From Formosa algae (GTDB taxonomy: Bacteria; Bacteroidota; Bacteroidia; Flavobacteriales; Flavobacteriaceae): DNA of 64,000 bases. The stretch covers positions 1-64,000 of the forward strand of contig NZ_LMAK01000045.1 of assembly GCF_001439665.1 (NCBI RefSeq). The letters run 5' to 3'. A program made the position numbers and the translations under genes. Shown piece by piece: positions 1 to 64,000 of the stretch (position 1 is the first letter of the stretch; the number at the start of each line of letters is the position of its first letter). The notes under the pieces were generated by a model. It saw nothing but the letters and a program-made list of their open reading frames with translations, searched no databases and was not told the origin of the DNA.

Positions 1-12
1 ACAAACTAAAGA

Positions 13-47
13 AACACGTTAGCAACCATATAATACAAAACGTTATA
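13..47. repeat. Partial cassette-boundary palindrome (copy 1, right arm only)
   Basis: The first bases carry ACACGTTAGCAACC followed by an AT-rich tail with AACGTT, which matches the right arm of the palindromic repeats at 914-1053 and 1907-2043. The left arm and central hairpin lie outside the window. It ends 4 bp before the next gene, as the other copies end just before theirs. Only half of a copy is visible, so the assignment rests on similarity to the complete copies. Confidence 0.5.
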
Positions 48-51
48 AAAA

Positions 52-906
52 ATGAAAGAAATAGAATTAAACGACGGAAATAAGTTACCAATTATAGGTT
101 TTGGAACATACAAATCTACCGAGGAAGAAGGTATTCAATCTATAAAAAATGCTTTAAATATAGGTTACAGAATGTTTGATACAGCCGCCAAATATGATAA
201 TGAAAAAGAAGTTGGAAAAGCAATAAATGAAAGTGGAATCGATAGAAGAGAAATTATCGTAACCACAAAATTATGGCGTGAAAATTTAGGTTATGAAGAA
301 GCTAAAAAAGCTTTTGACAAATCACTTAAAAAACTTGGATTGGATTACATTGACTTGTATTTAATCCATTGGCCTGCGAATGCAAAAAACTATAAAGATT
401 GGCAAAAAGCAAATGCAGATAGTTGGCGTGCAATGGAGGAGTTACAAGCTGAAGGGAAAATAAAGTCCATTGGAGTAAGTAATTTTTGGAAAGAACATTT
501 AGAGGCACTTTTTCAAACTGCAAACGTAATCCCTGCTATCAATCAGATTGAATTTCACCCTGGTTATTGGCAATCAGAATTGACGGAATTTTGCAAAAAG
601 AATAATATTGTAGTTGAATCTTGGTCACCTTTGGCAAGGGGAAAAGTGTTTGGAAATGAAATAATCCAAACTATCGCTAAACAACACAATAAATCTATAG
701 CTCAAATCTGTTTGAGATGGATAACTCAACACGAAACCATCGTTATACCGAAATCAAATACACCAAAAAGAATTGAAGAAAATATTAATATTTTTGACTT
801 TAAATTATCAAAGGAGGAAATGAAGCAAATAAATGAACTTCCAGAAATGGGTTTTAGCGGAGAATTACCTAACATTTGGCCAGATGTATTAAATGTTAAA
901 AACTAA
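52..906 (+). CDS. Aldo/keto reductase
   Basis: A 284-residue NADPH-dependent carbonyl reductase of the AKR family, cytoplasmic, probably reducing aldehydes or ketones; the substrate cannot be read from sequence. The AKR catalytic tetrad is visible as D43, Y48, K73 and H106 (in LIHWPA). IPKSNTP near residue 235 is the usual cofactor phosphate-binding motif, and the GVSNF motif is present. Length is normal for the family. The ATG lies a few bases after the partial palindrome at 13-47, and the next palindrome starts 8 bp after the stop, so the gene occupies one cassette-like unit with no visible promoter or terminator. Function family is secure; the physiological role is unknown. Confidence 0.93.
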   Translation: MKEIELNDGNKLPIIGFGTYKSTEEEGIQSIKNALNIGYRMFDTAAKYDNEKEVGKAINESGIDRREIIVTTKLWRENLGYEEAKKAFDKSLKKLGLDYIDLYLIHWPANAKNYKDWQKANADSWRAMEELQAEGKIKSIGVSNFWKEHLEALFQTANVIPAINQIEFHPGYWQSELTEFCKKNNIVVESWSPLARGKVFGNEIIQTIAKQHNKSIAQICLRWITQHETIVIPKSNTPKRIEENINIFDFKLSKEEMKQINELPEMGFSGELPNIWPDVLNVKN

Positions 907-913
907 AAATACG

Positions 914-1053
914 GCTGCTAACACCGTGTAAAAAACATTGCTTATTTTAGTTTATACCAAAGGTCGTTGCTTTGTTTGCTAGCATCTGATTTTCCTTCGG
1001 AAAATCCTCGCACTCAAACACGCAACGTTCCTTACACATAAACGTTGGCAACA
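914..1053. repeat. Cassette-boundary palindrome (copy 2)
   Basis: About 140 bp imperfect inverted repeat. The left arm GCTGCTAACACCGTGTAA (914-931) pairs in outline with the right arm, where CGCAACGTTCC (1021) is followed by TTACACATAAACGTTGGCAAC (1032-1052). A perfect 8-bp central hairpin lies at 988-1006: GATTTTCC, loop TTC, GGAAAATC. The block AAACACGCAAC (1016) recurs in the other copies. It separates the reductase at 52 from the methyltransferase at 1080. Confidence 0.8.
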
Positions 1054-1079
1054 ATTAAAACTTACTCACATCAAATTTA

Positions 1080-1904
1080 ATGGACAGTTTAAATAAAAGC
1101 ATAGAAAATCATTACCTAAAGGAAGGACTTTATGAAGACATTATAAATCGTCTAAAAGAACAAAATATCCCTCTAAATAATGTAAAAAGGTCTGATATTT
1201 CAGGTACTGATGAGTTTCACGTTCGAGGAGCAACTGTGTCTAAAGAGCTTGCCAACAGTATTAACATTAATGGATTAAATGTTCTTGATGTAGGTTGTGG
1301 TTTAGGCGGACCTTGTAGAATGCTTGCAGATGAATACAATTGTCAAACTACAGGAATAGACTTAAGTAATGAATATATACGAACAGCCACCAAACTATCT
1401 GAACTCGTTAATTTAAATAATAAAACAACCTTTATTCAGGGAGATGCTACTGAACTTCCATTCGAGGATAAAACCTTTGATGTTGTTTGGACACAACACG
1501 TGCAAATGAATATCCCAAACAAGAAAAAATTCTATTCAGAAATTAATCGAGTTTTAAAAACGGATGGATATTTTCTATTTTATGATATTCTAAAAAAGGG
1601 AAGTGGTGAAGTTAATTATCCTATGCCTTGGGCTAGTTTGGCTGAACATAGTTTCTTGTTTAAGGCAGAGAAAATGGATAGTTTTTTAAATGAGTTTGGA
1701 TTAACTAAAAAACAGTCTAACAACCAAACCCAAGCCGGAATTGATTATTTTGATACGCTTGTTAAAAGTCTAAAAGAACTTGGACCACCAAAAATGGGAC
1801 TGAATGTCTTAATGGGTGATACAACAAAAACGAAATTAATGAATCTCTTGGTACATTTAAAAAGTGGTGAACTAGAACTTAAAAGTGGAGTTTACAAGAA
1901 ATAA
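1080..1904 (+). CDS. Class I SAM-dependent methyltransferase
   Basis: A 274-residue soluble methyltransferase. Residues about 66-82 carry motif I (VLDVGCGLGG) for S-adenosylmethionine, followed by GIDLSNEYI (acidic residue for the ribose) and GDATELPFEDKTFDVVW (motif II region). The N-terminal DEFHVRGA segment resembles sarcosine/dimethylglycine N-methyltransferase-like and UbiE-like enzymes. The substrate is not determinable; a small molecule is more likely than nucleic acid because no target-recognition domain is present. It occupies the second cassette-like unit, starting 27 bp after one palindrome and ending 2 bp before the next. Confidence 0.88.
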   Translation: MDSLNKSIENHYLKEGLYEDIINRLKEQNIPLNNVKRSDISGTDEFHVRGATVSKELANSININGLNVLDVGCGLGGPCRMLADEYNCQTTGIDLSNEYIRTATKLSELVNLNNKTTFIQGDATELPFEDKTFDVVWTQHVQMNIPNKKKFYSEINRVLKTDGYFLFYDILKKGSGEVNYPMPWASLAEHSFLFKAEKMDSFLNEFGLTKKQSNNQTQAGIDYFDTLVKSLKELGPPKMGLNVLMGDTTKTKLMNLLVHLKSGELELKSGVYKK

Positions 1905-1906
1905 CT

Positions 1907-2043
1907 GTTGCCAACAAAGTATATAATTTATTGCTGGCTTCTCGCCTACTTACGAAAGTCCTCGCGGACTTTCTTGGTCGGTAATTATTTGCAAAATTAG
2001 TTGCTTAACCACGCAACTAATAATACACAAAATAGTTAGCAAC
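1907..2043. repeat. Cassette-boundary palindrome (copy 3)
   Basis: A 137 bp imperfect inverted repeat bounded by GTTGCCAACA on the left and GTTAGCAAC on the right. A perfect 8-bp hairpin at 1954-1973 (GAAAGTCC, loop TCGC, GGACTTTC) occupies the same position as the hairpin of copy 2 with a different sequence. The conserved block TTAGTTGCTTAACCACGCAA lies at 1997-2016. Confidence 0.82.
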
Positions 2044-2071
2044 AAGAAAGACAAAATTCCGAAAAGAAGAA

Positions 2072-2614
2072 ATGAAAGAAAATGTTAAGAAATTTCTAAA
2101 AGATATGATTCCCGTTTTATTTGGGGTTTTAATTGCCTTGTGGATAAATAACTGGAATGAGAATAGAAAAAACACGAAATATATTACCCAGATAAAATCT
2201 TCAATAAATAAAGAGTTAAAGGAAACTAATGACAATATTATAAAGGAATTGTCTTTTCAAAAAAGACTTATTGACACCTTAAATTTTTATAAAACTAACA
2301 ATAAGATTTCGATATTTGACGTAATGATGAAAGCAGATGGAATTCATATGCCCAGTATTAAAATAAACTCTTGGAAAGCCATTTCTGGTTCAAAAATTGA
2401 ATTGTTGGAATATGAAAAAATATCTGCTCTAGCTAGTATTGAAGAACAAAAAGAAGTTTTGGAATCAAAAACTGAACTTTTGGTTAACTTCCTTTATCCA
2501 AATATAAAAGAAACAGGAATTGACAAAAAAGAACTAATTATTTTAATGATGCAGGATATAATTGTTACGGAAAAAGGCCTACAAGAAGAAATTCAAAGCA
2601 TGATTATAGATTAA
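2072..2614 (+). CDS. DUF6090-like inner-membrane protein
   Basis: A 180-residue protein of unknown function. One N-terminal transmembrane helix (about residues 11-27, PVLFGVLIALWINNWNE) has the signature of flavobacterial DUF6090 proteins, in which a hydrophobic helix ends in NNWNE. The rest is a charged, helical, probably extracytoplasmic domain rich in Lys and Glu. The family usually runs about 220-260 residues, so this member is short. It lies in the third cassette-like unit, 28 bp after copy 3, with 66 bp between its stop and copy 4. A second, broken member of apparently the same family is at 7073-7720. Confidence 0.75.
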   Translation: MKENVKKFLKDMIPVLFGVLIALWINNWNENRKNTKYITQIKSSINKELKETNDNIIKELSFQKRLIDTLNFYKTNNKISIFDVMMKADGIHMPSIKINSWKAISGSKIELLEYEKISALASIEEQKEVLESKTELLVNFLYPNIKETGIDKKELIILMMQDIIVTEKGLQEEIQSMIID

Positions 2615-2680
2615 ATTTAGAGTTCATAAAAAAACGATTGTAGATTTGAGAGATTTGTAAAAGTATAAACAAAAAAGCCA

Positions 2681-2815
2681 GTTGCTAACAACGTATAATT
2701 TATTGCTAGTTCTAGCGCACATACAAAATCCTAAAGGATATTTTATTCGGTTTGTATTTTCTAAATTAGGTGCTTAAACACGCAACAAACCATATACAAC
2801 AACACTGTACACAAC
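2681..2815. repeat. Cassette-boundary palindrome (copy 4)
   Basis: A 135 bp imperfect inverted repeat from GTTGCTAACAACG to CACTGTACACAAC. The central hairpin around 2725-2743 pairs AAAATCC with GGATATTTT. The conserved block TTAGGTGCTTAAACACGCAA is at 2766-2785. The next gene's ATG begins 2 bp after the right end. Confidence 0.82.
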
Positions 2816-2817
2816 TA

Positions 2818-3245
2818 ATGAAACACCTAATTTACATATTTATTCTTCTTTTTTTTATTCAATCAAACGGACAAAATACTTCCGAAACATCGTTTTTAAG
2901 ATTAGATTTATTGATTCTTGAAAAAACGACAAAAGACACTTTAGTAGCCTCAATTGTAGAATTATATTCTGGAGAACAAAAAATAGAAACTGATCTTTCT
3001 GACTTAGTTGGAAAAAGTATTCTTATTGTAAATTCAAAGGATATAATTGACAATAAAATTCTCCTTAAAATTTACGGGAGAAAATGTAAACCTTTTGAAA
3101 CGGAACTCATTTAAAAAACGACATTGATACACAGATTTATCTCGAATACGGAAATACAGAATATAATAATCGAAGTCAATTACCTGAAATGTATAAAAAA
3201 CTAAATATAAAGCCAAAAACATCTACTTGTGGGACTGTTGATTAA
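2818..3245 (+). pseudogene. Exported protein gene with a frameshift (cassette gene)
   Basis: The ATG at 2818 starts a signal peptide (MKHLIYIFILLFFIQSNGQ) right after palindrome copy 4; an upstream in-frame ATG at 2770 lies inside the repeat and is unlikely to be used. The frame stops at 3114 after KPFETELI. A second frame then continues without a stop from about 3111 to 3245, reading KNDIDTQIYLEYGNTEYNNR through to STCGTVD. This looks like the natural C-terminus after loss of one base near the A-run at 3113-3118. Joined, the product would be about 142 residues, secreted, with a possible beta-sandwich character. It may be a true pseudogene or a homopolymer sequencing error. Function unknown. 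Confidence 0.6.
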
Positions 3246-3257
3246 TTCAATAAAAAT

Positions 3258-3388
3258 AGTGACTATCCACCGTATAAAATGAATTACTAGTGCAAGCCTA
3301 TTTTTAAAAATCCAATCGGATTTTATTTTTGTACTTTATTTGTTAACTTTAGTACTTAAACACGCCACTAATCATTTACAAACATTTT
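3258..3388. repeat. Cassette-boundary palindrome (copy 5)
   Basis: About 130 bp. The left arm ACCGTATAAAATGAATTACT (3269) pairs loosely with the right arm CACGCCACTAATCATTTACA (3361). The central hairpin at 3307-3324 is AAAATCC, loop AATC, GGATTTT. The conserved block reads TTTAGTACTTAAACACGCCA. The outer left end is degenerate. The next ATG follows immediately at 3389. Confidence 0.72.
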
Positions 3389-4099
3389 ATGAAACTACTT
3401 CTAGCAACATTTCTTTTATTCTCAATTCATTGCTTTTCACAAAAACAATATGAATTTGATTACCTAATCGAGTATGAACAGACTTTATATAAAGATTCTA
3501 TTAAAATCAAAAATCAACCATTCAGAGAAAAAGATAAAACCACAAAAAAATATTATTTAACAAACTCAAAGAATAATAATTATAGAGCTGTAATAACGGA
3601 ATTAGATAGCTTATATTATAAAATGATTTTTAAAGATGAAAACGGAATATATTCCAATGTTACATTCTTAAAGTCCGATTTAAATACAGCCGAATTTATA
3701 AACATAGACTGTAAATATGTAACGAGATATAAAAATCCATTTAAACACCAAACAAAGAATTATGACTTTTTCAAACTTACCGACACTGTAATTAATGGAA
3801 AAACTTTCAGTAAATACAAATTGGAATCAATAAAACCGAGAAAAGTTAAAAGAAAAAAACTAGGTACTAAATTTTACATCATTGATAAAGAAACCTCATT
3901 TCACTTACCTGTACTCGATTTCTCAACAGCCTATGAAGAATGGAAAACAGAAGGGAATTTAGCAAATGGTATTTTTATCGAAAAGTATTTTATAGATTAT
4001 TATGGTAATTTAGGGGAAAAAGAGACGTTAATAAACTATTGGAAAACTGATAAGAAAATTGTAATTAACAGTGATTGTGATTACACAGAAAAGAAATAA
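3389..4099 (+). CDS. Exported protein of unknown function (cassette gene)
   Basis: A 236-residue protein with an N-terminal signal peptide (KLLLATFLLFSIHCFSQ, cleavage near residue 18), so probably periplasmic or outer-membrane associated. The mature part is rich in Lys, Tyr and Asn, with alternating hydrophobic segments typical of beta-rich Bacteroidota proteins. It resembles GLPGLI-type proteins in general build (YEFDYLIEYEQTLY near the start, KFYIIDKETSFHLPVLDF late), but no diagnostic motif was recognised. It starts at the base after palindrome copy 5 and ends 5 bp before copy 6, filling one unit. Confidence 0.75.
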   Translation: MKLLLATFLLFSIHCFSQKQYEFDYLIEYEQTLYKDSIKIKNQPFREKDKTTKKYYLTNSKNNNYRAVITELDSLYYKMIFKDENGIYSNVTFLKSDLNTAEFINIDCKYVTRYKNPFKHQTKNYDFFKLTDTVINGKTFSKYKLESIKPRKVKRKKLGTKFYIIDKETSFHLPVLDFSTAYEEWKTEGNLANGIFIEKYFIDYYGNLGEKETLINYWKTDKKIVINSDCDYTEKK

Positions 4100-4104
4100 A
4101 AAAT

Positions 4105-4235
4105 GTGTTGTAACACCGTGTAAAAATAATTACTCGGTTCTTCCCTACTTACAAAATCATAACAGATTTTCTATGTTAACTGTATTAATTACATTAGGTG
4201 CTTATCCCACGCAATAAACCTTAATCCAAAAACCA
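4105..4235. repeat. Cassette-boundary palindrome (copy 6)
   Basis: About 131 bp. The left end GTGTTGTAACACCGTGTAAA resembles copies 2 and 7. The central arms AAAATC and GATTTT (4151-4168) flank an AT-rich loop. The conserved block TTAGGTGCTTATCCCACGCA is near 4195-4214. The right end merges with the GTG start codon of the next gene. Confidence 0.75.
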
Positions 4236-4799
4236 GTGAACAAAATTATAGCACTTGTATTACTATTAACAATTGGATTTATATCCTGTAAACCCTCTGA
4301 AAAGGAAATTGACAGGGTTGAAATAGCTAAAACATACTATAAGGTTATTAATAATTCAGACTACTATAAATTATCAGAATGGTTTGCCGATAGCCTACAA
4401 ACTATTGAAGGAGAACATAAAAACACCTATTCTAAAAGCGAATATATGGAGCTTTTAAAATGGGATTCCGTTTTTAAACCTCATTATAAAATACTCAATA
4501 TTGAAGAAAAGGACGGAATTGTAAATGCAAAAACCTCAAAAACTAACAAAAGAATCATTTTTCTTCACGAAAAACCGTTTATAATAAATCAAATTTTTAG
4601 GTTTAAAAAAGAAAAAATAATCAGCATAGAAACGGAATATGTGAATTTTGATTATCCGACTTGGGAAAAAAATAAAAACGAACTTTTGAGTTGGATTGAC
4701 AAAAATCATCCTGAATTAAATGGATTTTTAACCGACTTAACAGAAGTTGGTGGCGTGAACTTCTTAAAAGCTATTGCATTATATAAAAGCAAAAAATAA
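4236..4799 (+). CDS. NTF2-like lipoprotein of unknown function (cassette gene)
   Basis: A 187-residue predicted lipoprotein. The start is GTG at 4236, chosen because it gives a complete signal (MNKIIALVLLLTIGFISC) with the lipobox cysteine at residue 18. The mature region (VEIAKTYYKVINNSDYYKLSEWFAD, then a short beta-rich half) is reminiscent of NTF2/SnoaL-like cone folds often seen as small secreted domains, but this is a weak inference. It stands between palindrome copies 6 and 7 with 1 bp between its stop and copy 7. Confidence 0.75.
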   Translation: MNKIIALVLLLTIGFISCKPSEKEIDRVEIAKTYYKVINNSDYYKLSEWFADSLQTIEGEHKNTYSKSEYMELLKWDSVFKPHYKILNIEEKDGIVNAKTSKTNKRIIFLHEKPFIINQIFRFKKEKIISIETEYVNFDYPTWEKNKNELLSWIDKNHPELNGFLTDLTEVGGVNFLKAIALYKSKK

Positions 4800-4800
4800 C

Positions 4801-4975
4801 GTGTTATGTTACCGTAAAAAGTAATTGCGGTTTAGTGCTTATCAAACAGTTAATGTCATTGTGTTAGCTTCTTATTCTTCTTCGGAATCTTCAATCGGAT
4901 TATATATTCAATTTATATTTACTAAATTAGTTACTTTAACACACAACAACCTCATACACAAGCATGTTGTAACAC
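4801..4975. repeat. Cassette-boundary palindrome (copy 7, longest and most diverged)
   Basis: About 175 bp, from GTGTTATGTTACCGT to CATGTTGTAACAC. The outer arms GTGTTATGTTACCG and ATGTTGTAACAC are inverted. The central hairpin is degenerate. The conserved block appears as TTAGTTACTTTAACACACAA (4927). About 35 bp are inserted in the left half relative to the other copies. It is the last copy seen; none occurs to the right of 4975. Confidence 0.7.
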
Positions 4976-5021
4976 ATTCTTAAAACCCTTATATATGTAG
5001 AATTTATATTAATAGAACTAT

Positions 5022-6212
5022 ATGAAACCTAAAACTGAGTATACTAAAAGTGGTGATTTTAACATTGCATATCAAGTGATAGGCGATGGATTAATCGACA
5101 TTTTATATATTCCAGGTTGGGTTTCAAATATTGATATGATGTGGTCTGAACCTAGACTTGCTGCATTTTTAACTAGACTTTCATTATTTGCTAGACTTAT
5201 TATTTTTGATAAAAGAGGAACAGGACTTTCAGATCGTTCTGACGAATATTCTACTATGGAAGAACGAATAGATGATATCAATGCCGTATTGGATGCAACA
5301 CATTCAAAAAAGGCATTTTTATTTAGTCATTCTGAAGGAGGATCTGTTAGTCTATTATATTCTTTAAAACATCCTCAAAAAACTTTGGGAGTTATTGGCT
5401 TTGGAATATTTGCAAAACGCAGATATTCTGAGGACTATCCGTGGGCTCCAACAGATGAAGAACGTGAAATCTCAAATAAAGCCATTGAAGAAAATTGGGC
5501 ACACGGCAATCTTGATGGATTAAAAACATTAGTTCCATCATTAGCGCACGATACAGCATTTCTTGATTGGCTAGCCAGTTATTTGCGTTCTGGAGGAAGC
5601 CCAAAGGCTGCATTAATTTTACATAAACAGTGTGTAAAAATTGATGTAACTGGTGTTTTAGAATCCATTAAAGTTCCTACTCTGCTTCTGTTTAGAAAAG
5701 AGGATATAGACATCCTTGTTGAAGAAGGTAGATATCTGTCAGCACGTATACCTAATTCCAAACTTGTTGAATTTAATGGTAAAGATCATCTGTTTTGGAC
5801 AGGCGACACCTATCCTATTTTAGCAGAAATTGAAGAATTTGTCACAGGAATACGTCCTAACAAATTAGACTTTATAAATGCGAAACAAAAAATTAATAAA
5901 ATAGGAATAGATATAGAAACTGTAATGTCTAAAAATTTCATGTATAATTTAAAAATTGAGGAGTTCGCTAAATTATGTGGCAGAAGTTTATCTGCTTTTA
6001 AAAGAGATTTTAAAAAAACATTTAATACAACACCTTCTAGATGGATAATGTCTAAACGCCTTGAATACGCAAAAACACTTTTACTTGAAACCAATTTAAA
6101 CGTAAACGAAATCTGTTATGAGAGTGGGTTTAAAAACTGCTCTCATTTTATTCAATCATTTAAAAAAAAATTCAAACGCACTCCCAATCAATACAAAGCA
6201 GAATCACCTTAA
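5022..6212 (+). CDS. Alpha/beta hydrolase fused to an AraC-type DNA-binding domain
   Basis: A 396-residue two-domain protein. Residues 1-280 are an alpha/beta hydrolase: oxyanion region PGW (31-33), FDKRGTGLSDR (62-72), nucleophile elbow HSEGG with Ser104, acid probably Asp228 or Asp230 (KEDID), and catalytic His256 (GKDHLFW). The FDKRGTGLSD type is common in hydrolases fused to nucleotide-cyclase domains. Residues about 300-396 hold two helix-turn-helix motifs of the AraC family (LKIEEFAKLCGRSLSAFKRD, and VNEICYESGF near 361-370, ending in RTPNQY). It is probably a regulator whose hydrolase domain binds or cleaves the signal. It begins 46 bp after palindrome copy 7 and may control the neighbouring methyltransferase gene. 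The target is unknown. Confidence 0.88.
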   Translation: MKPKTEYTKSGDFNIAYQVIGDGLIDILYIPGWVSNIDMMWSEPRLAAFLTRLSLFARLIIFDKRGTGLSDRSDEYSTMEERIDDINAVLDATHSKKAFLFSHSEGGSVSLLYSLKHPQKTLGVIGFGIFAKRRYSEDYPWAPTDEEREISNKAIEENWAHGNLDGLKTLVPSLAHDTAFLDWLASYLRSGGSPKAALILHKQCVKIDVTGVLESIKVPTLLLFRKEDIDILVEEGRYLSARIPNSKLVEFNGKDHLFWTGDTYPILAEIEEFVTGIRPNKLDFINAKQKINKIGIDIETVMSKNFMYNLKIEEFAKLCGRSLSAFKRDFKKTFNTTPSRWIMSKRLEYAKTLLLETNLNVNEICYESGFKNCSHFIQSFKKKFKRTPNQYKAESP

Positions 6213-6322
6213 AGCACTGACAAATAGGCTATTTGGACTTTAAAACACATTTATTGGATGTTTAAGAATATCAAAATCAATTCTATTTACTGAATTTTGT
6301 GTTATAACCAAAAACACAAATT

Positions 6323-7054
6323 ATGAAAAAGTATATCATATTTATTTATGGAATAGTGGCCTATTGTATTTTTCTAATTGCTTTTTTATATGCTATAGGC
6401 TTTGTTGGTAATTTATTTGTTCCAAAAACTATAGACTCTGGTGTTGAGCCAACGTTGCTTAAAGCTATTCTAACCAATATAATTCTTTTAAGCGTGTTTG
6501 CATTGCAACACAGTATTATGGCAAGACCAAAATTTAAAGAATGGTTTACATCCATCTTTAGTCAAGCTATGGAGCGCAGTACTTATATTCTACTCTCAAG
6601 TTTGGCATTATTATTAGTTTATTGGCAATGGCAACCCATAACCATTCTAGTTTGGGAAACTGAAACCACTATTCTTTCTAATATTCTAACAGGAATATTT
6701 TTTCTAGGTTGGCTTATTGTTTTACTTTCTACATTTATGATTAATCATTTTGAGTTATTTGGACTTGCACAAATCTTTGATAATCTAAAAAACCGGAAAA
6801 CTTCAAATCCGAAATTTCAAACTAATTATTTTTATAAATTAGTAAGACACCCCATAATGTTAGGTTTTTTAATTGCATTTTGGGCAACACCAGTAATGAC
6901 ATTGGGACATTTATTATTTAGTGTTGTAACCACACTTTACATTTTTGTTGCTGTAAAATATTTAGAAGAAAAAGATCTTCGTAAATATATTGGAGAAGAC
7001 TATGAAACCTATCAAAAAGAAGTGCCTATGATAATTCCTTTTACAAAAAAATAA
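6323..7054 (+). CDS. mddA: MddA-like methanethiol S-methyltransferase (NnrU/ICMT-type membrane protein)
   Basis: A 243-residue integral membrane protein with about five hydrophobic segments (residues 5-27, 48-62, 87-104, 120-140, 190-213). The C-terminal third has the isoprenylcysteine-methyltransferase-like cofactor region: YKLVRHPIMLGFLIAFWATP, TLGHLLF, then EEKDLRKYIGEDYETYQKEV before PMIIPF. This arrangement is typical of methanethiol S-methyltransferase MddA, which makes dimethyl sulfide from methanethiol and SAM. Related NnrU-like proteins share the fold, so substrate is inferred. It follows the hydrolase-AraC gene by 110 bp and precedes a broken lipoprotein gene by 18 bp. Confidence 0.72.
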   Translation: MKKYIIFIYGIVAYCIFLIAFLYAIGFVGNLFVPKTIDSGVEPTLLKAILTNIILLSVFALQHSIMARPKFKEWFTSIFSQAMERSTYILLSSLALLLVYWQWQPITILVWETETTILSNILTGIFFLGWLIVLLSTFMINHFELFGLAQIFDNLKNRKTSNPKFQTNYFYKLVRHPIMLGFLIAFWATPVMTLGHLLFSVVTTLYIFVAVKYLEEKDLRKYIGEDYETYQKEVPMIIPFTKK

Positions 7055-7072
7055 TTCTATAATAATAACAGC

Positions 7073-7720
7073 ATGAAAAACATATTTTTATTTATCATAA
7101 CCATTGGACTTTTAATGACTAGTTGCAAAAATCATGACATATCTAAAAGTGAGAATAATAAAGAATTAGAGCGCCAGATTCTAAAAGAATTGCGCCTTGA
7201 ATTGAAACAGAATCTTGATGATATAAATTCAAATATTGAGGCCTTAATAATTTCAAAAAATGCAAACGAAATTATAATTAGTAATATGGAGAATAAAATA
7301 TCATGATTCTTTAGATTATCATTTCGCTAATTTATATCCATACCTTGTGTTTTCCCCAAACGAAACTACATTCAATTACCTTAAAAAGTCAGGAATGTTT
7401 GTAATTTCTAATGATTCTATAAGAACTTCGATTTCAAATTTATATGGTGTTCAATATGGAATTTATAAATCTTTTGAAAGCATTTATTTTACAGAGCACT
7501 ATACCAATTATATAAAACCAATGTTCATGGAGGAGTTTGATACATTTAAATTCTATAGTTCTTTTAAGCCAAGAAACTACCAGGAATTTATTAAAAGTAA
7601 AGCTTACAAAAGAGTATGAGGTATACAATTGATGCCATTCAAACGTTTATTTTTATGCAATCTGGTCTAAAGGAAGATGTAGAAAAGTTAATGTCAGAAA
7701 TTAACAAAGAATTAGACTAA
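7073..7720 (+). pseudogene. DUF6090-like lipoprotein gene with two compensating frameshifts
   Basis: The gene begins with a lipoprotein signal (MKNIFLFIITIGLLMTSC, Cys18) and a helical segment (KELERQILKELRLELKQNLD). The frame ends at 7306, but dropping one A from the AAAA at about 7296-7299 lets it continue as NKYHDSLDYHFANLYPY through to 7610. There the frame ends again (KAYKRV, stop 7617-7619), and adding one A to the run at 7608-7611 restores the first frame, which runs to the stop at 7718-7720 (RYTIDAIQTFIFMQSGLKED). The joined product would be about 215 residues and resembles DUF6090 proteins. Both shifts lie in A-runs and cancel each other, so sequencing error and real decay are both possible. 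Confidence 0.65.
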
Positions 7721-7803
7721 ATATTGCAGTGGGAATCATTATATATCAACGCTGAAGTAGCTTTGATAAATGCTTGTTTTACTAACTTGTCACCTATAAC
7801 AGA

Positions 7804-9267
7804 CTATTCAATACGCTTTGCCAACTCTTGAATATAGTTATATAACACTTTTAGGTCTTCGCCATTACAATTACTATTGATGTGTTTTTTAATGTATTCT
7901 GAACCTCTCAATCTAAATAATATAGCATCTACTCCAGCACGTTGATCGCCACTAAAAAATCCTTTAAAGATATTATATAATACCGTTCCTTTATTATAAT
8001 GTGCAATGCTTTGATAACGTTTTAAATAAGCGGTCTCGATATATAGCACTTGTGGTGGACCTAAAGAAGTCTCACTAATTTTGTAACCTAAATCATTATA
8101 TCTAGTTTCAAATGCATGAATTTTTATAGTCGTTGGATTTTTAAGTTGACTCCGACACACCGTTCCGTAGGCGTCCATAAAATCTTCATAAAACAGTTTA
8201 AAAAAGTCGGTATACTGTTCAAACAACGGGAAATCTCCTGTTTCAAGTTGAGTGATCACATCTTCGTAATCATTAATTCGGGGACCTAAAGATCTTATAT
8301 ATCCAAATTGAGAGGTGTCTAATTCCCAATTATCCGATTTAGATGCTGTAATCACACCTGCTTTACCTTCTTTCACAAACATATCTTCAGGTAAATAATT
8401 CAAAGTAAACTCAAATTCTTCTACATTTGAACATTCCAAAATGTACTGTTCAATAGCTTTCTTTGCTACTTCTTCATAATAAAAAAGGCCTTTTACTTTT
8501 TTGTAACCATAACGCTCTGTATTATTGGTAAAAACAGGTGCAATATCTAATTTTTGTGAAGTATGGCAAGTACCTTCATAATTTACTGCAAATTTTGATA
8601 TCGGAAAATATCCAGTATGAAGTTTAACAGTATAAGACGCTAAAGCATCGCCGAACCCCTTTTCTAATCTCCAACCATTAGCCTTAGTCATATGTCCCTG
8701 AATAGTAATAACCTCATGCTCCATTTCACCTTGCTTAGCAGATAAACCAATAGGTCCTGAAGTAAACCGAACCGCCTCTAAATTATCACACTGATCTTTT
8801 AAGCCTTTTACCAGTGCATTTAACATACCCTGAATCGGAAAATCTTTTATATTTCGAGTTTGTATATAATTTTGTAGTAACGGATGTGTATACATTAATG
8901 CATTAGATTTTACAAGCAATTGTTGCCCACAAGCCCCTCTATACTCAATAAAAATATCCTCAGCAGTTGGATATTGCCCTGTTCTGTTTCCAACTATTGC
9001 TATAAACTCTTTGGTCTGTCGTCGTGACGTATTCGGTAAAAACTGCGCACTAAAACCATCAGATTCATATATTTTATAATCTCTAGAGCTCGGGAGTTCC
9101 CAGACTTTCATACTGGCTTTTGCAGCTTCTCTTGCTTTTTGAAGTCTAGCTTCTTCTTTTTTATATTTTTTTGGTTCTTTCCAAGGGTTGTATTTGTTTG
9201 TTTCTTGGGCAAAACCTAAATGAACAACACTTAAAAAAAAGCATAGAGATAGTATTTTTGAATACAT
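7804..9267 (-). CDS. Exported protein of unknown function
   Basis: About 487 residues when started at the ATG ending at 9267, chosen because it begins directly with a signal peptide (MYSKILSLCFFLSVVHLGFA, cleavage before QETNKY); an upstream in-frame ATG at 9300 would add 11 residues before the signal. The mature N-terminus is very basic and acidic (KEPKKYKKEEARLQKAREAA), followed by a globular region without recognised motifs. Two to four cysteines are scattered (CGQQ, DQCDN, ECSNVE, SNCNGED), which may form disulfides. No neighbour in the same orientation suggests a role. Function unknown. Confidence 0.72.
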   Translation of the reverse strand: MYSKILSLCFFLSVVHLGFAQETNKYNPWKEPKKYKKEEARLQKAREAAKASMKVWELPSSRDYKIYESDGFSAQFLPNTSRRQTKEFIAIVGNRTGQYPTAEDIFIEYRGACGQQLLVKSNALMYTHPLLQNYIQTRNIKDFPIQGMLNALVKGLKDQCDNLEAVRFTSGPIGLSAKQGEMEHEVITIQGHMTKANGWRLEKGFGDALASYTVKLHTGYFPISKFAVNYEGTCHTSQKLDIAPVFTNNTERYGYKKVKGLFYYEEVAKKAIEQYILECSNVEEFEFTLNYLPEDMFVKEGKAGVITASKSDNWELDTSQFGYIRSLGPRINDYEDVITQLETGDFPLFEQYTDFFKLFYEDFMDAYGTVCRSQLKNPTTIKIHAFETRYNDLGYKISETSLGPPQVLYIETAYLKRYQSIAHYNKGTVLYNIFKGFFSGDQRAGVDAILFRLRGSEYIKKHINSNCNGEDLKVLYNYIQELAKRIE

Positions 9268-9648
9268 AAACCGACATCTTAAGTTATACATAATAAGCAA
9301 GTTACATATTTTTTATCATTCTATTAATTACTAACTCACGAGTTATCACTACTGTATAGATTATATTATAATTTAGACAAGCTGTTTTACTTTTATATGA
9401 AACTTAAAATTGTGTTCCTTTTTGGTGGTCGTGTTAACAAGGCTACTTTGCAATATAAAGGTTTGTAAGAAACAAAAACGAAAGACATTTAAATAGAAAA
9501 TCTCCCCTATTTACGGTTTTACCGCAATCCCATTACAACAAATTGTTTTACATTTATAAAAAAAAGTTTACTTATCACAGTTCCAGATAAATTTTAGTAT
9601 ACGCGATGTACAGCGTGTAATTAATAAGAAAGAAAAAATAACAAGATC
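9268..9648. other. Intergenic region without recognised feature
   Basis: A 381 bp AT-rich stretch between the divergent genes at 9267 (-) and 9649 (+). It must hold both promoters. No convincing TTG/TAnnTTTG pair, RNA motif or open frame was recognised. TTACGGTTTTACCGCAA near 9515 contains a short inverted element (CGGTTTTACCG) of unknown meaning. Confidence 0.4.
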
Positions 9649-9870
9649 ATGAGCAAGCCCACCAAGAAACCACATCTCCTTTTATGGTTTTCAATACCAC
9701 TAATTATGGTAATAGGTTTAAGAAGCCCAAATAAAAGTTTAAGCATTAATATTTACGATACCTATGTTGTGTTTTCTGCAACCGATTTAACTATAGCTAT
9801 TTCGGTGCTTTTAGGGCTAATCGGACTTGGATATTGGATTATTCAGAAAACTAGCAGAAAGCTCACCTAA
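9649..9870 (+). CDS. Small two-helix membrane protein
   Basis: A 73-residue protein with two predicted transmembrane helices (about residues 9-24, LLLWFSIPLIMVIGLR, and 47-65, DLTIAISVLLGLIGLGYWII) joined by a short polar loop containing NIYDTYVVFS. The start ATG at 9649 is preceded by AT-rich sequence. It is followed 50 bp later by a good terminator, so it is probably a single-gene unit. The NIYDTYYV-like loop is seen in small uncharacterised Bacteroidota membrane proteins. Function unknown. Confidence 0.65.
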   Translation: MSKPTKKPHLLLWFSIPLIMVIGLRSPNKSLSINIYDTYVVFSATDLTIAISVLLGLIGLGYWIIQKTSRKLT

Positions 9871-9920
9871 CTGTAGTTATGTTTATTTAGTCGATACATT
9901 TATAAAATAGTACTCCATAA

Positions 9921-9950
9921 AAAAAGAGCTACCTTCTGGTAGCTCTTTTC
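9921..9950 (+). terminator. Rho-independent terminator
   Basis: AAGAGCTACC, loop TTCT, GGTAGCTCTT followed by T/C-rich sequence: a 10-bp perfect stem downstream of the small membrane protein gene. A-rich sequence on the left side allows it to work in both directions. Confidence 0.88.
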
Positions 9951-10086
9951 AATAAACATATGTTTCTAGTTTATTTATACTAAGTAAACTATGTGTTAAT
10001 GTGTAACTGATTTTGAGATGATTTTTCTAGTCTGCGAAATGATAAAAATAAGCCACAGCATGATACTTTTCATCTCCTTAAGCGTC

Positions 10087-10371
10087 CTAAATTTTAAATT
10101 TAGGCCTCATAAATTTAGGTTTAATCATGTAATGTTGCTTGCTCTTTTCTTTGTATAAGGTTAACGTAGCCATTACACTCCAAATTAAATTGGCAACAAA
10201 AGACGGTAATGCATTGTAATAATAACAGTTTATGGCGATTATTACAGCTCCCAAAAGGTTTAAGTACTTAGAGTAATTAATATACTTATTGTTTTCTATA
10301 AGGGTTAGTCCATATGCTAGAACTAAAAAGGCCGATCCAGCCCACCCTAATACATCAATTAACAATTTCAT
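10087..10371 (-). CDS. CBU_0592-type small membrane protein
   Basis: A 94-residue membrane protein with three predicted helices (about residues 4-23, 35-50, 55-72) and a basic C-terminal tail (KSKQHYMIKPKFMRPKFKI). The opening IDVLGWAGSAFLVLAYGL and the NLLGAVIIAINCYYYNALPS segment match the small CBU_0592 family of uncharacterised membrane proteins. It lies alone between two terminator-bounded units. Function unknown. Confidence 0.75.
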   Translation of the reverse strand: MKLLIDVLGWAGSAFLVLAYGLTLIENNKYINYSKYLNLLGAVIIAINCYYYNALPSFVANLIWSVMATLTLYKEKSKQHYMIKPKFMRPKFKI

Positions 10372-10492
10372 TTCACTAAATTTGATTCTATTTTTGTTGT
10401 TAAATTAAAGTGCAAATGTCTTCTAAGAGGACTGATTTTAAATGATACAAAAGCTTCTAAAAATGGTAATTTTGCGCCATTTTTAAAACGGA

Positions 10493-11362
10493 CTATTTAA
10501 ACCGATTTCTAAACTCTAAAGGTGTTACTTTTTGATGTTTTTTAAAGTACTTTACAAAGTTTGTAGGCTCTTCAAATCCAAGAGTATACGCAATTTCCTT
10601 TACACTATCTGTAGTATGTGCCAACAAACGTTTTGCTTCTAATATAATTCTAGAATCTATCATTTGTTTAGGCGAAATGGCCATAATTTTTAAAGTAGCC
10701 GCATTTAAGCGTTTTTCTGTAATACGTAATTGTAAACAATATTTACTCACCGATTTTAAAACGTGAAATTGTCTGTCTAATAAATCCCGAAATTTAATTA
10801 CATATTCTAAATCAGGCCCTTTATTAATGGCTGTTGTTTTTATGTTCAGTCTGGTACGCTCGGCCACCAATAATAAATTCTGAAGGTAATTTCTAAGAAT
10901 ATCCGACTGAAAACCATCGGCATTCGTTTTTAATTCTGTTTTTATAAGCTGAAAAAAACTCTGAAAGGTTTTAGTTAAACCACCAGAGACTTCAATATTA
11001 GAAATAGCATGCAAATCGTTAAATAACATACAACTTCTTAAAAACCTTGTATCTACTTCTGTTTTGCAAAAAAAGTTATCGCTAAACATTAAAACTTCGC
11101 CTTCTATAGCTTCTGTACTATCGTAACACTGCACACTATTTTTATCGACAAATAAAATAGAATTGGGTTTAATCTCTATAGGATTAAAGTCGACCATATG
11201 TTTCGGACTCCCTTTTTTAAACCATATAATCTGATAGAATTCTGTACGATGTGGCACTGTTAATTCATTAAAAGATTTGGCATAAAGTTCCTTAAGGTTT
11301 ACCACCTCAAACTCATGAAGTACTCCCGTTTTAAACCAATATTTTTTAATAGGTGAAGTCAC
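10493..11362 (-). CDS. AraC family transcriptional regulator
   Basis: A 289-residue regulator. The N-terminal ~150 residues form a cupin-like sensor (LPHRTEFYQIIWFKKGSPKHMVDF region), which in this family binds a small effector. The C-terminal ~100 residues contain the two AraC helix-turn-helix units, with the conserved second one visible as VKEIAYTLGFEEPTNFVKYF and the ending TPLEFRNRFK. No adjacent target gene in the same orientation; the divergent Pmp3 gene is 210 bp away and is a possible but unproven target. A TATGTTTG -7 box lies 26 bp upstream of the start. Confidence 0.9.
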   Translation of the reverse strand: MTSPIKKYWFKTGVLHEFEVVNLKELYAKSFNELTVPHRTEFYQIIWFKKGSPKHMVDFNPIEIKPNSILFVDKNSVQCYDSTEAIEGEVLMFSDNFFCKTEVDTRFLRSCMLFNDLHAISNIEVSGGLTKTFQSFFQLIKTELKTNADGFQSDILRNYLQNLLLVAERTRLNIKTTAINKGPDLEYVIKFRDLLDRQFHVLKSVSKYCLQLRITEKRLNAATLKIMAISPKQMIDSRIILEAKRLLAHTTDSVKEIAYTLGFEEPTNFVKYFKKHQKVTPLEFRNRFK

Positions 11363-11387
11363 TATAAAGCGTGTTAATTTGAAACCG

Positions 11388-11395
11388 CAAACATA
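11388..11395 (-). promoter_or_regulatory. Bacteroidota -7 box upstream of the AraC gene
   Basis: On the minus strand the sequence reads TATGTTTG, a full match to the TAnnTTTG consensus of the Bacteroidota primary sigma factor, 26-33 bp before the ATG at 11362. A TTG -33 element at the ideal distance is not evident. Confidence 0.5.
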
Positions 11396-11572
11396 GGCTA
11401 TTTTTCAATTGTTTGTCCTACAATTTTATCTAGATCTTATATTTAATTAGCTGCATATGTTTTAGTAGACAAAGTGTATAGTGTCATTGTAAACGCATTA
11501 ATTTTAAAATGATTTCAGTCAACACTTAGCATGTATAAACTGTAATTTTGAGTATAACTAAAAATAAAACAC

Positions 11573-11728
11573 ATGTCATTACTTACCATTATATTAAGCA
11601 TCCTGTTACCTCCTGTTGCCGTATTTTTAAAACACGGTATTGGAACCGCGTTATTAATAAGCATATTACTTACGCTTTTAGGATGGTTACCAGGAGTAAT
11701 TCATGCCTTTTATGTAAACAGTAAATAA
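11573..11728 (+). CDS. Pmp3/YqaE-type stress membrane protein
   Basis: A 51-residue hydrophobic protein beginning MSLLTIILSILLPPVAVFLK and continuing HGIGTALLISILLTLLGWLP to GVIHAFYV. This is the two-helix Pmp3/YqaE (PF01679) plasma-membrane proteolipid, whose family hallmarks are LPP with VFLK and LGWLPG-IHAFYV. Family members are stress-induced and affect membrane potential or ion leak. It stops 7 bp before the next gene, so the two are probably co-transcribed. Confidence 0.9.
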   Translation: MSLLTIILSILLPPVAVFLKHGIGTALLISILLTLLGWLPGVIHAFYVNSK

Positions 11729-11735
11729 ATATATT

Positions 11736-12032
11736 ATGAAAAATACAGATAAGACAACATCATACAATCCGGACATTACAAAAGAAGATAAAAAAATATT
11801 AGGTGATGCATCTGGAAATTTAAGACAAGACAATGGAGACGATGAATTGCTTAAAAAAAGAGAAAATGAACCAGACTTTGCTGCTGAAAATTTAGATATT
11901 CCTGGAGCAAGTCCTGCTAGACCATTAACCAATGGAAAACCTCCGAAAGATGAGGAAAACAAACATTACAGCATTGGTAGTTCAGATAATGAAAACCTAG
12001 AATTAGATATAGATAATACTAAGGACGATTAA
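11736..12032 (+). CDS. Small acidic hydrophilic protein, probably co-expressed with Pmp3
   Basis: A 98-residue protein with no membrane segment and a strong bias to Asp, Glu, Asn and Lys (DDELLKKRENEPDFAAENLD; GSSDNENLELDIDNTKDD), so probably disordered. The PGASPARPLTNGKPPKDEEN stretch is Pro-rich. It follows the Pmp3 gene by 7 bp and ends before a terminator. The pairing with a membrane-stress protein suggests a general-stress role, but this is only context. No family recognised. Confidence 0.7.
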   Translation: MKNTDKTTSYNPDITKEDKKILGDASGNLRQDNGDDELLKKRENEPDFAAENLDIPGASPARPLTNGKPPKDEENKHYSIGSSDNENLELDIDNTKDD

Positions 12033-12063
12033 TAGCATTTTGCAAACCCGATGTATTATATTG

Positions 12064-12100
12064 GAGCCCTTATACAGTTTATGTGTAAGGGCTCTTTTAT
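12064..12100 (+). terminator. Rho-independent terminator between convergent genes
   Basis: GAGCCCTTATAC, loop, ATGTGTAAGGGCTC (12064-12094), followed by TTTTATTTAT. It closes the Pmp3 unit and lies 8 bp from the stop of the convergent phospholipase gene, so it may serve both strands. Confidence 0.85.
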
Positions 12101-12107
12101 TTATATT

Positions 12108-12941
12108 CTAATCTACCCATTTGGGCTTTAAGAAATCTAATTCGTTTGTTTTAATTACAAAACCTAAACGCACCATACTACTAAATTTTTCGTAAGCAAT
12201 TAAACTTTCGGCATAGCCCGCATACCATTCTAGCATGATATATTGGTTTTTGGTTTTAAACGGATTGTAATATAGTCGCGATCTTACCGATCCTTTCCAA
12301 TCCCAATTTAAACCTTTACGCAAGGCTACCTCTAAGCTTAGTTTGTTCGGCATAAATTCATGAGTTATACGCATTTCTCCTAAGCCCACATATTCTAACA
12401 AATCGGAATTATCATCCTGATATCCAAAAGGTGCCCAAACTTCCAAACTTGCTGTGGTTTTATGACTTAAGGTTGTCGCATATTTTAAACTTAAGCGGTT
12501 CCAACTTCTAGAAGCGGTACTATCTCGACCGTTAGATTCATGGTTTAACATTAAAGACGCAATACCTTTGGCATGATCTGTATCATCATAAATCACTTTA
12601 CTTAATCCGATGGTGGGATTGAAGTTTATTTCCTGAAACGGGCTAGAAAATTCGTAAATATTCCAAAACGCCTTTTGGGTATAGGTTAAATACATATAAG
12701 AATCCCATATAATAGGTTCTCTAGAAATAAGCTGTTTAAAACTGATTTGATATTTAATATCGGCCGTAGTAGATTCTATAGACGTGTTGGTTGGGACACC
12801 CGTAATTAAATAATTATCTTGATGGATGGTGAATGACGGATCTTCTTTAATATGTTGTTTAACCTCTTCACGTGTATACGTTTGTGCAAAACCTTGTGCA
12901 CACATTAAGAATACGCCAAGAGCAAATAGTTGTTTTTTCAT
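12108..12941 (-). CDS. pldA: Outer-membrane phospholipase A (OMPLA)
   Basis: A 277-residue exported beta-barrel lipase that hydrolyses the acyl esters of phospholipids in the outer leaflet of the outer membrane. The signal peptide is residues 1-19 (MKKQLFALGVFLMCAQGFA). The OMPLA active-site motif is intact: H134, S136 and N148 in HESNGRDSTASRSWNR have exactly the spacing of the E. coli His142-Ser144-Asn156 triad. KYQISFKQ and YLTYTQKAFW are the conserved strands before it, and alternating aromatic strands follow to the C-terminus. Length matches the family. It is monocistronic, convergent with the Pmp3 unit. Confidence 0.92.
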   Translation of the reverse strand: MKKQLFALGVFLMCAQGFAQTYTREEVKQHIKEDPSFTIHQDNYLITGVPTNTSIESTTADIKYQISFKQLISREPIIWDSYMYLTYTQKAFWNIYEFSSPFQEINFNPTIGLSKVIYDDTDHAKGIASLMLNHESNGRDSTASRSWNRLSLKYATTLSHKTTASLEVWAPFGYQDDNSDLLEYVGLGEMRITHEFMPNKLSLEVALRKGLNWDWKGSVRSRLYYNPFKTKNQYIMLEWYAGYAESLIAYEKFSSMVRLGFVIKTNELDFLKPKWVD

Positions 12942-13120
12942 AATTGAAATAGTGGTGTTTAAATTTAGAGAATGCTTTTATATAAAAGTCTCTAAACAAA
13001 GAACACACTGCATTAATATTAGTATTCATTAAGGAATTGCAAAGTTGCAAAATATTATAGCCGCACTGAAGTTTGTTTGGTTAAATTTTTAATACAATCC
13101 AAAACCTTATAAACACAAAA

Positions 13121-13149
13121 ACAGCATCTAAAAACAATTTAGATGCTGT
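13121..13149 (-). terminator. Hairpin terminator of the alcohol dehydrogenase operon
   Basis: A perfect 12-bp stem, ACAGCATCTAAA with TTTAGATGCTGT, loop AACAA, lies 26 bp past the stop of the minus-strand gene at 13175. On the minus strand it is followed by T-rich sequence (complement of the AAACACAAAA run). Confidence 0.82.
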
Positions 13150-13174
13150 GTAATCAGATAGCGTTAAACGTCTA

Positions 13175-14227
13175 TTATTTAAGTGATTTCATATCGATAA
13201 CAAAGCGATACTTTACATCATTTGTTGTGACACGCTCGTAAGCATCATTAATATGTTGCATATCAATAAGCTCAATATCACTTGTAATGTTATGTTCTCC
13301 ACAGAAATCTAACATCTCTTGTGTTTCTTTTATACCTCCTATTAACGAACCTGCAATACGTTTACGTCCGCCAATAACACTTCCGCCATGGAAGGGTTTT
13401 AAAGGTTCTACTGCACCAACTAATACCATAGTGGCATCTATTTTAAGTAAACCCAAATACGGATCCATTTCGTGACCTACAGGAATGGTATTTAATATAA
13501 AATCGAAACTCCCCAGGTGTTGTTGCATCGCTTCTGCATCTTTAGACACTAAAACGTCGTGCGCACCTAAGCGTTTGGCATCTTGTCCTTTTTCTGGAGA
13601 TGTTGTAATCATCACAACATGCGCGCCTAATGCGGCTGCAAATTTCACTCCCATATGTCCGAGTCCGCCTAAACCAATCACACCCACTTTATCACCTTTT
13701 TTCACCTTCCAATGACTTAAAGGCGACCATGTTGTAATCCCTGCACACAATAAAGGTGCGGTAGCTGCTTCGTCTAAATTTTCAGGAATACGCAGTACAA
13801 ATTTTTCGTCTACCACGACAGCTGTGGAATAGCCACCATAGGTTTGTAAACCTTCTAAATGCTTATCTGGACTATTATAAGTAAATGTGGCTCCGTTTAC
13901 ACAAAATTGCTCTAAATCCTGCGCACAAGATGAACACGTCTGACAAGAGTCTACCATACATCCAACTCCAACTAAATCGCCTACTTTATAACGGCTTACG
14001 CCCTCACCTACTTCAGTTACGCGACCAATAATTTCGTGTCCTGGAACTACCGGATATGTGGAACCTTTCCAATCGTTTCTTACCGTGTGTATATCGCTAT
14101 GACATACGCCACAATATGTAATATCTATTTTAACATCGTCTGTACCTACAGCTCTGCGCTGAATGTCTAACGGTTTTAATTCTTCTGTTGATGCTGTTGC
14201 ACCATATGCTTTAACTGTTGTTGTCAT
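13175..14227 (-). CDS. Zinc-dependent NAD(P) alcohol dehydrogenase (YahK/cinnamyl type)
   Basis: A 350-residue medium-chain dehydrogenase. Catalytic zinc ligands are Cys39 (YCGVCHSD) and His64 (GHEIIGRV), with a third Cys in LLCAGITTWSPL. The structural-zinc cysteines are 95, 98, 101 and 109 (CQTCSSCAQDLEQFC). The dinucleotide-binding motif is GVIGLGGLGHMGVKFAAALG. The build is that of NADP-dependent aldehyde reductases such as YahK. It is the last gene of a closely spaced minus-strand group: the OsmC stop is 2 bp upstream and the ene-reductase lies before that. The group suggests reductive detoxification of aldehydes and enones. Confidence 0.93.
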   Translation of the reverse strand: MTTTVKAYGATASTEELKPLDIQRRAVGTDDVKIDITYCGVCHSDIHTVRNDWKGSTYPVVPGHEIIGRVTEVGEGVSRYKVGDLVGVGCMVDSCQTCSSCAQDLEQFCVNGATFTYNSPDKHLEGLQTYGGYSTAVVVDEKFVLRIPENLDEAATAPLLCAGITTWSPLSHWKVKKGDKVGVIGLGGLGHMGVKFAAALGAHVVMITTSPEKGQDAKRLGAHDVLVSKDAEAMQQHLGSFDFILNTIPVGHEMDPYLGLLKIDATMVLVGAVEPLKPFHGGSVIGGRKRIAGSLIGGIKETQEMLDFCGEHNITSDIELIDMQHINDAYERVTTNDVKYRFVIDMKSLK

Positions 14228-14229
14228 TA

Positions 14230-14655
14230 TTATGCGCGTTTAAGTGATACTTTTAATTCAATGTCTGCTTGTAATACTTTAGAAACCGGACACACGTTTT
14301 TTGCTTCGTGTGCAATTTGTTGAAATTGCTCTGCATCGATTTCAGGAACATCGCCTACTAAATTTAAAATGATTTTAGTAATGGCGCCATCTTCAAAATT
14401 AACGCTTGCATCTACATCAAGAGATGTTGCAGTATAATCTGCTTCGTTTAATAAAAAACTAAGTTGCATGGCAAAACATCCAGCGTGAGCTGCTCCGATT
14501 AACTCTTCAGGATTGGTTCCTTTTTCTCCATCTTCAAAACGAGTATTAAAAGAATATGCTGTGTGGTCTAGAACTTTACTCGCTGTGGTGATCTGACCGT
14601 GTCCATCTTTTCCACTTCCTTTCCATTGTGCCTGTGCTTGTCTTGTAAATTTCAT
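14230..14655 (-). CDS. OsmC family peroxiredoxin
   Basis: A 141-residue cytoplasmic thiol peroxidase that reduces organic hydroperoxides. Both redox cysteines are present: Cys60 (GAAHAGCFAMQLS) and Cys122 (KNVCPVSKVL). NPEELIGAAHAGCF is the OsmC-subfamily form rather than Ohr. Length is standard. It sits between the ene-reductase (27 bp) and the alcohol dehydrogenase (2 bp), so it is co-transcribed in a stress-defence operon. Confidence 0.93.
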   Translation of the reverse strand: MKFTRQAQAQWKGSGKDGHGQITTASKVLDHTAYSFNTRFEDGEKGTNPEELIGAAHAGCFAMQLSFLLNEADYTATSLDVDASVNFEDGAITKIILNLVGDVPEIDAEQFQQIAHEAKNVCPVSKVLQADIELKVSLKRA

Positions 14656-14682
14656 AGTACTTGTATTTTTAACTGTTAATAA

Positions 14683-15777
14683 TTATTTAGAAGCCTTTGG
14701 GTAATCAGTATACCCTTTTTCTCCAGGGGTGTAGAATGTATCTTTATCCCAATCTGCTAATTCCAAATCTTGTTCAAAACGCTCTACTAAATCGGGATTA
14801 GAAATAAATAGCTTACCATAAGCTACTAAATCTGCATCTCCAGCTTCTAATACTTTATTTCCGTCTTTTTTATCAAACCCATTGTTAATCATCAGTGTGC
14901 CATTGTATAACGGACGGAAATGTTTAGCAATATCTGTTACCGCAAATGGCACATCAGATACATCTGTAAATGGTTCTGATAAATGCACATAGGCTAAATT
15001 ATAATCGTTTAATTTTTTAATGATATACTCAAAAGTTGGAATAGTTTCTTCATCGACCGTAATTCCAAACATACCATGTAAAGACGGATTAAAACGAGCA
15101 CCTATACGTTCTTGAGGCATTACTTCTTTAATAGCATCTAAAACTTCAAAGAAAAAACGGGTTCTGTTTTCAATACTTCCACCGTATTCATCTGTTCTAG
15201 TATTAGAACACGCATTAAAAAATTGTTGAAATAAGTAACCGTTAGACGAGTGAATTTCTACACCATCAAATCCTGCTTTCACAGCATTAGCTGCAGCATG
15301 TTGAAAATCTTTCACGGTTTGCTTAATCTCTGCAACCGTCATCGCTTTTGGTGTAACTGTATCTTTAAAACCTTCTGGTGTAAAAGATTGTGCATTTGGA
15401 TTAATTGCAGAAGCCGAAACTGGCAATTCTCCATTATGGAAATCCGGATGAGAAATACGCCCCACATGCCACAATTGCATAAATATGGTGCCGCCCTGAT
15501 CATGTACACGCTTTGTAACATGTTTCCAACCTTCTATTTGAGCTTCAGAATGTATTCCAGGTGTATTTACATATCCTACTGCTTGTTTGGAAACTTGAGA
15601 ACCTTCTGTTATGATTAAACCGGCAGAAGCGCGTTGTTCATAATACACACCTTGTAAGGCGTCTGTTGGAACTTTTTCATCATTATCGGCACGACTCCGC
15701 GTCATAGGTGCCATAACGATTCTATTTTTTATTGAAATATTTTTATGATAGGGTGTTAAAAGCTGTTGTTTTGACAT
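14683..15777 (-). CDS. Old-yellow-enzyme family ene-reductase (alkene reductase)
   Basis: A 364-residue FMN-dependent TIM-barrel reductase of activated alkenes (N-ethylmaleimide-reductase class). Visible marks: NRIVMAPMTRSRADN near the N-terminus, QLWHVGRISHPDF, the active-site pair in VEIHSSNGYLFQQFF (His and Asn), and ENRTRFFFEVLDA. The end YTDYPKAS is typical of the NemA group. It is the first gene of the ene-reductase/OsmC/alcohol dehydrogenase operon and is followed upstream, 72 bp away, by a Crp/Fnr regulator gene in the same orientation that is a candidate for its control. Confidence 0.94.
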   Translation of the reverse strand: MSKQQLLTPYHKNISIKNRIVMAPMTRSRADNDEKVPTDALQGVYYEQRASAGLIITEGSQVSKQAVGYVNTPGIHSEAQIEGWKHVTKRVHDQGGTIFMQLWHVGRISHPDFHNGELPVSASAINPNAQSFTPEGFKDTVTPKAMTVAEIKQTVKDFQHAAANAVKAGFDGVEIHSSNGYLFQQFFNACSNTRTDEYGGSIENRTRFFFEVLDAIKEVMPQERIGARFNPSLHGMFGITVDEETIPTFEYIIKKLNDYNLAYVHLSEPFTDVSDVPFAVTDIAKHFRPLYNGTLMINNGFDKKDGNKVLEAGDADLVAYGKLFISNPDLVERFEQDLELADWDKDTFYTPGEKGYTDYPKASK

Positions 15778-15849
15778 AGCTATACTGTTTTAATGGTTAT
15801 TGTAACAAATTTACAACACCGTATAACCAATCTTATTGACCTATATCAA

Positions 15850-16437
15850 TTAGGATAGTTTTAACTTTTTTAAGGCTTTACGCACTCGACTCAGATTTTC
15901 TGGAGTAACACCAAGGTAATTGGCGACATCGTAATTGGCTACTCGATTTTCGATATTTGGATACGATTGACAAAATTCGAGATAACGATCTTGAGTGTTT
16001 TTTTCTTGAGCCGATAAGATGCGTTTTTGTTGAGAAATGAAAGCTTTAGTAATTAAAATTCTAAAATACCGTTCAAAAATGGGGGCTTGTTCGTACACCT
16101 CCTGAAGTTTATCGTAGTTAATGGATAACAGCTGAGCATCTTCAATCGCTTCAATATATAAATTTGATGCAATCTGATTATAAAACGCATTAAAATCGCC
16201 AATCCACCAATTTTCTATTGCAAATTGCAATATGTGTTTACTTCCTTTAACATCTAAATAGTACGCTTTTAAACAACCTTTTATCACGAAATACTCATGC
16301 TTGACATGTGTGCCCGGTTTGAGTAAAAACTGACCTCTAGACACCGAGACTTCATTTAAAGTAGATAGAAATATATGCATTTCAGCCGGTGTAGGTTGAA
16401 TATGATTCTGAATGTGATCTGCTATGGCTGTATGCAT
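15850..16437 (-). CDS. Crp/Fnr family transcriptional regulator
   Basis: A 195-residue regulator. The N-terminal cyclic-nucleotide-binding-like barrel runs from about residue 25 to 110 (GQFLLKPGTHVKHEYFVIKG, a shortened form without the usual RxxS phosphate pocket), followed by the long dimer helix and a C-terminal winged helix with YDVANYLGVTPENLSRVRK as the recognition region. Such flavobacterial members generally do not bind cAMP. It lies 72 bp upstream of the ene-reductase operon on the same strand and may regulate it or be co-transcribed. Confidence 0.88.
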   Translation of the reverse strand: MHTAIADHIQNHIQPTPAEMHIFLSTLNEVSVSRGQFLLKPGTHVKHEYFVIKGCLKAYYLDVKGSKHILQFAIENWWIGDFNAFYNQIASNLYIEAIEDAQLLSINYDKLQEVYEQAPIFERYFRILITKAFISQQKRILSAQEKNTQDRYLEFCQSYPNIENRVANYDVANYLGVTPENLSRVRKALKKLKLS

Positions 16438-16555
16438 GTAGCAAAGATGCTAAATGATTTGGATGTGCACAATAATAATTTACATATACAATATAAAATT
16501 CATGTGCCCTGAATTAAACAGATAAAGACAGATTAATCCTATAAAACCCTAATTA

Positions 16556-18097
16556 CTAATGTTGCATATCTTTAACTGTTGAAACTGCCCAATCGGGAAA
16601 CACAGACGGATCGATATCAAACACCACAGTCCCCCAAAATAAGGTCATTAAAACAATGACAATAGTTGCAAAAATATCGATAATGATCCCTGTTTTAATC
16701 ATTTGAATCATTTTCAATTTCCCTGTTCCAAACACAATTGCATTTGGCGGTGTAGCGATAGGCAACATAAATGCCATAGAGGCCGCTAGAGTTACCGGAA
16801 TCATGATTAGTAAAGGGTTTACTTCTATTTCTGTCGCCAAGCTAGAGACTATAGGCAATAACATTTCTGTGGTAGCCGTATTAGACGTAAATTCTGTAAG
16901 CACCGACATTAATGCGGTTAAAGTACCTACTAAATTCATGGCAGACATGCCTTTTGTGGCTCCTAAAAGTCCGCCAACATAACTAGATAAACCAGAGTCC
17001 ATAAACCCTTTGGCTAACGCAAACCCACCACCAAATAAAAACACGATATGCCAAGGTAATTTTACCATAATTTTCCAATCGACTAACGCTTCTTTCTTTT
17101 TAGAAGATGGCACTATAAATAGTAACATAGCTACAAAAATAGCGACTGTACCATCGTTTAAGAATTTTGGGTTTTTAAATAAGGTACTCCATCCTGGAAT
17201 GGTTAAAAACCCTAAATTAAGATTAGACCGAAAAACCCACAATAAAGCCAAACACACAAATAAAACAAAGACTCGTTTCTGTTCTGGAGTCACATCGCCC
17301 AAGGCCTTGTATTTATCTTTAAAAAACGAAGCTTCCAAGGCTTCAATATTGCCTTTGGGACGATAAGTGAGATACAGTAAAAAGAGTGAAAACATAAAAA
17401 TCATGAGCGTTATGGGAAAAGCAAACATGATCCATTGACCAAATGAGATTTCTGGCGCTCCCGGATAGATAATTTCAAAAATTCTTAAAAACGATAAGTT
17501 TGGAGGTGTTCCTACCAAAGTTGCTATTCCGCCTATAGAACACGCATGTGCAATAGACAGTAATAAACCGGCAGCAAACGAACTTATTTTACCTTCGCCA
17601 TACACTTCTTCTAAGGCTGTTGTAACAGAAAATGCAATAGGAAGCATCATCATGGCGGTAGCGGTATTCGACATCCACATGGATAAGAATGAAGATGCCA
17701 ACATAAAACCGAGCATGATTCTAAACGGACTTCCGCCAACTACCGATAGTATTTTTAAAGCGATACGTTTATGCAAACTCCATTTTTCCATAGCTAATGC
17801 CATTACAAAACCACCTATAAATAGAAAAATAACGTAATTGATATACGCATCTGAGATGTCTTTACCGTCTAAAATCCCCAAAACTGGAAATAAAATAATG
17901 GGTAAAAATGAGGTGATTCCTATTGGTAAAGCTTCAGTAACCCACCAAAAAGCCATTAAAAAGGCAATAGCCGCTGTATATGTCACCTCTGGTGATCCTG
18001 GTTGTAAATCGACAAAGAAAATGATGCAAAAAAATACGAGTAAACCTGAGACTATTAATTTCATATTAATCTCAGTGGTTGTGTCAAGACTTGACAT
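16556..18097 (-). CDS. SLC13/DASS family sodium-coupled carboxylate symporter
   Basis: A membrane transporter of about 513 residues when started at the ATG ending at 18097 (MSSLDTTTEI). An ATG 17 codons upstream exists but adds an unconserved leader. About 11-12 hydrophobic segments are seen. The two SNT sodium/substrate motifs are intact (SNTATAMMMLPI and SNTATTEMLLPI), and each is followed by its proline hinge partner (TPPNLSF and TPPNAIVFG). It probably imports C4-dicarboxylates, citrate or sulfate with sodium; dicarboxylate is the commonest for this branch. It stands alone. Confidence 0.92.
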   Translation of the reverse strand: MSSLDTTTEINMKLIVSGLLVFFCIIFFVDLQPGSPEVTYTAAIAFLMAFWWVTEALPIGITSFLPIILFPVLGILDGKDISDAYINYVIFLFIGGFVMALAMEKWSLHKRIALKILSVVGGSPFRIMLGFMLASSFLSMWMSNTATAMMMLPIAFSVTTALEEVYGEGKISSFAAGLLLSIAHACSIGGIATLVGTPPNLSFLRIFEIIYPGAPEISFGQWIMFAFPITLMIFMFSLFLLYLTYRPKGNIEALEASFFKDKYKALGDVTPEQKRVFVLFVCLALLWVFRSNLNLGFLTIPGWSTLFKNPKFLNDGTVAIFVAMLLFIVPSSKKKEALVDWKIMVKLPWHIVFLFGGGFALAKGFMDSGLSSYVGGLLGATKGMSAMNLVGTLTALMSVLTEFTSNTATTEMLLPIVSSLATEIEVNPLLIMIPVTLAASMAFMLPIATPPNAIVFGTGKLKMIQMIKTGIIIDIFATIVIVLMTLFWGTVVFDIDPSVFPDWAVSTVKDMQH

Positions 18098-18419
18098 ATG
18101 GTGGTTGGTTTTAGTTAATTCTAAGAAAAGATAAACTTTCCCCAACACACCCGCAACGATTAATGTTTTTTATTGTTGTTTTAATCATTTTTAGCAATAA
18201 TTAATGCTTTTTTAGTATTTGAACAAAATTCCGATTATTATCTGGTTTCATCTTATTTTTTTGCGTTAGGGATTGGAATGGCATCCTTTTTATTATCTTT
18301 TCGAAATAAAAAGATATAATGTAAAGCTCGACCTTTAGGTAACGCCCAAATACTTTTTAAACATTTAGTTGTACAATAGATTTATATTTATTTACTTTGT
18401 ATTTCAAAGTTCTTTACTA
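18098..18419. other. Intergenic region with a short coding-like remnant
   Basis: 322 bp between divergent genes. On the + strand a frame without an ATG start is open from about 18183 to the stop at 18317-18319; it reads FLAIINAFLVFEQ, then YYLVSSYFFALGIGMASFLL and SFRNKKI. This looks like the C-terminus of a membrane protein with basic tail, but it could be a chance product of T-rich sequence. The right end holds the operator-like palindrome at 18395-18409. Confidence 0.35.
18395..18409. promoter_or_regulatory. Palindromic operator, copy 1 (CTTTGTATTTCAAAG)
   Basis: CTTTG-TATTT-CAAAG lies 11 bp before the ATG at 18420 and is embedded in ATTTACTTTGTATTTCAAAGT. Nearly the same sequence occurs before creD at 19375. 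TTACTTTG is one mismatch from the -7 consensus TAnnTTTG, so a bound repressor would cover the promoter. The likely binder is the winged-helix regulator at 19057. Confidence 0.65.
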
Positions 18420-19028
18420 ATGAGCACAGAAAAGTATTTAAACGACATTACGGAAATTAAAAATTTAATGAGTAAATCATCGCGATTTATTTCGTTAAGT
18501 GGTATATCCGGTATTTTAGCAGGGATTTATGCTTTAATTGGCGCAGGATACGCCTATTGGTTAGTCAACACGTTTTCTTACGGTACATTACTTTTAGACG
18601 GAAAAGTGTTTAGATTAATTTTATTAGACTTACTAATTGTACTCGTTTTAAGTGTAGGGACTTCCATTTTTTTAACCACCCAGAGAGCCAATAAAAACAG
18701 TGAATCGTATTGGAATACTACCACAAAAAACTTGTTAGCTAGCTTTTTAATTCCGCTTGTTTCAGGAGGTTTATATATCTTAATAATTCTAAGTCAAGGT
18801 AAATACGGTCAAACAGGTGCTTTAATGCTTATTTTTTATGGCGTTGCCTTATACAATGCGTCTAAACATACTTTGGGATATATAAAATATTTAGGTTTAA
18901 TAGAAATAGGTTTAGGGTTAATAAGTGCGTTGCTTCCTGGTTTCGGATTTTGGTTTTGGGTAATTGGTTTTGGATTTATGCATATAATTTATGGTATTTT
19001 AATGTACTATAAATTTGAAAGACAATAA
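18420..19028 (+). CDS. Multi-pass membrane protein in the creD locus
   Basis: A 202-residue membrane protein when started at the ATG at 18420 (MSTEKYLNDITEIKNLMSKS). An earlier in-frame ATG at 18369 would place the operator inside the gene and is rejected. A short cytoplasmic N-terminus precedes about six hydrophobic segments (residues 23-45, 62-78, 100-118, 126-141, 152-165, 168-190). It ends 28 bp before the regulator gene, and the group regulator-creD follows. Similar membrane proteins with this N-terminus are commonly found beside such regulators in Flavobacteriia. Function unknown. Confidence 0.8.
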   Translation: MSTEKYLNDITEIKNLMSKSSRFISLSGISGILAGIYALIGAGYAYWLVNTFSYGTLLLDGKVFRLILLDLLIVLVLSVGTSIFLTTQRANKNSESYWNTTTKNLLASFLIPLVSGGLYILIILSQGKYGQTGALMLIFYGVALYNASKHTLGYIKYLGLIEIGLGLISALLPGFGFWFWVIGFGFMHIIYGILMYYKFERQ

Positions 19029-19056
19029 TTACCATTTATAAAGTAATCTACATATT

Positions 19057-19353
19057 TTGAAAAACATAATTTTAAACATCAACAAAGCTTTTGATCATAG
19101 AATTCGACTTGGAATAATGTCGGTTTTAATGGTGAATGAGCATGCGGATTTTAAAATGCTTAAAGAATTGTTGGGATGTACAGATGGTAATTTGGCCAGC
19201 CATTTAAAAGCTCTGGAAAAAGTTGAATTTATTACCGTAGAAAAACAATTTATTGGAAGAAAACCCAATACAAAATATGCCGCTACTCCCCTAGGGAAAG
19301 CAGAATTTAAGAAACATATTAATGCCCTTGAAAAGTTAATTAACAACACTTAG
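19057..19353 (+). CDS. Winged-helix transcriptional regulator (PF13601 type)
   Basis: A 98-residue DNA-binding protein with a TTG start at 19057. The next in-frame ATG would remove the conserved N-terminal helix (NKAFDHRIRLGIMSVL), so TTG is preferred. The winged helix is evident: MLKELLGCTDGNLASHLKAL as the helix-turn-helix and FIGRKPNTKYAATPLGKAEF as the wing and following helix. The family acts as small dimeric repressors. The palindromes at 18395 and 19375, upstream of the two flanking transcription units, are the probable operators. Confidence 0.87.
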   Translation: MKNIILNINKAFDHRIRLGIMSVLMVNEHADFKMLKELLGCTDGNLASHLKALEKVEFITVEKQFIGRKPNTKYAATPLGKAEFKKHINALEKLINNT

Positions 19354-19374
19354 CTTTTTTTATTTATCTATTTA

Positions 19375-19389
19375 CTTTGAATTTCAAAG
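19375..19389. promoter_or_regulatory. Palindromic operator, copy 2 (CTTTGAATTTCAAAG)
   Basis: CTTTG-AATTT-CAAAG, 42 bp before creD, in the context ATTTACTTTGAATTTCAAAGT. It is identical to copy 1 at 18395-18409 except for one base in the spacer, and the flanks (TATTTA before, TTCTTT after) are also shared. Confidence 0.68.
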
Positions 19390-19431
19390 TTCTTTTAAAA
19401 TATAAATATTAAGTCATAAAACTATAATAAC

Positions 19432-20811
19432 ATGGAAAAACAGAATCAGCAACCGAGTAGAATTGGAAAATGGATGAAACATTCGATAACCGCAAGAATG
19501 TTAATGGTTGGAATATTAACCACAATACTTTTAATTCCGTTATCGTTTATAAAAAGTCTAATTCATGAACGCATGGACAGACAAGAAGAGGTTGTTAATG
19601 AAATTAATCAGAAATGGGGAAAGGAAGTGTTATTATATGGCCCCATTTTAAAAGTGCCCTACCAAGTGCATCATATTAAAGAAATTTTTAATGAAACAAC
19701 AAAAAAGACTAAAAAGGAAAGTTACACATCTACAGAATATGCTTACTTTTTTCCCAATACATTAGATATAAATTCTACCATAAATCCTGAAGAGAAACAA
19801 CGTGGCATTTATAAAACGGCTGTGTATAAAAGTAATATTGATATCACTGGAAGTTTTACCAAACCCGATTTTAGTGAACATGATATTAAGGATGAAGATA
19901 TTTTATGGGATAAATCTAAATTGATTGTAGAAACCTCTAATTTAAAAGGTGTAAACAGTTTAGTTGAAATTACATTTAATACTAATACGTATCCCTTAGA
20001 GTCTAAATATGAGCAGGAAAACACAAGTTATTTAGACGATTTAAGATTGCATAAATTAGAAAGTAAATCGATAAAAGCATTGGATTTACCTATTGAACAC
20101 GACGTCTCTTTTAACTTAAACATTAATATAAATGGTAGTAAACAAATACGTTTTATTCCTGTTGGGAAAGAAACCAATGTTAATATACAGTCTGATTGGA
20201 AAACGGCTAATTTTTTAGGCGAATATTTACCTCAGAATTCTGATAAAATTTCTACAACTGGTTTTAATGCAAAATGGAAAGTATTAGATATTAATCGTCC
20301 TTTTTCTCAGGAATCTTTTAACGGTCTCCCAGATTTAAAACAGTATGCTTTTGGCGTTAATTTTATGATTCCAGTAGATGAATATCAAAAAAGTGAGCGC
20401 TCTGCGAAATATGGGTTTTTAGTGATTGGATTAACCTTCTTAATCTTCTTTTTAATACAAACGATGAGTAAAATTAACATTCATCCGTTTCAGTATTTAA
20501 TGATTGGAATTGCGTTAACCATGTTTTATACTTTATTAATTTCTATTTCGGAACATAGTAGTTATTTAAAAGCATATGTAATTGCTGGTACATCTGTGAT
20601 TGTGCTGATTACGCTCTACTCAAAATCCATTTTAAAGAATATAAAATTTCCGCTGTTTATAGGGGTTTCACTAACCATATTGTACACTTTTATATTTGTA
20701 ATTATACAGTTAGAAAGCTATGCTTTATTGGTTGGAAGTATTGGTTTATTTGCAATATTAGCGGCCGTAATGTATGCGTCTAGAAGTATAGATTGGCAAA
20801 ACGGAGAATAA
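19432..20811 (+). CDS. creD: Cell-envelope integrity protein CreD
   Basis: A 459-residue inner-membrane protein. An N-terminal helix (about residues 22-44) is followed by a large periplasmic beta-rich domain (to about 325; EVVNEINQKWGKEVLLYGPI near its start, and NGLPDLKQYAFGVNFMIPVD near its end). Five or six closely spaced helices follow to the C-terminus. This topology and the VNEI-KWG-GP-L-VP opening are diagnostic of CreD, whose overexpression in Gammaproteobacteria affects colicin and beta-lactam tolerance. It is preceded by its presumed repressor gene and followed by a strong terminator. Confidence 0.9.
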   Translation: MEKQNQQPSRIGKWMKHSITARMLMVGILTTILLIPLSFIKSLIHERMDRQEEVVNEINQKWGKEVLLYGPILKVPYQVHHIKEIFNETTKKTKKESYTSTEYAYFFPNTLDINSTINPEEKQRGIYKTAVYKSNIDITGSFTKPDFSEHDIKDEDILWDKSKLIVETSNLKGVNSLVEITFNTNTYPLESKYEQENTSYLDDLRLHKLESKSIKALDLPIEHDVSFNLNININGSKQIRFIPVGKETNVNIQSDWKTANFLGEYLPQNSDKISTTGFNAKWKVLDINRPFSQESFNGLPDLKQYAFGVNFMIPVDEYQKSERSAKYGFLVIGLTFLIFFLIQTMSKINIHPFQYLMIGIALTMFYTLLISISEHSSYLKAYVIAGTSVIVLITLYSKSILKNIKFPLFIGVSLTILYTFIFVIIQLESYALLVGSIGLFAILAAVMYASRSIDWQNGE

Positions 20812-20818
20812 AATTCAT

Positions 20819-20857
20819 AAAAAAGTATCAAGTTTTATATGACTTGATACTTTTTTT
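20819..20857 (+). terminator. Rho-independent terminator after creD
   Basis: AAAAAAGTATCAAGT, loop, ACTTGATACTTTTTTT: a 15-bp symmetrical stem with a run of seven T, directly after the creD stop. Confidence 0.92.
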
Positions 20858-20898
20858 AATAGTGAAAATAAATATCTAAACGGACTAAAAATTAATAC

Positions 20899-21300
20899 AT
20901 GACATTCAATCTTAAATATTTTATCGCCTTTGTTTTAATACTAAGTACAGAATTAGTAATAGCCACAACCTCCGGATTTATCCGTCATACATTTGGAGAC
21001 TTTTTAGCTGTAATAGGTGTTTACTTTTTGTTTAAATCGTTTTTTAATATTGAACCTATAAAATTAGGTATTGGGGTTTTAGCCCTTGCATTTACCATAG
21101 AACTCTTACAACTTACTCCTTTTTTAGAGCACATAGGTTTATCTGAATACAGAATGGCTCGTATTGCTTTTGGAAGTACTTTTAATTATGGCGACTTAAT
21201 TGCTTACTCCTTAGGTATACTTTCTATCATTAAAATTGATCTTATTATTATAAAATACTTAAAAACAAATCCGAAAGTGTTAACCTACCAGAGTCAATAA
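20899..21300 (+). CDS. DUF2809 family membrane protein
   Basis: A 133-residue protein with four hydrophobic helices (about residues 5-22, 32-45, 55-72, 95-115). IELLQLTPFLEH and the late GSTFNYGDLIAYSLG correspond to the conserved blocks of DUF2809 proteins (EL-Q near the centre, a GD/W-D-LAY motif near the end), and the IRHTFGDFLAVIGVYF segment fits the first one. Function unknown. It is convergent with the guanine deaminase gene. Confidence 0.82.
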   Translation: MTFNLKYFIAFVLILSTELVIATTSGFIRHTFGDFLAVIGVYFLFKSFFNIEPIKLGIGVLALAFTIELLQLTPFLEHIGLSEYRMARIAFGSTFNYGDLIAYSLGILSIIKIDLIIIKYLKTNPKVLTYQSQ

Positions 21301-21318
21301 AAAACGTAAGTTATATGT

Positions 21319-21801
21319 TTAATACACTGTTTTATCTCCTTTTTTACTCCACTCCTGGAAGGGCTCTAAAGCAATGTCTCTAGCAAGTTGAGTAAACGGA
21401 ATACTGCGTTTCTCGTACGGTAACGGAATTTCTTTATAAATAAAGGCATCGTCAAACCCAATATTGGCAGCATCTTCTTGATTACTTCCGTAATATACTT
21501 TATCTGGACGCGCCCAGTAAATTGCCCCTAAACACATCGGACATGGTTCACAAGAGGTATAAATTTCACAGCCGTCTAATTGAAAAGAACCTAAGTTATT
21601 ACACGCATCTCTAATGGCAGTAACTTCAGCATGCGCAGTTGGATCGTTAGTCGACGTGACTTTATTATTACCACGACCTACAATTTTTCCGTCTTTAACA
21701 ACCACGCAACCAAACGGTCCACCTTCGTTATTATGCATTCCTCGTAGTGCTGCATCTACAGCTTCTTTCATAAATTTTTCTTTGCACATAGTCTTTGTCA
21801 T
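21319..21801 (-). CDS. guaD: Guanine deaminase (cytidine-deaminase fold)
   Basis: About 160 residues when started at the ATG ending at 21801 (MTKTMCKEKFMKEAV); the longer frame to 21891 has a basic unconserved leader. It converts guanine to xanthine in purine salvage. Zinc ligands are His57 (with the proton shuttle Glu59 in PTAHAEVTAIR), Cys87 and Cys90 (SCEPCPMCLGAIYWAR). GGPFGCVVVKDGKIVGRGNN and the late GFDDAFIYKEI follow Bacillus GuaD closely, which separates it from tRNA adenosine deaminase TadA. Monocistronic. Confidence 0.9.
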   Translation of the reverse strand: MTKTMCKEKFMKEAVDAALRGMHNNEGGPFGCVVVKDGKIVGRGNNKVTSTNDPTAHAEVTAIRDACNNLGSFQLDGCEIYTSCEPCPMCLGAIYWARPDKVYYGSNQEDAANIGFDDAFIYKEIPLPYEKRSIPFTQLARDIALEPFQEWSKKGDKTVY

Positions 21802-21949
21802 TTTATATAAAATACGATGAAGTAGATTGTATTCTACGTTCAAAAATGAATATTTTATTTTAAAATTTGCGCAAAAACGCGCTTTTTTCATTCAAAAAAA
21901 TAGAAATTGTATCATGTTCAGCAGTTTAAGCACTGTACTTCTGGGCTAA

Positions 21950-23242
21950 CTAACAATCATGATATTCTTTTTCAAAAGTCACTTTTTTGTTAGTTAAGTG
22001 TTCTATATGTGATACATAATTATCAAAGGCTTTACAGCGTCCTCGTAACACCTTATGATAGGTTTTATCTGTTGTTATAATGTATAACTCTGCACCGCCG
22101 CTGCCTCTTGCTGGTAAAATATTAAGAATACTAAAGGATTCAATTTCGGAAGTATCAAAAATTTGAGCAAAGTTGTTAGTTGAACATCCTATTTTATTAT
22201 TCACAGCATCTGTCCAAATTAGTGTTTGATCTGTATAGCTTGCAGAGACTGCTTTGGGTCTGTACTTTATTTTTTCGTTCCTCATATAATCTTCAGGGCA
22301 AGAAAATTCGCCTTTTAAAATCAAGGTTTCAGAAATTACAATATCTTTTTCATAGGTTTCATCATATAGCAATTCTGGATATTCTCTATGATTTTTAATG
22401 GTTATCGAAGTATTTCCACTATCGTAATGCCATTTATAATCGTAGGTATAACATATAGATAATCTGATTTTATTTAAGTCGAAGAATAAATTTTTCTGAT
22501 CTGCCCTTTCATAACCTTTAAAAACATCATCGTTAATTACATCATGTGACAATACGTGTTTTAAATCAAAATAACTCCCATCATTTCCTGAATCGTTATA
22601 GCAATCACAATAATAATGTAACACCGGAACATCTGTTCGCGGATTGTCAAAATAAGCCTGAAATGTGTTTAAAATCACATTACCTATACGAACAGGATAT
22701 TTAAACTTCAAGAGTTTCTGATTATAAGGAGAAGTCTCAAAAAACACATGCTCAAGATCTGTTAAGGCGTTGTAAGTTGTGTCCCAAGATACAAATACCT
22801 TTGGGTTGGACTGAATTTCAAACCCTAAGTTGTAGTCCTTATAAATAAAATCTAAAATGGTATACGTTTTAGGGTGCTTTCGTCTCCAAATCTGTGTTTT
22901 AAACGGTTTAGAATTTAGACTATGTTCAAAAAAAACGGTATCATCGAAATTAAACCTATCCGACAACTGCGTATACACCTCTTTAAAGCCCTTATAATTT
23001 AAAGGAATGTCATTTTGATGATGGTCAAAAAGAAATAGATACTTTTCCTTATCATTAGCAACTTTAATATATACATATTGTAAATCGTCTAAATTCACGA
23101 CACAACTGCGCATCCCTCTATCTTTATAATCTGTACAAATTAGGGTGTTATTTTCAATGCTAACATCTCCCGCAGTTGTAGGTTTTGGAAATCGGTCATC
23201 CGTATTATTTAGTTCTCCTAAAAATCGGTCTAAAAAATTCAT
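21950..23242 (-). CDS. Conserved hypothetical protein
   Basis: A 430-residue protein without signal peptide or membrane helix, so probably cytoplasmic. No motif was recognised. It is rich in aromatic residues and Asp (CDCYNDSGNDGSYFDLKHVL; YTYDYKWHYDSGNTSI). The N-terminal MNFLDRFLGELNNTDDRFPK and the segment IENNTLICTDYKDRGMRSCV look like the start of a beta-rich domain repeated near residues 340-420 (SYTDQTLIWTDAVNNKIGCS), hinting at an internal duplication of a small PH-like or beta-sandwich unit. No operon partner. Function unknown. Confidence 0.65.
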   Translation of the reverse strand: MNFLDRFLGELNNTDDRFPKPTTAGDVSIENNTLICTDYKDRGMRSCVVNLDDLQYVYIKVANDKEKYLFLFDHHQNDIPLNYKGFKEVYTQLSDRFNFDDTVFFEHSLNSKPFKTQIWRRKHPKTYTILDFIYKDYNLGFEIQSNPKVFVSWDTTYNALTDLEHVFFETSPYNQKLLKFKYPVRIGNVILNTFQAYFDNPRTDVPVLHYYCDCYNDSGNDGSYFDLKHVLSHDVINDDVFKGYERADQKNLFFDLNKIRLSICYTYDYKWHYDSGNTSITIKNHREYPELLYDETYEKDIVISETLILKGEFSCPEDYMRNEKIKYRPKAVSASYTDQTLIWTDAVNNKIGCSTNNFAQIFDTSEIESFSILNILPARGSGGAELYIITTDKTYHKVLRGRCKAFDNYVSHIEHLTNKKVTFEKEYHDC

Positions 23243-23337
23243 AGTGTCTTGATATAATACACACTAACCATATACATATTTAAGGTAAGTCTGTAAAGCT
23301 AAAATACGCATAGCGCTGCAGACAAACGACAAACCAA

Positions 23338-23514
23338 TTACTTATTATTTTGCTTTTTTTTTCTCCAGATAATGTATAAAATCACCATTATAATTGGTAA
23401 AATAATAAATACAATCAGATCAAACGGATCGGTAATATCTATTGGTGCATTATCATCTGGATTTGGTGTTCCTAAAGGTAATTGTGCTAGTAAATTATAT
23501 GCTATATTTTTCAT
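23338..23514 (-). CDS. Small single-helix membrane protein
   Basis: A 58-residue protein when started at the ATG ending at 23514 (MKNIAYNLLAQLPLGTPNPD). The DDNAPIDITDPFDLIVFIIL motif leads into one transmembrane helix ending in the basic tail WRKKKQNNK. Very similar small proteins, Pro/Asp-rich loop plus DPF plus helix plus Lys tail, are common in Flavobacteriia and have sometimes been labelled adenylosuccinate synthetase; the sequence gives no support for that enzyme activity. Function unknown. Confidence 0.65.
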   Translation of the reverse strand: MKNIAYNLLAQLPLGTPNPDDNAPIDITDPFDLIVFIILPIIMVILYIIWRKKKQNNK

Positions 23515-23741
23515 AATCCTGAATTTTATATTAAAACTTTTTTGAATACAAACGACCAAAAAAGCTCTGTGTTAAACACTTTACATGAAATATACAGCAA
23601 ACTTTTTAGATATTATAGGCGTTAATGTATTTGCGTTAACATCTATAAGATTAGAGCAAACATAAGGTAAACGACTCCATTACCTTTACAGAAGAAAGAC
23701 ATCTAAAGGTGTCTAAATGAATAAAAATTAAAACAGAGATT

Positions 23742-25142
23742 ATGGAGACTGAAACAAAAAAAGATACGTTTAAAACGATAAATCCTGCTGACGGAAGCCC
23801 GATATCTACATACACATATATGACGGATGAGGCTGTCGATAAAAAAATTCAAGCCGCACATGAAGCCTTCTTAGATTGGAGACATCGCTCTTTTGAAGAA
23901 CGTGCTCAAATTATAAAATCTATAGGTGAAGAATTACAACATTATAAATCGGAATTAGCTGAATTGATGACTGATGAAATGGGAAAACTTCTCACTCAAA
24001 GTCAGCAAGAAATAGATATTTGTACAGGGGTTTGTGACTATGCCGCAACACATGCAGAAAATATACTTAAAACCGAAGAACGACAATTGGCGAATGGTGC
24101 TAAAGGACGGATTAGTTACGCGCCTATCGGAATTATTTATGGTATACAACCATGGAATTACCCGTCTTACCAAGTCATCCGATATGCCATAACTAATTTA
24201 ATGGCTGGTAACAGTGTATTATTAAAACATGCCTCGAATGTTACAGGAACTGCAAAATTATTAGAATCTGTATTTAAAGCAGCTGGGTTACCAGAGGGTT
24301 TATTTACGGTATTAGTTATTAATCACGAGCAATCCGATGCCATTATTAAACATAAATTAGTACGTGGTGTAACCTTAACAGGTAGTCCAGAAGCTGGTAA
24401 AATAATCGGAGAAAAGGCTGGAGCACAAATTAAAAAATCTGTTATGGAATTAGGAAGTAACGATGCTTACCTTATTCTTGAAGATGCCGATATTGAAGTT
24501 GCTGTAACTGAATCTTTAAAAGGACGAATTTATAATAACGGAGAAACCTGTATTGCAGCAAAACGTTTTATTGCGGTAGATGCTGTATATGATACGTTCA
24601 AAGAAGCGTTTGTAAAAGCCATGTCTGAATTGAAAGTAGGAGATCCTAAAGCAGAAGATACCGATTTAGGACCAATGGCTAGAGCAGATTTACGTGATAA
24701 ATTACACGAACAACTTACGGAAAGTGTAGATAAAGGTGCCACAATTTTATGCGGAGGCTCACCAGAATCGGGCGACGGCTACTACTATCCTGCAACCGTT
24801 TTAGATAATGTAAAACCAGGACAACCCGCTTACGACGATGAGCTATTCGGACCAATAGCCTCTTTAATACGAGCTAAAGATGATGAAGATGCAATGCGCA
24901 TTGCCAATGATAGCCGTTTTGGACTTGGAGGAGGAATCTTCTCTAAAGATGTAGATCGCGCAGTACATTTAGCAGAAAAGTATTTCGATACCGGAATGGT
25001 CTTTATTAATACCTTCGGTTTAGCAGATCCGCAAATGCCATTTGGTGGTGTTAAAGATTCTGGATACGGAAGAGAACACGGTGGCTTTGGTTTAAAAGAA
25101 TTTGTAAACATTAAAGCTGTTACTATAGGGGAAACCAAGTAA
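23742..25142 (+). CDS. NAD(P)-dependent succinate-semialdehyde-type dehydrogenase
   Basis: A 466-residue aldehyde dehydrogenase. The catalytic cysteine is in NNGETCIAAKR (about residue 271) and the general-base glutamate in VMELGSNDAYLIL. The cofactor region includes PIGIIYGIQPWNYPSYQVIR and TGSPEAGKIIGEKAG, and the C-terminal PFGGVKDSGYGREHG is standard. The ELGSNDAY variant and overall length fit the GabD group that oxidises succinate semialdehyde to succinate. Exact substrate unproven. It is monocistronic, ended by a hairpin at 25163. Confidence 0.9.
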   Translation: METETKKDTFKTINPADGSPISTYTYMTDEAVDKKIQAAHEAFLDWRHRSFEERAQIIKSIGEELQHYKSELAELMTDEMGKLLTQSQQEIDICTGVCDYAATHAENILKTEERQLANGAKGRISYAPIGIIYGIQPWNYPSYQVIRYAITNLMAGNSVLLKHASNVTGTAKLLESVFKAAGLPEGLFTVLVINHEQSDAIIKHKLVRGVTLTGSPEAGKIIGEKAGAQIKKSVMELGSNDAYLILEDADIEVAVTESLKGRIYNNGETCIAAKRFIAVDAVYDTFKEAFVKAMSELKVGDPKAEDTDLGPMARADLRDKLHEQLTESVDKGATILCGGSPESGDGYYYPATVLDNVKPGQPAYDDELFGPIASLIRAKDDEDAMRIANDSRFGLGGGIFSKDVDRAVHLAEKYFDTGMVFINTFGLADPQMPFGGVKDSGYGREHGGFGLKEFVNIKAVTIGETK

Positions 25143-25162
25143 AATTTTACTAAATCACTCCC

Positions 25163-25200
25163 AAATGCCCTTAAACACTTGTTTAAGGGCATTTTTATTT
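25163..25200 (+). terminator. Rho-independent terminator
   Basis: AAATGCCCTTAAAC, loop ACTT, GTTTAAGGGCATTT with TTTATTT: a 14-bp perfect stem 20 bp after the dehydrogenase stop. Confidence 0.92.
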
Positions 25201-25346
25201 AACGTATTATCAGTTTAAAACCATTTAATTTAAAATATTAATAATTTCAAGAACGGTTTATTAGTAACCTCTCACTATTTAAGTCTTAACATTAGTTTTA
25301 ACTTATATTTAATAGTACAACACTTTCATGTTAATAGTATTGCTAT

Positions 25347-25354
25347 TAGATTTG
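25347..25354 (+). promoter_or_regulatory. -7 box of the TetR-ABC export operon
   Basis: TAGATTTG matches TAnnTTTG and ends 19 bp before the ATG of the TetR gene. A clear TTG at the -33 distance is lacking, which would be consistent with a regulated promoter. The short leader leaves the TetR repressor room to bind nearby. Confidence 0.5.
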
Positions 25355-25373
25355 CGTGAAACAGTTTTAACAT

Positions 25374-26054
25374 ATGATTGACTTACTCTCAACCTTCCAA
25401 ATTGAAATTCCTAAGGGGATTTATCTCAAAGATCCAGAATCCTCTGCGCTGGGAAAGCGCATTATAGAAAGTAGTATTGTGCTCATCAAGGAACAAGGTT
25501 TTGAAGATTTTAATTTTAAGAAGTTAGGTGAAGTCATCCAATCCAATGAAAGTTCTATTTACAGATACTTCGAAAGCAAACACAAATTGTTAGTATATCT
25601 AACATCTTGGTATTGGAGCTGGATTGAATGCCAGTTAATCATTGAAACGTATAGTAATAATGATGCAGAAGACAAATTAAAGAAAGCCATTTATGTGGTG
25701 AGTCGCACTGCCGAATTAGATCATAAATACGGGCATATTGATGAAGTCTTTTTAAATCAGATTATCATACACGAAAATTCTAAATCCTATTTAACTAAAA
25801 ACGTAGATTTAGATAATAAAGAAGGGGCTTTTATGCCTTACAAACGTGTTATTCATCGTTTAGCAGAAATTATTTCAGAATACAATTCTAAATACCCAAA
25901 TGCATTAAGTCTTGCAAGTACTATTGTTGAAGGCGCATTGCATCAGCATTTTATAAAAAATCATTTTAAGTCTATTACGAATTGTAATGAGACCCATTCC
26001 CCTTCAGAATTTTATATCGATTTAACACTAAAAACTTTAGTTAATGAAAAGTAA
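25374..26054 (+). CDS. TetR family transcriptional regulator
   Basis: A 226-residue regulator. The N-terminal helix-turn-helix spans about residues 28-75 (KRIIESSIVLIKEQGFEDFN, then KLGEVIQSNESSIYRYFESK, with the typical YRYF recognition helix), followed by a helical effector domain. It overlaps the ABC transporter gene by 11 bp, so the two are translationally linked. It is likely an autoregulator of the four-gene export operon. Effector unknown. Confidence 0.88.
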   Translation: MIDLLSTFQIEIPKGIYLKDPESSALGKRIIESSIVLIKEQGFEDFNFKKLGEVIQSNESSIYRYFESKHKLLVYLTSWYWSWIECQLIIETYSNNDAEDKLKKAIYVVSRTAELDHKYGHIDEVFLNQIIIHENSKSYLTKNVDLDNKEGAFMPYKRVIHRLAEIISEYNSKYPNALSLASTIVEGALHQHFIKNHFKSITNCNETHSPSEFYIDLTLKTLVNEK

Positions 26055-27708
26055 AACATTAACGCCATGGAGGCGTTTTATAGGTCTTTTAAAACTTGAG
26101 CGTAAAGACATTTACCAAGTAGCATATTATGCCGTTTTTGAAGGGATTGTCGGACTGTCCTTACCCTTAGGTATACAGGCCATCATTAATTTATTACAAG
26201 GTGCACAAACATCAGCATCTTTGTATGTCCTTATTGTTTTAGTAACTTCTGGTGTGGCATTTTCTGGAGTGCTTAGAATTATGCAAATGCGTATTATTGA
26301 AACCATACAGCAGCGTATTTTTACCCGAGCTTCTATAGATTTAAGTTACCGATTCCCAAAAATTAAAATGAGTGAATTGCGTAATTACTATTTACCAGAA
26401 TTGGCCAACCGTTTTTTCGATACCTTAACCATACAAAAAGGATTATCTAAAATTCTAATCGATGTCCCTTCTGCCCTATTACAAATTATACTTGCTTTAG
26501 TACTCCTTTCTTTTTATCATCCGTTTTTTATGGTTTTTGGTTTATTACTTTTGCTACTAATTTATGTGGTTTTTAAGTATACCGCTCAAAGAGGATTGGA
26601 TACCAGTTTAGTAGAATCTAAATACAAGTATAGCGTGGTACACTGGTTGCAAGAAATATCGCGTGCCGTAGTTAGTTTTAAAATCTCTGGACGTACAAGT
26701 TTAGGACTTCAGAAAAGTGACTCGCTAGTCAGTAATTATTTAGAAGCAAGAGAGAGTCACTTTAAAGTGCTTATGATACAATTTGCGCAAATGATAAGCT
26801 TTAAAGTGCTTGTTACTGCTGGTTTATTAGTTATTGGAGGACTTTTAGTATTAGACCAACGCATGAATATTGGACAGTTTGTAGCTGCAGAAATTGTAAT
26901 TCTTTTAATTATTAATTCGGTTGAAAAATTACTTTTAGGATTAGAATCCTTTTACGATGTATTAACTTCTATAGAAAAGTTAGGACAAGTTGTAGATAAA
27001 CCTTTGGAAGCACAAGAAGGAGAATCTATCAATCCAGATTCTGATTTAACTATCGAACTGAATAATGTTTCTTATAAATTAGTAGATCAAAATAAACCCA
27101 TTTTAAATAATTTAACATTTACCATAAACCAAAAAGACCGCATTTGGATAAAAGGAGAAAGTGGATCTGGTAAGTCGAGTTTAATTCAGCTTATTTCTGG
27201 AATTTTAGAACCCACTTCTGGATATATTTATGTGAATAATTTATCTATAGAAAGTCTATTTATTAACGAATACCGCGCCCATTTAGGGTTATCACTTTCA
27301 GACGAATCGCCTTTTGAAGGCACCATTAAAGAAAATGTCACTTTTGGTAATCCGAATATTACTAATGAAACCATTTATAGCGTTTTTGAAGAATTACGAT
27401 TAACAGAATTTTTAAAGCAACAACCTAAAGGTTTAAGTACCATTTTAAAACCGGAAGGAAAGCAAGTACCCTATACCGTAATTAGAAAAATACTTATTGC
27501 TAGAGCCTTAATTAAACAGCCTAAATTATTAATCTTTGAAGATCCATTAGATCACTTTCCAAAAGACGAAGCAGACCGTATAATTAAACTTTTAACAGAC
27601 TATTCACGTCCTTGGAGTTTAATTGTAGTAAGTAATAGCGAACATTGGAAAGATACGTGTAACAAGCAAATTACACTTAAAAATGGAAATATAATCAACG
27701 AATTCTAA
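26044..27708 (+). CDS. ABC exporter (permease-ATPase fusion) with degenerate ATPase motifs
   Basis: A 554-residue type I secretion-like half-transporter. Residues about 20-300 hold the membrane domain (helices near 30-50, 60-76, 140-175, 250-290). The nucleotide-binding domain has an intact Walker A, GESGSGKS at 371-378. The signature loop is not LSGGQ: the equivalent stretch at 475-482 is VPYTVIRK. The Walker B end reads LLIFED (Glu499-Asp500) where LLLLDE is normal, so the acidic pair is in swapped order. No N-terminal C39 peptidase domain is present. HlyD and TolC genes follow, so it should drive a tripartite export channel. Substrate unknown; activity may be reduced or regulatory. Confidence 0.87.
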   Translation: MKSKTLTPWRRFIGLLKLERKDIYQVAYYAVFEGIVGLSLPLGIQAIINLLQGAQTSASLYVLIVLVTSGVAFSGVLRIMQMRIIETIQQRIFTRASIDLSYRFPKIKMSELRNYYLPELANRFFDTLTIQKGLSKILIDVPSALLQIILALVLLSFYHPFFMVFGLLLLLLIYVVFKYTAQRGLDTSLVESKYKYSVVHWLQEISRAVVSFKISGRTSLGLQKSDSLVSNYLEARESHFKVLMIQFAQMISFKVLVTAGLLVIGGLLVLDQRMNIGQFVAAEIVILLIINSVEKLLLGLESFYDVLTSIEKLGQVVDKPLEAQEGESINPDSDLTIELNNVSYKLVDQNKPILNNLTFTINQKDRIWIKGESGSGKSSLIQLISGILEPTSGYIYVNNLSIESLFINEYRAHLGLSLSDESPFEGTIKENVTFGNPNITNETIYSVFEELRLTEFLKQQPKGLSTILKPEGKQVPYTVIRKILIARALIKQPKLLIFEDPLDHFPKDEADRIIKLLTDYSRPWSLIVVSNSEHWKDTCNKQITLKNGNIINEF

Positions 27709-27713
27709 TAGCC

Positions 27714-29072
27714 ATGCTTAATATATCAAACAATCAAGTTTCAAAACATATCGACTTAACCAAATTTAAGTCCGGTCAGCATATCTTTAATATTGAATAT
27801 CATAAGGTTTTCAAAAAATTACTTCTGGTCTTTTTTATAATTATTGGTATTATCATGTTATTGCCATGGACACAAAGTATTACAAGTACAGGAACGGTAA
27901 CTACTGTAAAACCTGGACAACGTCCGCAAACCTTACAATCTCAAATTCCAGGACGTATAGAAGAATGGTTTGTACAAGAAGGTGATTATGTAAAAGAAGG
28001 CGATACTATACTGCGTATTTCAGAGGTAAAAAGTGAATATTTCGACAATCAATTAACAGAGCGTACAGGAAATCAAATCACTGCAAAATCATCATCTGTT
28101 GAAGCTTATAAAAATAAAGTCGATGCCTTAAGAAATCAACTCGTTGCGTTAAAGCAAGAACGTGTTTTGAAATTAGAACAAGCCAAAAATAAACTGATTC
28201 AAGCCCGTTTAAAAGTACAGTCAGATAGTATCGATTTAGAAGCTGCTAAGATTAATGCAGATATTGCAAACACACAATATATAAGAACCATTGCACTTCA
28301 AGAAGAAGGTTTAAAAGCGGTTAAAGATGTCGAAGAGAAATACTCTAAACTTCAAGAAACGCAGGCAAAACTGGTGTCTTTACAAAACAAGTTTCTAAGC
28401 ACTAAAAATGAGGTTATTAATAGTCAGTTAGCGATTTCAACCATTAATGCGACTTATAACGATAAATTTTCGAAATCTGAAAGCGATTTATATACGGCAC
28501 AATCTGTAGGTTTTAATGCAGAAGTTGAAGTGTCTAAATTAGAAAGTAGTTTAGCAAATTATACAAAACGTAGCAGTTTACTATACATTACGGCACCTCT
28601 TGATGGTTATATTAATAAAGCCTTGAAAGCTGGAGTTGGAGAGACGCTTAAAGAAGGCGAACAATTGGTAAATATTATGCCTGCCAATTACGAATTGGCT
28701 GTAGAAATGTATGTCCGCCCTATAGATTTACCTTTATTACACAAAGGAGAAAAAGTTCGTGTTCAGTTTGATGGTTGGCCAGCGATTGTGTTTAGCGGAT
28801 GGCCAAATGTATCTTACGGAACCTATGGTGCAAAGATTATAGTGATAGAAAACTTTATTAGTGCTAACGGCATGTATCGTGTATTAGCGAGTCCTGACGA
28901 AGATGATGTAGAATGGCCAGAAGCGATTCGTGTTGGTTCTGGTGCACAAAGTATTGCGCTTTTGGAAAATGTGCCTATTTGGTATGAATTATGGAGACAG
29001 ATAAACAGCTTCCCTCCTAACTTTTATCAACCTGCAGGAGCAACAGACGCTTCAAAAGACAAAAAAGGATAA
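27714..29072 (+). CDS. HlyD family periplasmic adaptor
   Basis: A 452-residue membrane-fusion protein. One N-terminal helix (about residues 34-50, LLLVFFIIIGIIMLLPW) is followed by the lipoyl/barrel-sandwich half-motif (GRIEEWFVQEGDYVKEGDTI), a long coiled coil (about 105-280, rich in Lys/Gln/Glu), and the second half-motif (SSLLYITAPLDGYINKALKA). A beta-barrel domain completes it. It bridges the ABC exporter (5 bp upstream) to the outer-membrane factor (1 bp downstream). Confidence 0.9.
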   Translation: MLNISNNQVSKHIDLTKFKSGQHIFNIEYHKVFKKLLLVFFIIIGIIMLLPWTQSITSTGTVTTVKPGQRPQTLQSQIPGRIEEWFVQEGDYVKEGDTILRISEVKSEYFDNQLTERTGNQITAKSSSVEAYKNKVDALRNQLVALKQERVLKLEQAKNKLIQARLKVQSDSIDLEAAKINADIANTQYIRTIALQEEGLKAVKDVEEKYSKLQETQAKLVSLQNKFLSTKNEVINSQLAISTINATYNDKFSKSESDLYTAQSVGFNAEVEVSKLESSLANYTKRSSLLYITAPLDGYINKALKAGVGETLKEGEQLVNIMPANYELAVEMYVRPIDLPLLHKGEKVRVQFDGWPAIVFSGWPNVSYGTYGAKIIVIENFISANGMYRVLASPDEDDVEWPEAIRVGSGAQSIALLENVPIWYELWRQINSFPPNFYQPAGATDASKDKKG

Positions 29073-29073
29073 T

Positions 29074-30462
29074 ATGCAGAAACTTTTAATTTGTATTAGT
29101 ATACTCTTTGCAACTACAGCGTATGCACAAGAACGTGACAGTATTTTATCTTTAGAAGAATATTTAGGTTACGTAAAACACTATCACCCGGTGGTAAAGC
29201 AAGCGCATTTACTCACCACAGAAGGTGAAGCCAAACTCTTAAAATCTAGAGGGGCTTTCGATCCTAAACTTTCGGTAGATTATAATCGGAAAAAATTTAA
29301 AGGCACAGAGTATTACGATAAGTTAAATACCACCTTTAAAATTCCAACTTGGTATGGCGTAGAATTAAGTGCTAAATATGAAAACACAGAGGGTACTTAT
29401 TTAAATCCAGAATACAACACCCCAGAAGACGGACTATATAGTGCTGGAGTATCTGTAAATTTAGCGCAAGGTTTACTTACCAATAAGCGTATGGCAACTT
29501 TAAAACAAGCCAAATTATACACGAAGCAAGCCGAAGCCAAACGTCAGTTATTAGTTAATGAGTTTTTATACGAAGCCATTGCAACCTATTTTAATTGGTT
29601 GAAAAACTATCAAGCCAAGCAAGTGTATGCAGACTATGTAATTAATGCCCAAAACCGATTGGAAAATGTAAAGACCAGTTACTTTGCTGGAGAATATCCT
29701 GCGGTAGATACTTTAGAAGCAAGTATTAATTACAAATCCCGTGTATTAGATTATGAGAAATCTAAAATCGGGTATTTAAAATCGACTTTAGAAGTCTCTA
29801 ATTATTTGTGGTTAGAAAATAATGTACCCTTAGAAATAAGAGATTCTATTGTACCTGATGTAGAAACTATTAATGTTATTGATGTTGTACTTAACAGTTC
29901 AATTTTAAACAGTACAGACGAACTGATAGAAAATCATCCTAAGCTTCAGGAATTACAAACAAAAGAAGATATTTTAACCGTAGACCGAAATTTAAAAAAG
30001 AACAACTTATTGCCTATTGTTAATTTAGAATACAATTTTTTATCGTCTGATTATGAGCAGTTAGATTCCTTTAGTACTGCAGATTATAAAAGCGGACTTA
30101 AAGTGGTATTTCCTTTGTTTTTGAGAAAAGAACGTGGAGATTTAGCGCTTTCTAATATGAAGTTACAAGATATTGCTTATGATATTACTGTGACAAAAGT
30201 GACATTAAAAAATAAAATTGAAGGAACTATTCAGGAGATTGCATCATACGGCATTCAATATGATTTACTACAGGATCTAGTTTTCGATTATAAAAACATA
30301 GTACGAAGTGAGGAACGTAAATTTAGTTTGGGAGAAGGCTCTCTATTTCTTGTCAATTATCGCGAAGCAAAATTAATTGAAACTCAACTTAAGCAAATCG
30401 ATTCTGAATATCAATTATTCACAAAAAAATCAGATTTACTACGTGTTTTAAACACCTTGTAA
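29074..30462 (+). CDS. TolC family outer-membrane efflux protein
   Basis: A 462-residue outer-membrane channel with signal peptide (MQKLLICISILFATTAYA). Residues show the duplicated TolC helical repeat (SLEEYLGYVKHYHPVVKQAH at the first repeat, then the VKTSYFAGEYPAVDTLEASI hairpin, and the second repeat near 300-440, including VRSEERKFSLGEGSLFLVNY). It forms the exit duct for the ABC-HlyD system encoded directly upstream. The operon ends at the hairpin at 30479. Confidence 0.9.
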   Translation: MQKLLICISILFATTAYAQERDSILSLEEYLGYVKHYHPVVKQAHLLTTEGEAKLLKSRGAFDPKLSVDYNRKKFKGTEYYDKLNTTFKIPTWYGVELSAKYENTEGTYLNPEYNTPEDGLYSAGVSVNLAQGLLTNKRMATLKQAKLYTKQAEAKRQLLVNEFLYEAIATYFNWLKNYQAKQVYADYVINAQNRLENVKTSYFAGEYPAVDTLEASINYKSRVLDYEKSKIGYLKSTLEVSNYLWLENNVPLEIRDSIVPDVETINVIDVVLNSSILNSTDELIENHPKLQELQTKEDILTVDRNLKKNNLLPIVNLEYNFLSSDYEQLDSFSTADYKSGLKVVFPLFLRKERGDLALSNMKLQDIAYDITVTKVTLKNKIEGTIQEIASYGIQYDLLQDLVFDYKNIVRSEERKFSLGEGSLFLVNYREAKLIETQLKQIDSEYQLFTKKSDLLRVLNTL

Positions 30463-30478
30463 GACTAATTATTATCAT

Positions 30479-30519
30479 AAAAAAATCCCCTAATCTAAAT
30501 TAGATTAGGGGATTTTTTT
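30479..30519. terminator. Bidirectional terminator
   Basis: AAAAAAATCCCCTAATCTAA and its inverse (AGATTAGGGGATTTTTTT) form a long stem between the convergent TolC and peroxiredoxin genes, with A-run on one side and T-run on the other, so it can stop both transcripts. Confidence 0.92.
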
Positions 30520-30531
30520 GTTTTTTATCTA

Positions 30532-31038
30532 TTACGCTTCTCCACGTGCAGGATAATCTTTATCTATAACAAAATCTATCGATTTTAATAAATCAACAAT
30601 TTTAGGTCTAGCAAATGGCATAGTTTGTATAGACGACGCATATAACGTTCTATCCGGTCTTATTAAAAATATTGCCGGTTCTATAAACTCTTCTGGTTCA
30701 TCTTTTATCCCTTTAGAGATGTACAATCCCCAAGATCTAGCTTCTTCAATAGGAAAATCATATCCTAAAGGCACATCGGCTATATCCCAATCGGTATAAG
30801 ATGCGTTTGCGCGTTCTTTAGAATCTGAACTAATCGCAACCACGTTAACACCTTTAGATTTAAAATCGTCTAAGTGTTCCTGAATAGTCTCTAGATACTT
30901 TTTACATACCGGACAATGTTTTCCTCTATAAACAACAACTAGTGTAAAATGTTCTGGCTGCTGTTCGCTAAGTGTCCATTGGGTTCCGTTTAATAAATTT
31001 ATACTAAGATCTGGTGTTTCTGTTCTTGGTTTAATCAT
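30532..31038 (-). CDS. Peroxiredoxin-like (AhpC/TSA) protein
   Basis: A 168-residue thioredoxin-fold protein. Residues 35-47 include VVYRGKHCPVCKK, so the redox motif is Cys42-x-x-Cys45, as in peroxiredoxin-like family members of the AhpC/TSA group rather than in classical PxxxTxxC peroxiredoxins. VVAISSDSKERANAS and the late AIFLIRPDRTLYASS are typical strands. It is likely a cytoplasmic thiol oxidoreductase against peroxides. It lies 55 bp downstream of an NAD(P)-binding protein gene on the same strand. Confidence 0.87.
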   Translation of the reverse strand: MIKPRTETPDLSINLLNGTQWTLSEQQPEHFTLVVVYRGKHCPVCKKYLETIQEHLDDFKSKGVNVVAISSDSKERANASYTDWDIADVPLGYDFPIEEARSWGLYISKGIKDEPEEFIEPAIFLIRPDRTLYASSIQTMPFARPKIVDLLKSIDFVIDKDYPARGEA

Positions 31039-31093
31039 AATGTGTGTGTGTTTTTTAATTAATACGTCTTTTTGATTTGTATTCTACTGAAAC

Positions 31094-31720
31094 TTAGAAA
31101 TCGTGAATTGCTTCCTCAATTGGTGTGTTTCCTTGTAGAATTCCGAAAGTAGATGTATTGGTAGCATCGTCACGCAACGCCTGTATCAGCGTCTGTGCCA
31201 CATCATCCCGGGTAATCTCACCATGTTCATCAAAATTTTTAGCTAAATCTATGGTGCCTTGTCCTTCGTTATTATTAAGTGTTCCTGGTCTAACGATGGT
31301 ATAGTTAAGCGATGATTGTTTTAAAAATTCATCTGCATTATGTTTCGCTTTTAAGTACTCTTGAAGCTGATCGCTAAGTTCTGGTTGATCTGCTCCCATT
31401 GAACTTAACATTACAAATTTCTTGATGTTCGCGTTTTCTGAAGCTTTAATCATTTTTATCGCACCATCTTGATCTACTTCCTTCACTTTATTACCACCTG
31501 ATCCGGCAGCAAAAATTACTTTATCAATGCCTTCAACAGTTTTTGAAACATCTTCTTCTAAATCGCCGTGAACGGTTCTGATATTGTGTGCACTAAAATC
31601 TTTGTCTTGTTCTGCATTTCTCACCATAGCTATAGGTTCGAAATCTTGAGATCCTTTTAAATAATTTACTATAATATGTCCTGTGGTACCTGTAGCACCA
31701 ACTACTAATACATTTTCCAT
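31094..31720 (-). CDS. NAD(P)-binding atypical SDR (NmrA/YwnB-like)
   Basis: A 208-residue Rossmann protein starting MENVLVVGATGTTGHIIVNY, with the GxxGxxG nucleotide motif of atypical short-chain dehydrogenases, and a later VMLSSMGADQPE region and TIVRPGTLNNN. It lacks the classical YxxxK pair, as expected for this group, which acts as NAD(P)H sensors or reductases. It is probably in one transcription unit with the peroxiredoxin-like gene, suggesting redox stress. Confidence 0.88.
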   Translation of the reverse strand: MENVLVVGATGTTGHIIVNYLKGSQDFEPIAMVRNAEQDKDFSAHNIRTVHGDLEEDVSKTVEGIDKVIFAAGSGGNKVKEVDQDGAIKMIKASENANIKKFVMLSSMGADQPELSDQLQEYLKAKHNADEFLKQSSLNYTIVRPGTLNNNEGQGTIDLAKNFDEHGEITRDDVAQTLIQALRDDATNTSTFGILQGNTPIEEAIHDF

Positions 31721-31894
31721 TGTGTTCTATTTTTGATGCAATTTACCCATTACACCTAAAACCAATTGACTTGAAAACGTATAAAACTAACGCAAATCCT
31801 ATTGTACGTGTTAAATACTTTGAAGATCATAGCAATTTAAAAGCCGATGATCTTCTGAAGATTACTAGTAATAATTAAACCCTTTTAGATGATT

Positions 31895-33448
31895 TTACCA
31901 CTCTATTGGACGGTAATCTTTAAGAAATTTTCCACACCAATGTTTTCCCGTATTAATACCATCTAATAATGGGTCCATAACACGTGCAGCACCATCAACA
32001 ATATCTAAAGGCGGTTGAAAATCGTATTCTACTTGTTTCTTTTTAGCTAATTCTGCTGGATCTTCATCTGTAACCCAACCCGTATCTACAGCATTCATAA
32101 AGATGCCGCTTTTTGATAAATCACCGGAGGCCGTATGTGTAAGCATATTTAAAGCAGCTTTCGCCATATTGGTATGCGGGTGTCTAGATTCTTTAAATGC
32201 CCGATGAAATTTTCCTTCCATAGCCGTAACATTTATAATGTGTTTTTGTCCCGTATTTTCCTTTTTCATAAACTCTGCCAAACGATTACACAACACAAAA
32301 GGGGCGACCGCATTTACCAATTGTACTTCTATCATTTCGGTGGTTTCAATAGCTCCTAATTTTAAACGCCAACTGTTTGTTTTTCTTAAATCGACTTGCT
32401 GTAAATCGGCATCCAATTCACCTTCAGGAAACACGTCTTGAGGAACTAAAGTTGTATCAAAACTATATGGTATTTGAGATAATTTAGCTGAAGCCCTTAA
32501 ACCAATGCCTAGTTCCGGTCCGTGCCAAGTTACAGGCATATTGGCATTAGATGATGCGCCAGAAGTTAAAGACTTTAATTCGTCTAAACAATTAGTATGA
32601 TCGGAAAGTAGCTCTTGAACAGCTTGTGGTAAAGTCCCTACAGCTTGCTCTTCTTTACTCATTAAATGCGTATAAAAACCAGCAGGACGTCTTACGGTTT
32701 GAGCTGCATTATTAATTAAAATGTCTAATCTGTCGTATTTTTGTTCAATATAATTACAAAATATTTCTACACTTGGTATGTGTCTTAAATCCAAACCGTG
32801 AATGTGCAAGCGGTCTTTCCATTCATAAAAATCGTCTTCTTTAGCAAAACGTATGGCAGAGTCTACAGGAAACCGTGTAGTAGCCACAACGGTTGCTCCA
32901 CCACGAAGTAACATGAGTGTAATATGATATCCAATTTTTAAACGTGATCCTGTGATAACAGCCACTTGTCCGTTAACATCTGCCGTTTGAAAGCGTTTAG
33001 CATAATTAAAATCGCCACAATCGGTACACATGGTATCATAAAAATGATGCAGTTTAGTATACGGTGTTTTACACACATAACAGTTTCTTGGCGTTTCTAA
33101 CTCTGGTGTGTTTTTATTTTGTAAATCGGCTGCAGCTAATAATTTAGGCGCCATAAAAATGGGCGTTTCTCTAGCATGGCGTATTCCTGTTTCTTTTCGA
33201 GCAACACGATCTTGCTTTTCCTTTTTACGTTTGGCATGCTTTTTAGCATCTTTTTTACGTTTAGCAAATTCCTCTCGACTTGGTCTAGAGAACAAACCTG
33301 TAGCTTGAATTAATGCAATTCTTTTTTCCTTAGGAATATCAAAAATTAGATTTGTATCTGTATTTAATTGTTGCAATACATATAAGCAATCATCTATTTG
33401 TTTTTCACTTAACACTGCTCCCACTTCACCTTCATTATGTGCTCCCAT
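31895..33448 (-). CDS. SDR-fold oxidoreductase with a basic N-terminal extension and a zinc-finger-like insert
   Basis: A 517-residue protein. The first ~120 residues include a very basic stretch (about 62-90, [19 protein letters not shown]). Residues 123-144 hold CxxC (123, 126) and CxxC (141, 144), a probable zinc knuckle. A short-chain dehydrogenase domain follows: [20 protein letters not shown] (163-182), ILINNAAQT, and a C-terminal [12 protein letters not shown]. The Tyr of the YxxxK motif is replaced: at K430 the -4 position is Thr426 (HTNMAK). Nearly twice the length of a normal SDR, it belongs to a poorly described family. The substrate is unknown and catalysis may be unusual. It is monocistronic. 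Confidence 0.8.
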
Positions 33449-33623
33449 ATATTGACATTTAAGGCGCGAATATAGGCTATATTATTCGATAAATATTAAA
33501 CGAATTAGGTTGCTTTCTATTTTCATTTCAACAGAGAAATTCAATCATTTATAACGTTCACATCTGTATTTTTTCTGCTATATTTAAGCTTTAAATACCA
33601 TATAATTTTAAGTACCATTCATT

Positions 33624-34859
33624 ATGCATAGACCTATATACACACGTTATCTACTAATAGTCATGTGTTTATTCAGTGTAACCATGGTGTCACAATCTTT
33701 TATTCGTTTAGATACTATGCAATTAGCGGCTGCTAAACAACAAATTATTGAGGGCACGGCTTCACCACAAACATTAGAGGCTTATTCCAAACTTTTACAA
33801 CAAGCCAGCAGCGTATTAAAACAAGATAATCCTACTGTTATGGATAAAAGTATTGTACCGCCCTCGGGAGATAAGCATGATTATTTAAGTATTAGCCGCT
33901 ATTGGTGGCCAGATCCAAAACGTCAAGATGGATTGTCTTGGATTCGCTTAGACGGACAAACAAATCCAGAGACTCAAACTGAAGCGGTAGACAGAAAGCG
34001 CTTGGCATTAATGGGAAGAGGCGTTTATGTTTTAAGTTTAGCGTATTATTTTACTGAAGATGAAACTTATGCTACTAAAGCCATAAGTATGTTAGATACG
34101 TGGTTTATAAATCCTGAGACACTTATGAATCCGCATTTAAAATTCGGACAAAGTATTCCAGGACATCCCAACACAAGACCTTTTGGGATTTTAGATGGTC
34201 GATCTATCGTTCAGTTTATTCCAGATGCTCTACAACTGATTGCTACATCTACACAATGGACAATCAATAAACAGACTAAAATGACAGCATGGTTATCTGC
34301 TTATTTAGCATGGTTAATAGAGAGTCCGTTGGGGATTAAAGGTAGTCAGCTTACCAATAATCACGGTTCTTGGTATAAATTTCAGGTGACGGCTTTAGCG
34401 ATGTATTTAGGACAAACGGACTTAGCAAAACAAACTATTGTAGTTACTGAACACAGCCTAGAAAACATGTTAACTGCTGAAGGCGGACAAATACATGAAT
34501 TGGAAAGAACACGCTCTTTCTTTTACAGTTGTTTTAACCTTGAAGCTTTAACAAGCATTGCCAAAATTGGAGATGATGTAGACATGAATATGTGGAATTA
34601 TAAGACTGAAAATAATAAGAGTTTATCCTTAGCTTTACAGTATTTAGCGCATGTAGTAAATGGTGCTGAATGGAAGCACGATACTTTAAAAACAGTTAAT
34701 AAGACAGATTTACTACCTATAGTTGCTGCGTTTTTCGACACTTACAAGACTGAAGATTATCGTACACTTTTACGTTCTATTTTAGCAGAAGTTGATAAAG
34801 ATTCTAGAGATGCAAATAGTCAAGAGTTTTGGTTGTTCCATCCCGATTTTAAAATTTAA
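33624..34859 (+). CDS. Alginate-lyase-family protein, PL38-like polysaccharide lyase
   Basis: A 411-residue secreted enzyme with an N-terminal signal (hydrophobic residues 9-22, cleavage near SQS). Diagnostic strings for the PF05426-type (alpha/alpha)6 barrel are SISRYWWPDPKRQDGLSWIR (about 92-111), LTNNHGSWYKFQVTAL (about 245-260, with catalytic-type His and Tyr), and ELERTRSFFYSCFNLEAL. The WWPDP-DG-PYIRRDG form points to CAZy family PL38 rather than PL5. It probably cleaves a uronic-acid polymer such as glucuronan or alginate by beta-elimination. No SusC/D genes adjoin, so it is outside a visible utilisation locus. Confidence 0.85.
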   Translation: MHRPIYTRYLLIVMCLFSVTMVSQSFIRLDTMQLAAAKQQIIEGTASPQTLEAYSKLLQQASSVLKQDNPTVMDKSIVPPSGDKHDYLSISRYWWPDPKRQDGLSWIRLDGQTNPETQTEAVDRKRLALMGRGVYVLSLAYYFTEDETYATKAISMLDTWFINPETLMNPHLKFGQSIPGHPNTRPFGILDGRSIVQFIPDALQLIATSTQWTINKQTKMTAWLSAYLAWLIESPLGIKGSQLTNNHGSWYKFQVTALAMYLGQTDLAKQTIVVTEHSLENMLTAEGGQIHELERTRSFFYSCFNLEALTSIAKIGDDVDMNMWNYKTENNKSLSLALQYLAHVVNGAEWKHDTLKTVNKTDLLPIVAAFFDTYKTEDYRTLLRSILAEVDKDSRDANSQEFWLFHPDFKI

Positions 34860-34890
34860 TTTACTTTTAAAATTCTTAAAATAGTACACA

Positions 34891-34930
34891 TAAAAAACGC
34901 CCATCTTAAATTAAGATGGGCGTTGTATTT
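34891..34930. terminator. Bidirectional terminator
   Basis: AACGCCCATCTTAA, loop ATT, AAGATGGGCGTT with A-run on the left and T-rich sequence on the right, between the convergent lyase and FKBP genes. Confidence 0.9.
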
Positions 34931-34947
34931 TATATAAAAATGTGAAT

Positions 34948-35775
34948 TTAATTCACCGCCACTAATTCAATATCAAATATAAGTACTGCACCTCCAGGAA
35001 TGGTACCAGATCCATAACGTCCATAAGCTAGATCTGAAGGTATTAATAATGTCCCACTTCCTCCTTCATTAAAATACGATAATCCTTCTTGCCAACCTTC
35101 AATCACATTATCTAAATAAAAAGATGACCCATCTGAATTTTCTTCAAACACCTCGCCATCTGAATAATAGCCTTTATAATTAACCGTTACATAAGATGTT
35201 TCTGTAGGTTGTGCTCCTGTACCTTGCTCATCTATCACATAATACAACCCAGAATCTGTAGACTGTGCATCCAAGTCATTTTCTGCGATATAGTTTAAAA
35301 TTTCTGCTTCATTTTCTGCAGCATAATCAATAATTTCAATATCAAATACTAATACAGAACCACCAGGAATAGAATTATAATCAGAGCTTCCGTAAGCTAA
35401 ATGTGAAGGGATAATAAGTTGTCCCACACCACCTTCGTTAAAGTACGGTAAACCTTCTTGCCAACCTTCAATCACATATTGTAAATAAAAAGAAATGGCT
35501 TCATCTTCAGACGAATCAAATATAGTTCCATCAGTATATCGTCCAACATATTTTACTGTAACATCTGATGTTGACGTAATTGCAGCACCATCTCCTTGTT
35601 CATCTATTACGTAATACAACCCAGAACCGGTTGCTACAGCATCTAAATTATAAGCTGATATGTAACTTAATATTTCTTGTTCGTTCTCTGCTGTATAATC
35701 TTTAGATGACACGAGGTCGTCTGAACTACATGACACAAAAAGCACTACAAAAAGTGCCATACATACTGATTTCAT
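34948..35775 (-). CDS. Tandem FKBP-type peptidyl-prolyl isomerase lipoprotein
   Basis: A 275-residue lipoprotein (signal ends LFVVLFVSC with lipobox Cys16) containing two FKBP units of about 125 residues each. The first spans about residues 25-150 and the second about 152-275. Both have the same order: a helical lead-in (AENEQEILSYISAYNLDA and AENEAEILNYIAENDLDA), VTVKYVGRYTDG or VTVNYKGYYSDG, VIEGWQEGL, IPSHLAYG or IPSDLAYG, and the IPGG-LVFDIE end. It should assist folding of exported proteins at the cell envelope. The near-identity of the halves indicates a recent internal duplication. Confidence 0.93.
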   Translation of the reverse strand: MKSVCMALFVVLFVSCSSDDLVSSKDYTAENEQEILSYISAYNLDAVATGSGLYYVIDEQGDGAAITSTSDVTVKYVGRYTDGTIFDSSEDEAISFYLQYVIEGWQEGLPYFNEGGVGQLIIPSHLAYGSSDYNSIPGGSVLVFDIEIIDYAAENEAEILNYIAENDLDAQSTDSGLYYVIDEQGTGAQPTETSYVTVNYKGYYSDGEVFEENSDGSSFYLDNVIEGWQEGLSYFNEGGSGTLLIPSDLAYGRYGSGTIPGGAVLIFDIELVAVN

Positions 35776-35981
35776 ATACTATTCATTTTTTATTTTATAA
35801 AAACAAAAATATATAAATGCTGTAGCTAGCCATTAGAAAAACTGTTAAAAATTTAACTATTTTTTAATTTAAAAAGTGTAAAAATTAATAATGATTACCT
35901 GTACAAATTTCATTTTTATAAATTTTTTATTCCTCTGTCCATAAAAGAGAAAAGTAAAGCGTAATAAAATGTCTAAAAAAC

Positions 35982-35989
35982 TATATTTG
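35982..35989 (+). promoter_or_regulatory. -7 box immediately before the EamA gene
   Basis: TATATTTG matches the Bacteroidota -7 consensus exactly and ends 5 bp before the ATG at 35995. Transcription would start at or next to the first codon, so the mRNA is probably leaderless or starts at the ATG at 36001. No TTG -33 element is evident. Confidence 0.5.
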
Positions 35990-35994
35990 CGCCC

Positions 35995-36894
35995 ATGTGG
36001 ATGTATTTAGGCTTATTATCGGCCGTATTTTTAGGATTACATAATTTATGTAAAAAACACGCGGTTCAAGGAAACGAAGTTTTTCCAGTGTTATTAGGGA
36101 CCATTTCTTCTGGATTTTTACTGTTGCTTCCCTTCTATTTAGGATCTCAATATAATCCAGATTACATGAAATCTTTAGGATTTTATATCGAGTCTATTCC
36201 CTTGCAAAAGCATGGTTTTATTTTTATAAAATCGGGCATTATGGCTGCATCGTGGGTGTTAGCTTATCAAGCTTTAAAACATTTACCCATTACCATTGTT
36301 ACACCAATCCGGTCTGCAGGTCCCTTTTTTACTTTTATTGGAGCTATTTTTATTTATCAAGAACGCCCAAATCCATATCAATGGATAGGATTTTTTTTAA
36401 TTATTGGCTCTGTTATTTTATATTCTAAAATCGGTAAAAAAGAAGGTATTGTTTTTACACGTAACAAATGGATATTCGCTATTATTACAGCAACTTTCTT
36501 GGGTGCTTCTAGCGGTTTATACGATAAATTTCTAATTCAAACTTTAACGCTAAATCCGCAAACACTTCAATTTTGGTTTTGTTTTTACACGGTTGCTATA
36601 TTGTTGGTAATTTTAAGCATTAACTGGTTTCCATATGCTGAAAAAAGACAAGCTTTTAAATTTCGTTGGTCTATTCCGGCTGTTGGAGTTTTACTACAAA
36701 CAGCAGATTATTTTTATTTTAAAGCCTTACAAGATCCCGAAGCTTTAATTATGCTATTATCGGCCATTAAAAGAAGTCAGATTATTATAGCAGTTGTTAT
36801 TGGAGGTCTAATATTTAGAGAGCAAAACAAACGTAAAAAATTAGTGCCTTTAGCAGGTATTCTAATCGGCGTATTTCTAATTCTATATTCTTAA
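35995..36894 (+). CDS. EamA/DMT family transporter
   Basis: A 299-residue membrane protein with ten hydrophobic segments arranged as two EamA five-helix repeats (first half ends near VILYSKIGKK at residue 140, second half ends at the C-terminal GILIGVFLILYS). TPIRSAGPFFTFIGAIFIYQ and SAIKRSQIIIAVVIGGLIF are the paired EamA signatures. The direction (import or export) and substrate of drug/metabolite transporters cannot be read from sequence. The start may be the ATG at 35995 or at 36001. Confidence 0.87.
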   Translation: MWMYLGLLSAVFLGLHNLCKKHAVQGNEVFPVLLGTISSGFLLLLPFYLGSQYNPDYMKSLGFYIESIPLQKHGFIFIKSGIMAASWVLAYQALKHLPITIVTPIRSAGPFFTFIGAIFIYQERPNPYQWIGFFLIIGSVILYSKIGKKEGIVFTRNKWIFAIITATFLGASSGLYDKFLIQTLTLNPQTLQFWFCFYTVAILLVILSINWFPYAEKRQAFKFRWSIPAVGVLLQTADYFYFKALQDPEALIMLLSAIKRSQIIIAVVIGGLIFREQNKRKKLVPLAGILIGVFLILYS

Positions 36895-36907
36895 TGGTGA
36901 ACCATAA

Positions 36908-36940
36908 AAAAACCAGCTATAATTTCTTATAACTGGCTTA
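36908..36940. terminator. Terminator between convergent EamA and CotH genes
   Basis: AACCAGCTATAA, loop TTTC, TTATAACTGGCTT with an A-run before it. One mismatch is present in the stem. It lies 14 bp after the EamA stop. Confidence 0.78.
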
Positions 36941-36976
36941 AAATTAAGAACCAACTTAAAAGGACTTAAAAAAAAA

Positions 36977-38389
36977 CTATTTACTTAAATATGAACTCGC
37001 TACTGAAGCACGTTGCACTACATGACTGTTTAATGCATTAACTGCAACTTGAAAATCTGAACTAGAATCTAGAAAGGTATATCCGTCCATTTCTGCTGTA
37101 GCATAAGGTTCTATTAGTGATGAATATGTTGAATATTTAGATTGCATGGTATTTACATTAAAATAAGTATCTATAGTATCTTGTACATAAGTATCATATT
37201 GTGCTTTGTAGGTGTCATCTGCATATAAATAACCTATTAATGGCCAATTTGAGGTACTAACATCTGAAAAATCTATAGCCACTGCTCCTTGCCCATTCCC
37301 GTCTTTTAAAGCTTCATTATTATCCCAAGGAATCCATGATAAGCGTTCGGTATCGGGATTATTATACAGAAAGTAATTATGTGTCATTCTTCCATAGGTA
37401 TCCCAATTCTGAATCACCGTATTTACAGCTAAATATTTTAAAAATGTATCGGTATCAAATACTGTTTCTAATTCGTCTCGCCAGGCTTCCGGATCTGTTG
37501 TTCTGTTATCGGCGTGTAAAGCTGTAAACAAATCTTCAATATCTGTATAATCGGCATCATCTTCATTGGTTTTCTTTACAAACACATCTTCTGTAAATGT
37601 TCCTAGAGCAAAACTAGCACCATCACCGTCTGGCTTGTAAAGGTTTCCATCATTATCAGAAAATTGAGTATCTATAACGGTATCATCAACTTCTTCAACC
37701 AAAGTATAAACTCCAAAATATTCTGGACCGTCACCATGATCAACATAAACCGTGTAAAATGCTGTATGCGATACCGCTAAACCCGCGTCTCTAAAAACAT
37801 CTGATGCTACTTTTTCACGTAACATTGATTTGTCATCGTAATTGTTTTTCAGGCTTAATTTTTTAAATCCGTAAAACCGCTGGTTGTCTATTTGCGGATA
37901 ATCGTCTTCAAATTCATCAAAATCTAATTTAAAAGATAGTTTTAAAATACCTGCCGACCAGCTAGACTGTAAACTTGAATTACCTTTAAAACGAATGCCT
38001 ACGCGATACCATTCTATACCATTATAAAACACCTCTCCAGGTACAAAAACTGGATCTTCATCAGAATCACTCAAACTAGAATTACTATGTGAACCAAATG
38101 TACCATACAAACTTGTCATATTTTCCAGCATGCTATTCCAACGGTCTTCAGAAATTACAAGATCCAAACGTTTTACAGCTTCATCTTCAAAAACTTCATC
38201 AAAATCTGGATCGGCATCTTTACTATGTGTGGCCTCGGTCCAATCTGTCGCTTCAAAATCGGTGTCGTCAATTACTATTTCAATACTATCATCCGCCTCT
38301 AAATCATCAGATGATGTACTATCATCTGAACAAGAATTCATAAAAACCAATTGCATGGCTATGAAACATGTAATCGTTATTTTTCTCAT
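36977..38389 (-). CDS. CotH kinase family lipoprotein
   Basis: A 470-residue lipoprotein: signal MRKITITCFIAMQLVFMNSC with lipobox Cys20, then a Ser/Asp-rich linker (SDDSTSSDDLEADDSIEIVI). The CotH domain is recognised by VRIKG-like YRVGIRFKGNSS, KLSLKNNYDDKSMLREKVAS, NWDTYGRMTHNYFLYNNP (about 326-343) and WIPWDNNEAL (about 350-359), which correspond to the catalytic-loop and metal-binding blocks of the spore-coat protein kinase CotH. The final Asp of the second block appears as Asn (DNN instead of DxD), so activity is uncertain. Located at the outer membrane surface or periplasm. Substrate unknown. Confidence 0.87.
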   Translation of the reverse strand: MRKITITCFIAMQLVFMNSCSDDSTSSDDLEADDSIEIVIDDTDFEATDWTEATHSKDADPDFDEVFEDEAVKRLDLVISEDRWNSMLENMTSLYGTFGSHSNSSLSDSDEDPVFVPGEVFYNGIEWYRVGIRFKGNSSLQSSWSAGILKLSFKLDFDEFEDDYPQIDNQRFYGFKKLSLKNNYDDKSMLREKVASDVFRDAGLAVSHTAFYTVYVDHGDGPEYFGVYTLVEEVDDTVIDTQFSDNDGNLYKPDGDGASFALGTFTEDVFVKKTNEDDADYTDIEDLFTALHADNRTTDPEAWRDELETVFDTDTFLKYLAVNTVIQNWDTYGRMTHNYFLYNNPDTERLSWIPWDNNEALKDGNGQGAVAIDFSDVSTSNWPLIGYLYADDTYKAQYDTYVQDTIDTYFNVNTMQSKYSTYSSLIEPYATAEMDGYTFLDSSSDFQVAVNALNSHVVQRASVASSYLSK

Positions 38390-38562
38390 TCGGAAAATTA
38401 AAGTTTGTCGTCAGGCAAATCTCAACATTTTAATCCAGTAAAAATCGAACATTAAGCGGAGTACATTATCTTTTAAGTGAATGCCCATAATTACACTTTA
38501 AACGGTAAAAATGGAAATACAATGGGGACTGATCATTCTTATAAACGACTGGAAATAATACT

Positions 38563-39561
38563 TTAATTACCTTGAATACGCAACCAAAGATCTGATATTA
38601 AATGCTTAGCATCAGCTCTGTTCTTTGGTGTTTCAATAAAATTGATGTTGTGATCTGCGTTGGTTTTAATTTCGTATTGAAACACAAAGTTTTCTGCATG
38701 AGGTTCCATGCTTAAAGTACCAAATCGTAAATCATTGAAATACAACGTTTCATTATGTTTTGAAATGGTAAACCAACCTTTAGAAATAGCAATCATGCGT
38801 TGCAATTTATCATTCTCTTTAAAAGAATCTATATATTCATGATGCTTAGGATAGCTTGTAAACGAGATGGGTTGGCTATCAAAAAACGAATAATGACCGA
38901 CTAAATATGCCGCTTCGGTATCTACATTTGCCGTCCATAGAATTGTATTTAATGGCGACGGACGTGTGTCTAAATCTGAATACGTTATACCTTGATCTTG
39001 TAAAGCCGATTCAAATTTTGAAAAAGCAATACCTTTTAAAAGCACGGTTATTACTAAATAACTTGAACTTAAAATGAGTCCCCATTTATTATAAACGCGT
39101 CGTTTTTTAGCTGCTTTATTTTGACGCATCGCTAAGATTACACAAATTATAAACGGTATTGTGTATAGCGGATCGATAACGAAAATAGTTTTATAAGCCA
39201 CTCGCAAATCTAAAGGCCAAAATAATTGTGTTCCCCAAGTGGTATGCGCATCTAACAACGGATGTGTAATGAAGGCCCAAAAGAATAACCAAGACCAACC
39301 TTTTATGTCTTTATAGCGTTCGAATCTGGAAACAAGCCATCCAAAAATAGGAGCAAAAATGATAGAAAACAGTATAGAATGTGTAAACCCTCTATGAATT
39401 TCAAGCGCCGTAACTGTATCGGTTACATGAGAAGCCAGCACGTCTAAATCTGGTATAGTACCGGCAATCGCACCATATAACATGGCTTTGTTTCCAACTT
39501 TTTTACCTAAAACAGCTTCGCCAACTGCAGCGCCTAAAACAATTTGTGTAAGTGAATCCAT
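38563..39561 (-). CDS. Membrane-bound metal-dependent hydrolase (YdjM/PF04307)
   Basis: A 332-residue membrane protein. The N-terminus MDSLTQIVLGAAVGEAVLGK, the metal-site strings GTIPDLDVL and HRGFTHSILF, and the later ITHPLLDAHTTWGTQLFWPL are diagnostic of YdjM-type inner-membrane metal hydrolases. Four to five transmembrane helices are seen in the first ~175 residues, followed by a soluble C-terminal domain. Substrate unknown; homologues are linked to SOS or phospholipid metabolism only loosely. Confidence 0.9.
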   Translation of the reverse strand: MDSLTQIVLGAAVGEAVLGKKVGNKAMLYGAIAGTIPDLDVLASHVTDTVTALEIHRGFTHSILFSIIFAPIFGWLVSRFERYKDIKGWSWLFFWAFITHPLLDAHTTWGTQLFWPLDLRVAYKTIFVIDPLYTIPFIICVILAMRQNKAAKKRRVYNKWGLILSSSYLVITVLLKGIAFSKFESALQDQGITYSDLDTRPSPLNTILWTANVDTEAAYLVGHYSFFDSQPISFTSYPKHHEYIDSFKENDKLQRMIAISKGWFTISKHNETLYFNDLRFGTLSMEPHAENFVFQYEIKTNADHNINFIETPKNRADAKHLISDLWLRIQGN

Positions 39562-39658
39562 AAGTACTTACAAACATACTTGAAGTTATGCATATCACCG
39601 CTATTAATTATTCAAATAATTAACTCAATAAAAAGCCTTAAGGTTTTAACTGCCGTGT

Positions 39659-39913
39659 TTATTCTATAGAATACACTTTCTTCTGAAAACACACAAATCC
39701 AATAATGTTCATTAAAATTAAGGCATAACCAAAATAGATTAACACGTATAAAAATGGAATGCTTGCACTATCTATAATAAAAACCATTACGAGTACAATT
39801 GTGATCCATAATTGATTGATCCAGAACGCATATTGTGTGAGTTTATAAACACCGTATAATAATCCCATACCTAAAAGGATACCTAAAGTATATATTTCTA
39901 CTATGCTTTCCAT
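39659..39913 (-). CDS. Small three-helix membrane protein
   Basis: An 84-residue protein when started at MESIVEIYTLG (ATG ending at 39913); an ATG three codons earlier is equally possible. Three hydrophobic segments occupy almost all of it (about residues 7-22, 32-47, 51-73), ending in the basic tail FQKKVYSIE. No family recognised. It is 97 bp downstream-side of the YdjM gene on the same strand but does not overlap it. Confidence 0.6.
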   Translation of the reverse strand: MESIVEIYTLGILLGMGLLYGVYKLTQYAFWINQLWITIVLVMVFIIDSASIPFLYVLIYFGYALILMNIIGFVCFQKKVYSIE

Positions 39914-40158
39914 ATTAATCATTTGAGTTATTAACTATTAATGAATCAAATGAAATTTTAAAACGGTGATCGTGAACAATTAAATGAGATTTCTTAATCA
40001 TAATAAGGTTGGTTTGGTGAGTTTAGAAAATAATAGCGAAAACATAAAATCCATTAGGACTTTCTTGTCTCTTTTCAAATGTGATTAAGTTTTATAATAA
40101 ATCCAAAATTTACAAAGGTAGTCAGCGAGTAGTTTTATATAAAAGGATAAAAATTAAG

Positions 40159-40175
40159 CACTACCCACCGGGTAG
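40159..40175. promoter_or_regulatory. Perfect palindrome ACTACCC-ACC-GGGTAGT
   Basis: A GC-rich 7-bp inverted repeat with a 3-bp spacer in otherwise very AT-rich DNA, about 170 bp upstream of the promoter of the TPR-LuxR gene. No T-run follows, so it is not a terminator. It has the form of a dimeric activator or repressor site; autoregulation by the LuxR-type protein is possible. Confidence 0.5.
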
Positions 40176-40342
40176 TCACGCCTTATAAACCTAATAATCA
40201 ACAACTTAAAATGTTTGTGATTTAAGCTCTTCATTCGGACATAAACCTATACGATTAAAATTCTATTCTTCAGAATATGAGTATATGTATTAAAAGTTAA
40301 AAAAAACAAAAATTTTACGCTATTTATCTAAACCATAAATGG

Positions 40343-40371
40343 TTGTGATTAAAAAAAACGTCCTATATTTG
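40343..40371 (+). promoter_or_regulatory. Bacteroidota promoter (TTG-N18-TATATTTG)
   Basis: TTG at 40343-40345 and TATATTTG at 40364-40371 are separated by 18 bp, a full match to the flavobacterial housekeeping promoter. The -7 box ends 26 bp before the TTG start codon at 40398. Confidence 0.75.
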
Positions 40372-40397
40372 TCCTAATTAGACCTAAATCATTCATC

Positions 40398-41606
40398 TTG
40401 TCTCGTAAAATCTTGCATGTCCTTTTTCTTTTAACCTTCATTTTATGCAGAGGTAATGCTCCTATTGATGTCATTCAAGATGAGAAGCCTACAGTAGTGG
40501 ATAATACAGCATTTGAAAACTCTATTAAGCGACAAGAACGAATTATTCATAATCCAGATTCTAAACCATATGCTATATGCAGAGCATATTATGAGAAATA
40601 CCTTATTTATAAAGATTTATTCAACTACGATCAAGCTATAGAAAATTTAGATTTAGCGCTAGAGGCTGGACTGAAAACAGATAGAAAAGAAGAGATTGTT
40701 GCACAATATAAACTTGAAAAGTTATTGGTTTATTTTGATTTGTTGGAATATGAAAAAGTATCAGAATTAATATCTCAAATTTCAGACGATGATGTTAAGT
40801 ATTTTAGACCAAGATCACTGTCTTTTTATTGGTTGGTTCTAGCACGTATGGAGATTCGCAAGGGAAATACCAATGAGGCTGATGTATACTTAAATGAAGC
40901 TTTGGCAACCTTAATAGAAAATGAGCCGCATCAAGTTCCTCTAGTATACCGTAAAAAAATAGAATTATATAAAAGTTTAGGGCAACACGATAAAGTAATA
41001 GAAAGTTTTGAAACGGGATTGGCCTATGCCAAAAAACATCAAATAAGTGCTTATGAGCTTGGACTATATGATGACATGATTAATTATTATTCTGAAATGG
41101 GTGATTACAAAAACCCAAAATATATAGAAGCTGTACAACAGGTAAAAAAATTAGCTACTGCTCACGATGGAACAAATAGAAGTAGTAAGTTATTAAGAGT
41201 AGAAAAAGAGCTATTACAAAAGCGAAAACAACTTGAAGTAGAAAAAGAAAAACGTAATAGAAATCTATTAATTGCACTTATAGTGGCCCTTAGTATTGTG
41301 TTGCTTTTATTATGCTATTTTTATAAATGTGCAAAAGACAAACGTATACTCGCTGAACTTGAAACGAACAACATGCGTGATGAGCTTGAACGTGTTACAA
41401 AAGAACTAAACGAGTCTGGACAAACTAAATTAGACCTTAATGATTACAATCTAACCGAAAGACAACTTCAGATTATAGATTTAGTAAAACAAGGGAAATC
41501 TAACAAGGAAATTGGTGAAGATTTATTTATTTCTGTAAATACGGTAAAGTATCATCTAAAAATTATATACGAAGTTTTAAATATTAGTAACCGCTCAGAA
41601 CTATAA
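40398..41606 (+). CDS. TPR-containing LuxR-type membrane regulator
   Basis: A 402-residue protein with a TTG start at 40398, chosen because it begins the signal-like helix (ILHVLFLLTFILC). Residues about 60-290 form TPR-like helical pairs (YEKYLIYKDLFNYDQAIENL is a clear unit), which would lie in the periplasm. A transmembrane helix follows at about 293-311 (LLIALIVALSIVLLLLCYFY), then a short coiled coil and a C-terminal LuxR/GerE helix-turn-helix at about 345-402 (LTERQLQIIDLVKQGKSNKE, then FISVNTVKYHLKIIYEVL). This is the flavobacterial one-component layout linking an envelope sensor to DNA binding. Target genes unknown. Confidence 0.87.
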   Translation: MSRKILHVLFLLTFILCRGNAPIDVIQDEKPTVVDNTAFENSIKRQERIIHNPDSKPYAICRAYYEKYLIYKDLFNYDQAIENLDLALEAGLKTDRKEEIVAQYKLEKLLVYFDLLEYEKVSELISQISDDDVKYFRPRSLSFYWLVLARMEIRKGNTNEADVYLNEALATLIENEPHQVPLVYRKKIELYKSLGQHDKVIESFETGLAYAKKHQISAYELGLYDDMINYYSEMGDYKNPKYIEAVQQVKKLATAHDGTNRSSKLLRVEKELLQKRKQLEVEKEKRNRNLLIALIVALSIVLLLLCYFYKCAKDKRILAELETNNMRDELERVTKELNESGQTKLDLNDYNLTERQLQIIDLVKQGKSNKEIGEDLFISVNTVKYHLKIIYEVLNISNRSEL

Positions 41607-41775
41607 CTTCATTCTTCTTTACAATGACTTGGAAATTATAATTGATTTCTGAGTTAAGCGTTTATAAAAGTGAAAACCCAACCTTTAAATGCTATTAAAG
41701 ATTGGGAATTCTGGATTCAACAATTTATTAAAACTAAAAAACAACTCAAATTAAAATTCATTTGGATTTTATGCA

Positions 41776-42564
41776 CTACATGTGTGCATCGAACCAAAAA
41801 TCGATTACCACTGGTCCATTTTCATCACCATCCATAGGAGGTTGTTGATCTTGAGACTGACCACCACGACCACCGCCGCCTGATCCGCCGCCACCTCCAG
41901 GAGGTCCTCCACCGCTTCCACCTGGTCCACGTTGTTCGCTTCCAAAATCTTCGGTTCTATCTTCTGTACTCGATTTTTCCTGTTGTGCCGTTACAACACC
42001 TATTTTAAGTTTAGAAAAGTCTTGTTTGCTCTTTTCTTTAATTTTCTCTTTAGGTAAGGTTAATTGATAATTTAAAACACCATCTTCAACATTGTACGAA
42101 TATGTTGCTATAATTCCTAAACGGTTTAACAAGACATTAAAATAATCTGTATTATCATAACATAAAAACACAGCATCTTCAGAAAAATAATCATCTACAA
42201 GTGTTTTTATATCCTGACGCATTTGCATCACCTCTGCCTCGGTCTGAAAATCGTTTTCAGGCGCTGCTTCAGGTTTCTTTGCCATTTTTAGCGGCTCTTT
42301 CGGATAGGTTATAGCTACTTTTTTCTTCTCCTTCCCTTTCAGATCAAAATATACTGTAAGACCGTGATGTAAAATAGACTGTATTGTTCTTGGGTCTTCT
42401 GTACTTATATTTAAGGTAATATTGGTCTGACTATCTGTAACCTGGTATTCAATATTGTCATTAAAAACCGAAATGGTATCTAATAGAATAAGAGATTTCT
42501 CTGCATGTGCATATACAGAACCCATAGCACCAAACACCATGAGGACAAATATGATCGCTTTCAT
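41776..42564 (-). CDS. Exported protein with a glycine-rich C-terminal segment
   Basis: About 262 residues from the ATG ending at 42564 (MKAIIFVLMVFGAMGSVYAH, a clear signal peptide); the earlier in-frame ATG at 42624 would add an unrelated leader. The mature part has a mixed N-terminal region (residues 20-165), a charged middle and a Gly/Pro-rich stretch near the end (RGPGGSGGGPPGGGGGSGG), followed by DGDENGPVVIDFWFDAHM. It lies 140 bp past the LytTR regulator gene on the same strand and may be its target or co-transcribed. No family recognised. Confidence 0.7.
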   Translation of the reverse strand: MKAIIFVLMVFGAMGSVYAHAEKSLILLDTISVFNDNIEYQVTDSQTNITLNISTEDPRTIQSILHHGLTVYFDLKGKEKKKVAITYPKEPLKMAKKPEAAPENDFQTEAEVMQMRQDIKTLVDDYFSEDAVFLCYDNTDYFNVLLNRLGIIATYSYNVEDGVLNYQLTLPKEKIKEKSKQDFSKLKIGVVTAQQEKSSTEDRTEDFGSEQRGPGGSGGGPPGGGGGSGGGGRGGQSQDQQPPMDGDENGPVVIDFWFDAHM

Positions 42565-42704
42565 TATACAATGTGTTATTATTATAATATAAAAGTAATG
42601 GGCTTTGCTAAGGTGGGAAAACAATATATACTAATAGCAAGATTAAATCTATGAATTAGGCTATTGTAAAGATGAGGTTTTTGGACAATAGAAATATAAA
42701 CGTC

Positions 42705-43454
42705 TTAACCGTTTAAAGAGTTTTGATTTATAAACTCTAAAAACTTAGGCTTATATTGTTCTGATACCGTAATGCGTTGTTTATTGATTATAATCTGACT
42801 GCGCTCTACAACTTCTATATTTTTAAGCGACACGATAAACGAACGATGCACTCGCATAAATTCTGAAGAAGGAAGTTCTTCTTCTAGCGATTTTAAACTC
42901 ATTAAGGTTAAAATAGGTTTCGGGTTATCTTTTATCCAAATTTTGATGTAATCTTTTAAACCTTCAAAATATTGAACATCGGCAAGCTTAATCCGTAATT
43001 GCTTGTATTCAGATTTTACAAAAAGGAATTCTTTTTTATCTGTAGTTGGAGGCGTTTTAACGGTATCTGAAGTCGATCCTTTAAGCAAATTAAACCATGT
43101 TCTCGCTTTATTAGCTGCGTTTAAAAACTCGGCATAATCAAAGGGTTTTAATAGATAATCTAAAGCTTCAACCTTAAATCCTTCTAAAGCATATTGATCG
43201 AATGCTGTAGTGAATATAATACGTGTGTCCTTAGAAACCATTTTTGATAATTCCAAACCTGTTAAGTCGGGCATCTGTATATCTAAAAACAAAACATCTG
43301 CAGTTTCTGTTTGCAGATATTCCATAGCATCAATAGCACTACTACACTTTTTTTTAAGAGCTAAAAAGGGTGTTTTTTCTACGTAACTTTCAACTAAATT
43401 AAGTGCCATTGGCTCATCATCTACAATTACACAACTCAGTATTAAAGTTTCCAT
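42705..43454 (-). CDS. LytTR family response regulator
   Basis: A 249-residue regulator. The receiver domain (about 5-122) has the acidic pair in IVDDEP, the phosphorylation site Asp58 in VLFLDIQMPD, and the Lys of the KPFDY switch near 107. The LytTR DNA-binding domain (about 145-245) carries LFVKSEYKQLRIKLADVQYF and FMRVHRSFIVSLKNIEVVER, which are diagnostic. It is preceded by the cognate sensor kinase with 6 bp between them. Confidence 0.93.
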   Translation of the reverse strand: METLILSCVIVDDEPMALNLVESYVEKTPFLALKKKCSSAIDAMEYLQTETADVLFLDIQMPDLTGLELSKMVSKDTRIIFTTAFDQYALEGFKVEALDYLLKPFDYAEFLNAANKARTWFNLLKGSTSDTVKTPPTTDKKEFLFVKSEYKQLRIKLADVQYFEGLKDYIKIWIKDNPKPILTLMSLKSLEEELPSSEFMRVHRSFIVSLKNIEVVERSQIIINKQRITVSEQYKPKFLEFINQNSLNG

Positions 43455-43460
43455 AGGCTA

Positions 43461-44492
43461 TTAGGTTTCTATTTGTAAATCTACAAAAAATCGTCCATTT
43501 ACAACCTCTGATTTAAACACATGTTTATTCGGATATAACAGTTGTAAACGTTTTCTCAGATTTTGTAATCCAATACCAGAACCGCTTTTATCATTTGTTT
43601 GCTTAGGATAATTATTATTTACAATTTTAAAAATCACAACATTGTCTTTTACAGACATATGAATAAAAATTTCACTTTCTTTATTGGCAGAAATGCCGTG
43701 TTTAAAGGCATTTTCTATTAAAGATATAAATAAAAGCGGTGTAATTGTTATGCCATTATGACCTTCTGGAAAAGTAGAAATAACTTGTGTTTTATCTGAA
43801 ATACGCAATTTCATGAGCTCTAAATACTTCTTCATAAAATCAATTTCTTTAGATAAAGGCACCTTTTCAGTATTTGTTTCATACAATAAATACCGCATGA
43901 GTTTACTTAAGCTATGAATGGTCGATTTGGCTTGCTCTGGAGAAATGTCGACTAAAGAATAAATATTGTTTAACGAGTTAAAAAAGAAATGTGGCTGTAA
44001 TTGGTAACGTAAATGTTGTATTTCTGATTGTAATTTTATGTTAGTTGCTTCCTTACGTTCTGCTTCTGTAGCCACCAAACGTTTAGTGGTTTTTAATGCT
44101 ATAGAAAATAATAAAGGTGCAAAATACGATAGCATTTGCATGTAAATAAACATTTCGAACGGTGGTTTGCCATTTTCTTTTCTAAGATCATTTTCTACTA
44201 ATTCTTTAAAGAAAGCTGCTTCGATAAGTTCTTTAAAAACCAGGAAAAACGTTATAAAAATTACGTTTATGATAATAAAATGTATCGTTTTTTTTGTGAA
44301 CAGATACTTATCTATAAAATAGAAAAAATTTAAATAGAAAATCATGGCATAAAACACTAAGGGTAACCAAAAGTGCGCAATGATTCTATTGATATCTCGC
44401 TCTTGCTGATAAGACAGGAAGTAAGGCATACTAAAAAGGACTAACCAAACTAGAATGTGAGAAAATATGACAATATATTTATTCTTGTGCAT
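43461..44492 (-). CDS. LytS-type sensor histidine kinase
   Basis: A 343-residue membrane kinase. Four hydrophobic segments (about residues 7-27, 40-60, 70-88, 115-135) form the sensor part. The phospho-acceptor His168 is in RYQLQPHFFFNSLNNIYSL, the His_kinase (PF06580) hallmark. The ATP-binding region has IENAFKHGISANKESEIFIH (N box) and GSGIGLQNLRKRLQLLYP (G box). It should phosphorylate the LytTR regulator encoded 6 bp downstream. The signal is unknown. Confidence 0.92.
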   Translation of the reverse strand: MHKNKYIVIFSHILVWLVLFSMPYFLSYQQERDINRIIAHFWLPLVFYAMIFYLNFFYFIDKYLFTKKTIHFIIINVIFITFFLVFKELIEAAFFKELVENDLRKENGKPPFEMFIYMQMLSYFAPLLFSIALKTTKRLVATEAERKEATNIKLQSEIQHLRYQLQPHFFFNSLNNIYSLVDISPEQAKSTIHSLSKLMRYLLYETNTEKVPLSKEIDFMKKYLELMKLRISDKTQVISTFPEGHNGITITPLLFISLIENAFKHGISANKESEIFIHMSVKDNVVIFKIVNNNYPKQTNDKSGSGIGLQNLRKRLQLLYPNKHVFKSEVVNGRFFVDLQIET

Positions 44493-44704
44493 TAGATTTT
44501 TATTTAAACAAACACCATTTAAAAGATGTTTTACGATTTAAAACATATAATAAAATCCAGATATTAGAATCAAAAACACTCCATATTTTCCTTTACCTGT
44601 AACGTATTCATCTAAAATTTCAAGCTTAGATGCCATAGGCTTCCATTTATATGAACTTCAGATGAATACTTCAAAGGTAAAAACATTTACTTTCTTTTCT
44701 TTAG

Positions 44705-45066
44705 ATAATAGATGTTTTGGTGTGTTGGCTATATGAAAGTGTCAATTTTATCGATGGTATAAACCCTCAATTTTTACATGTGATAACTATAGAACTAGTG
44801 GTTAATTGTTACCAAGCGCTAAGTATAACTGAATAACAGCTTGTAATTCTTGAAGTTTATCACTCACGTCATCAATTTGAGCAGATAGCAAACAGTTTTT
44901 TGTCGTCAACACTTCGGTATAATTAGTCGATAATGAATACACTAAAAGCGCCTATGTAAAATCTACAGATTTTTATAATACTGAAATTTGAAGCGTTCGA
45001 GACGCTTGTTTTTCTTTAGTTTTTTTATATAGAAATAACGTATCCGAAATTTCACTTCCTGCTATT
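44705..45066. repeat. Direct repeat A (copy of 48309-48678)
   Basis: About 362 bp with high identity to 48309-48678 in the same orientation, starting in ATAATAGATGTTTTGGTGTG and ending at the CACTTCCTGCT string. It covers the 3' end of an outer-membrane efflux gene plus about 100 bp of its downstream flank. The two copies enclose about 3.2 kb. Confidence 0.9.
44801..45066 (-). pseudogene. Truncated copy of the RND outer-membrane factor gene
   Basis: On the minus strand this reads as the last ~88 codons of the NodT-type gene at 48408-49817: AGSEISDTLFLYKKTKEKQA, then RTLQIS, down to KLQELQAVIQLYLALG. Two in-frame stops interrupt it (one in place of an alanine-glutamate position after LQISVL, one after SVDFT), and the 5' part is absent. 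It is a decayed fragment, not expressed as a channel. No start or promoter is seen. Confidence 0.92.
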
Positions 45067-45176
45067 GTGCCCCTTAATGATGTAGAAGAAAAAAAGTAAA
45101 TATGTTATACCAGCCCCCTTTGCAGGCTGTGTTTAAGCCGCTGTAAATCGTTGTAATTGCTTGATAGCTCGCTTTA

Positions 45177-46592
45177 TTAAAAAGAATTTTCAACCTCAGC
45201 AGCTTCAAGCATCAAGTAATGTAAATCGGTATTCTTTATAAACGGTTTTAAAAGCTGACTTCCGGGACCATACATAGCTAATTCTACATAATCTGCAGAG
45301 TGTTGCATACTTATCCATCCGACTGAATTATGCAGTTTTTGCATGGTCGCCAAAAGATTAAAAGGCAAGTGTTTTGGGTTATACAACCCATTAGCGGTAG
45401 GTATGTCTTTATAATAATCTAATAGTTGTTTACATTCTTCGTTGGTAAGCGCTATAGTATTGGCATAATGTATGCGTTCTTTTATTTGAGAAATAGAAGT
45501 TTCTTTACCAATACCATTTAAAACCCATTCGTTAGTGTGTTTATAATTTTGAATAGAATCAAAATTAGCATTGGCTTTACTTCCATAAATAACGCCAGGG
45601 TTTGCATTACCGTGATCTGTCGTTATAATAACTAAAGTTTCGCCATCCTGTTCAGCAAAATCCATAGCAACTTGTATGGCCTCATCATGGTCTATTTGGT
45701 CATGTATTAATCCAGCAATATCGTTACCATGGGCTGCCCAATCCACTTTACCAGCTTCAACCTGTAATACAAAACCTTGGTCATGGTTTTTCATAGCCTC
45801 TATGGCTTTTTTGGTCATCTCTGCAAGTGTTGGTATCTTTTGAGTTAGTTCTTTACTATTTTTTCTATCTATAGCATACGGAAGTGCATTGTCATCAAAA
45901 ACACCTAAAATAGGTTTATTTGTTTCCGCCGAAAACATCGCTTGTTTTGTGTTTACAACCTGATAGCCTTTAGTCATAAATTCTTGATACATGTCTTTTT
46001 TATCTTTTCTTTTATTGGAAGCAAAATAATCATCTCCTCCTCCCATCATCACATCAAACTTATGTTCTAAATATTTTTCAGCAATATCTTCTTGAGCATT
46101 TCTAGATTTAGAATTCACACAAAAACCCGCAGGAGTTGCATGAGTAATGGGAACTGTTGTTACACAACCAGCTTTTTTCCCCGCTTTTTTAAATTTTTGC
46201 CAAATAGGAAAATGCGCTTCCCCACTTTTACTAATATTTAAACCACCATTTTCAATTCTCACACCACCACCCCAAGATGAACTCGCTGCAGCAGAATCGG
46301 TAACAATAGAACTTGCAGAAGCCATATCCATAAGTGCTCTACTCACTTTGTTTTCTTTATATAAACTTAACCAATTAGAACCTTTACCTGTTTTTCTAGA
46401 CAAATACAAATCGGCCATATTCAAGGTCCCTATACTCATACCATCACTAACAATAATAATTATATTTTTTGCCTTTTTATATTTAGCTGTAGTGTCATAG
46501 CCAATTTCGTTCGCTAGACTATCAAAAGGATGTAATAGTGTTGATCCTAATGCAACTAACGATCCTTTTTTAAAAAAATTTCTTCTGTTCAT
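45177..46592 (-). CDS. Alkaline phosphatase (PhoA family), Tat-exported
   Basis: A 471-residue phosphomonoesterase. The N-terminus MNRRNFFKKGSLVALGSTLL is a twin-arginine signal, so it is exported folded. The phosphatase core is recognised by NIIIIVSDGMSIGT (metal-binding Asp50), the nucleophile Ser100 in IVTDSAAASSSWGGG, VEAGKVDWAAHGNDI, and IITTDHGNANPG. It probably releases phosphate from organic esters in the periplasm. Its ATG overlaps the stop of the short MerC-like frame (ATGA at 46589-46592), so it could be translationally coupled to it and controlled from the Zur-like box at 46773. It lies inside the module bounded by the 360-bp direct repeats. Confidence 0.93.
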   Translation of the reverse strand: MNRRNFFKKGSLVALGSTLLHPFDSLANEIGYDTTAKYKKAKNIIIIVSDGMSIGTLNMADLYLSRKTGKGSNWLSLYKENKVSRALMDMASASSIVTDSAAASSSWGGGVRIENGGLNISKSGEAHFPIWQKFKKAGKKAGCVTTVPITHATPAGFCVNSKSRNAQEDIAEKYLEHKFDVMMGGGDDYFASNKRKDKKDMYQEFMTKGYQVVNTKQAMFSAETNKPILGVFDDNALPYAIDRKNSKELTQKIPTLAEMTKKAIEAMKNHDQGFVLQVEAGKVDWAAHGNDIAGLIHDQIDHDEAIQVAMDFAEQDGETLVIITTDHGNANPGVIYGSKANANFDSIQNYKHTNEWVLNGIGKETSISQIKERIHYANTIALTNEECKQLLDYYKDIPTANGLYNPKHLPFNLLATMQKLHNSVGWISMQHSADYVELAMYGPGSQLLKPFIKNTDLHYLMLEAAEVENSF

Positions 46593-46765
46593 TTTGATAT
46601 GGTAATATGATTAATAATTAGTTGTAACCCTACCGGAGTATCACTACACCCAGCAACAGAACAATTTTGAACAATAAATAAAAATGGTATGACCACACTA
46701 TGAATAAGGCAAAGTCCACTAGCGATAGCTTCTAATTTGTCTGATTTTTGTTTTGTAAACACCAT
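46589..46765 (-). pseudogene. Truncated MerC-like membrane protein gene
   Basis: A 58-codon frame reading MVFTKQKSDKLEAIASGLCL, then IHSVVIPFLFIVQNCSVAGC. This is the N-terminal third of MerC-domain proteins (usually KSD-LG--AS-LCLVHC-ATPFLF-AQ), but the usual HC is HS and the remaining two helices are missing. The last ~15 residues are unrelated and run into the phosphatase start codon. In Flavobacteriia such a merC gene commonly stands divergent to a Fur-family gene, as here. It may still be translated as a short leader for the phosphatase. Confidence 0.75.
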
Positions 46766-46772
46766 ATATTAA

Positions 46773-46787
46773 TGCAACCGAGTTGCA
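46773..46787. promoter_or_regulatory. Zur-like operator TGCAAC-CGA-GTTGCA
   Basis: A perfect 6-3-6 palindrome (TGCAAC, CGA, GTTGCA) 8 bp before the MerC-like start codon and 51 bp before the Fur-like pseudogene. A degenerate second copy, TAGCAACTAAGCTACA, is at 46809-46824. The location between divergent merC and fur genes and the AT-rich flanks are those of a zinc-responsive Fur/Zur box. That the protein binds here is inference. Confidence 0.68.
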
Positions 46788-46837
46788 AATATAAACAAAA
46801 ACCTTTTATAGCAACTAAGCTACATTACAATTGTGTT

Positions 46838-47052
46838 ATGGGAATGATAAGAAAAATAAAAAAGGTAGAAACTTTGCTAACACATTCCATCAAGGTCATA
46901 AAGCAATTTCGGCAAAACAATTAATTGATCAACTCGATTCTAAGTTAAAAAAAACAACTATTTATCGCGTGTTAGATAAACTAGAATAATATGGTGGGTT
47001 ACATTCTTTTTATGAAAAGACGGGCTTAAATGATATGCAGTGCATAGATTAG
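46838..47052 (+). pseudogene. Fur-family (Zur-like) regulator pseudogene
   Basis: The gene starts MGMIRKIKKVETLL at the ATG at 46838, then loses one base near 46880. The continuing frame reads NTFHQGHKAISAKQLIDQLD, KLKKTTIYRVLDKLE, a stop at 46987-46989, then YGGLHSFYEKTGLN. This is the Fur DNA-binding domain (helix KAISAKQL and TTIYRVLDKLE wing) with a frameshift and an in-frame stop; the C-terminal metal/dimer domain is missing. It should be non-functional, so the Zur-like box would need a regulator encoded elsewhere. Confidence 0.85.
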
Positions 47053-47228
47053 ACAACTACTATTGACCTTATTGTATTTCTGTGTTATTAACTCCTTAAA
47101 GATATCTTTTAGCACATAAAAACAAATTAAACATCTAAAAGTTTATTTGTAATCAACTTAAAAGAAAAACGTTAATCACACAGATTTGTTAATCAACATC
47201 TTTTGTTCATTATTTTGCTTTACTTGTT

Positions 47229-48152
47229 TCAAGGATGAAAAACGCCATCAATTTTTACTCTATAAAGTGATGATTTCCCTGTGATATACAATAGAGTGTT
47301 ATCTTTTTTACTAAAACACATATTTGCAACTCTTTCTGAAACAGGAATAGAATTAAGCAAAGTGCCGGAAGGTGAAAATATATCTACAGCATCCCTTCCA
47401 TTTGTACTTAAATAAACATTTCCTTCCTGATCAATAGTCATCCCATCACAACCAAATTCAACAAAAAGTGTTTTGTTTTGTAACGAACCATCCTCCTGAA
47501 TATCATATCGGTATGTTTTGCCGCCTTGCGCATCTGTAACGTAAAGTATTTTCCCATCTGATGTTCCTACAAGGCCATTTGGCTTTTCTAAATCATCAAT
47601 AACACGAGTCACTTTTTTATGATCTGAACTTATATAATAGACATGCATACCATCTTGCGAAAGTTCATTGGCATGTCTTCCGTATTTTGGGTCTGTAAAA
47701 TAGATTCCTCCTTTATCATCCAGCCATAAATCATTGGGTTCATTAAAAGACACTCCATTATATGTAGAAGCTATAACTTTATATTCGCCTAAATTACTAG
47801 TGGAGGTAATTTGACCAGATTGCATTTCGCAAGTAATTAAATTTCCGTTTTTATCAAAAAACAATCCGTTGGCACCATTACTGTTTTCACGAAAAACCTC
47901 AAGTTCTTCATCAGTGGTCCAAACTAAAATTTTACTTTGATGAACATCTGTGAAATAAATATTTCCCTCCTCATCTGAAGCCGGTCCTTCTCCCCAATGA
48001 AAGCCACTTGCTAGTTTTTCTAATTTAAAAACTACAGGTGATTCCTTTTTCTCTTGAGTAAAATTATCTTGGTGAGTTGTGCCTTCCGATTTACTTTGGT
48101 TACAAGAAAACAAAAGAAATAAAAGGCCAATGATTAAAATATAATGTTTCAT
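47229..48152 (-). CDS. SMP-30/gluconolactonase/LRE family lipoprotein
   Basis: A 307-residue lipoprotein with lipobox Cys17 (MKHYILIIGLLFLLFSC). The six-bladed beta-propeller hallmarks are HWGEGPASDEEGNIYFTDV (metal-binding Glu), NGANGLFFDKNGNLI, SFNEPNDLWLDDKGGIYFTD (metal-binding Asn), NGLVGTSDGKILYVTDAQGG (catalytic-type Asp) and the late DGMTIDQEGNVYLST. It probably hydrolyses a sugar lactone or related ester in the periplasm. It is inside the repeat-bounded module and on the same strand as the phosphatase, but separated from it by the broken merC/fur pair. Confidence 0.92.
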   Translation of the reverse strand: MKHYILIIGLLFLLFSCNQSKSEGTTHQDNFTQEKKESPVVFKLEKLASGFHWGEGPASDEEGNIYFTDVHQSKILVWTTDEELEVFRENSNGANGLFFDKNGNLITCEMQSGQITSTSNLGEYKVIASTYNGVSFNEPNDLWLDDKGGIYFTDPKYGRHANELSQDGMHVYYISSDHKKVTRVIDDLEKPNGLVGTSDGKILYVTDAQGGKTYRYDIQEDGSLQNKTLFVEFGCDGMTIDQEGNVYLSTNGRDAVDIFSPSGTLLNSIPVSERVANMCFSKKDNTLLYITGKSSLYRVKIDGVFHP

Positions 48153-48308
48153 ATTGTATGTTTTATTAGAAAGTTTTACAAATTATGCTCCGTAACATTT
48201 ATTCAAATAGTCAATACTTTTTCCAACTCATATTTTTATGAATACACAAAAAACTTTGGCTTTAATCGAACAATACAAAAATAAAATTATTCCCTTTCTT
48301 TGTTTTAC

Positions 48309-48678
48309 ATAATAGATGTTTTGGTGTGTTGGCTATATGAAAGTGTCAATTTTATCGATGGTATAAAACCTCAATTTTTGCATGTAATAACATATAGCCT
48401 TATTGATTTATTGCCAACCACCACCAAGCGCTCGGTACAACTGAATAACAGCTTGTAATTCTTGAAGCTTATCACTCACGCCATTAATTTGAGCAGATAG
48501 CAAACTGTTTTTTGTCGTCAATACATCGGTATAATTAGTCGATGACGAATATTCTAAAAGCGCCTCTGTAAAATCTACAGATTTTTCTAATGCTGAAATT
48601 TGAAGCGTTCGAGACGCTTGTTTTTCTTTAGCTTTTTTATATAGAAATAACGCATCCGAAATTTCACTTCCTGCTGTT
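48309..48678. repeat. Direct repeat B (source copy)
   Basis: About 370 bp matching 44705-45066 in the same orientation, spanning the last ~270 bp of the intact NodT-type gene and ~100 bp beyond its stop. This copy is in the intact gene and free of stops, so it is the parental copy. Differences from copy A are scattered single-base changes with a few small indels. Confidence 0.9.
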
Positions 48679-49817
48679 AACCAGGCTAACTTATAATCGT
48701 AAAAGGCCTGTTGTTGTACTGACTTATTAATTTTTAATCGGGCTTTGTTTTCGCCATTAGCAAATATGGGTTGGGTTAAACCTCCTATTAAATTATAAAA
48801 CACAGAATTATCGAAAAAATCTGTTAAACTTAAAGATGATAATCCGCCATTAGCTGTAAGCGTTAAAGATGGATAAAAATAGGTTTTAGCCATATTTACA
48901 TCTTCAAAAGCCCCTCTAAACGTCATTTCTGCTTCTTGAATATCTGGTCTATTTCTAAGTAAAGTTGAAGGAATCCCTATTTTTAAATCGGAATACGCTG
49001 TTTGGTTTTCTAAAGACGTACGTTCTATAGCTCCAGGAGCACGCCCTAAAAGAATTGAAAGTGCATTCTCTTGTTCTAAAATACTGGTTTCAATATCAGG
49101 AATAGATGTTTCTATTTCGTATCTACTCGCCTCACTTTGAACCACAGCAGCACCATCAACTACTGCCGATTGTTTTAAGTACACCATAGTTTCTTGATCG
49201 CCTATACGGTTTGCAAGGGTTTCCTTTGTAATTTTTAATTCCGCATCTAATGCCAGCAAATTATAATACCCTATGGCAATATCAGAAATAAGTTGTGTCT
49301 GTACTGCTCTAGTGGCTGCTTGAGATTTTAAAAACGACGCAACAACAGATCGCTTATTACTACGTAATTTACCCCAAACATCAAGCTCCCAACTACTCGT
49401 TAATTGTCCGACATGAGAGGTTGTATTTAAATTTACACCTGTTATTCCTCCTAAATTTAACGAGGCCTGAGACGTTTTAGATCGTGTAATCTGAGCATTA
49501 CCTTCCAAACTTGGTAGAAATGCTAATTTTGCTTCTACTAAACTCGCTTGCGCTTGGTTTATATTCTCTATAGCCGACTTTAAATTAAGGTTGTTCTGTA
49601 AGCCTTCTTCAATTAAGTCTTGTAAAGTACTATCTCTTATAATTTCCTTCCAAGATAAAGTCGCCATAGATGTAGTGTCTTGCACTAATGTATCTCTATA
49701 TTGCGCTGCAAATTCATCGTCAGGCGTTTCGTATTTCTTAGTAACCACACCACACGAGTTTAACGTTAGAATGATGACTGTTACGGATATATAATATGTT
49801 AATGATTTAAATGTCAT
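48408..49817 (-). CDS. RND efflux outer-membrane factor (NodT/OprM type)
   Basis: A 469-residue outer-membrane lipoprotein (lipobox in VTVIILTLNSCG, about Cys22). The two TolC/OEP repeats are visible: LQDLIEEGLQNNLNLKSAIE with LEGNAQITRSKTSQ in the first, and LRNRPDIQEAEMTFRGAFED, the NodT hallmark, in the second, with YTDVLTTKNSLLSAQ near the end. It forms the exit channel for the pump encoded directly upstream (9 bp gap). It is the last gene of the operon. Confidence 0.93.
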   Translation of the reverse strand: MTFKSLTYYISVTVIILTLNSCGVVTKKYETPDDEFAAQYRDTLVQDTTSMATLSWKEIIRDSTLQDLIEEGLQNNLNLKSAIENINQAQASLVEAKLAFLPSLEGNAQITRSKTSQASLNLGGITGVNLNTTSHVGQLTSSWELDVWGKLRSNKRSVVASFLKSQAATRAVQTQLISDIAIGYYNLLALDAELKITKETLANRIGDQETMVYLKQSAVVDGAAVVQSEASRYEIETSIPDIETSILEQENALSILLGRAPGAIERTSLENQTAYSDLKIGIPSTLLRNRPDIQEAEMTFRGAFEDVNMAKTYFYPSLTLTANGGLSSLSLTDFFDNSVFYNLIGGLTQPIFANGENKARLKINKSVQQQAFYDYKLAWLTAGSEISDALFLYKKAKEKQASRTLQISALEKSVDFTEALLEYSSSTNYTDVLTTKNSLLSAQINGVSDKLQELQAVIQLYRALGGGWQ

Positions 49818-49826
49818 GTCTGAATT

Positions 49827-52800
49827 TTATTTATTTAAATGCAATTTTTCATCGTCTTCATCTCCCCAATCGTGATCGTGAACACCTACGATACGTTCTT
49901 GTAAGGTTTGGAAAACCACAAATAATACGGGGATAATTAATACACCTAAAATGGTTCCGATAAGCATACCACCAATAGCGCCTGTACCAATCGCTCTGTT
50001 ACCTGTTGCACCAGCTCCTGTTGCAATCATTAAAGGAAGTAATCCGAAAATAAAAGCAAAAGAAGTCATTAATATTGGTCTAAATCGAGCAATGGCACCG
50101 TCTATTGCAGATTGCACAATAGTTTCTCCTTCCCGGCGTCTTTGTATAGCAAACTCTATAATTAAAATGGCATTTTTGGCGAGTAATCCTATTAACATCA
50201 CTAATGTAATTTGTATGTAAATGTTATTGCTAATTCCAAATAAATTCGCAAAAATTAAGACTCCAGATAGACCCGCAGGAACGGCTAATAACACAGCTAT
50301 GGGTAGAATATAACTTTCATATTGAGCACATAATAAGAAGTACACAAAAATGAAACACAACATAAAGATATATACGGTTTGACTTCCTGCAGAAATCTCT
50401 TCACGTGTCATCCCTGAGTATTCATAGCCATACCCTATTGGTAAAACTTCTTTAGCAACCTCATCAATCACTGCAATAGCATCTCCAGAACTATAGCCAT
50501 CATTTGGTGCGCCCATTATACTCGCAGCGGTAAATAAATTAAAACGTGTTAAACTTTGAGGACCGTACACACGTTTAAGTGTAACAAACTCTGTAATAGG
50601 AGCCATTACACCATCTCCATTTTTCACTTTAATGGCATTTAGACTTTCTAGATTGTCTCTAAAATTGGCTTCTGCTTGATAAATTACACGGTATTGCTTA
50701 CCAAATTTGTTAAAATTAGAAGCATATACCCCACTAAAATACCCTTGCATTACACTTAACACACCTTCTACATCTAAGCCTGCTAACTTAGTTTTAGCCA
50801 CATCTACCACCACTTCATATTGTGGAAAAGTAGGATCGAAAGTTGTATTGGCATATTGTATTTCTGGGCGTTCGCTTAACGCAGCAATAAGATCTTGACT
50901 TACTTTATAAAGTTCGTCTACTGTTCCACCACTTTGATCTTGTAATTGTAGTTGAAACCCATTACTCATCCCAAACCCGGTAATGGTTGGAGGTGCAAAA
51001 AAGATAATTCTGGCATCTTTAAAATCTGCTGTTTTAGCAAATAAGCGTTTAATAATGGATTGCACATCTTGATCGTCGCCAGTTCTTTCACTCCAATCTT
51101 TTAATTTTAAAATGATCATACCGTAATTAGAGCCTTCTCCACTAATCATTCCACGACCTGTAGAACGTAACACATTGCTCACTTCGGGCATATCTTGGAC
51201 TAATTCTTGCAATTGCTCAACAACCTCTGCGGTACGTTCTAAAGATGCCGAGGCTGGCAAACTAATATCTGCCATAATAGTTCCTTGATCTTCATCAGGA
51301 ACAAACCCCGTTGCTGTTGTATTCATTAAATATACAAACAGTCCAATAAAGACAAGAAGTGCACCTATAGCAACAGGTTTTCTCTTGATTAAAAAAGACA
51401 CTGACTTTTTATATTTTGAAGTTGTTTTCTCAAAACCGACATTAAATGCGATATAAAATCGATCTAAAAAGCTCTTTTTTGCATGTTCATCATGTGGTTT
51501 CAATAAAATGGCACATAAAGCGGGACTTAACGTCAATGCATTTATGGCCGATAATATAATGGCAATTGCTAAGGTAATTCCGAATTGTTGATAAAACACC
51601 CCTGAAGATCCACTAATAAAGGTCACAGGAATAAAAACGGCAGACATCACTAAAGTAATAGAAATAATAGCTCCAGAAATTTCACTCATCGCATCTAAAC
51701 TGGCTTTTCTAGAAGAGGTATATCCGGAGTCTAACTTAGCATGTACAGCTTCCACAACCACAATCGCATCATCTACCACAATACCAATGGCGAGCATTAA
51801 AGCAAAAAGTGTTAAGAGGTTAATTGTAAAACCAAAGATATTTAAGAAAAAGAAGGTTCCTACAATGGCGACAGGCACTGATATGGCTGGAATTAAAGTA
51901 GAACGCCAATCTTGTAAGAAAATAAAAACAACCAAAAACACCAATAGAAAAGCTTCAATAAGCGTATGAATGACTTTTGTAATAGAAGCTTCTAAGAAAT
52001 CATTGGCATTTAGCATTTCTGTATACCTTAGACCTTCTGGGAAATTAACAGCTGCCGCTTCTAAGGTCGCTATCGCATTTTCTACGATTTCTTGTGCATT
52101 AGACCCTGCAGATTGTGCAATGGCAACACCAACACCTGGACGACCGTTAATCATGGTAGAAGAACTGTAAGATTGTGCGCCTAACTCTACACGTGCCACA
52201 TCTTTTAATCGCAGTATACGTCCGTCATCAGTGGTTTTGATAATAATATCTTCAAACTCTGATGCGTTTTGTAACTTTCCTTTATACTTTAAGGTGTATT
52301 GATACGCTTGATCACCTTGTAAACCTAATTCTCCTGGTGCAGCTTCTAAATTCTGATCCGCAAGTGCTGTACTTATATCTGAAGGTTCTAAACCATAATT
52401 TGCCATAATATTGGCTTTTAACCAAATACGCATACTGTAATCTCTAGATCCAAAGGCTTCAGCACTTCCTACACCGTCTATTCTTTTTAAGGTTGGAATC
52501 AGATTTATATTGGCATAATTCTGAACAAATTCTTCATCATAATCGTCATTCTCACTGTAAAGACCAATAATAAGCACATTACTACTTTGCGACTTTTCTG
52601 TGGTGACACCAGCTTGTGTCACTTCAGAAGGCAATACACTAGTTGCGGTAGATACGGCATTCTGAACATTTACTGCTGCAATATCAGGATCGGTTCCTAA
52701 AGCAAAATACACAGAAATACTTGCTGCTCCACTACTTGCTGTAGAGGTCATATATGTCATCCCTTCTACCCCATTAATGGCTTCTTCTAAAGGCACAATG

Positions 52801-52982
52801 ACACTATTTAATACCGCTTCGGCATTTGCACCATCATAAGAAGCAGAAACGCGTACTGTTGGAGGTGCAATGTCTGGATATTGAGACATCGGTAAAGTTG
52901 AAATTCCTATAACTCCCAAAATCAGAATGATAATGGAAATAACAGAAGATAGTACCGGTTTTTTTATAAATTGTTTAAACAT
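49827..52982 (-). CDS. RND multidrug efflux pump (AcrB/HAE1 type)
   Basis: A 1051-residue inner-membrane proton/drug antiporter. MFKQFIKKPVLSSVISIIIL is the usual first helix, followed by the periplasmic porter domain. The proton-relay residues are present: GIVVDDAIVVVEAVHAKL (tandem Asp in helix 4) and LLAKNAILIIEFAI (Lys in helix 10). Motifs GFVPDEDQGTIMADISLPAS and TGFGMSNGFQLQLQD fit the HAE1 group that exports hydrophobic drugs. Length matches AcrB (1049). It overlaps no gene but is 2 bp from the adaptor and 9 bp from the outer-membrane factor. Substrate unpredicted. Confidence 0.96.
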   Translation of the reverse strand: MFKQFIKKPVLSSVISIIILILGVIGISTLPMSQYPDIAPPTVRVSASYDGANAEAVLNSVIVPLEEAINGVEGMTYMTSTASSGAASISVYFALGTDPDIAAVNVQNAVSTATSVLPSEVTQAGVTTEKSQSSNVLIIGLYSENDDYDEEFVQNYANINLIPTLKRIDGVGSAEAFGSRDYSMRIWLKANIMANYGLEPSDISTALADQNLEAAPGELGLQGDQAYQYTLKYKGKLQNASEFEDIIIKTTDDGRILRLKDVARVELGAQSYSSSTMINGRPGVGVAIAQSAGSNAQEIVENAIATLEAAAVNFPEGLRYTEMLNANDFLEASITKVIHTLIEAFLLVFLVVFIFLQDWRSTLIPAISVPVAIVGTFFFLNIFGFTINLLTLFALMLAIGIVVDDAIVVVEAVHAKLDSGYTSSRKASLDAMSEISGAIISITLVMSAVFIPVTFISGSSGVFYQQFGITLAIAIILSAINALTLSPALCAILLKPHDEHAKKSFLDRFYIAFNVGFEKTTSKYKKSVSFLIKRKPVAIGALLVFIGLFVYLMNTTATGFVPDEDQGTIMADISLPASASLERTAEVVEQLQELVQDMPEVSNVLRSTGRGMISGEGSNYGMIILKLKDWSERTGDDQDVQSIIKRLFAKTADFKDARIIFFAPPTITGFGMSNGFQLQLQDQSGGTVDELYKVSQDLIAALSERPEIQYANTTFDPTFPQYEVVVDVAKTKLAGLDVEGVLSVMQGYFSGVYASNFNKFGKQYRVIYQAEANFRDNLESLNAIKVKNGDGVMAPITEFVTLKRVYGPQSLTRFNLFTAASIMGAPNDGYSSGDAIAVIDEVAKEVLPIGYGYEYSGMTREEISAGSQTVYIFMLCFIFVYFLLCAQYESYILPIAVLLAVPAGLSGVLIFANLFGISNNIYIQITLVMLIGLLAKNAILIIEFAIQRRREGETIVQSAIDGAIARFRPILMTSFAFIFGLLPLMIATGAGATGNRAIGTGAIGGMLIGTILGVLIIPVLFVVFQTLQERIVGVHDHDWGDEDDEKLHLNK

Positions 52983-52984
52983 AA

Positions 52985-54163
52985 CTATTTCGTTTCTGAA
53001 GTGTTTGTAGCTGTTTCTGGATTTACCTGTAAAGCTTCAATATTGGAAGCCTTAACTTCTGTAGGATTGATTTTCATTCCTGTAGATAATGTATTAATAC
53101 CTTCTACGATAACTTGGTCATTCGCTTTAAGCCCATCAGTTACTATATAAGCTTGCCCCGATGTACTTGGTGTTACATTTATTTTAATTGCCTTGGCTTT
53201 GGACTCATCATCTACGATATACGTATACACACCACCTTGAAGTTCGTAAGTTGCCGATTGCGGAATAAGCAAAGCATCTTTTACCGTTCTAGGAAGTTTA
53301 ATGGTTGCGCTATTTCCTGTACGAAGTAAATCGTCTGGATTATCAAATATCGCTCGCACGTTAAAAGAACCTGTATTTTCATCGACTTGACCGCTTACCG
53401 TTTGTATTTTACCTTTATGATCAAATGTGGTGTAATCTGCTAGTAAAAGCGATACCTCAGCGCCATTGGTTAACTGACCACTCTTTAGAAATTCTAAATA
53501 TATTTTTTCGTTAATAGAAAAATACGCATATACTTTTTTAACGTTAGAGACCGTTGTTAAAGCATCTGTGGTACTACTACTAACTAAACTTCCTAACTTA
53601 TAAGGGAGTGACCCTATATATCCTGAAACAGGAGCAGTAATGTGTGTATAACTTAAATTAGTTTGGGCATTTGCCAAATTGGTTTGTGCTTGTTCTAGTG
53701 CGGCTTCTTTGGCTTTAACTACATTTTCGGCCGACGTTAATTCAAAACTACTTATAATGTCGCGTTCAACTAAAGGTTTAGCTTTTTCTACATCTAACTG
53801 CGCCGTACTCACTTCAGATTTTGCACTACTAATTGCTGCTTTTGCACTCAATACCTCTTGTTCATATTCTGGTGCAGTAAGCACAAATAGTAATTGTCCC
53901 TTTTCTACATATTCGCCTTCATCTACCAGGACTTTCTCTATAAAACCTTCAATTTTCGGTCTAATCTCTATATTCTCAATCCCCTCAATACTTACAGGAA
54001 AATCTCTATATAAATCTATAGTCTGCGGTGTTACTTTTAAAACCTTATACGTTGCTACAGTTTCATTTTTATTAGCTTCAGTTTTGTTACCACAAGACAT
54101 AAATAACAAGCTAATACAGAGTCCGATAGACCAAGAGTACACGTTAATTTTTCTAGTTTTCAT
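52985..54163 (-). CDS. RND efflux periplasmic adaptor
   Basis: A 392-residue membrane-fusion lipoprotein (signal ends LLFMSCG, lipobox Cys near residue 24). The lipoyl half-motifs are FIEKVLVDEGEYVEKGQLLF and TAPVSGYIGSLPYKLGSLVS, separated by a coiled-coil hairpin (about 100-165, KAAISSAKSEVSTAQLDVEK). GKIQTVSGQVDENTGSFNVR and the final domain (VIVEGINTLSTGMKINP) are typical. First gene of the pump operon; no repressor gene adjoins its promoter. Confidence 0.94.
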   Translation of the reverse strand: MKTRKINVYSWSIGLCISLLFMSCGNKTEANKNETVATYKVLKVTPQTIDLYRDFPVSIEGIENIEIRPKIEGFIEKVLVDEGEYVEKGQLLFVLTAPEYEQEVLSAKAAISSAKSEVSTAQLDVEKAKPLVERDIISSFELTSAENVVKAKEAALEQAQTNLANAQTNLSYTHITAPVSGYIGSLPYKLGSLVSSSTTDALTTVSNVKKVYAYFSINEKIYLEFLKSGQLTNGAEVSLLLADYTTFDHKGKIQTVSGQVDENTGSFNVRAIFDNPDDLLRTGNSATIKLPRTVKDALLIPQSATYELQGGVYTYIVDDESKAKAIKINVTPSTSGQAYIVTDGLKANDQVIVEGINTLSTGMKINPTEVKASNIEALQVNPETATNTSETK

Positions 54164-54340
54164 TTTATTATTTCTTATTATTGATTTGATTATTTACTTA
54201 CAAATTTGTGATTTCTGCTTATTTAGTTCTAAACAGTATATGTTCTATAAAGTTTGGTATAATTATCTGAATTACACACTGTATTATACGAACAGCTTGA
54301 TTTTACATCAGTACTCATTATTTTTATTGATACGATTATG

Positions 54341-55792
54341 TCATTGTTCTAATTCTAGTTGTAATGCGATTTCCTTTTTAGATTTATGCAGAGTATATTT
54401 TTTAACTAAAAACAACGCTATTAAAGCCGCTACACTATCGCTTACTACAAAAGCGATCCATATACCAACTAATCCATATGTGTTTTCTAAAATATATACT
54501 ATTGGTATAAACAATATTATCGGACGAAGTATAGCTAAGAACGTAGCTGTTTTGTTTTTTTGTAAGGCCTGAAAATATCTGGCAATTACAATTTGTACCA
54601 TAAAAAATGGAATGGATATTGAGAATATTTTTAAAGCGACTTCACTGATTTGTACAATATTTATATTGCCATCAATAAAAACACTTATAATTTGAGTTGT
54701 AAATACGTTTAAAATTACAATCCCTAACAGCGCTACTATACTCACAAATTTTAGTACATAGATTAAAGTCTTCAAAGCGCGATTGTAAAGTTTTGCTCCA
54801 AAATTATAACTGATAATAGGTTGCATACCATCTCCAGTACCCAAAGCGGTCATCATAAAAATGGTATTCACTCCAAAGAGAATGCCCATGGCTGCCACAG
54901 CATCTGTCCCTCCAGATTTAAGTAGTAAACTATTAACCAATACATTTTGTATGCTTACAGCAAAATCCATAACAAAAGGCGCGAAACCTACGGATAGAAT
55001 AGACAGCGTGATATTTTTTCTAATTCTTATTTTATTCCAAACCAGTTTTACCAGACTGTTATCGCTTATGTAATACCTCATCAATAATAAGACATTGGTA
55101 GCCTGTGCAATTATGGTTGCTAAAGCAGCACCACGTATGCCCAAATTAAACAGTTTCATAAAAACATAATCTAAACTTAAATTTATTATTGCTGAAAGCA
55201 GTACTAGTTTTGCAGGTAAACTGGGGTTTCCCTCTGCACGACATGTAAAAGAAAGAGCGAGAAAGAAACTTATAGGGAATCCCATTAAAATGACAAAAAG
55301 GTATTCCGACGATAAACGTAAAAGTTCTCCCTCTGCACCAAAAGCAGATAATAATTGCTTATAAAAAAGGAAGCCTACCGTGGTTAATATTGTTGTTATG
55401 ATTAAAAGACCTGCGATCATATTTCCAAAGACATCTTGTGCTTTTTCAGGTTCAGATTCGCCCAGATATTTGGCAATTAAAACGCCTGCTCCACTACCAA
55501 AAAGCAATACAAAAGCAAATTGAAAAAGGTTTATAGGAAACACCATAGTTACTGCAGATAAACCTTCAGCTCCCACATATTGACCAACAAATATTCTATC
55601 TACTACATTATAAAGCACATTAATTATTAGTCCCAGTACTGCAGGTCCTACAAAAACAAGAAGCAACTTTGGTATAGCATCTTCACTTAAAGAATATTGC
55701 GTTGTCTTATTTTTAGAACTATCTCGTACAGACGCATTCCTCTTTTTCAAGAAAGGAAACGCTCTATACCATGTATCATTCAATTTACTCAC
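54341..55792 (-). CDS. MATE family efflux transporter
   Basis: A 483-residue inner-membrane multidrug and toxin extrusion protein with about twelve hydrophobic segments. SEDAIPKLLLVFVGPAVLGL is followed by NVVDRIFVGQYVGAEGLSAV, the MATE hallmark in the first half, and by LGTGDGMQPIISYNFGAKLY in the second. It belongs to the DinF/NorM-like bacterial branch. The start at 55792 precedes a charged cytoplasmic leader. It stands divergent to the AraC-type regulator at 55912, 119 bp away, which probably controls it. Confidence 0.92.
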   Translation of the reverse strand: MSKLNDTWYRAFPFLKKRNASVRDSSKNKTTQYSLSEDAIPKLLLVFVGPAVLGLIINVLYNVVDRIFVGQYVGAEGLSAVTMVFPINLFQFAFVLLFGSGAGVLIAKYLGESEPEKAQDVFGNMIAGLLIITTILTTVGFLFYKQLLSAFGAEGELLRLSSEYLFVILMGFPISFFLALSFTCRAEGNPSLPAKLVLLSAIINLSLDYVFMKLFNLGIRGAALATIIAQATNVLLLMRYYISDNSLVKLVWNKIRIRKNITLSILSVGFAPFVMDFAVSIQNVLVNSLLLKSGGTDAVAAMGILFGVNTIFMMTALGTGDGMQPIISYNFGAKLYNRALKTLIYVLKFVSIVALLGIVILNVFTTQIISVFIDGNINIVQISEVALKIFSISIPFFMVQIVIARYFQALQKNKTATFLAILRPIILFIPIVYILENTYGLVGIWIAFVVSDSVAALIALFLVKKYTLHKSKKEIALQLELEQ

Positions 55793-55911
55793 AACTGTAC
55801 TGTTTTTATATATACAAAAGTACTACGACATAAAAGGTTATTATGAATTATAATCAAGGTAAAAAAGATTACTATTTATGTTTTTAAGTTATATTTGAAG
55901 AAATTATCGTT

Positions 55912-56805
55912 ATGAAGATCTACGAAGACATAAAATCTTACTTTTTAAATACAGATGATAAAATAAACGATTACTCCAATCAATTTTATATTAAATCGAT
56001 AAGTGATAAACCTGAAAATCACAGTGAACCAGAAGCTGAATTCGCAGAGCCTCATAAAAGAGATTTTTTTGAATTAGCTATTCTAGAGCGCCATACCAAA
56101 AACATTAAAATAGGAGATCAAATTTTTGACAACATGACTAATGGTTTGGCCGTAGTGTCACCATTTCAAACTATTAGTTATGGTCTAACCGACCACGATG
56201 ATAATGATGAAGGTTATGTGATTAATTTTAAGGCTTCGGTTTTTGCAAACATTAAGAAAACACATGAGTTACAAAATGAGTTTCCTTTCTTTAAAATACA
56301 CACGTTTCCGTTATATCATTTAAGTGATACCGATTTTCATGAACTGTTGCCAATAGCTGCAGAAATGTATAAAGAAGCCACAAGCGATAAACCCCATAGT
56401 TTGGAAATTATTCGCGCTTTATTGCGTCTGTTTCTGTATAAAATAAAACGCATGACAGAAGATAATGAGGGTATCATTACTGTAAACAGATTTGAAAAAA
56501 TCATGTCTAAATTCGAACATGCCATAGTATCTAGTGACAATACCTTTTTAACAGTAAACGAATATGCTGAAAGGATGAATATTAGTCCGACCTATCTTAC
56601 AGAATGTGTTAAAAAAGTTACGGGTAAAAGTGCACAGAAAATTATAATAGATTATAAAATACTATATGCTAAAACACTACTCTACCAAATGGATAAATCT
56701 ATTGCTGATATAGCCTATGCACTAGATTTTAATGAAGTCGCTAATTTTAATCAGTTTTTTAAACGCAATACGGGTATTACGGCAACACAATTTCGAAAAA
56801 AATAA
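55912..56805 (+). CDS. AraC family transcriptional regulator
   Basis: A 297-residue regulator. The N-terminal ~190 residues are a cupin-like sensor with EFAEPHKRDFFELAILERHT near the start. The C-terminal two helix-turn-helix units are evident: FLTVNEYAERMNISPTYLTE (about 210-230) and KSIADIAYALDFNEVANFNQ (about 262-281), ending TGITATQFRKK. Divergent to the MATE gene, which is the natural candidate target. Effector unknown. A terminator follows 27 bp past the stop. Confidence 0.9.
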   Translation: MKIYEDIKSYFLNTDDKINDYSNQFYIKSISDKPENHSEPEAEFAEPHKRDFFELAILERHTKNIKIGDQIFDNMTNGLAVVSPFQTISYGLTDHDDNDEGYVINFKASVFANIKKTHELQNEFPFFKIHTFPLYHLSDTDFHELLPIAAEMYKEATSDKPHSLEIIRALLRLFLYKIKRMTEDNEGIITVNRFEKIMSKFEHAIVSSDNTFLTVNEYAERMNISPTYLTECVKKVTGKSAQKIIIDYKILYAKTLLYQMDKSIADIAYALDFNEVANFNQFFKRNTGITATQFRKK

Positions 56806-56831
56806 TATTAAAAACAGCTTTATCACTAAGT

Positions 56832-56873
56832 AAAAGGTTCCCAATTATAGATATACTATAATTGGGAACCTTT
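56832..56873. terminator. Bidirectional terminator
   Basis: AAAAGGTTCCCAATTATAG, loop ATATA, CTATAATTGGGAACCTTT: an 18-bp almost perfect stem between the convergent AraC and DoxX genes. The left A-run and right T-run allow termination in both directions. Confidence 0.92.
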
Positions 56874-56891
56874 AATATATACTGCTTCTTA

Positions 56892-57290
56892 TTAATCCCA
56901 AGATTTACTAGTAGATACTGCATATTTTCCTGGGCCTGTAAAAAAGATTACCAAAGCACCAAAAGCATATAGAAGAATCAGTTCTATTTGCAATCCACCT
57001 GTATTAGACAAGGCAAATAAATGTTCGGCATGTGCAATTAGCAAAGCCGTTATCATTCCTAAGAAAAAGACAACAGAAGCCAATCGTGTTCTGAAGCCTA
57101 TTATAATTAAAATAGGCGCTAGCAATTCTGTAATAAAAACACCATAAGCAAACACTTCTGGTATACCGGCTTCTGTTAACATGTGTTTTATACCATCTAA
57201 ATTGCTCAGCTTAGCAACACCGTGAAAAAGCATTAATACTGCTATGGTGACTCTTAATACTAACAATCCTAAATCTATATTCTTTTTCAT
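56892..57290 (-). CDS. DoxX family membrane protein
   Basis: A 132-residue protein with four hydrophobic helices. LGLLVLRVTIAVLMLFHGVA, HMLTEAGIPEVFAYGVFITE and LLAPILIIIGFRTRLASVVF are the conserved DoxX blocks (helix 1 with HG, GIP, then GFRTR). The family is linked to redox/thiosulfate handling in some bacteria, but most members have no assigned substrate. It is the last gene of the minus-strand group that begins with the MacAB-TolC operon; the DUF1566 gene lies 37 bp upstream. Confidence 0.92.
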   Translation of the reverse strand: MKKNIDLGLLVLRVTIAVLMLFHGVAKLSNLDGIKHMLTEAGIPEVFAYGVFITELLAPILIIIGFRTRLASVVFFLGMITALLIAHAEHLFALSNTGGLQIELILLYAFGALVIFFTGPGKYAVSTSKSWD

Positions 57291-57327
57291 TTGTCTATGT
57301 TTTTAGATTCAATTTTATTTACATATT

Positions 57328-58683
57328 TTACTTAACATTTCTTACTAAACGCACGTAATTATAATAGCGTTCACCACCTTCACTTGCTGGTCCGTTTTCA
57401 TGTTTTGTATCAAATCTAACCGCTCCTGCTCCATGAAAATCTAAACCTTCGTTGTTTACTGCACGTCCGAAAGCGACATACCAAGCATAATAAAACGGTT
57501 TCCCTCTTTGAAATCTTGCCGACGTACTAGACCAGAAATACGGATAATCTAAATCATTATTCTCGTTAGTAATTTCTGAAGTATTAAAAATTGGATCTAT
57601 AGCTGGTCCTTCTTTTGATGCATCTTGAGCTCCTGGCGCATAATCATAATCTACTATACCTTGTAACTCTTTAACATTAGGTAAACGCCAATCTGAATAA
57701 CCTGCCAATTCTGAACCTTCAGCATACATTAAAGCATGTTTCCAATCTAAACCTTTTTGACTATCATTTTTAGACCACATTAATCCTGTAGCGTTATCTG
57801 TAATAGTTTCATCTCCATTATCATGAAAATCGTTAGTTCCATATACTGCACCACGAACAGCACGCACATGTTTTAACATTGGATTTCCTGATGGTCGTTC
57901 TCCATTACCTGGTGGCGGTGGTCTATTCTCATCGCGTTGTTCTCCTTCTTGACCTTGAGGTTTTTCTTGGTCTCTATCGTTATTTGTATCTGCAGATTCT
58001 CCTTCAGGTTTTTGATTTCCTGGTGGTGGACCTTTTCGATCTCCATGTCCTTTTGGTTCTTCTCCAGGATATGCTTTAATATGTCCCGTAGCATGATTTA
58101 CTCCAAATGCCGCAGCATATTGTCCTTCTTCTGTGTGACCAACATAAGTATTACTAACCCAATATTGTTCACTTTTATCGACATGCTCGTTATCAACTAA
58201 CGAGAAATAAGTAGTGTCTATATATGGCCAACCCTGACTGAAATCACTAATAGAGTATAATTCTTTAGCTGTTGGTAATCTCCAATCGTTATAACCTCCC
58301 AATTCTAGATTTTCAGCATAATCTTTGGCTCCTTGCCAATCAAACCCTTCAGATGTAGGAATTTCTTCCCACATTAATCCTGTGTTTTTGTCTGAAATGG
58401 TCCCATCATTGTTTTTAGTATACGCCATGGTTTCGCCTTTTAAATAATTGGCATCCTGACCAAAAAGAGAATCTCCTGGCTGTAGTCCCTCTAAAACTTC
58501 ACCATCTTCACCGTAAGTCGCTATCTGTCCTGTAGCAACTTGCACATAGTTATTAGAACTCGTACTGGTATTTACTTCTTCTTTACTTTCTGTTTTTTTA
58601 TCCTTACACGATTGTATAATAAACCCACATAACATGGCAAAAACAAATACGCGTGTCATGGTACTTATTTTTAATGTTTTCAT
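57328..58683 (-). CDS. DUF1566 lipoprotein with a Pro/Gly/Glu-rich linker
   Basis: About 451 residues from the ATG ending at 58683 (MKTLKISTMTRVFVFAMLCG); the in-frame ATG at 58701 would add MLKHKI. The lipobox is in FIIQSCKDKK. Two DUF1566/Lcl-C domains are present, each with the GLMWEE or GLMWSK, GGYNDWRLPTAKELYSI or AGYSDWRLPNVKELQGI blocks (about 110-200 and 305-450). Between them, about residues 212-272, is a low-complexity Pro/Gly/Glu/Asp-rich linker. It is a surface or periplasmic protein of unknown ligand. A shorter tandem paralogue lies 23 bp upstream. Confidence 0.9.
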   Translation of the reverse strand: MKTLKISTMTRVFVFAMLCGFIIQSCKDKKTESKEEVNTSTSSNNYVQVATGQIATYGEDGEVLEGLQPGDSLFGQDANYLKGETMAYTKNNDGTISDKNTGLMWEEIPTSEGFDWQGAKDYAENLELGGYNDWRLPTAKELYSISDFSQGWPYIDTTYFSLVDNEHVDKSEQYWVSNTYVGHTEEGQYAAAFGVNHATGHIKAYPGEEPKGHGDRKGPPPGNQKPEGESADTNNDRDQEKPQGQEGEQRDENRPPPPGNGERPSGNPMLKHVRAVRGAVYGTNDFHDNGDETITDNATGLMWSKNDSQKGLDWKHALMYAEGSELAGYSDWRLPNVKELQGIVDYDYAPGAQDASKEGPAIDPIFNTSEITNENNDLDYPYFWSSTSARFQRGKPFYYAWYVAFGRAVNNEGLDFHGAGAVRFDTKHENGPASEGGERYYNYVRLVRNVK

Positions 58684-58706
58684 AATTTTATGTTTTAACA
58701 TTGATT

Positions 58707-59903
58707 TTAATTTACGTTTCTAACTAATCTCACATAATTATTAATTCTAATTGAGTCTGCAGCATTTACAGATTCTAAGACATAATCTTCAACTTGCCCA
58801 GATTTAGGATCTGAACGCTGTGCTCCTGCACCATGCCAATCGTAATACGTAGTCGCTGCACTATTATCTTTACTATAGGCTTTTCCAAATGCGATATAAC
58901 AGGCAGTATATTTAAAATCGCCTTGTGTAGTACTGGTCCAAAACCAACTGTCTTTATTTGTACACGTAAACACACTCTCATCTATCGCCGGAATTGTTTT
59001 TTTATCGTAATCCACAATACTTTGTAACTCCTTAGTATTCGGTAAACGCCAGTCTGAATAACCTGCTAGTGTACTATTTTTAGCATAATTTAATGCCGCT
59101 TTCCAATTGTATGTTTGTCCGTTATCTGTTTGTTGCCACATTAAGCCTGTGGCCTTATCGGTTACTGTGCCGTCGGTATTCGCTTCAAAATCGTTAACAC
59201 CATATACCTTTTCTTTTCCACGGACAGCTCTAATTAAATTACCAGGATTTCTAACGCCACCTTCCCCATTATAATATAAGCCCGTTTCATATGCTTTTAT
59301 ATGTCCGTCTGCAAAATTAAACCCGAAAGCACCTTCAATTTCTATATTCTGAATCGGACCTTTTACATATTTAGTACTTGACCAGTATTGACCTGCATAT
59401 GGCATTCTTTTATCATATTTAAAATCGAAGTAATTGGTATCTATATACGGTTTTGACTCCGATAAATCTTTAGGATTAAGTTCGCCATTAGAATTAACTA
59501 AAGAATACAATTCCTTAATTGTTGGTAATCTCCAATCTGTATAACCTCCTATTTCTAATTCGTCTACATATGTAAATGCATCGTAAAAATTATGACGATT
59601 ATTATCGGGGGTTTTCTGCCACATTAAGCCCGTATTTAAATCGGTAACAGTGCCATCTTCATTATCTTTATATGCTGAAGAAACACCTGTATATTGTGCA
59701 TCTTGACCGTAATATTCTTCGTCTTTCTCTGGTTTAGAAATCACTTCTCCATCATCATCATAAAAGACATCTTGCCCCGTATCTGACAACACAAAATGAA
59801 CATCTGTATTTGGTGTATTATCACTGCTTTTTTTAGAGCTATTACAGCCCATTACAACCAATAAAACACCACTACTCCAAACTTTAATGATACTTGTCTT
59901 CAT
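58707..59903 (-). CDS. DUF1566 lipoprotein
   Basis: A 398-residue lipoprotein (lipobox in LLVVMGCNSS, about Cys20). Two DUF1566 domains: residues about 88-215 (GLMWQKTPDN, GGYTDWRLPTIKELYSLVNS) and 235-395 (GLMWQQTDNG, AGYSDWRLPNTKELQSIVDY, ending NNYVRLVRNV). It has the same order as the paralogue at 57328 but lacks its linker. A protein with the FGKA-YSKDN and WHGAGAQR endings is typical of the Lcl C-terminal fold. It follows the ABC permease by 45 bp on the same strand, so the pair is probably exported-complex associated. Confidence 0.9.
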   Translation of the reverse strand: MKTSIIKVWSSGVLLVVMGCNSSKKSSDNTPNTDVHFVLSDTGQDVFYDDDGEVISKPEKDEEYYGQDAQYTGVSSAYKDNEDGTVTDLNTGLMWQKTPDNNRHNFYDAFTYVDELEIGGYTDWRLPTIKELYSLVNSNGELNPKDLSESKPYIDTNYFDFKYDKRMPYAGQYWSSTKYVKGPIQNIEIEGAFGFNFADGHIKAYETGLYYNGEGGVRNPGNLIRAVRGKEKVYGVNDFEANTDGTVTDKATGLMWQQTDNGQTYNWKAALNYAKNSTLAGYSDWRLPNTKELQSIVDYDKKTIPAIDESVFTCTNKDSWFWTSTTQGDFKYTACYIAFGKAYSKDNSAATTYYDWHGAGAQRSDPKSGQVEDYVLESVNAADSIRINNYVRLVRNVN

Positions 59904-59948
59904 AAGGTTAAATTTTATATTTCTAAAATGAAATTAAACTCTTAAAAT

Positions 59949-61169
59949 TTACTCGTAACGCAAGGCGGTAATAGGATCTAAAGCCGCTGCTTTTCTTGCT
60001 GGATACCAGCCAAAAAATATTCCGGTTACGGCACAAACTGCAAATGAAATAATAATAGAATACATCGCTACACTTGTAGGCCAGTGAAGAAACTTCTCTA
60101 TAAATACTGTGGCGCTCAATCCGAGGATTACCCCGAGCACACCTCCAGTAATACTAATTAAAATGGCTTCAATTAAAAACTGCATTAATATATCTGAGCC
60201 TTTACCACCCACAGCCATTCGCAATCCGATTTCTTTAGTACGCTCTTTGACCGACACGTACATAATATTCATAATTCCAATCCCTCCAATTAACAACGAA
60301 ATACTCGCTACTGCCACTAAAAGGATGGTTAACATTTCACTGGTAGAACTAAAGGTTGAGATTAGTTCTTCCATAGAACGTACAGAGAAATCATCGTCTT
60401 CACTGTCTGCTAATTTGTGCTGATCTCGCAAAATAGCAGTAACCTGTGTTACCGCTTCTGGAGCATCTTCTTCACTTATAGCAGATGCCATAATTTGGTT
60501 TAAATACGTTATGGCTAAAATACGTTTTTGTACAGTTGTATAGGGTGCGATAACCACATCGTCCTGATCTTGCCCAAAGGTATTCTCTCCTTTTTCCTCC
60601 AATACACCAATCACTTTAAAAGGAATATTATTAAAACGAATCATTTGCCCTACAGGTTCTTCGCCATCAGGAAATACATTGTCTACAACAGTTTGTCCAA
60701 TAAGTACAACTTTAGAAGCCGATTTTACCTCAGCATCTGTAAACATGCTTCCGCTTTGTAAGCCTAAAACCTTAATATCTAAATATTCTGGATTAACACC
60801 ATAAATGGTAGACGGCCAGTTGTTAGCCCCACTAATAACTTGACCACTACCATTTACCATTGGTGTTATATAACTTAAGGTTGTTGCTTGTTCTTTTATC
60901 GCTAAATAATCGTCGAACTTTAAGCTTTCCATTGTACTTGCATCTTGTCTTACTCCTCCACGAACATCTGCACCTGGACGGATTGTAATCATATTAGATC
61001 CCATACTTGAAATAGTAGTTCTAATGCTTTCTTTAGATCCTTCACCAATAGCCAACATGGCAATTACTGAAGCCACACCTATTATGATTCCTAACATGGT
61101 TAATAAGGTTCGTACTTTATTAAGTACGATTGCCTTATACGCGATTTTTAATAAGTTTAATAATCTCAT
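59949..61169 (-). CDS. MacB-type ABC transporter permease
   Basis: A 406-residue permease of the MacB/FtsX (PF12704/PF02687) class. N-terminal helix with the VRTLLTMLGIIIGVASVIAM hallmark, then a large periplasmic domain (about 45-270), then three helices (about 275-300, 325-350, 365-385) including GGIGIMNIMYVSVKERTKEI, GLRMAVGGKGSDILMQFLIE and the final GWYPARKAAALDPITALRYE. It works with the ATPase encoded 2 bp upstream. The split MacB layout (separate ATPase and permease) is usual in Bacteroidota. Confidence 0.94.
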   Translation of the reverse strand: MRLLNLLKIAYKAIVLNKVRTLLTMLGIIIGVASVIAMLAIGEGSKESIRTTISSMGSNMITIRPGADVRGGVRQDASTMESLKFDDYLAIKEQATTLSYITPMVNGSGQVISGANNWPSTIYGVNPEYLDIKVLGLQSGSMFTDAEVKSASKVVLIGQTVVDNVFPDGEEPVGQMIRFNNIPFKVIGVLEEKGENTFGQDQDDVVIAPYTTVQKRILAITYLNQIMASAISEEDAPEAVTQVTAILRDQHKLADSEDDDFSVRSMEELISTFSSTSEMLTILLVAVASISLLIGGIGIMNIMYVSVKERTKEIGLRMAVGGKGSDILMQFLIEAILISITGGVLGVILGLSATVFIEKFLHWPTSVAMYSIIISFAVCAVTGIFFGWYPARKAAALDPITALRYE

Positions 61170-61171
61170 AA

Positions 61172-61915
61172 TTAATGATCTTCTTTAGGTAATTTAGCTA
61201 ACTCTGATGCTGCAGACTGAATATTAGTATTCATATAATCCTTAATAATATGACCGTCTTTCAATACTACCGTCCTACTACTAAACGTAGCGATATCTGG
61301 TTCGTGCGTTACAAACGTAATCGTAATGCCCTTTTTATTTAACTCCTGAAACAACGACATAATCTCGTAAGAGGTTCGTGTATCTAAATTTCCGGTGGCT
61401 TCATCGGCGAGAATCATAACCGGATTATTTACTAAGGATCTTGCTATGGCCACACGTTGTTGTTGCCCTCCCGATAATTGAGATGGTGTATGATGAATTC
61501 TATCTGCCAAACCAACCATTTCTAAGGCATTTAAGGCACGCTTTCTACGTTCTTCTGTAGATACTTTACTGTTGTATAACAAGGGTAATTCTACATTTTC
61601 TATAGCCGATGTTCTTGCTAATAAATTATACGATTGAAAAATGAAACCTATTTTTTCATTCCGAATAGTCGCCAATTCATTTTTACTTAAATCTTTTACA
61701 GATACGCCATCAATTTCATACAGTCCAGAAGTGGGCTGGTCTAAACATCCTAAAATATTTAGCATGGTACTTTTACCAGAACCACTAGACCCCATTATTG
61801 TTACAAACTGTCCTTCTTCAATAGTAAACGAAATGCCTTTAAGCGCATGGACCGTTTCCGTACCCATGGTAAACTCTCGTTTTAAATCTTGAATTTTTAT
61901 AATCTCTTTAGCCAT
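61172..61915 (-). CDS. MacB/LolD-type ABC transporter ATPase
   Basis: A 247-residue ATPase. Walker A is GSSGSGKST (about 43-51), the Q-loop is FIFQSYNLL, the signature is [15 protein letters not shown] (about 144-158) and Walker B is [12 protein letters not shown] (Glu intact), with the switch His in [10 protein letters not shown]. All motifs are canonical, in contrast to the exporter at 26044. It pairs with the permease at 59949 and follows the MacA-like adaptor by 2 bp. Confidence 0.96.
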
Positions 61916-61917
61916 AA

Positions 61918-63159
61918 TTATTTCTTTTTAGCTCCAGGTGGTTTTGGCATAAACGGACTCTCTGATGATCCGCCACCTTCTGGTAACTCTGCATTATTTT
62001 CAGCTTTTAAGCTATAAACTAATTGATCACCTTCATTTATGCCTTCAAGAATTTGCACATTTACACCATCGCTAGCGCCTAATTTTACGGGTTTTGGAGA
62101 AATCATGCCATTATCTTGTAATACCCAAACCTCAGCAGTACCATCATCTTCATCTTCTATTGGTGCTGGTCTTGGTCCCTCTTTATCTTCAGGATGTACC
62201 ATTACAATTTTATTTTGTGCATCGTAAGCTTCCATAACTGGCGGAGACGGTTTAAAATTAATGGCTTTAGCTTCTGCTGTTAACACATCATTTAATTCTA
62301 ATGTGTAAATAGAAATGGTTGTTGTAAGTCCTGGCTTTAATTTTAAATCTGGATTATCGGCTTTAATAATTACAGTATATGTAATTACGTTAGACGATTC
62401 TGTATAATCTAAACGCACTTGAGTTACGGTACCTTCAAAGGTTTTTCCGATATAAGCATCTACAGTAAAAGTTACACGTTGTCCTTCGGTAACGTTTCCT
62501 ATATCGGCTTCATCTACGTCGGCTTCAACTTGCATTTCTTTTAAATCTTGTGCGATAGTAAATAATGTTGGTGTACTATAACTTGAAGCTACAGTTTGCC
62601 CTTCATCTATCTCTCTAGATAATACCACACCATCTATAGGTGAATAAATGTTTGCATATCCTAAATTGGTTTTAGCAGATTGTAAGTCTGATAAACGTTG
62701 GGTTACCGTTCCTTTTGCAGTTTCGTAATTGTATGTTGCATCATCAAAATCGGATTTACTAATCACTTTATTGTCAAACAATGTTTTTTGTCTGTTATAA
62801 ATGGTTTGCATGTAATTTCTCTGACTTACTGCATTGTCGTAAGACGCTTGTGCTTGAGTTAATGCAGCTCTTAAATTTGTTTTGTCTAGCTCAGCTATAA
62901 GTTGACCTTCTTTAACTTCGCTATTATAGTCTACATATATTTTTTCTACAACTCCAGATACTTGTGTCCCAACATCTACCTGATTAATAGGTTCTATAGT
63001 TCCTGTTGCTGTAACCATAGTGGTCACATCTCCTTTTTTAGCAGCTACTGTTTTAGCTTCTATTAAAACGGTTTTATCACTACCTATAAAACTATAAGCA
63101 GCTATAGCAATTACGACAGCAAGAATGCTAATTATTATGATTTTGTTTTTAGTTTTCAT
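61918..63159 (-). CDS. MacA-like periplasmic adaptor
   Basis: A 413-residue membrane-fusion protein with an N-terminal helix (residues 7-26). The lipoyl motif is split into VVEKIYVDYNSEVKEGQLIA and IYSPIDGVVLSREIDEGQTV by a coiled coil (about 95-150). DVDEADIGNVTEGQRVTFTV is the MacA-type beta-barrel. The C-terminus has an acidic, Pro-rich linker (EDDGTAEVW context, PRPAPIEDEDD) and a low-complexity tail rich in Gly, Pro and Lys (PFMPKPPGAKKK). It bridges the ABC pair to the TolC encoded 5 bp upstream. Confidence 0.93.
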   Translation of the reverse strand: MKTKNKIIIISILAVVIAIAAYSFIGSDKTVLIEAKTVAAKKGDVTTMVTATGTIEPINQVDVGTQVSGVVEKIYVDYNSEVKEGQLIAELDKTNLRAALTQAQASYDNAVSQRNYMQTIYNRQKTLFDNKVISKSDFDDATYNYETAKGTVTQRLSDLQSAKTNLGYANIYSPIDGVVLSREIDEGQTVASSYSTPTLFTIAQDLKEMQVEADVDEADIGNVTEGQRVTFTVDAYIGKTFEGTVTQVRLDYTESSNVITYTVIIKADNPDLKLKPGLTTTISIYTLELNDVLTAEAKAINFKPSPPVMEAYDAQNKIVMVHPEDKEGPRPAPIEDEDDGTAEVWVLQDNGMISPKPVKLGASDGVNVQILEGINEGDQLVYSLKAENNAELPEGGGSSESPFMPKPPGAKKK

Positions 63160-63164
63160 TGTGT

Positions 63165-64000
63165 TTATAGTTTAATGTCGTTTCCTTGATAAAATTGAAG
63201 TAATTGGTGATATAAAATGTTTAAGTATTTGGCTTGAATATAATTTTGTTGCGCAGCTGTATAAGTGTTCTGATTTATAATTAAATCTGTTGTACTTAGC
63301 TCACCCAGTTCATATTTAATTTTAGCTAAATTATAAGATTGTAAAGCGGCTTCTTGAGAGGCTTCTGCAGCTATGATTTGCTCTTGAGCCGATAAGGCAT
63401 TCTGATAAGCAGTTTCTACCTTTTTATAAATCTCTTTCTCTGTAGATTGTTTTTGTATTTGAGAGCGTTCAATATTTAACTCTGCTGTTTTTACAGCCGA
63501 TTTCGTAATATTTCTATTAAAAATTGGCACTGATAAACTTAAACCAATACTCTGATTAAAGTTAATATCTAACTGTCTTGTAAAATCGATATTAGAAATA
63601 CTAGTATATCCAGATCCCACACTTCCTACTAAAGATAAGGTTGGTAAATAAGCGCCTTTAGCAACATCTAATTCCTTTTCGTTTATAGCAATATCCAAAT
63701 CGCTTGCACTCATTTCTGGCAAGATATTTAAGGCTTTATGGTAAATATTCATCTTGTCCATTTCTAAGTTTATCAACTGAATATTATCGTCAATAACCTC
63801 TACTTCTAAGGTGTCTTCAGGAGTTAATTCTAATAACTGTTTAAGCGCAATGATGTATTGTTGGTAATCGTTTTTAGCTGTAATTACAGCATATTTATTT
63901 GTAGCAGCCTGCGATTGTGCTTCGGTATAATCATTTAACGCAATTGAACCTGCTTCTAATCGTGCTTTTGCGCGAGCCACTTCTGTTTCAGAGGCTTTTA
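63165..64000 (-). CDS. TolC family outer-membrane protein (5' end outside window)
   Basis: The C-terminal part of a TolC channel; the frame is open across the right edge (KASETEV before VARAKARLEAGS at 63980). Visible residues contain a TolC repeat: EAGSIALNDYTEAQSQAATN, LPTLSLVGSVGSGYTSI, QSIGLSLSVPIFNRNITKSA and the closing LAKIKYELGELSTTDLIIN. It is the first gene of the TolC-MacA-MacB group. The start codon and signal peptide are not in view. Confidence 0.9.
   Translation of the reverse strand, partial: KASETEVARAKARLEAGSIALNDYTEAQSQAATNKYAVITAKNDYQQYIIALKQLLELTPEDTLEVEVIDDNIQLINLEMDKMNIYHKALNILPEMSASDLDIAINEKELDVAKGAYLPTLSLVGSVGSGYTSISNIDFTRQLDINFNQSIGLSLSVPIFNRNITKSAVKTAELNIERSQIQKQSTEKEIYKKVETAYQNALSAQEQIIAAEASQEAALQSYNLAKIKYELGELSTTDLIINQNTYTAAQQNYIQAKYLNILYHQLLQFYQGNDIKL

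Follow-up and report, generated by a model that had tools for sequence, protein, structure and literature searches.

The window analysed here, a stretch of 64,000 nucleotides of Formosa algae, begins at the first base of its contig (C45), so that the array lying at its start is cut by the assembly. Six full repeats and a partial one (positions 1–26) are interleaved with six genes on the + strand, an alternation of palindromic repeats and genes that had been read correctly in the original prediction. The components of the array are as follows.

1..26, + strand: r1, repeat of which only the 3' end is present, the contig starting within it; R' GTT 18, crossover predicted at 18|19
52..906, + strand: cassette 1 gene, aldo/keto reductase family, 284 aa (PF00248, E = 5.3e-60)
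905..1059, + strand: r2, attC-like repeat; R'' AAC 920–922, R' GTT 1044, predicted crossover 1044|1045
1080..1904, + strand: cassette 2 gene, class I SAM methyltransferase, 274 aa (PF08241, E = 4.4e-25)
1899..2047, + strand: r3, repeat; R'' AAC 1913–1915, R' GTT 2035, predicted crossover 2035|2036
2072..2614, + strand: cassette 3 gene, DUF6090-like, 180 aa (sub-threshold match of 19.5 bits; curated cut-off, 23.5)
2672..2817, + strand: r4, repeat; R'' AAC 2687–2689, R' degenerate, with CTG at 2805 replacing GTT
2821..3114, + strand: cassette 4 gene, no family, 97 aa; judged by eye, the gene is probably truncated
3253..3393, + strand: r5, repeat (E = 4.5e-23); outer ends decayed
3389..4099, + strand: cassette 5 gene, 236 aa, no family
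4098..4245, + strand: r6, repeat; R'' AAC 4112–4114, R' decayed
4236..4799, + strand: cassette 6 gene, GTG start, 187 aa, no family; lipoprotein-like N terminus by eye
about 4795..4979, + strand: r7, last and most diverged repeat, outer ends decayed as in r5 and r6; R' GTT 4966, E = 1e-10 over 4848–4979

A sequence model of the repeat, R1, was built from 24 sequences including r3 to r6 but neither r2 nor r7. R1 is a sequence-only model since RNAalifold returned no consensus pair for the 24-copy alignment. It matched six window copies with E values of 6e-10 to 1e-30, including the two that had not contributed to it (r2, 6e-10; r7, 1e-10). The array was taken to stop after r7 because the next gene (5022–6212) has no R1 match behind it. 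The core block of the repeats, TTAGNTGCTTAANCACGCAAC (up to 3 mismatches), was matched in the genome 18 times forward and 2 times in reverse, versus 0 and 1 for the same pattern read backwards. Thus, the similarity of the window repeats is beyond chance. The genome contains at least 51 strong R1 copies (E ≤ 1e-4), more than originally reported, and 48 of these are clustered in same-strand runs on ten contigs, the singletons being located on C71, C35, and C36. This is not the genome-wide scatter of REP or BIME elements; a scatter like that of REP elements had been named as grounds for abandoning the cassette reading.

The key to the organization of the array lies in the ends of the units, each consisting of one gene and one repeat. 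In 58 of 88 units, the two ends were complementary at six of six positions, whereas the two arms of one repeat reached this score in only 4 of 125 cases. The mean score of the unit ends was 4.89, compared with a maximum mean of 2.65 in 2000 shuffles; perfect end pairing was absent in the remaining 30 units. Two congeneric genomes, G534 (35 units) and G535 (3 units), served as an independent set and gave 29 of 38 for unit ends and 0 of 48 for same-repeat arms. Pairing spans positions +3 to +9 and +11 to +13 (64–91% of units), and each of the four pair types occurs at both +6 and +8, indicating covariation. Position +10 is an A.C mismatch in 75 of the 88 units. Within the window, 12 of 13 positions pair between the ends of cassette 2 (r2 3' end and r3 5' end), the sole miss being the conserved A.C; 11 of 13 pair between r1 (GTTAGCAACCATA) and the 5' end of r2, and 10 of 13 between the 3' end of r3 and the 5' end of r4. 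Because the unit ends pair, the site in its circle form folds better than the array junction (67 of 80, p = 3e-12).

These features were extended to 132 repeats from 15 genomes, which were selected for GTT and AAC, with an additional spacing requirement of 100–125 (190–215 for locus L076) for the 46 diverse ones; a few chance pairs, as seen in L135, remain among the 132. A was found at +10 in 131 repeats and C opposite in 115. Repeats of unrelated sequence had the same layout, and their arms paired with their own partner (-15.5 kcal/mol versus -8.2 kcal/mol when arms were swapped between genomes). The attC consensus ends RYYYAAC and GTTRRRY were present in 15 and 16 repeats, respectively, and both in only 3, in keeping with the earlier remark that the ends break the attC rule. 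The relaxed forms YAAC and GTTR were each found in 131 repeats, AAC and GTT being imposed by the selection, and the narrow range of core lengths is likewise partly due to the spacing criterion.

The genome G014 contains one unit twice, identical over 716 bp, in two contexts and bounded at the predicted crossover, with breakpoints within ACAAACACGTT. On sequence grounds, this one clean case points to unit-sized movement with site-exact ends. Since the unit ends pair and the 716-bp unit is bounded at the crossover, the units would be gene cassettes exchanged at G|TT, which supports the proposed geometry of mobile gene cassettes. Comparison of the window with other genomes was in agreement with units acting as separate modules: all 11 fetched homologous loci shared one gene unit only, and the gene order, conservation of which had been set against mobility, was not common to other genomes. 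Single-unit homologs were found for cassette 1 (best, 84% over window positions 9–908), cassette 2 (73–82% in six fetched loci), and cassette 6 (77% over 4218–4806). Copies resembling r2 occur in other genera with up to 93% identity. No R1 repeat was detected in the fetched flanks of 9 of the 11 loci, and the window genes therefore also exist outside recognisable arrays. Stretches of about 1.34 kb shared by L024 with L249 and with L253 are present in several copies and resemble an insertion sequence; they were therefore excluded from the cassette evidence.

The genome encodes seven PF00589 recombinases, none of them on contig C45. A search for a recombinase adjoining a cluster of repeats, which the original prediction had proposed, led to a tyrosine recombinase of 400 residues, whose gene lies at the end of contig C11 and has one repeat run starting just 3' of it. 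This contig and the window array are unjoined in the assembly. The protein has an extra N-terminal region of about 105 residues, followed by core-binding and catalytic domains that best match XerA and Xer proteins (NF040815, PDB 5hxy and 4a8e). Its score for the XerA equivalog NF040815 (212.4 bits) is below the curated cut-off of 220, and its match to the integron integrase model TIGR02249 (E = 1.3e-55) reaches 189 bits for a cut-off of 265. The insert of integron integrases is absent: residues 181–248 of IntI4 (2A3V) align opposite residues 285–309 of the recombinase, and 63 residues separate the catalytic K (K264) from the first H (H328) in 24 of 24 orthologs, with no insert. The distance from the lysine box to HxxR was 58–59 in the 16 of 59 rows in which the pattern matched, versus 100 in eight of eight canonical IntI. 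IntI proteins were separate from the new recombinase clades in a tree that comprised eight IntI and a single, long-branched Xer row from the source genome, and whose root is unsure.

Among 80 fetched recombinase loci, all 76 repeat matches were downstream on the recombinase strand and none upstream. These matches came from 23 loci (22 of 47 in the first clade and 1 of 33 in the second), many of the 80 loci having short downstream sequence. Contig ends were found only downstream in 25 of 47 loci and only upstream in one. An attI-like site, TATAACNAGTT, often lies between the recombinase and the first gene, TATAACNAG|TT being conserved 3' of the recombinase gene. The motif was present within 350 bp 3' of the gene in 40 of the 74 loci in which a recombinase reading frame was found, versus 1 of 291 control windows. 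The 10 bases that start at the GTT behind this site in L021 pair at 9 of 10 positions with the 5' end of the first repeat, as read off the sequence. Upstream from the site, TANNTTTG was present in 16 of 50 cases, versus 3.4% of shuffles; it may be part of a Pc promoter directed at the first cassette. In G535, an intact recombinase gene with an attI-like site has just one repeat nearby, and the array sits behind another recombinase showing no attI-like site. The idea that a recombinase of this genome was broken was dropped, both stops being at the very start of the match and the open frame extending over 392 codons.

The same arrangement recurs in marine Flavobacteriaceae, with arrays reaching tens of kilobases, and in some other Bacteroidota families; these bacteria therefore seem to have their own means of gene capture and shuffling. 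Repeats were detected in 124 of 149 sampled Flavobacteriaceae genomes. With recombinase presence defined as a match at E ≤ 1e-40, 92 genomes contained both components, 8 the recombinase only, 32 the repeats only, and 17 neither (p = 1e-4), a co-occurrence that weakly supports their linkage. R1 is blind to arrays with other repeat sequences, such as those of G078 and those outside Flavobacteriaceae, and a model-free scan was therefore used for these. Linked units were found in 4 of 15 loci outside Flavobacteriaceae, six other motifs serving as controls and other-strand counts repeating the same pairs by symmetry. Sampling outside the phylum covered the recombinase only, in plasmid and phage records.

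The arrays, their linkage to a recombinase, the attI-like site, the covarying unit ends, and one movement are all features read from sequence. Together, they suggest that these loci very probably form an integron-like system comprising an Xer-like recombinase, an attI-like site, and one-gene units with attC-like sites exchanged at G|TT. The 400-residue recombinase would be the enzyme of the cassettes, located at the head of an array with the TATAACNAG|TT insertion site directly after it, and the start of the window would show the far part of such an array. A mobile unit would consist of one gene and one attC-like site of about 145 nt. Free units would be circles, in which the complete site is restored by the joining of the two ends. 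The restored site would presumably be used as a folded single strand. Its unit-specific stem, 14 bp in length, would include the one fixed A.C mismatch, and its other parts would be an asymmetric loop of small size, another stem, and an extended AT-rich end. The recombinase would exchange the site of a unit with attI or with the site of another unit at G|TT, and this mode of entry at the head would lead units to accumulate in one orientation, the oldest ending up far away.

Other explanations share parts of this evidence. The most serious of these retains the cassettes and the recombinase but assigns to the latter a double-stranded substrate, such as core sites of the Xer/dif or phage type; the complementary ends would then only keep an inverted-repeat core in the circle. 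The proximity of the recombinase to XerA and Xer proteins, and its lack of the insert with which integron integrases act on folded DNA, are in favor of this explanation. However, a double-stranded core is expected to keep its sequence, whereas here partners about 120 nt apart retain complementarity while their sequence is free; arms of unrelated repeats prefer their own partner, and the fixed A.C mismatch marks one strand. We therefore consider a double-stranded substrate unlikely.

A divergent classical integron or CALIN, with IntI and attC sites, would also account for an integrase, an attI site, one-gene cassettes, palindromic sites, exchange at G|TT, and the E value obtained with TIGR02249. 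In addition, according to one classification, the insert is not fully conserved in a subgroup of integron-like recombinases (PMC8138268), which might include the present family. Against this stand the sub-threshold bit score, the missing insert, the position of IntI in the tree, the 3 repeats of 132 fitting both attC half-rules, and the source genome, in which no IntI match was found at E ≤ 1e-60. These tests rule out membership in IntI, a shared origin with IntI being possible, and make the classical integron improbable. Ordinary dispersed repeats located at gene ends (REP/BIME, MITE, or terminators), which homologous recombination would have moved or duplicated, would likewise be palindromic, intergenic, and hairpin-forming, and could include the three singletons and the copies found outside the main arrays of G014 and G533. 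They would explain neither the same-strand runs and the invariable location behind the recombinase, nor pairing of unit ends rather than within repeats, nor the site-exact ends of the moved unit. Distribution and pairing thus rule out this reading, to which we attach hardly any weight.

Integrons are the textbook platform for gene capture, and models of IntI and attC serve to map their distribution. A survey published in 2022 and based on such models reports that Salinibacter ruber has a complete integron, within Bacteroidetes proper, only cassette-less integrases having been found there before (PMC9024848). The idea was put forward in 2016 that gain of an I2-like domain led from an Xer-like ancestor to integrons (PMC4792948). 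In the literature searched, we found no description of the present cassette system. We consider it rather likely that Bacteroidota have their own class of integron, using a folded single-stranded site without the I2 or additional domain that integron integrases are considered to require, with unit-specific stems and a fixed A.C strand mark. This class would have arisen independently from an Xer-like ancestor or represent the state before domain gain; it would be a main gene-capture platform of Flavobacteriaceae, overlooked because finders use IntI and attC models. A system with the logic of integrons in most sampled Flavobacteriaceae genomes and some other Bacteroidota families means that common marine bacteria offer many cassettes that are as yet unexamined, and makes testable the use of a folded single-stranded site by an Xer-like recombinase lacking the I2 helix.

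Among known systems, Xer recombinases act at one dif site, whereas the recombinase described here has about 105 extra N-terminal residues, scores below the XerA family cut-off, and is associated with arrays of sites. The Xer-flanked mobile modules known as pdif modules have short 28-bp sites flanking genes and are served by XerC and XerD; judged from descriptions, they would differ from the present system, in which the recombinase is a dedicated one and the folded sites span about 145 nt. Mobilization of genes as modules by Xer-type recombination (PMC7399989) would be common to both. Chromosomal integrons, such as the Vibrio superintegron, resemble the present system in having a tyrosine recombinase adjoining the insertion site, crossover at G|TT, long same-strand arrays of one-gene cassettes, an imperfect palindrome rebuilt in the circle, and assembly breaks in the sites. 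In contrast to chromosomal integrons, the recombinase lacks the IntI-specific insert and has an extra N-terminal region, the attI-like site lies 3' of its gene, and cassettes run in the recombinase direction. The latter orientation is shared with the reversed integron of Treponema denticola, in which the integrase gene lies along the cassette direction and encodes a true IntI. The sites also differ from those of chromosomal integrons, since they are of the form YAAC...GTTR rather than RYYYAAC/GTTRRRY, with a 14-bp unit-specific stem, A.C at +10, and a core of about 118 nt, a spacing partly set by selection. Given the missing insert and the broken attC rule, the system would therefore work like an integron without being one by definition.

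The window starts at the first base of contig C45, one of the 82 contigs of the 4.29-Mb Formosa algae genome, and its array contains six full attC-like repeats and one repeat tail (positions 1-26) alternating with six genes on the + strand. The genes are mutually unrelated: one encodes an aldo/keto reductase, another a methyltransferase, and the products of the remaining four have weak or no family match. A pattern of the conserved block had 18 forward and 2 reverse matches in the genome, as compared with 0 and 1 for the same pattern read backwards. A sequence model of the repeat family, designated R1, was built from 24 copies and gave 63 matches in this genome at E≤1 (150 candidates scored). 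Among the 51 matches at E≤1e-4, three were singletons; the other 48 formed same-strand runs, distributed over ten contigs. Several runs reached the end of a contig, a pattern that assembly breaks within repeats would produce. The gene behind the last window repeat (5022-6212, + strand) encodes an alpha/beta hydrolase fused to an AraC-type HTH and has no R1 match behind it. A Flavo-1 RNA (RF01705) was detected at 18258-18337 (+ strand; 55.6 bits, gathering threshold 42).

The genome encodes seven PF00589 recombinases, none of them on C45. A tyrosine recombinase adjoins repeats on contig C11:

C11:228867-230069, tyrosine recombinase (400 aa), with a repeat run directly 3', at the end of contig C11

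This run consists of two repeats, the second of which is cut by the contig end. The array in the window may be the distal part of the one on C11. The recombinase scored 212.4 bits against NF040815 (XerA; cut-off 220) and 189 bits against TIGR02249 (integron integrase; cut-off 265), and has about 105 residues N-terminal to its core-binding domain. R239, K264, H328, R331, H354, and Y363 are invariant among 24 aligned orthologs, all of which have a K264-to-H328 spacing of 63 residues. The pattern of lysine box and HxxR matched 16 of 59 rows, in which the two are 58-59 residues apart; in canonical IntI, this distance is 100 residues (8/8). In an alignment to IntI4 (2A3V), recombinase residues 285-309 lie opposite chain residues 181-248.

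Of 149 genomes of the Flavobacteriaceae, 100 had a recombinase match at E≤1e-40 and 38 one at 300 bits or more, and R1 repeats (E≤1e-6, at most 20 candidates scored per genome) were present in 124. In complete genomes, large arrays begin at the recombinase, among the matches listed. Genome G014 harbored 97 repeats (E≤1e-3); among the matches listed, its main array (2.7236-2.7917 Mb) adjoins the recombinase gene at 2.7936 Mb, a second run occupies 2.215-2.261 Mb, and a few copies are located elsewhere. Arrays of about 70 kb adjoin the recombinase in two other genomes (G113 and G068), again among the matches listed. Linkage was assessed in the best 80 of 590 recombinase loci, comprising 698 kb of upstream and 277 kb of downstream sequence. 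All 76 R1 repeats (E≤1e-3) were downstream and on the recombinase strand, and none was found in the 698 kb upstream. They were spread over 23 loci, 22 of the 47 belonging to a first recombinase clade (record titles include Seonamhaeicola, Winogradskyella, Lutibacter, Algibacter, Maribacter, Robiginitalea, Gillisia, Polaribacter, Mesonia, and Zunongwangia) and one of the 33 belonging to a second (including Flavobacterium, Algoriphagus, Pedobacter, and Cyclobacterium). A contig end was present within 9.9 kb downstream only in 25/47 first-clade and 16/33 second-clade loci, and upstream only in 1/47 and 0/33, respectively. We infer that the C11-type recombinase is the enzyme acting on the units, each composed of one gene and one repeat.

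The sequence TATAACNAGTT, a candidate insertion site (attI-like site), is located between the recombinase stop codon and the first unit and was exact in 16 of the 18 loci first examined. As to the exceptions, L078 had a variant and L086 had no TATAACNAGTT within 420 bases after the recombinase. Of the 74 loci with a reading frame found, 40 had a match to a wider pattern at a distance of at most 350 bp, versus 1 of 291 control windows. The consensus of 50 distinct first-clade sites was TTATCCgGAAA..gATAAA..TATATTtGT..gATATAACnAGTT. The sequence 3' of GTT varied between loci, as expected for the start of a unit; at locus L021, it reads GTTACCTGCA, and the 5' end of the first repeat is AGCAGGTAAC. 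Units would probably enter at the head of the array.

The two ends of each unit were compared by matching the letters after GTT, at the 3' end of one repeat, with those before AAC, at the 5' end of the next. The 88 units, neighbours less than 2.5 kb apart with recognisable GTT and AAC, came from the best 150 of 188 R1 matches; the 38 weakest were left out of the alignment, so that a repeat may have been missed between some neighbours, an effect that could only lower the pairing score. Unit ends were complementary at 6/6 positions in 58 of 88 units (mean 4.89), versus 4 of 125 when both arms belonged to one repeat (mean 2.34); shuffled units had a mean match of 2.12, with a maximum mean of 2.65 in 2000 shuffles. 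In two new congeneric genomes, 29 of 38 units (35 from G534 and 3 from G535) paired 6/6, versus 0 of 48 for same-repeat arms and a maximum shuffled mean of 3.13. Pairing extended over +3 to +9 and +11 to +13 (64-91% of the 88 units). Each of the four pair types occurred at both +6 and +8, whereas +10 had a fixed A.C in 75/88 units. Of 13 positions at the cassette ends in the window, 11 pair in cassette 1, 12 in cassette 2, and 10 in cassette 3. Unit-end pairing fits a single model, in which crossover would occur at G|TT, the repeat tail 3' of the crossover would be part of the following unit, and the complete site would exist only in a free circular unit. Such a circle is the probable intermediate, and the substrate is probably single-stranded. 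The predicted folding energy was -22.3 kcal/mol for the circle-form site versus -18.8 for the array junction (lower in 67/80), a necessary outcome of unit-end pairing.

One unit is present twice in G014 as 716 identical bp, identity extending from ACAAACACGTT on the left to ACAAACACGTTG on the right; outside these limits, repeats and genes differ between the two contexts. The left GTT was also the start of homology in two between-genome examples. Each of the 11 fetched loci homologous to window units had only a single gene unit in common with the window, and two had an additional weak repeat match; an R1 repeat was present in the fetched flanks of only 2 of the 11, and one further locus, L234, kept the end barcodes without an R1 repeat. 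Copies of the repeat type of r2 (window 905-1059) in other genera are up to 93% identical, often exceeding the identity of homologous cassette genes (66-85%); this suggests that cassettes or sites have recently moved from genus to genus.

Repeats and recombinase were found in all six species of the genus. In G534, an array of about 57 kb follows a recombinase copy (43% identity) that has an attI-like site, and G529 has one repeat between the recombinase and a contig end 634 bases away. In G535, the close recombinase copy is intact and has an attI-like site, but the 9 kb that follow it contain one R1 repeat; the array stands behind a different recombinase (34% identity; G535:C1:335063-336145, L248). 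This comparison indicates that array position, size, and enzyme vary between congeners and that one repeat type is not bound to one recombinase type. A recombinase of another type in G533 (34% identity; G533:C1:1608641-1609744, L251) also has R1 repeats directly behind it. The attI-like pattern had no match after L248 or L251, whose insertion site may differ. An element of about 1.34 kb is present in several copies in three congeners (L024:233-1576, L253:3390-4723, and L249:14292-15635); the L024 copy begins at a repeat end, and the element is perhaps an insertion sequence targeting these sites.

A profile of 24 recombinases identified a related clade across Bacteroidota, with matches at E≤1e-70 in 83 of 296 genomes. 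Scores exceeded 500 bits in six genomes of the family and were at most 386 in all others. attI-like sites of the form TATAAANNAGTT were present in many related-clade genomes (20 distinct sequences). A model-free scan linking each exact GTTN7-and-complement pair to the next gave 84 links, distributed over 22 of the 37 loci, versus 7 in total for six control motifs. Outside the family, links were found in 4 of 15 loci (G415, G255, G164, and G179), whose repeats keep the layout with no evident sequence likeness to R1. Among 132 selected repeats from 15 genomes, the core was 115-122 nt in 126, a narrowness due in part to selection, and A was at +10 in 131. Arms folded at -15.5 kcal/mol with their own partner versus -8.2 when swapped (diverse set, n = 46). 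Two Flavobacteriaceae arrays (L076 in G078 and L077 in G118) have repeats of unrelated sequence, G+C-richer by eye; cores in G078 are 205-210 nt versus about 118 elsewhere. Plasmids of Chryseobacterium, Flagellimonas, and Arenibacter (H1, H2, H7, and H8) encode recombinases at 36-40% identity, possibly mobile forms.

A full-text literature search, with most subscription papers and bioRxiv outside its scope, returned no paper describing a system of this kind in Flavobacteriaceae or elsewhere in Bacteroidota. Canonical IntI exceeded the cut-off in 84 of the 296 genomes, one from the same class and none from the Flavobacteriaceae in this sample, and was common in the phylum's other classes. It was separate from the recombinase clades in the tree; both kinds occur together in some genomes, e.g., G436 and G164. 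Bacteroidota appear among the phyla with integrons in a passage of PMC8618304, a listing that the canonical IntI of our sample could explain. In the relevant part of PMC8138268, the integron insert is incompletely conserved in a subgroup of integron-like recombinases, whose insert-less members are given there without mention of arrays or sites. Thus, some insert-less integron-like recombinases had already been classified.
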